From contig NZEE01000083.1 of NCBI GenBank assembly GCA_002688965.1, forward strand, positions 1 to 6,280: a stretch of 6,280 nucleotides of DNA, given 5' to 3'. Of the stretch, positions 1 to 6,280 are shown one piece after another. A model generated the notes under the pieces. The model was not told the origin of the DNA and ran no database searches. It worked only from the letters and a program-made list of their open reading frames with translations. How positions within the stretch are numbered: the first letter of the stretch is position 1; every line of letters begins with the position of its first letter. Position numbers and translations under genes: made by a program. Source of the DNA: an archaeon. GTDB taxonomy: Archaea; Aenigmatarchaeota; Aenigmatarchaeia; GW2011-AR5; GCA-2688965.

Positions 1-183
1 CGTGATACAACAAAACCGTTGAAACTAGAAGAAGAAATCTTAAATTGGCATATGTTAAATCAAGATGTTAAAGATGTAATAATAGGACTAACCGAGCAAT
101 ATGGAGTTGAAGAAGGACTCCGCATTCATAGTAAAATGAATCTCATGGATGCTTTTGAAAAGAAAAAAAATAATGAAGTTTGA
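1..183 (+). CDS. C-terminal fragment of an unrecognised protein (5' end outside window)
   Basis: Frame 1 is open from the first base and stops at TGA 181-183, giving about 60 C-terminal residues (RDTTKPLKLEEEILNW... to ...AFEKKKNNEV). The fragment is charged and looks mostly helical, with a lysine-rich tail. It has no cysteine and no membrane segment. I recognise no family from this piece. The last 11 bases overlap the proposed start of the next gene on the same strand, which suggests translational coupling and a compact phage-style gene order. That it is a real gene end rests on the unbroken frame and the tight overlap; the function is unknown. Confidence 0.65.
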   Translation, partial: RDTTKPLKLEEEILNWHMLNQDVKDVIIGLTEQYGVEEGLRIHSKMNLMDAFEKKKNNEV

Positions 184-382
184 CATGCAACAGGTAAGAG
201 ATATTGAAACAAAAGAAATCCCAATAAAAGATTGTTGGATGAAAGGTTGGTATGATGTATATGTAAGGTCTGGTAATTATGAAGAAAAGGATGGGTCTAT
301 CAGAAAGCTAACTCAAAAAGAAATATCAAAAATCAATAGGGAAGATTTACTATCAACAACATTGGAAAATTATGTAAAATAA
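173..382 (+). CDS. Small hypothetical protein, about 69 aa
   Basis: Starting at ATG 173 the product begins MKFDMQQVRDIETKEI and ends TTLENYVK, with TAA at 380-382. An earlier in-frame ATG at 149 would add MLLKRKKI. I prefer 173 because it gives a short overlap with the upstream TGA (181-183) and follows a purine run, whereas 149 has no Shine-Dalgarno upstream; neither site is strong. The protein is hydrophilic, rich in Lys and Glu, with an aromatic patch (CWMKGWYDVYV) near residues 20-30 and no signal peptide or membrane helix. No family recognised. The next gene's promoter repeat overlaps its stop codon, so transcription probably restarts immediately after it. Confidence 0.6.
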   Translation: MKFDMQQVRDIETKEIPIKDCWMKGWYDVYVRSGNYEEKDGSIRKLTQKEISKINREDLLSTTLENYVK

Positions 383-404
383 AGCTTGACTTGTATTGCT
401 TTTT
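376..404 (+). repeat. Extended -35 promoter repeat, copy 1
   Basis: This 29-bp block recurs at 1130-1158 with a single difference (G398 versus A1152). It contains AAAGCTTGACTTGTATT, so TTGACT sits in the centre and conservation extends on both sides of the -35 box. In both places a short gap follows, then the Shine-Dalgarno and start of a gene. This copy overlaps the stop codon of the preceding gene. Confidence 0.8.
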
Positions 405-415
405 AGGCTTATATT
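386..415 (+). promoter_or_regulatory. Sigma70-like promoter for the 440-769 gene
   Basis: TTGACT (386-391) is followed after 18 bp by TATATT (410-415). An alternative -10, TATTAT at 412-417, would need a 20-bp spacer. The predicted start lies about 15 bp before the AAAGGA ribosome binding site of the gene starting at 440. The -35 and its flanks are copied almost exactly upstream of cobS, which strengthens the call. Confidence 0.6.
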
Positions 416-439
416 ATAGTATTAAGAAAAGGAAAAAAA

Positions 440-769
440 ATGATTAATGGAATTAAACCAGATTATATAAAAACAAAAGATTATGAATCGGCTATGGAAG
501 CATTTCTTGAAACCGTCAGGGCTAATCACCTTAAACGGGCCGGATTTCATAAACCTGATTATTCAGTAAAAAAAGGCCGTAGATTTGACAAGGTAATATC
601 TGAGAATAGCGTATATTGTTTTGTCGAAAAGGATACTGGTAATATATATAAGCCGGCATCATGGCGGGCGCCCTATCTAAAAGGTGAGAATGCTATTAGG
701 GCATCGATATATAATAAAAAAACTTATGAAAAAGCTGGGCCCTATGGGGGATGGTTGTATATAATATAA
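440..769 (+). CDS. Phage-type small protein with FVEKDTGNIYKPASW motif
   Basis: The gene encodes 109 residues, stop TAA 767-769. The start is well supported: AAAAGGA at about 426-432 lies 7 bp before ATG 440. The central segment VYCFVEKDTGNIYKPASWRAP (about residues 58-78), then GENAIRASIY and a C-terminal PYGGWLY, resembles small uncharacterised phage proteins that carry a 'FVdk.tGdiyKpAsWkaPak' core; this is recollection of a family pattern, not a search result. The N-terminal third (MINGIKPDYIKTKDYESAMEAFLETV) looks helical, and the middle is basic (KKGRRFDK). There is no signal peptide or membrane segment, so it should be cytoplasmic. It has its own promoter and is separated from cobS by a structured gene-free region. 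The biochemical role is unknown. Confidence 0.8.
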   Translation: MINGIKPDYIKTKDYESAMEAFLETVRANHLKRAGFHKPDYSVKKGRRFDKVISENSVYCFVEKDTGNIYKPASWRAPYLKGENAIRASIYNKKTYEKAGPYGGWLYII

Positions 770-832
770 TGGGAGAGCCGATTTCATATGAGATCAATGT
801 GAGTTAGCCTGCATTAGCGCAGAGTCTCTCAC

Positions 833-840
833 TATAAATA
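833..840 (+). promoter_or_regulatory. T4-type late promoter match (TATAAATA)
   Basis: TATAAATA at 833-840 is a perfect match to the single-element late promoter of T4-like phages, which is read by the phage sigma factor with a sliding clamp. It points rightward; a transcript starting a few bases downstream would run into the string of hairpins at 865-1110 and end at the T-rich tract near 1119. The octamer also forms most of the loop of a 6-bp inverted repeat (824-829 with 841-846). In A+T-rich DNA an octamer match can arise by chance, so position and context carry the call. Confidence 0.45.
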
Positions 841-864
841 AGAGACGGCAATATGCGGTTTCGT

Positions 865-911
865 TTTTTGGTGATTTTTCCGAACGGTCTAAATAAAAAA
901 ATCATCAAAGA
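865..911 (+). repeat. 15-bp stem-loop (hairpin I)
   Basis: Bases 865-879 pair with 897-911 over 15 positions, including two G:U pairs (T866-G910 and G871-T905), around a 17-nt loop (880-896) that itself contains CCG-AA-CGG. The wobble pairs make RNA structure more natural than a DNA operator. The next inverted repeat starts only 2 nt later. Confidence 0.6.
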
Positions 912-913
912 TT

Positions 914-1009
914 AGAGAGTGTTGTACGATACCATAGATGCACAAGTTAAAAAGTTTTCGTTTGATATAAATCTTATTAATTTATCTAAGTCACTCATCA
1001 ACACTCTCT
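914..1009 (+). repeat. Long-range 11-bp inverted repeat (hairpin II)
   Basis: AGAGAGTGTTG (914-924) is perfectly complementary to CAACACTCTCT (999-1009), closing a 74-nt interior. Inside, GATATAAAT near 963-971 can pair with ATTTATC near 979-985 with one bulge. The closed 96-nt domain has roughly tRNA size, but it lacks a T-loop and a proper 3' end, so it is not called a tRNA. Confidence 0.55.
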
Positions 1010-1033
1010 CCACAATTAAAATGGTTACATTAA

Positions 1034-1068
1034 GCCAATGCGGACTTCCTTCCTTTCACCGCATTGGC
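1034..1068 (+). repeat. 10-bp perfect stem-loop (hairpin III)
   Basis: GCCAATGCGG (1034-1043) pairs perfectly with CCGCATTGGC (1059-1068) around the 15-nt loop ACTTCCTTCCTTTCA. It is markedly G+C-rich for this window. No T-run follows, so alone it is not a terminator; the next hairpin begins 5 nt later. Confidence 0.75.
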
Positions 1069-1073
1069 GTCCA

Positions 1074-1119
1074 GGGCGGTAGTGTTTTAGGACTCCTTTC
1101 ACTACCGCCCATTTTATTT
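1074..1119 (+). terminator. Strong hairpin with T-rich tail upstream of cobS
   Basis: GGGCGGTAGTG (1074-1084) pairs perfectly with CACTACCGCCC (1100-1110), an 11-bp G+C-rich stem with a 15-nt loop, followed by ATTTTATTT (1111-1119). This is the geometry of a factor-independent terminator with an interrupted U-tract. It would stop transcription from upstream, and a fresh promoter for cobS follows within 30 bp. The loop carries ACTCCTTT (1092-1099), complementary to the cobS Shine-Dalgarno. Confidence 0.65.
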
Positions 1120-1129
1120 AAAAAAAGTG

Positions 1130-1158
1130 AAAATAAAGCTTGACTTGTATTACTTTTT
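1130..1158 (+). repeat. Extended -35 promoter repeat, copy 2
   Basis: Near-identical copy (28 of 29) of 376-404, 754 bp downstream. As with the first copy, it precedes a -10 box and a start codon. Conservation stops before the -10, so what is shared is the -35 and its flanks. Confidence 0.8.
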
Positions 1159-1169
1159 CGCCGTATGAT
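1140..1169 (+). promoter_or_regulatory. Sigma70-like promoter for cobS
   Basis: TTGACT (1140-1145), an 18-bp spacer and TATGAT (1164-1169) form a good host-type promoter, with the same spacing as the related promoter at 386-415. It lies just after the terminator-like hairpin ending at 1119 and about 60 bp before the cobS start, so cobS probably forms its own transcription unit. Confidence 0.65.
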
Positions 1170-1228
1170 CAAGTAGTGATTTTGAGGAAGAAATCAACAA
1201 TTCGAAACAACAAAAGGAGTTATAATAT

Positions 1229-2434
1229 ATGAGTAAAAAAATGATTCTCCCCGATGTTATATGTGAAGTCGTAAAATCTGGTAATAGATATAATGCGCTT
1301 GATACAGATGGTAATAAATACACATCTGAAATAACTTGGGGATGTAGAAAAAATGCCCATAAGGGTGGATATCTAATTGGTAGGTTTCCATCGAAAAATG
1401 GCAAAACAGGATCTTCGTGGCGGAGATGTACTGATAAGGTATTAGCCGCTGTAAATGAATCAATACCGGTTACCGGTGATGTGATTGATGAGAATGTATT
1501 AGTTGATGTACCTACAGATCATTCTGAAATGTTAAATTTTATTCATTCATCTTATTCACTCAAACCTCGTGGTTTAGTTATGAATGAATTAAAATGGAAG
1601 TATCTTGTAAGGTCAGCGGTACGTGGTAAAAATATAATGATGACTGGACCTTCAGGTTGTGGTAAGACGATGGCAGCTAAATCATTAGTTAACGCATTAG
1701 ATAGACCTGACTTCTATTTCAATTTGGGAGCAACCCAGGATCCCCGATCTACATTAATCGGTAACGTGCATTTCAATGAAGGCACTGGAACTTTTTTGTC
1801 GGAAGCCTTATTTGTAAAGGCTATTTCAACACCAAATGCGGTGATACTATTAGATGAGTTAAGTAGGGCTCACCCAGATGCGTGGAATATTCTTATGACA
1901 GTATTGGATTACGGACAGCGTTATCTAAGGTTGGATGAGAAAGAAAATCAGGCAACCATAAAAGTAGCTCCTGGCGTTACCTTTGTAGCAACCGCTAATA
2001 TCGGTAATGAATATACTTCAACTAGGGTAATGGATAAAGCCTTGATGGATCGTTTTACTATAGTAGAGATGGATGTATTATCAGAAGACGAAGAAAAAGA
2101 TCTTCTATCATATATGTTTCCTCACGTTAACTCAGATACTATTAGTAACGTATCCAAGATAGCGGCACTAACAAGAGCGGAATCCAGAAACAATTCAGCT
2201 AGAATCCCTAGTGGTATTAGTACAAGGACAACGGTTGAGTTATGTGGGTTACTATATGATGGCTTCTCATTAGCAGAAAGCGCTGAGGTTAGTATCTATC
2301 CACAATATGATAACACCGGTGGTGGAGATAGTGAAAGAACATTTGTGAAGCAAATTGTCCAAAAATTTTGTGACGATGGAACTTCCGATGACCTCTTTAA
2401 TGAAGAAGAAACTGAAGTAGCTACCGAAGTCTAA
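1229..2434 (+). CDS. cobS: CobS-like AAA+ ATPase of marine T4-like phages
   Basis: A 401-aa protein from the MoxR/CobS branch of AAA+ ATPases. ATG 1229 follows AAAGGAG (1213-1219) by 9 bp; TAA 2432-2434. An unusual N-terminal part of about 100 residues with no recognised domain comes first. The ATPase core shows Walker A GPSGCGKT (140-147), the segment FNLGATQDPRSTLIGN (164-179), Walker B VILLDEL (205-211, D209/E210), sensor-1 ATAN (254-257), the arginine-finger region DKALMDRF (R275) and STRTTVEL (331-338, probable sensor 2). The stretch around NLGATQDPR...LRLDE is what I know from the 'cobS' gene common in T4-like cyanophages. Bacterial CobS is the ATPase subunit of aerobic cobaltochelatase (with CobN and CobT) in cobalamin synthesis. 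In phages the role is not established, and no CobN or CobT lies here, so another MoxR-like chaperone role is possible. The tail is acidic (EEETEVATEV). Confidence 0.9.
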   Translation: MSKKMILPDVICEVVKSGNRYNALDTDGNKYTSEITWGCRKNAHKGGYLIGRFPSKNGKTGSSWRRCTDKVLAAVNESIPVTGDVIDENVLVDVPTDHSEMLNFIHSSYSLKPRGLVMNELKWKYLVRSAVRGKNIMMTGPSGCGKTMAAKSLVNALDRPDFYFNLGATQDPRSTLIGNVHFNEGTGTFLSEALFVKAISTPNAVILLDELSRAHPDAWNILMTVLDYGQRYLRLDEKENQATIKVAPGVTFVATANIGNEYTSTRVMDKALMDRFTIVEMDVLSEDEEKDLLSYMFPHVNSDTISNVSKIAALTRAESRNNSARIPSGISTRTTVELCGLLYDGFSLAESAEVSIYPQYDNTGGGDSERTFVKQIVQKFCDDGTSDDLFNEEETEVATEV

Positions 2435-2460
2435 TTTAAGACGGCAAACATAGTCTATAA

Positions 2461-2493
2461 CGAAGGATCTCATCGTAGTGGTGGGATTCTTTG
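2461..2493 (+). terminator. 14-bp G:U-rich hairpin after cobS
   Basis: Bases 2461-2474 pair with 2480-2493 at all 14 positions, four of them G:U, around a 5-nt loop (GTAGT). The wobbles make sense only in RNA read from the + strand. It lies 26 nt after the cobS stop, so it probably forms the 3' end of the cobS mRNA, as a stabiliser or terminator. The T-run is short and falls inside the stem (TTCTTTG), so termination is less certain than the structure. Confidence 0.5.
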
Positions 2494-2522
2494 CGTACAA
2501 CAAGAAATCATCATATACTTGA

Positions 2523-2578
2523 GTTAACTCGGATCTTCGACAAAATAAGGGTTAACTCGGATCTTCTATATAATAAGG
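2523..2578 (+). repeat. Tandem 28-bp direct repeat
   Basis: Units 2523-2550 and 2551-2578 agree at 25 of 28 positions. Each starts GTTAACTCGGATCTTC and ends AATAAGG. A decayed third copy may follow (CTGATCTTC at 2587-2595, in register to within one base). The first unit is preceded by GA, making the palindrome GAGTTAACTC (2521-2530). The short A+T-rich iterated unit could be a regulator binding array or an iteron-like element; nothing here decides. Confidence 0.7.
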
Positions 2579-2765
2579 GGGCGATGCTGATCTTCATTTG
2601 GTTTTTCGATCTGATTAAAGTATTACTTTAAGGCGTCTGACTGGTCCGCGCCTTGATGACTGATCTTAGCCTATATAAATTAACATGCATTAATAGAATT
2701 TAACATATACATCATATCACTGTACGATAATACACAATATAAAGAAATTAATTTATATAATTAAT

Positions 2766-2777
2766 TATACTTATATA
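2766..2777 (+). promoter_or_regulatory. TATAYTTATA element upstream of the adhesin-like gene
   Basis: TATACTTATATA sits 1 bp before the 21-bp repeat and about 36 bp before ATG 2814. Very similar blocks lie just before the next two gene starts in the right half (TATATTTATACA at 4222-4233; TATATTTATATA at 5881-5892). A single-element late-type promoter is possible, but the surroundings are so A+T-rich that chance is a serious alternative. Confidence 0.3.
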
Positions 2778-2798
2778 CATGAATAAATTAAAATTAAT
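2778..2798 (+). repeat. Perfect 21-bp direct repeat, left copy
   Basis: This block begins CATGAATAAATT and recurs without a mismatch at 3838-3858, exactly 1,060 bp later, bracketing the 2814-3842 gene. In both places it starts a reading frame MNKLKL. At the left it opens an 11-codon frame (ATG 2779, stop TAA 2812-2814) whose stop overlaps the start of the 2814 gene as TAATG. Confidence 0.8.
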
Positions 2799-2814
2799 AA
2801 TGAAGAAGATATAA
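2779..2814 (+). other. Eleven-codon upstream frame coupled to the 2814 gene
   Basis: ATG 2779 reads MNKLKLIMKKI and stops at TAA 2812-2814, sharing its last A with ATG 2814. It has no visible Shine-Dalgarno. It may be a translationally coupled leader, or just the 5' remnant of the small gene whose complete form starts at 3839 (MNKLKLMIEMSKW). The remnant reading is favoured because the first six codons are identical at DNA level. Confidence 0.35.
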
Positions 2815-3842
2815 TGCCCACAAATTGCGAAGAAACGACAGATTGGTATGGCCCGTATTGGGAAGATTTAGTTGATAGTTATGAATGTCCACCAGCACCA
2901 CCGATGGCAATTGTGACAGACACAATAAATTTATATCCAAACTGGAATCTGATATCGTTTGACGTATCGATGCAAAATGCAGCTCCTGAGGATGTTTTCG
3001 CTGATTTGATTGCTGATAACAACTTGGTGTACGTAACCGGTTATGATGAAGGGTCTTCTTATTATGACCCCGCCAATGACATTTGGTGGAGTACTCTTAC
3101 TCAAATTCGTGATGGGTTTGGGTACTGGGTGAAGACTGCACCAGGTGTGTCAGACACCGTGAGTGGTACAGGAACACCTCTTACGCTGATGAACCAAACG
3201 TTCGACTTTAAACCGGGTTGGAATCAAATCGCATATTGGCCCTCCGTCAGCATGACGCCTGAAGTGGCGTTTCAAGAATTGATCAATCAGGACCTTGTAA
3301 TTTGGGTCACTGGATTTACATGGCCAGCTGGAGCTCATTTCTTTGAACCGGGTGGAATTCTAAACACTTTGGGAATCCTGGAGAACGGCTATGGATACTG
3401 GGTGAAAATGACTGATAGCTTTGATGGTTTTCAATATCCAGTTTCCGGAAGGAGTTCATCACATAGAAAGGAAATGATTCAATTGACTATAAATTCTGAT
3501 ATCAAAATAACAAATACGTACATGTTTATCAATGGCACTGTTTCCTGCATGGGCTTTGAATGTAAAAATGGAACCAAAGTCGATGTACTCACTGACACCG
3601 GATTACTAGTGGGAGAACTTCTTATAACAAAAAATGGATTGTTACAAACAGGTGCAATCTATGGAGATGATCCAATAACCGAAAACATAGATGGAGCACA
3701 AATGGGTCAATCTCTCAAATTTGTTTATAATGATATAACTGCTCAATCTAAAGAAATTTTGTTTAATGGAAATATGGAAGTGAAAAAAATAAAATTACAA
3801 TTTGATTCAAATCAACAAAGTCAAGTAAAATTAATTTCATGA
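2814..3842 (+). CDS. Two-repeat adhesin-like or virion-surface-like protein
   Basis: A 342-aa protein. A short Cys/aromatic N-terminus (C5, C25, several Trp) leads to two copies of an about 70-residue domain. The first is residues 38-108 (YPNWNLISFDVS ... VYVTGYD ... GFGYWVKT), the second 128-199 (KPGWNQIAYWPSVS ... VIWVTGF ... NGYGYWVKM). The C-terminal part (about 220-330) has GTKVDVLTDTGLLVGELL and IYGDDPITENIDGAQMGQ. GWN-LISxP...GYWVK repeats and 'YGDDP-T...DG...G' beta-sandwich segments are familiar from large secreted or surface proteins of marine bacteria. No signal peptide is visible, which fits a virion-assembled fibre or decoration protein better than a secreted one. The start follows a weak purine run (GAAGAAGA) and overlaps an 11-codon frame. 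The end overlaps the next ORF by ATGA. The C-terminal third is more A+T-rich than the repeats. The surface role is inferred. Confidence 0.8.
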   Translation: MPTNCEETTDWYGPYWEDLVDSYECPPAPPMAIVTDTINLYPNWNLISFDVSMQNAAPEDVFADLIADNNLVYVTGYDEGSSYYDPANDIWWSTLTQIRDGFGYWVKTAPGVSDTVSGTGTPLTLMNQTFDFKPGWNQIAYWPSVSMTPEVAFQELINQDLVIWVTGFTWPAGAHFFEPGGILNTLGILENGYGYWVKMTDSFDGFQYPVSGRSSSHRKEMIQLTINSDIKITNTYMFINGTVSCMGFECKNGTKVDVLTDTGLLVGELLITKNGLLQTGAIYGDDPITENIDGAQMGQSLKFVYNDITAQSKEILFNGNMEVKKIKLQFDSNQQSQVKLIS

Positions 3843-3858
3843 ATAAATTAAAATTAAT
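3838..3858 (+). repeat. Perfect 21-bp direct repeat, right copy
   Basis: Identical to 2778-2798. It spans the stop of the adhesin-like gene (TGA 3840-3842) and the first codons of the 59-aa ORF. A crossover between the copies would remove exactly 1,060 bp, containing the whole adhesin-like gene, and leave one intact 59-aa ORF behind the TATACTTATATA element. Confidence 0.8.
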
Positions 3859-4018
3859 GATCGAAATGTCGAAGTGGCCTAGGGCCTGGATAGACTTGAG
3901 ACTCTACACGGCTTATGGATCGGCATATTGGTTCTACATCATCAGACACCCATTGGTGTTTATAAGAGATTTCTCGAAATATCTACAGTGGTGTATTGAT
4001 TTTGATCAACATAGATAA
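3839..4018 (+). CDS. Small aromatic-rich protein, 59 aa, possible membrane peptide
   Basis: ATG 3839 overlaps the preceding stop as ATGA and the frame runs to TAA 4016-4018. The product starts MNKLKLMIEMSKWPRAW and contains an aromatic, largely hydrophobic stretch AYGSAYWFYIIRHPLVFI (about residues 25-42), then a polar end (CIDFDQHR). It could be a single membrane span with an interrupting Arg-His, or a small amphipathic protein. There is no Shine-Dalgarno, so translation would depend on coupling; ATG 3857 and 3866 are alternative starts. The DNA at 3866-3990 is richer in G+C than its surroundings. The codon-level match of its start to the fragment at 2779 suggests a real gene start. No family recognised. 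Confidence 0.5.
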   Translation: MNKLKLMIEMSKWPRAWIDLRLYTAYGSAYWFYIIRHPLVFIRDFSKYLQWCIDFDQHR

Positions 4019-4049
4019 GGGGACGAGAGAGAAGTTATTAATAGTATTG

Positions 4050-4139
4050 ATGTGTTGGATATTAGCTATGTCATTTATATATAAAATACCTAAATTGTTA
4101 AAGGTTTGGAATACCACTAAGGTATCGAAGAAGTATTAA
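4050..4139 (+). CDS. Possible 29-aa membrane peptide
   Basis: ATG 4050 opens MCWILAMSFIYKIPKLLKVW and ends at TAA 4137-4139 after KVSKKY. The profile is one short hydrophobic helix then a basic tail, typical of tiny membrane proteins. The frame is open upstream to 3966 and could start at TTG 4002, overlapping the 59-aa ORF in another frame and adding a charged segment (KGTREKLLIVL). A purine-rich GAGAGAGAAG lies about 15 bp upstream of ATG 4050, too far for a good ribosome site. Listed as a possibility only. Confidence 0.25.
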   Translation: MCWILAMSFIYKIPKLLKVWNTTKVSKKY

Positions 4140-4221
4140 TAGTATTATTATATAGGTTTTATGTATATGCAACCATCCCAAAAAAAATTACAAAAAAATT
4201 TTTTATCATATATTAATTAAC

Positions 4222-4233
4222 TATATTTATACA
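4222..4233 (+). promoter_or_regulatory. TATAYTTATA element abutting the propeller gene start
   Basis: TATATTTATACA ends one base before ATG 4235. If it is a -10-like late element, initiation would fall at or inside the start codon, so either the mRNA is nearly leaderless or a more distal promoter is used. The region 4140-4234 contains A and T runs and no Shine-Dalgarno. Confidence 0.3.
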
Positions 4234-4234
4234 T

Positions 4235-4936
4235 ATGAGTAGAAATAAAACATTGTTAGGCAGAAGCGCGATAGGATCTCCTACATTGGTACAATCACAA
4301 ACTCGACATGGGCAAAGGGGAAGTCGTAGAGAACAATACCAGTATATAAAATGTCCTACGGGATATCAATGGAATGGAAATAAATGTGTGCAACAGCTTG
4401 GTGATCATCTTAAAGTTGTTCCGAAAAATCTGCAGACTCGAAGTGATATCGACCCCTATTCAGGCATTCAATTAATGACAGATGAATTTAATCCTGGTGT
4501 CGCTACTGGGAATGGATTTCATGTAATTGATGTCGACGCAAATAGACTTCTAGTAGGTGGTGATAAAGACTTATGGATATTGAATATAGATTCAGGGGAG
4601 TGGAATAAAATATATGACCAATCAGAAGAATGGTTAGGTACACCCTGGCAATGGGAAATGGCAGGGGATTGGATTATATGGTTATCTAAACATGATATTA
4701 ATGATCCCGGAGGGCAGGAATGGGATTTCGAAAATATGGGAAAGATATTTGTAAAAAATATTGTCACCGGCATAGCCACAGAAATTTTTAATTTACAAGA
4801 TTTATGCGATACAAATTATAACAACTGTTCAGTGATGACTCGACCAAATATGTTAAGTATATCAGAATTAGGATATGCCGCTATTTCAATCAAAAAGTAT
4901 TGTGAATACGATCCACCTAATTCAGATTGCCAATAG
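4235..4936 (+). CDS. Beta-propeller-like Cys-bracketed protein, N-terminal part up to in-frame amber
   Basis: This 233-residue frame is the first part of a 510-codon frame that continues unbroken after TAG 4934-4936. The basic N-terminus (about 1-38, no signal peptide) precedes a cysteine motif CPTGYQWNGNKCV (40-52). From about residue 93 come repeating beta-strand patterns: DANRLLVGGDKDLWILNIDSG, AGDWIIWLSKHD, GKIFVKNIVTG. They resemble TolB-like propeller blades, each a 'gd.ivW' strand followed by an 'i.v.di.tg' strand. The amber falls between the paired strands of one blade (YAAISIKK ... AEVILFDL), so the short product alone should not fold as a closed propeller. No Shine-Dalgarno precedes ATG 4235, and the next in-frame Met is far inside. 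A virion or secreted binding function is inferred from the propeller and cysteines; no specific family recognised. Confidence 0.7.
   Translation: MSRNKTLLGRSAIGSPTLVQSQTRHGQRGSRREQYQYIKCPTGYQWNGNKCVQQLGDHLKVVPKNLQTRSDIDPYSGIQLMTDEFNPGVATGNGFHVIDVDANRLLVGGDKDLWILNIDSGEWNKIYDQSEEWLGTPWQWEMAGDWIIWLSKHDINDPGGQEWDFENMGKIFVKNIVTGIATEIFNLQDLCDTNYNNCSVMTRPNMLSISELGYAAISIKKYCEYDPPNSDCQ
4934..4936 (+). other. In-frame amber codon inside the propeller gene
   Basis: The reading is ...TCA GAT TGC CAA TAG CCA AAT TGT GCA..., i.e. SDCQ-stop-PNCAEVILFDL. The frame stays open and protein-like for 276 more codons. It could be a recent nonsense mutation, a programmed or suppressed amber, a recoded TAG, or a sequencing error. 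The same gene also ends in TAG (5765-5767); all other genes with a visible end here use TAA or TGA. Confidence 0.85.
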
Positions 4937-5044
4937 CCAAATTGTGCAGAAGTTATATTATTTGATTTAAATCAACAGACTCAAGAAATAATCCAGGATG
5001 GTATAGATTGCGGTAGTGAAACGTGGGGAGGTCCGGACGTTTAT

Positions 5045-5767
5045 ATGAAAGGTGATAAAATAATCATGGGAAACCATGATGGTTATCCGGAGGTATTGTA
5101 TTTTTACGATATATCATTATCAGAAATAACAAATATAGTTGATGTTAGTTCATTGTGTTCAGGATGCGGTACTTTTTTTAAATTATTTGATTATGATTTT
5201 GAAACAAATAGGATGTTATTTAGAAATTATTTATATGAAGATGCACTATATAGAGTGTATGATTTTAACACTAATCAAATCATAGTAGAAATAGGTGCTC
5301 AAGAAATTTCTGAAGGTGGTGGTCGTACATTTCATGGTAATGATGACCAATATGAAAAAATTAATACAAACAACGATCGAGACAATTGGATTATATGGAT
5401 GTGGGGCGGAACACACGGAAATAGCCTTTTGGGAAGACTCGGGAGAATACAAGGAGATCTTGTCTATATAGGACAAAGAATGTATGACAATTGGACCGTA
5501 TTCACTGGGCTGATAGTTCAGTATGATATCGCGACAGAACAATTACAGGTTATAAATAGTTATTACGAAGATGCGATGGGTGAAGCACGTGATTGGAACG
5601 TAGAAGGCGATTTATGTTGTTGGGTTGAGCGGACTGAAGTTGAAAATATTTATTGCTTCCGACCTACTGCTCCATTCGAAGGTCCATGTCCAGAACATAT
5701 TGTATGCCCGTCTGGACAGCAATGGGATGAATTGACATGTAGTTGTGTTGATATGTTTGGAGTATAG
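5045..5767 (+). CDS. Beta-propeller-like protein, C-terminal part after the amber codon
   Basis: The first ATG after the amber gives 240 residues, but the coding pattern is already present from 4937 (PNCAEVILFDLNQQTQEI), so this is the rest of the 4235 gene and not an independent gene. The only ribosome-site candidate, GGGGAGG at 5025-5031, is 13 bp from ATG 5045, which is long. Further blade-like segments follow: KGDKIIMGNHDG...VLYFYDIS, NRMLFRNY...YRVYDFNTNQI, DRDNWIIWMWGG, QGDLVYIGQ...LIVQYDIATEQL, EGDLCCWVERTEVENIYCF. The end carries a second cysteine motif, CPSGQQWDELTCSCV (491-505 of the full frame), mirroring CPTGYQWNGNKCV near the N-terminus. Such bracketing suggests disulfides or a duplicated attachment module at both ends. 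Stop TAG 5765-5767. Confidence 0.65.
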   Translation: MKGDKIIMGNHDGYPEVLYFYDISLSEITNIVDVSSLCSGCGTFFKLFDYDFETNRMLFRNYLYEDALYRVYDFNTNQIIVEIGAQEISEGGGRTFHGNDDQYEKINTNNDRDNWIIWMWGGTHGNSLLGRLGRIQGDLVYIGQRMYDNWTVFTGLIVQYDIATEQLQVINSYYEDAMGEARDWNVEGDLCCWVERTEVENIYCFRPTAPFEGPCPEHIVCPSGQQWDELTCSCVDMFGV

Positions 5768-5795
5768 AAGCATATAATTATAATCCAAATGCTAT

Positions 5796-5835
5796 ATTAG
5801 TAATTATACTAATCAAAGGTGTGATTAGCAACACC
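5796..5835 (+). terminator. Two small adjacent hairpins after the propeller gene
   Basis: ATTAGTA (5796-5802) pairs with TACTAAT (5807-5813) over 7 bp with a 4-nt loop, and GGTGT (5818-5822) pairs with ACACC (5831-5835). The second could instead be disrupted by TAATCA (5811-5816) pairing with TGATTA (5822-5827). AATAAATTTT follows. A weak terminator or mRNA end is plausible in this 144-nt intergenic stretch; the stems are short and mostly A+T. Confidence 0.35.
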
Positions 5836-5880
5836 AATAAATTTTGTATATAGATATATAATCAACTTATGTATTAACAA

Positions 5881-5892
5881 TATATTTATATA
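5881..5892 (+). promoter_or_regulatory. TATAYTTATA element upstream of the H-NOX-like gene
   Basis: TATATTTATATA lies 19 bp before ATG 5912, with AGGAG (5900-5904) between. Here the geometry suits a single-element promoter giving a very short leader. It is the best placed of the three similar elements (also 2766 and 4222). Confidence 0.35.
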
Positions 5893-5911
5893 TGACAACA
5901 GGAGATAAGAA

Positions 5912-6244
5912 ATGTACGGTATGATAAATAAAGCTATTAGGACATTAGTAATCAGAGAAGCTGGTGAGGATGTTTGGAATACGGTTTTAGAAACTTCTGG
6001 TATAGACGAAGATGTTTATGAGGATTTAGAAACACACGATGACTCTATAACATTTACATTAGTAGGAGCTGTTTCAGAAACATTAGATTTACCACCAGGT
6101 GATGTACTTGAGATGTTTGGTGTCTATTGGTCTACTGATGTTGCACCTAAAGCGTATGGTGAATACTTTGGTAGATATATAAAATTTTGGGATAACCCAG
6201 CATATGATTTTAAATTAGGTTTAAACTATCAATTCAAATGGTAA
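5912..6244 (+). CDS. H-NOX/HNOB-like short protein lacking the heme-ligand histidine
   Basis: A 110-aa protein; ATG 5912 follows AGGAG (5900-5904) by 7 bp, TAA 6242-6244. Residues 1-83 read as the N-terminal half of an H-NOX (heme nitric oxide/oxygen binding) domain: MYGMINKAIRTLVI, a Trp at 22, HDDSITFTLVGAVSETL (42-58), PPGDVLEMFGVYW (61-73), then AYG (81-83), closely paralleling soluble guanylate cyclase beta and bacterial H-NOX. Full H-NOX domains are about 180-190 aa, with a proximal heme histidine near residue 100-105 and a later YxSxR motif binding the propionates. Here the chain ends soon after YG in FWDNPAYDFKLGLNYQFKW, with no histidine after H42 and no YxSxR. Neither other frame restores them. 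So it is either a degenerate, heme-free derivative or a short family acting by protein contact. Gas sensing should not be assumed. The next gene starts 15 bp downstream, suggesting an operon. Confidence 0.8.
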   Translation: MYGMINKAIRTLVIREAGEDVWNTVLETSGIDEDVYEDLETHDDSITFTLVGAVSETLDLPPGDVLEMFGVYWSTDVAPKAYGEYFGRYIKFWDNPAYDFKLGLNYQFKW

Positions 6245-6259
6245 AACCGGAGAATATAA

Positions 6260-6280
6260 ATGGAAGAGGTTCAGCAATTA
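6260..6280 (+). CDS. Start of a downstream gene (cut by window end)
   Basis: ATG 6260 opens MEEVQQL before the window ends. GGAG at 6249-6252 sits 7 bp upstream, a good ribosome site, and the gap from the H-NOX-like stop is only 15 bp. Bacterial H-NOX genes are usually next to a signalling partner (histidine kinase or diguanylate cyclase), so the identity of this gene would be informative; seven residues do not show it. Confidence 0.5.

Follow-up and report, generated by a model that had tools for sequence, protein, structure and literature searches.

Bacterial sRNAs such as LhrC and RNAIII bind Shine-Dalgarno sequences through C/U-rich loops. In phage T4, going by excerpts of PMC3014915, the Shine-Dalgarno sequences of genes e, soc, 49 and I-TevI are sequestered on long transcripts; for gene e, RNA structure silences the long early transcripts and translation proceeds from RNAs started at promoters just upstream. 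In the same excerpts, the T4 gene 32 leader is described as carrying a pseudoknot before the ribosome-binding site. Two other described groups are the T4 stable RNAs rnaC and rnaD, which lie beside tRNA genes (NC_000866), and the manA RNA (RF01745), a structured RNA of marine phages according to the portion of PMC2864571 that treats it.

The locus analyzed here lies in a window of 6,280 nucleotides. Positions 914–1119 precede a gene at 1229–2434 (+ strand) for a 401 aa MoxR/CobS-like AAA_5 ATPase (PF07728, E 1.5e-17; phrog_249 'porphyrin biosynthesis', E 2.7e-27), presumably a cobS gene and named so below. The region consists of a folded domain, M, followed by hairpins whose pyrimidine loops, like those of LhrC and RNAIII, are complementary to Shine-Dalgarno sequences; unlike these sRNAs, it is phage-encoded, adjoins cobS and has no Rfam match at gathering score. 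As with gene e in the excerpts of PMC3014915, RNA lying upstream would hide a ribosome-binding site on long transcripts only and would be missing from transcripts of the proximal promoter, both being proposed here and shown for e. Unlike in e, soc, 49 and I-TevI as described in those excerpts, the sequestering strand would be a terminator-type loop, not the arm of a local helix. The loop lies about 100 nt upstream in the window and up to about 530 nt in one relative (L005), and is preceded by the conserved domain M. A shape similar to that of the gene 32 leader is proposed for hairpins downstream of cobS in distant relatives; unlike that leader, as far as the excerpts describe it, there is no known binding protein here and no local partner was seen in the window. 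The likeness to rnaC and rnaD is that of phage small RNAs found partly near tRNA-like sequence, and the likeness to manA that of a structured RNA of marine phages (PMC2864571, in part), from which M differs as a separate domain, with no manA match in the window.

Rfam 15 returned four matches on the window up to E 5 and three on 740–1130 alone, none of them at gathering score; on 12 relatives it gave nine matches at gathering score, all tRNA. Our literature search, with subscription journals largely outside its scope, found no title or abstract opening describing an RNA of M plus hairpins. We regard it as a new phage RNA family; its principle of action is probably a known one, in a new arrangement.

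Extent of the conserved region and domain M

The first-pass annotation had read five stems at 824–1119 as one RNA, a candidate new phage RNA running from a T4-type late promoter, TATAAATA at 833–840, to a T-rich tail. All five pairings are present: 824–829/841–846 (6 bp), 867–879/897–909 within 865–911 (92% complementary), 914–924/999–1009 (11 bp), and the two hairpins at 1034–1068 and 1074–1110. When folded as that annotation had proposed, 841–1119 reached −86.0 kcal/mol, whereas dinucleotide shuffles gave −52.3 (sd 4.2; z −8.1, 0/200). This low energy is mainly due to the two G+C-rich hairpins, since 1030–1119 gave z −8.75 (0/200 dinucleotide shuffles) and 841–1029 gave z −3.6 (0/200). Folded alone, the other stems were moderate, with z −2.5 for 824–846 (3/200 shuffles), −2.8 for 865–911 (2/200) and −3.1 for 914–1009 (0/200).

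The first two stems fall outside the recurring unit. The 824–846 stem is weak, and no homologue of it was found in the relatives compared; 842–862 pairs with itself in the folds of both 841–1119 and 824–1119, so the stem is not formed as described. An RNA beginning downstream of TATAAATA would, moreover, lose the 5′ arm of this stem. TATAAATA did not behave as a late promoter: across 14 related phage sequences and the window, the sense strand has 138 copies, where trinucleotide composition predicts 141.5. Of these copies, 25 are intergenic, above the non-coding share of those sequences (3–19%), for which A+T-rich spacers could be the cause. For the 865–911 hairpin (+ strand, loop GAACGGUCUAAAU), a homologous hairpin was seen in one relative only (L001 3522–3562; L167 is the same contig), in whose genome M sits elsewhere. 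We rejected 865–911 as a member of the unit: GAACGGTCTAAATAAA is present in 14 IMG/VR stretches and the hairpin only in that contig. A match of 781–818 to L021 was also discarded, as it looks coding and has no common fold. What stands of the original candidate is thus 914–1119, which recurs as a unit; judged by sequence, it is a conserved structured phage RNA region in which 914–1032 forms one domain, M. The five-stem unit and its late promoter were not retained.

Domain M (914–1032, + strand) is made of an outer helix (914–924/999–1009), a variable inner stem and a single-stranded tail, ACAAUUAAAAUGGUUACAUUA. Its internal loops have conserved letters, AUAC near 929–932 and AGUCACUC at 989–996. 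Relatives were taken from the best 80 of 326 IMG/VR stretches encoding a relative of the 1229–2434 protein. Eleven carry M upstream of cobS, as GAGAG..AACC..CATACTT, a variable stem, then CAGTCCCTC..GGTTCTCTCCTCACAATTAAA; an exact-core scan of IMG/VR returned only these 11 contigs. Five of them served to build a covariance model (R1), which recovered all 11 from the 80 loci and scored the window at 20.7 bits (E 0.17), on a par with three antisense matches in other loci (19.6–20.6 bits). Over 20 whole records, R1 gave a strong match in 13, one apiece, two of which were new (G001 and G006). In both, one gene's stop codon precedes M and the next gene, which is not cobS, has its ribosome-binding site and ATG after it, without hairpins. 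A second model (R2), built from the 13 relatives with the window left out, detected 914–1032 with 29.4 bits, at E 9.3e-6 for the window alone and E 0.0012 for 797 kb drawn from 69 sources; no non-member scored above 14 bits. A looser scan for M returned 26 stretches: the 11 known ones, ten without a model match and five more with M, each carrying either the G001 or the G006 sequence.

Compensatory changes, whose absence had been named as evidence against an RNA, are present, with both sides changed in 6 of the 11 outer-helix pairs among the relatives. In an alignment that had been fitted to the structure, the covariation score was 0.427 versus 0.142 in shuffles (0/500), at most 0.082 when the pairing was slid, and 0.444 with the window added. 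Two of the five covariation measures lay within the shuffles, namely double-change pairs (66/500) and pair types (233/500), as they did with the window added (196 and 357 of 500). Owing to a shift of the bulge, 10 of the 14 sequences leave one outer-helix pair unpaired. Conserved coding in 919–1143, which had also been named as contrary evidence, was not found: this ORF was rejected as a gene, since Pfam and PHROG searches at E 0.1 and a tblastn comparison with the fetched loci at E 1 all came back empty.

The largest contig of the relatives, G012 (168,793 bases), gave PHROG matches for 5 of the 10 proteins tried, including the terminase large subunit (phrog_2), the major head protein (phrog_138) and the baseplate wedge (phrog_219). 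We take phrog_2, phrog_138 and phrog_219 to be T4-type. We infer that the relatives' samples are marine. DNA searches of phage records, a pattern scan of genome contigs and a search of IMG/VR for a window-like variant pattern gave no match. Elsewhere in the window, a recurring element, CTTCATTTGGTTTT ... TTAAAG..TACTTTAA, lies downstream of cobS at 2592–2641, one or both of its parts being found in 14 of 81 sequences. The frame at 4235–5767 is open on both sides except for a single in-frame TAG at 4934–4936, for which a nonsense change, read-through and sequencing error cannot be told apart. A Haem-NO-binding domain protein (HNOB, PF07700, E 1.3e-17) is encoded on this phage DNA at 5912–6244.

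Hairpins after M and the partners of their loops

In the window, M is followed on the + strand by hairpin 1 (1034–1068, 10 bp, loop ACUUCCUUCCUUUCA) and hairpin 2 (1074–1119 with its tail, 11 bp of which 8 are G-C, loop UUUUAGGACUCCUUU), both with UCCUUU in the loop. Hairpin 2 is terminator-like (z −7.4, 0/200 shuffles): the T-rich tail already noted after the last stem has 7 T among the 10 bases following 1110, which gives the G+C-rich stem and T run of an intrinsic terminator. Its absence from our terminator scan is explained by the loop lengths of 3–8 that the scan takes. Each of the 12 loci where M lies upstream of cobS, the window among them, has one or two UCCUUU-loop hairpins within 112 nt after M, and 12 of the 14 distinct M sequences have hairpins next, not a gene. 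The best stems have 6–13 pairs; some others are weak, for example the first in L005 and in L013. A T-rich tail after a UCCUUU hairpin (6 or more T among 10 bases) was present at only 7 of the 12 loci, and a promoter-like site between M and cobS at 8 (the window and 7 of 11 relatives), so neither terminator nor promoter was seen at every locus.

The loops are strand-specific. Across the 80 loci and the window, 50 of 357 hairpins have a UCCUUU loop, all on the cobS strand (redundant loci counted). In 1.03 Mb, comprising the 14 related phage sequences and the window, with portions of G001, G006 and G007 that lack cobS, 12 of 182 strong sense hairpins have this loop versus 0 of 143 antisense, none of the 12 being more than 540 nt from cobS. 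With looser stems, 19 such loops were found on the sense strand (13 near cobS, 6 weaker elsewhere) versus 3 antisense. For G001 and G006, UCCUUU hairpin pairs persist upstream of cobS without M; hairpins of this type were mapped at L001 2885–2955 and at L006 4866–4896, together with a preceding one, behind tRNA-Glu.

The UCCUUU of both loops is complementary to the cobS ribosome-binding site AAAGGAGU (1213–1220, + strand), the hairpin 2 loop over 8 nt. At 15 of 15 loci, the loop is complementary over 6–12 nt to its own cobS site, usually AAAGGAG. Within the M lineage, the fit to the own site was not clearly better than to permuted sites (427/5000; 187/500). A further comparison came from more distant relatives, where 31 UCCUUU-type hairpins (26 non-redundant) lie downstream of cobS and the loops fit sequence just before the next gene better than they fit permuted partners. 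For these 26, own matches within 45 nt totalled 171 versus 152.8 (sd 4.5) with permuted partners (0/5000) and versus 143.4 (sd 4.9) with shuffled loops (0/1000). Fourteen match over at least 7 nt, nine of them beginning 10–14 nt past the stem, a spacing that an H-type pseudoknot would allow; in L032 and L044 the match lies about 30 nt past the stem, at or beyond the start codon. Of the remaining hairpins, four match over 6 nt and eight over only 4–5 nt.

Promoters, genomic settings and a possible distant form

A sigma-70-like promoter (TTGACT, 18, TATGAT) was located at 1140–1169 on the + strand, between the hairpins and cobS. It lies inside an element around 1114–1166 that is repeated several times in many relatives and contains the promoter recurring in this phage group, TTGACTT...TATATT, which in the window also occurs at 386–415. 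No promoter-like match was found before cobS in L003, L008, L009 or L012. A scan of 350–1260 (3 sigma-70-like sites versus 4.3 expected in shuffles) found no promoter immediately before 914. An upstream promoter at 386–415 and a DUF7717 gene at 440–769 form a likely transcription unit (386–769, + strand) whose 3′ end would carry M, and we infer that read-through from this unit enters M. Relatives of the DUF7717 gene were found at one locus (L163).

The settings of M vary. In L010, M starts 7 nt downstream of a promoter's −10 box, and a hairpin followed by a T-rich tail closes it. M comes after a stop codon in L005, G001 and G006 and, read by eye, the stop of a short ORF in L039. Also by eye, tRNA-like elements precede it in L008 (about 4595–4672), L003 (about 4640–4718) and L009 (about 4400–4580, two tandem copies). 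These have acceptor-, D- and anticodon-like stems, Gly-like anticodons (TCC/ACC) and an odd T-loop, GGCAGUU; ARAGORN found no tRNA at these elements and Rfam none in L009 4250–4800. A complete tRNA before M in L038 was rejected, as ARAGORN finds none and just T-arm-like stretches are visible. T4 rnaC (L178 1409–1547) ends in the T-arm-like GGGTTCGAATCCC. Homology of M to rnaC or rnaD was also rejected: the best R2 match in NC_000866 69500–74000 was 11.4 bits (E 0.1), not at either gene, and the fold differs. A manA RNA (RF01745) lies immediately 5′ of M in L002 (4321–4534), L012 (687–896) and L014 (4471–4680), with matches of 49.6, 38.4 and 34.7 bits (E 9e-12 to 3e-7) that do not reach the gathering score of 55.2. 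Found behind a promoter, genes, tRNA-like elements or manA, M looks like a portable module, not the leader of one gene.

At five loci, the cobS stop is followed by a long, irregular hairpin that carries CCUCCGAGG on each of its strands, and a structured RNA was delimited at L065 6123–6260, L068 4642–4800, L075 6150–6290, L080 6162–6310 and L064 1413–1560. The CCUCCGAGG hairpin is followed by the M tail, CUCAYAWUUAAA, in L065, L075 and L080, and then by a pyrimidine-loop hairpin. This tail pattern is present in 9 of the 80 loci: three with M, five of the CCUCCGAGG form or near-duplicates, and L036. R1 lists none of the five CCUCCGAGG loci and R2 none of the three searched (L065, L068 and L075). 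Homology to M is therefore no more than a suggestion from order and tail, and the CCUCCGAGG RNA after cobS is a possible distant form of M.

Proposed function and alternatives

Conservation, covariation, the site beside cobS and the sense-strand specificity of the loops are established for 914–1119. What these features do is a matter of interpretation, and we tentatively favor, as quite possible, a conserved module whose terminal anti-Shine-Dalgarno hairpins would occlude ribosome-binding sites and so probably keep cobS silent on read-through RNA. The region would be a non-coding RNA module of a T4-like phage lineage, made up of M and the one or two hairpins after it, with the pyrimidine loops serving as anti-Shine-Dalgarno sequences. 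The hairpins would end most upstream transcripts; on RNA that reads through, the loops would pair with the cobS Shine-Dalgarno sequence and block ribosome entry, so that cobS would be translated mainly from RNAs begun downstream of hairpin 2, at the promoter before the gene. In the distant relatives, the loop downstream of cobS would pair just before the next gene, in a shape like an H-type pseudoknot. The least certain step concerns M, which may protect or process the RNA or bind a partner.

The main rival, which we consider rather unlikely, is a trans-acting sRNA, in which M and its hairpins are free and the loops are seeds repressing several phage or host mRNAs. The layout in L010, of promoter, M, hairpin and T-rich tail, is that of a free sRNA gene. 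M stands behind unrelated neighbors, the loops are retained even where no local partner was found, and in G003, G010 and G013 the longest match of the loop in the genome (12, 12 and 11 nt) lies at the ribosome-binding site of another gene. These long matches, however, hit the ribosome-binding site that these phages use in general, and chance may account for them. Action in cis is favored by the position of the strong UCCUUU hairpins, always beside cobS, and by the fit of the distant loops to the partner downstream of each. Trans action is compatible with cis blocking, the two not being mutually exclusive. A related version, in which a free phage RNA with copies of the anti-Shine-Dalgarno loop switches phage, and perhaps host, translation in trans and M is a portable handle for processing or recognition, seems unlikely to us.

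Two further readings were weighed. M could be a cis-regulatory leader or a riboswitch-like aptamer for whatever follows it, as its place between a stop codon and the next ribosome-binding site and ATG in G001 and G006 would suit, together with the conserved internal-loop letters within its covarying helix. The manA RNA, a candidate riboswitch in the portion of PMC2864571 that treats it, was found just 5′ of M in 3 of 3 suspected loci tested. We hold this leader role to be distinctly improbable: hairpins and not a gene follow 12 of the 14 distinct M sequences, cobS has its own promoter-like site in 8 of those 12 loci, and an unsystematic look turned up no alternative pairing of M with the hairpins. 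It is more doubtful still that the hairpins are ordinary intrinsic terminators of incidental loop sequence beside an unrelated structured spacer. The G+C-rich stem of hairpin 2 and its T-rich tail before a promoter are as expected of a terminator, but the same loop recurs on many different stems, is missing from other strong hairpins and from the opposite strand, and fits its own partner in distant relatives, while M is conserved and covaries on its own.

Marine T4-like phages carry structured RNAs without a known role, and among these M with its hairpins has covariation, a near-fixed address beside cobS and an explicit pairing partner. If the loops do act on ribosome-binding sites, terminator hairpins would both end transcripts and silence read-through, and would offer a handle on how these phages time their auxiliary genes.
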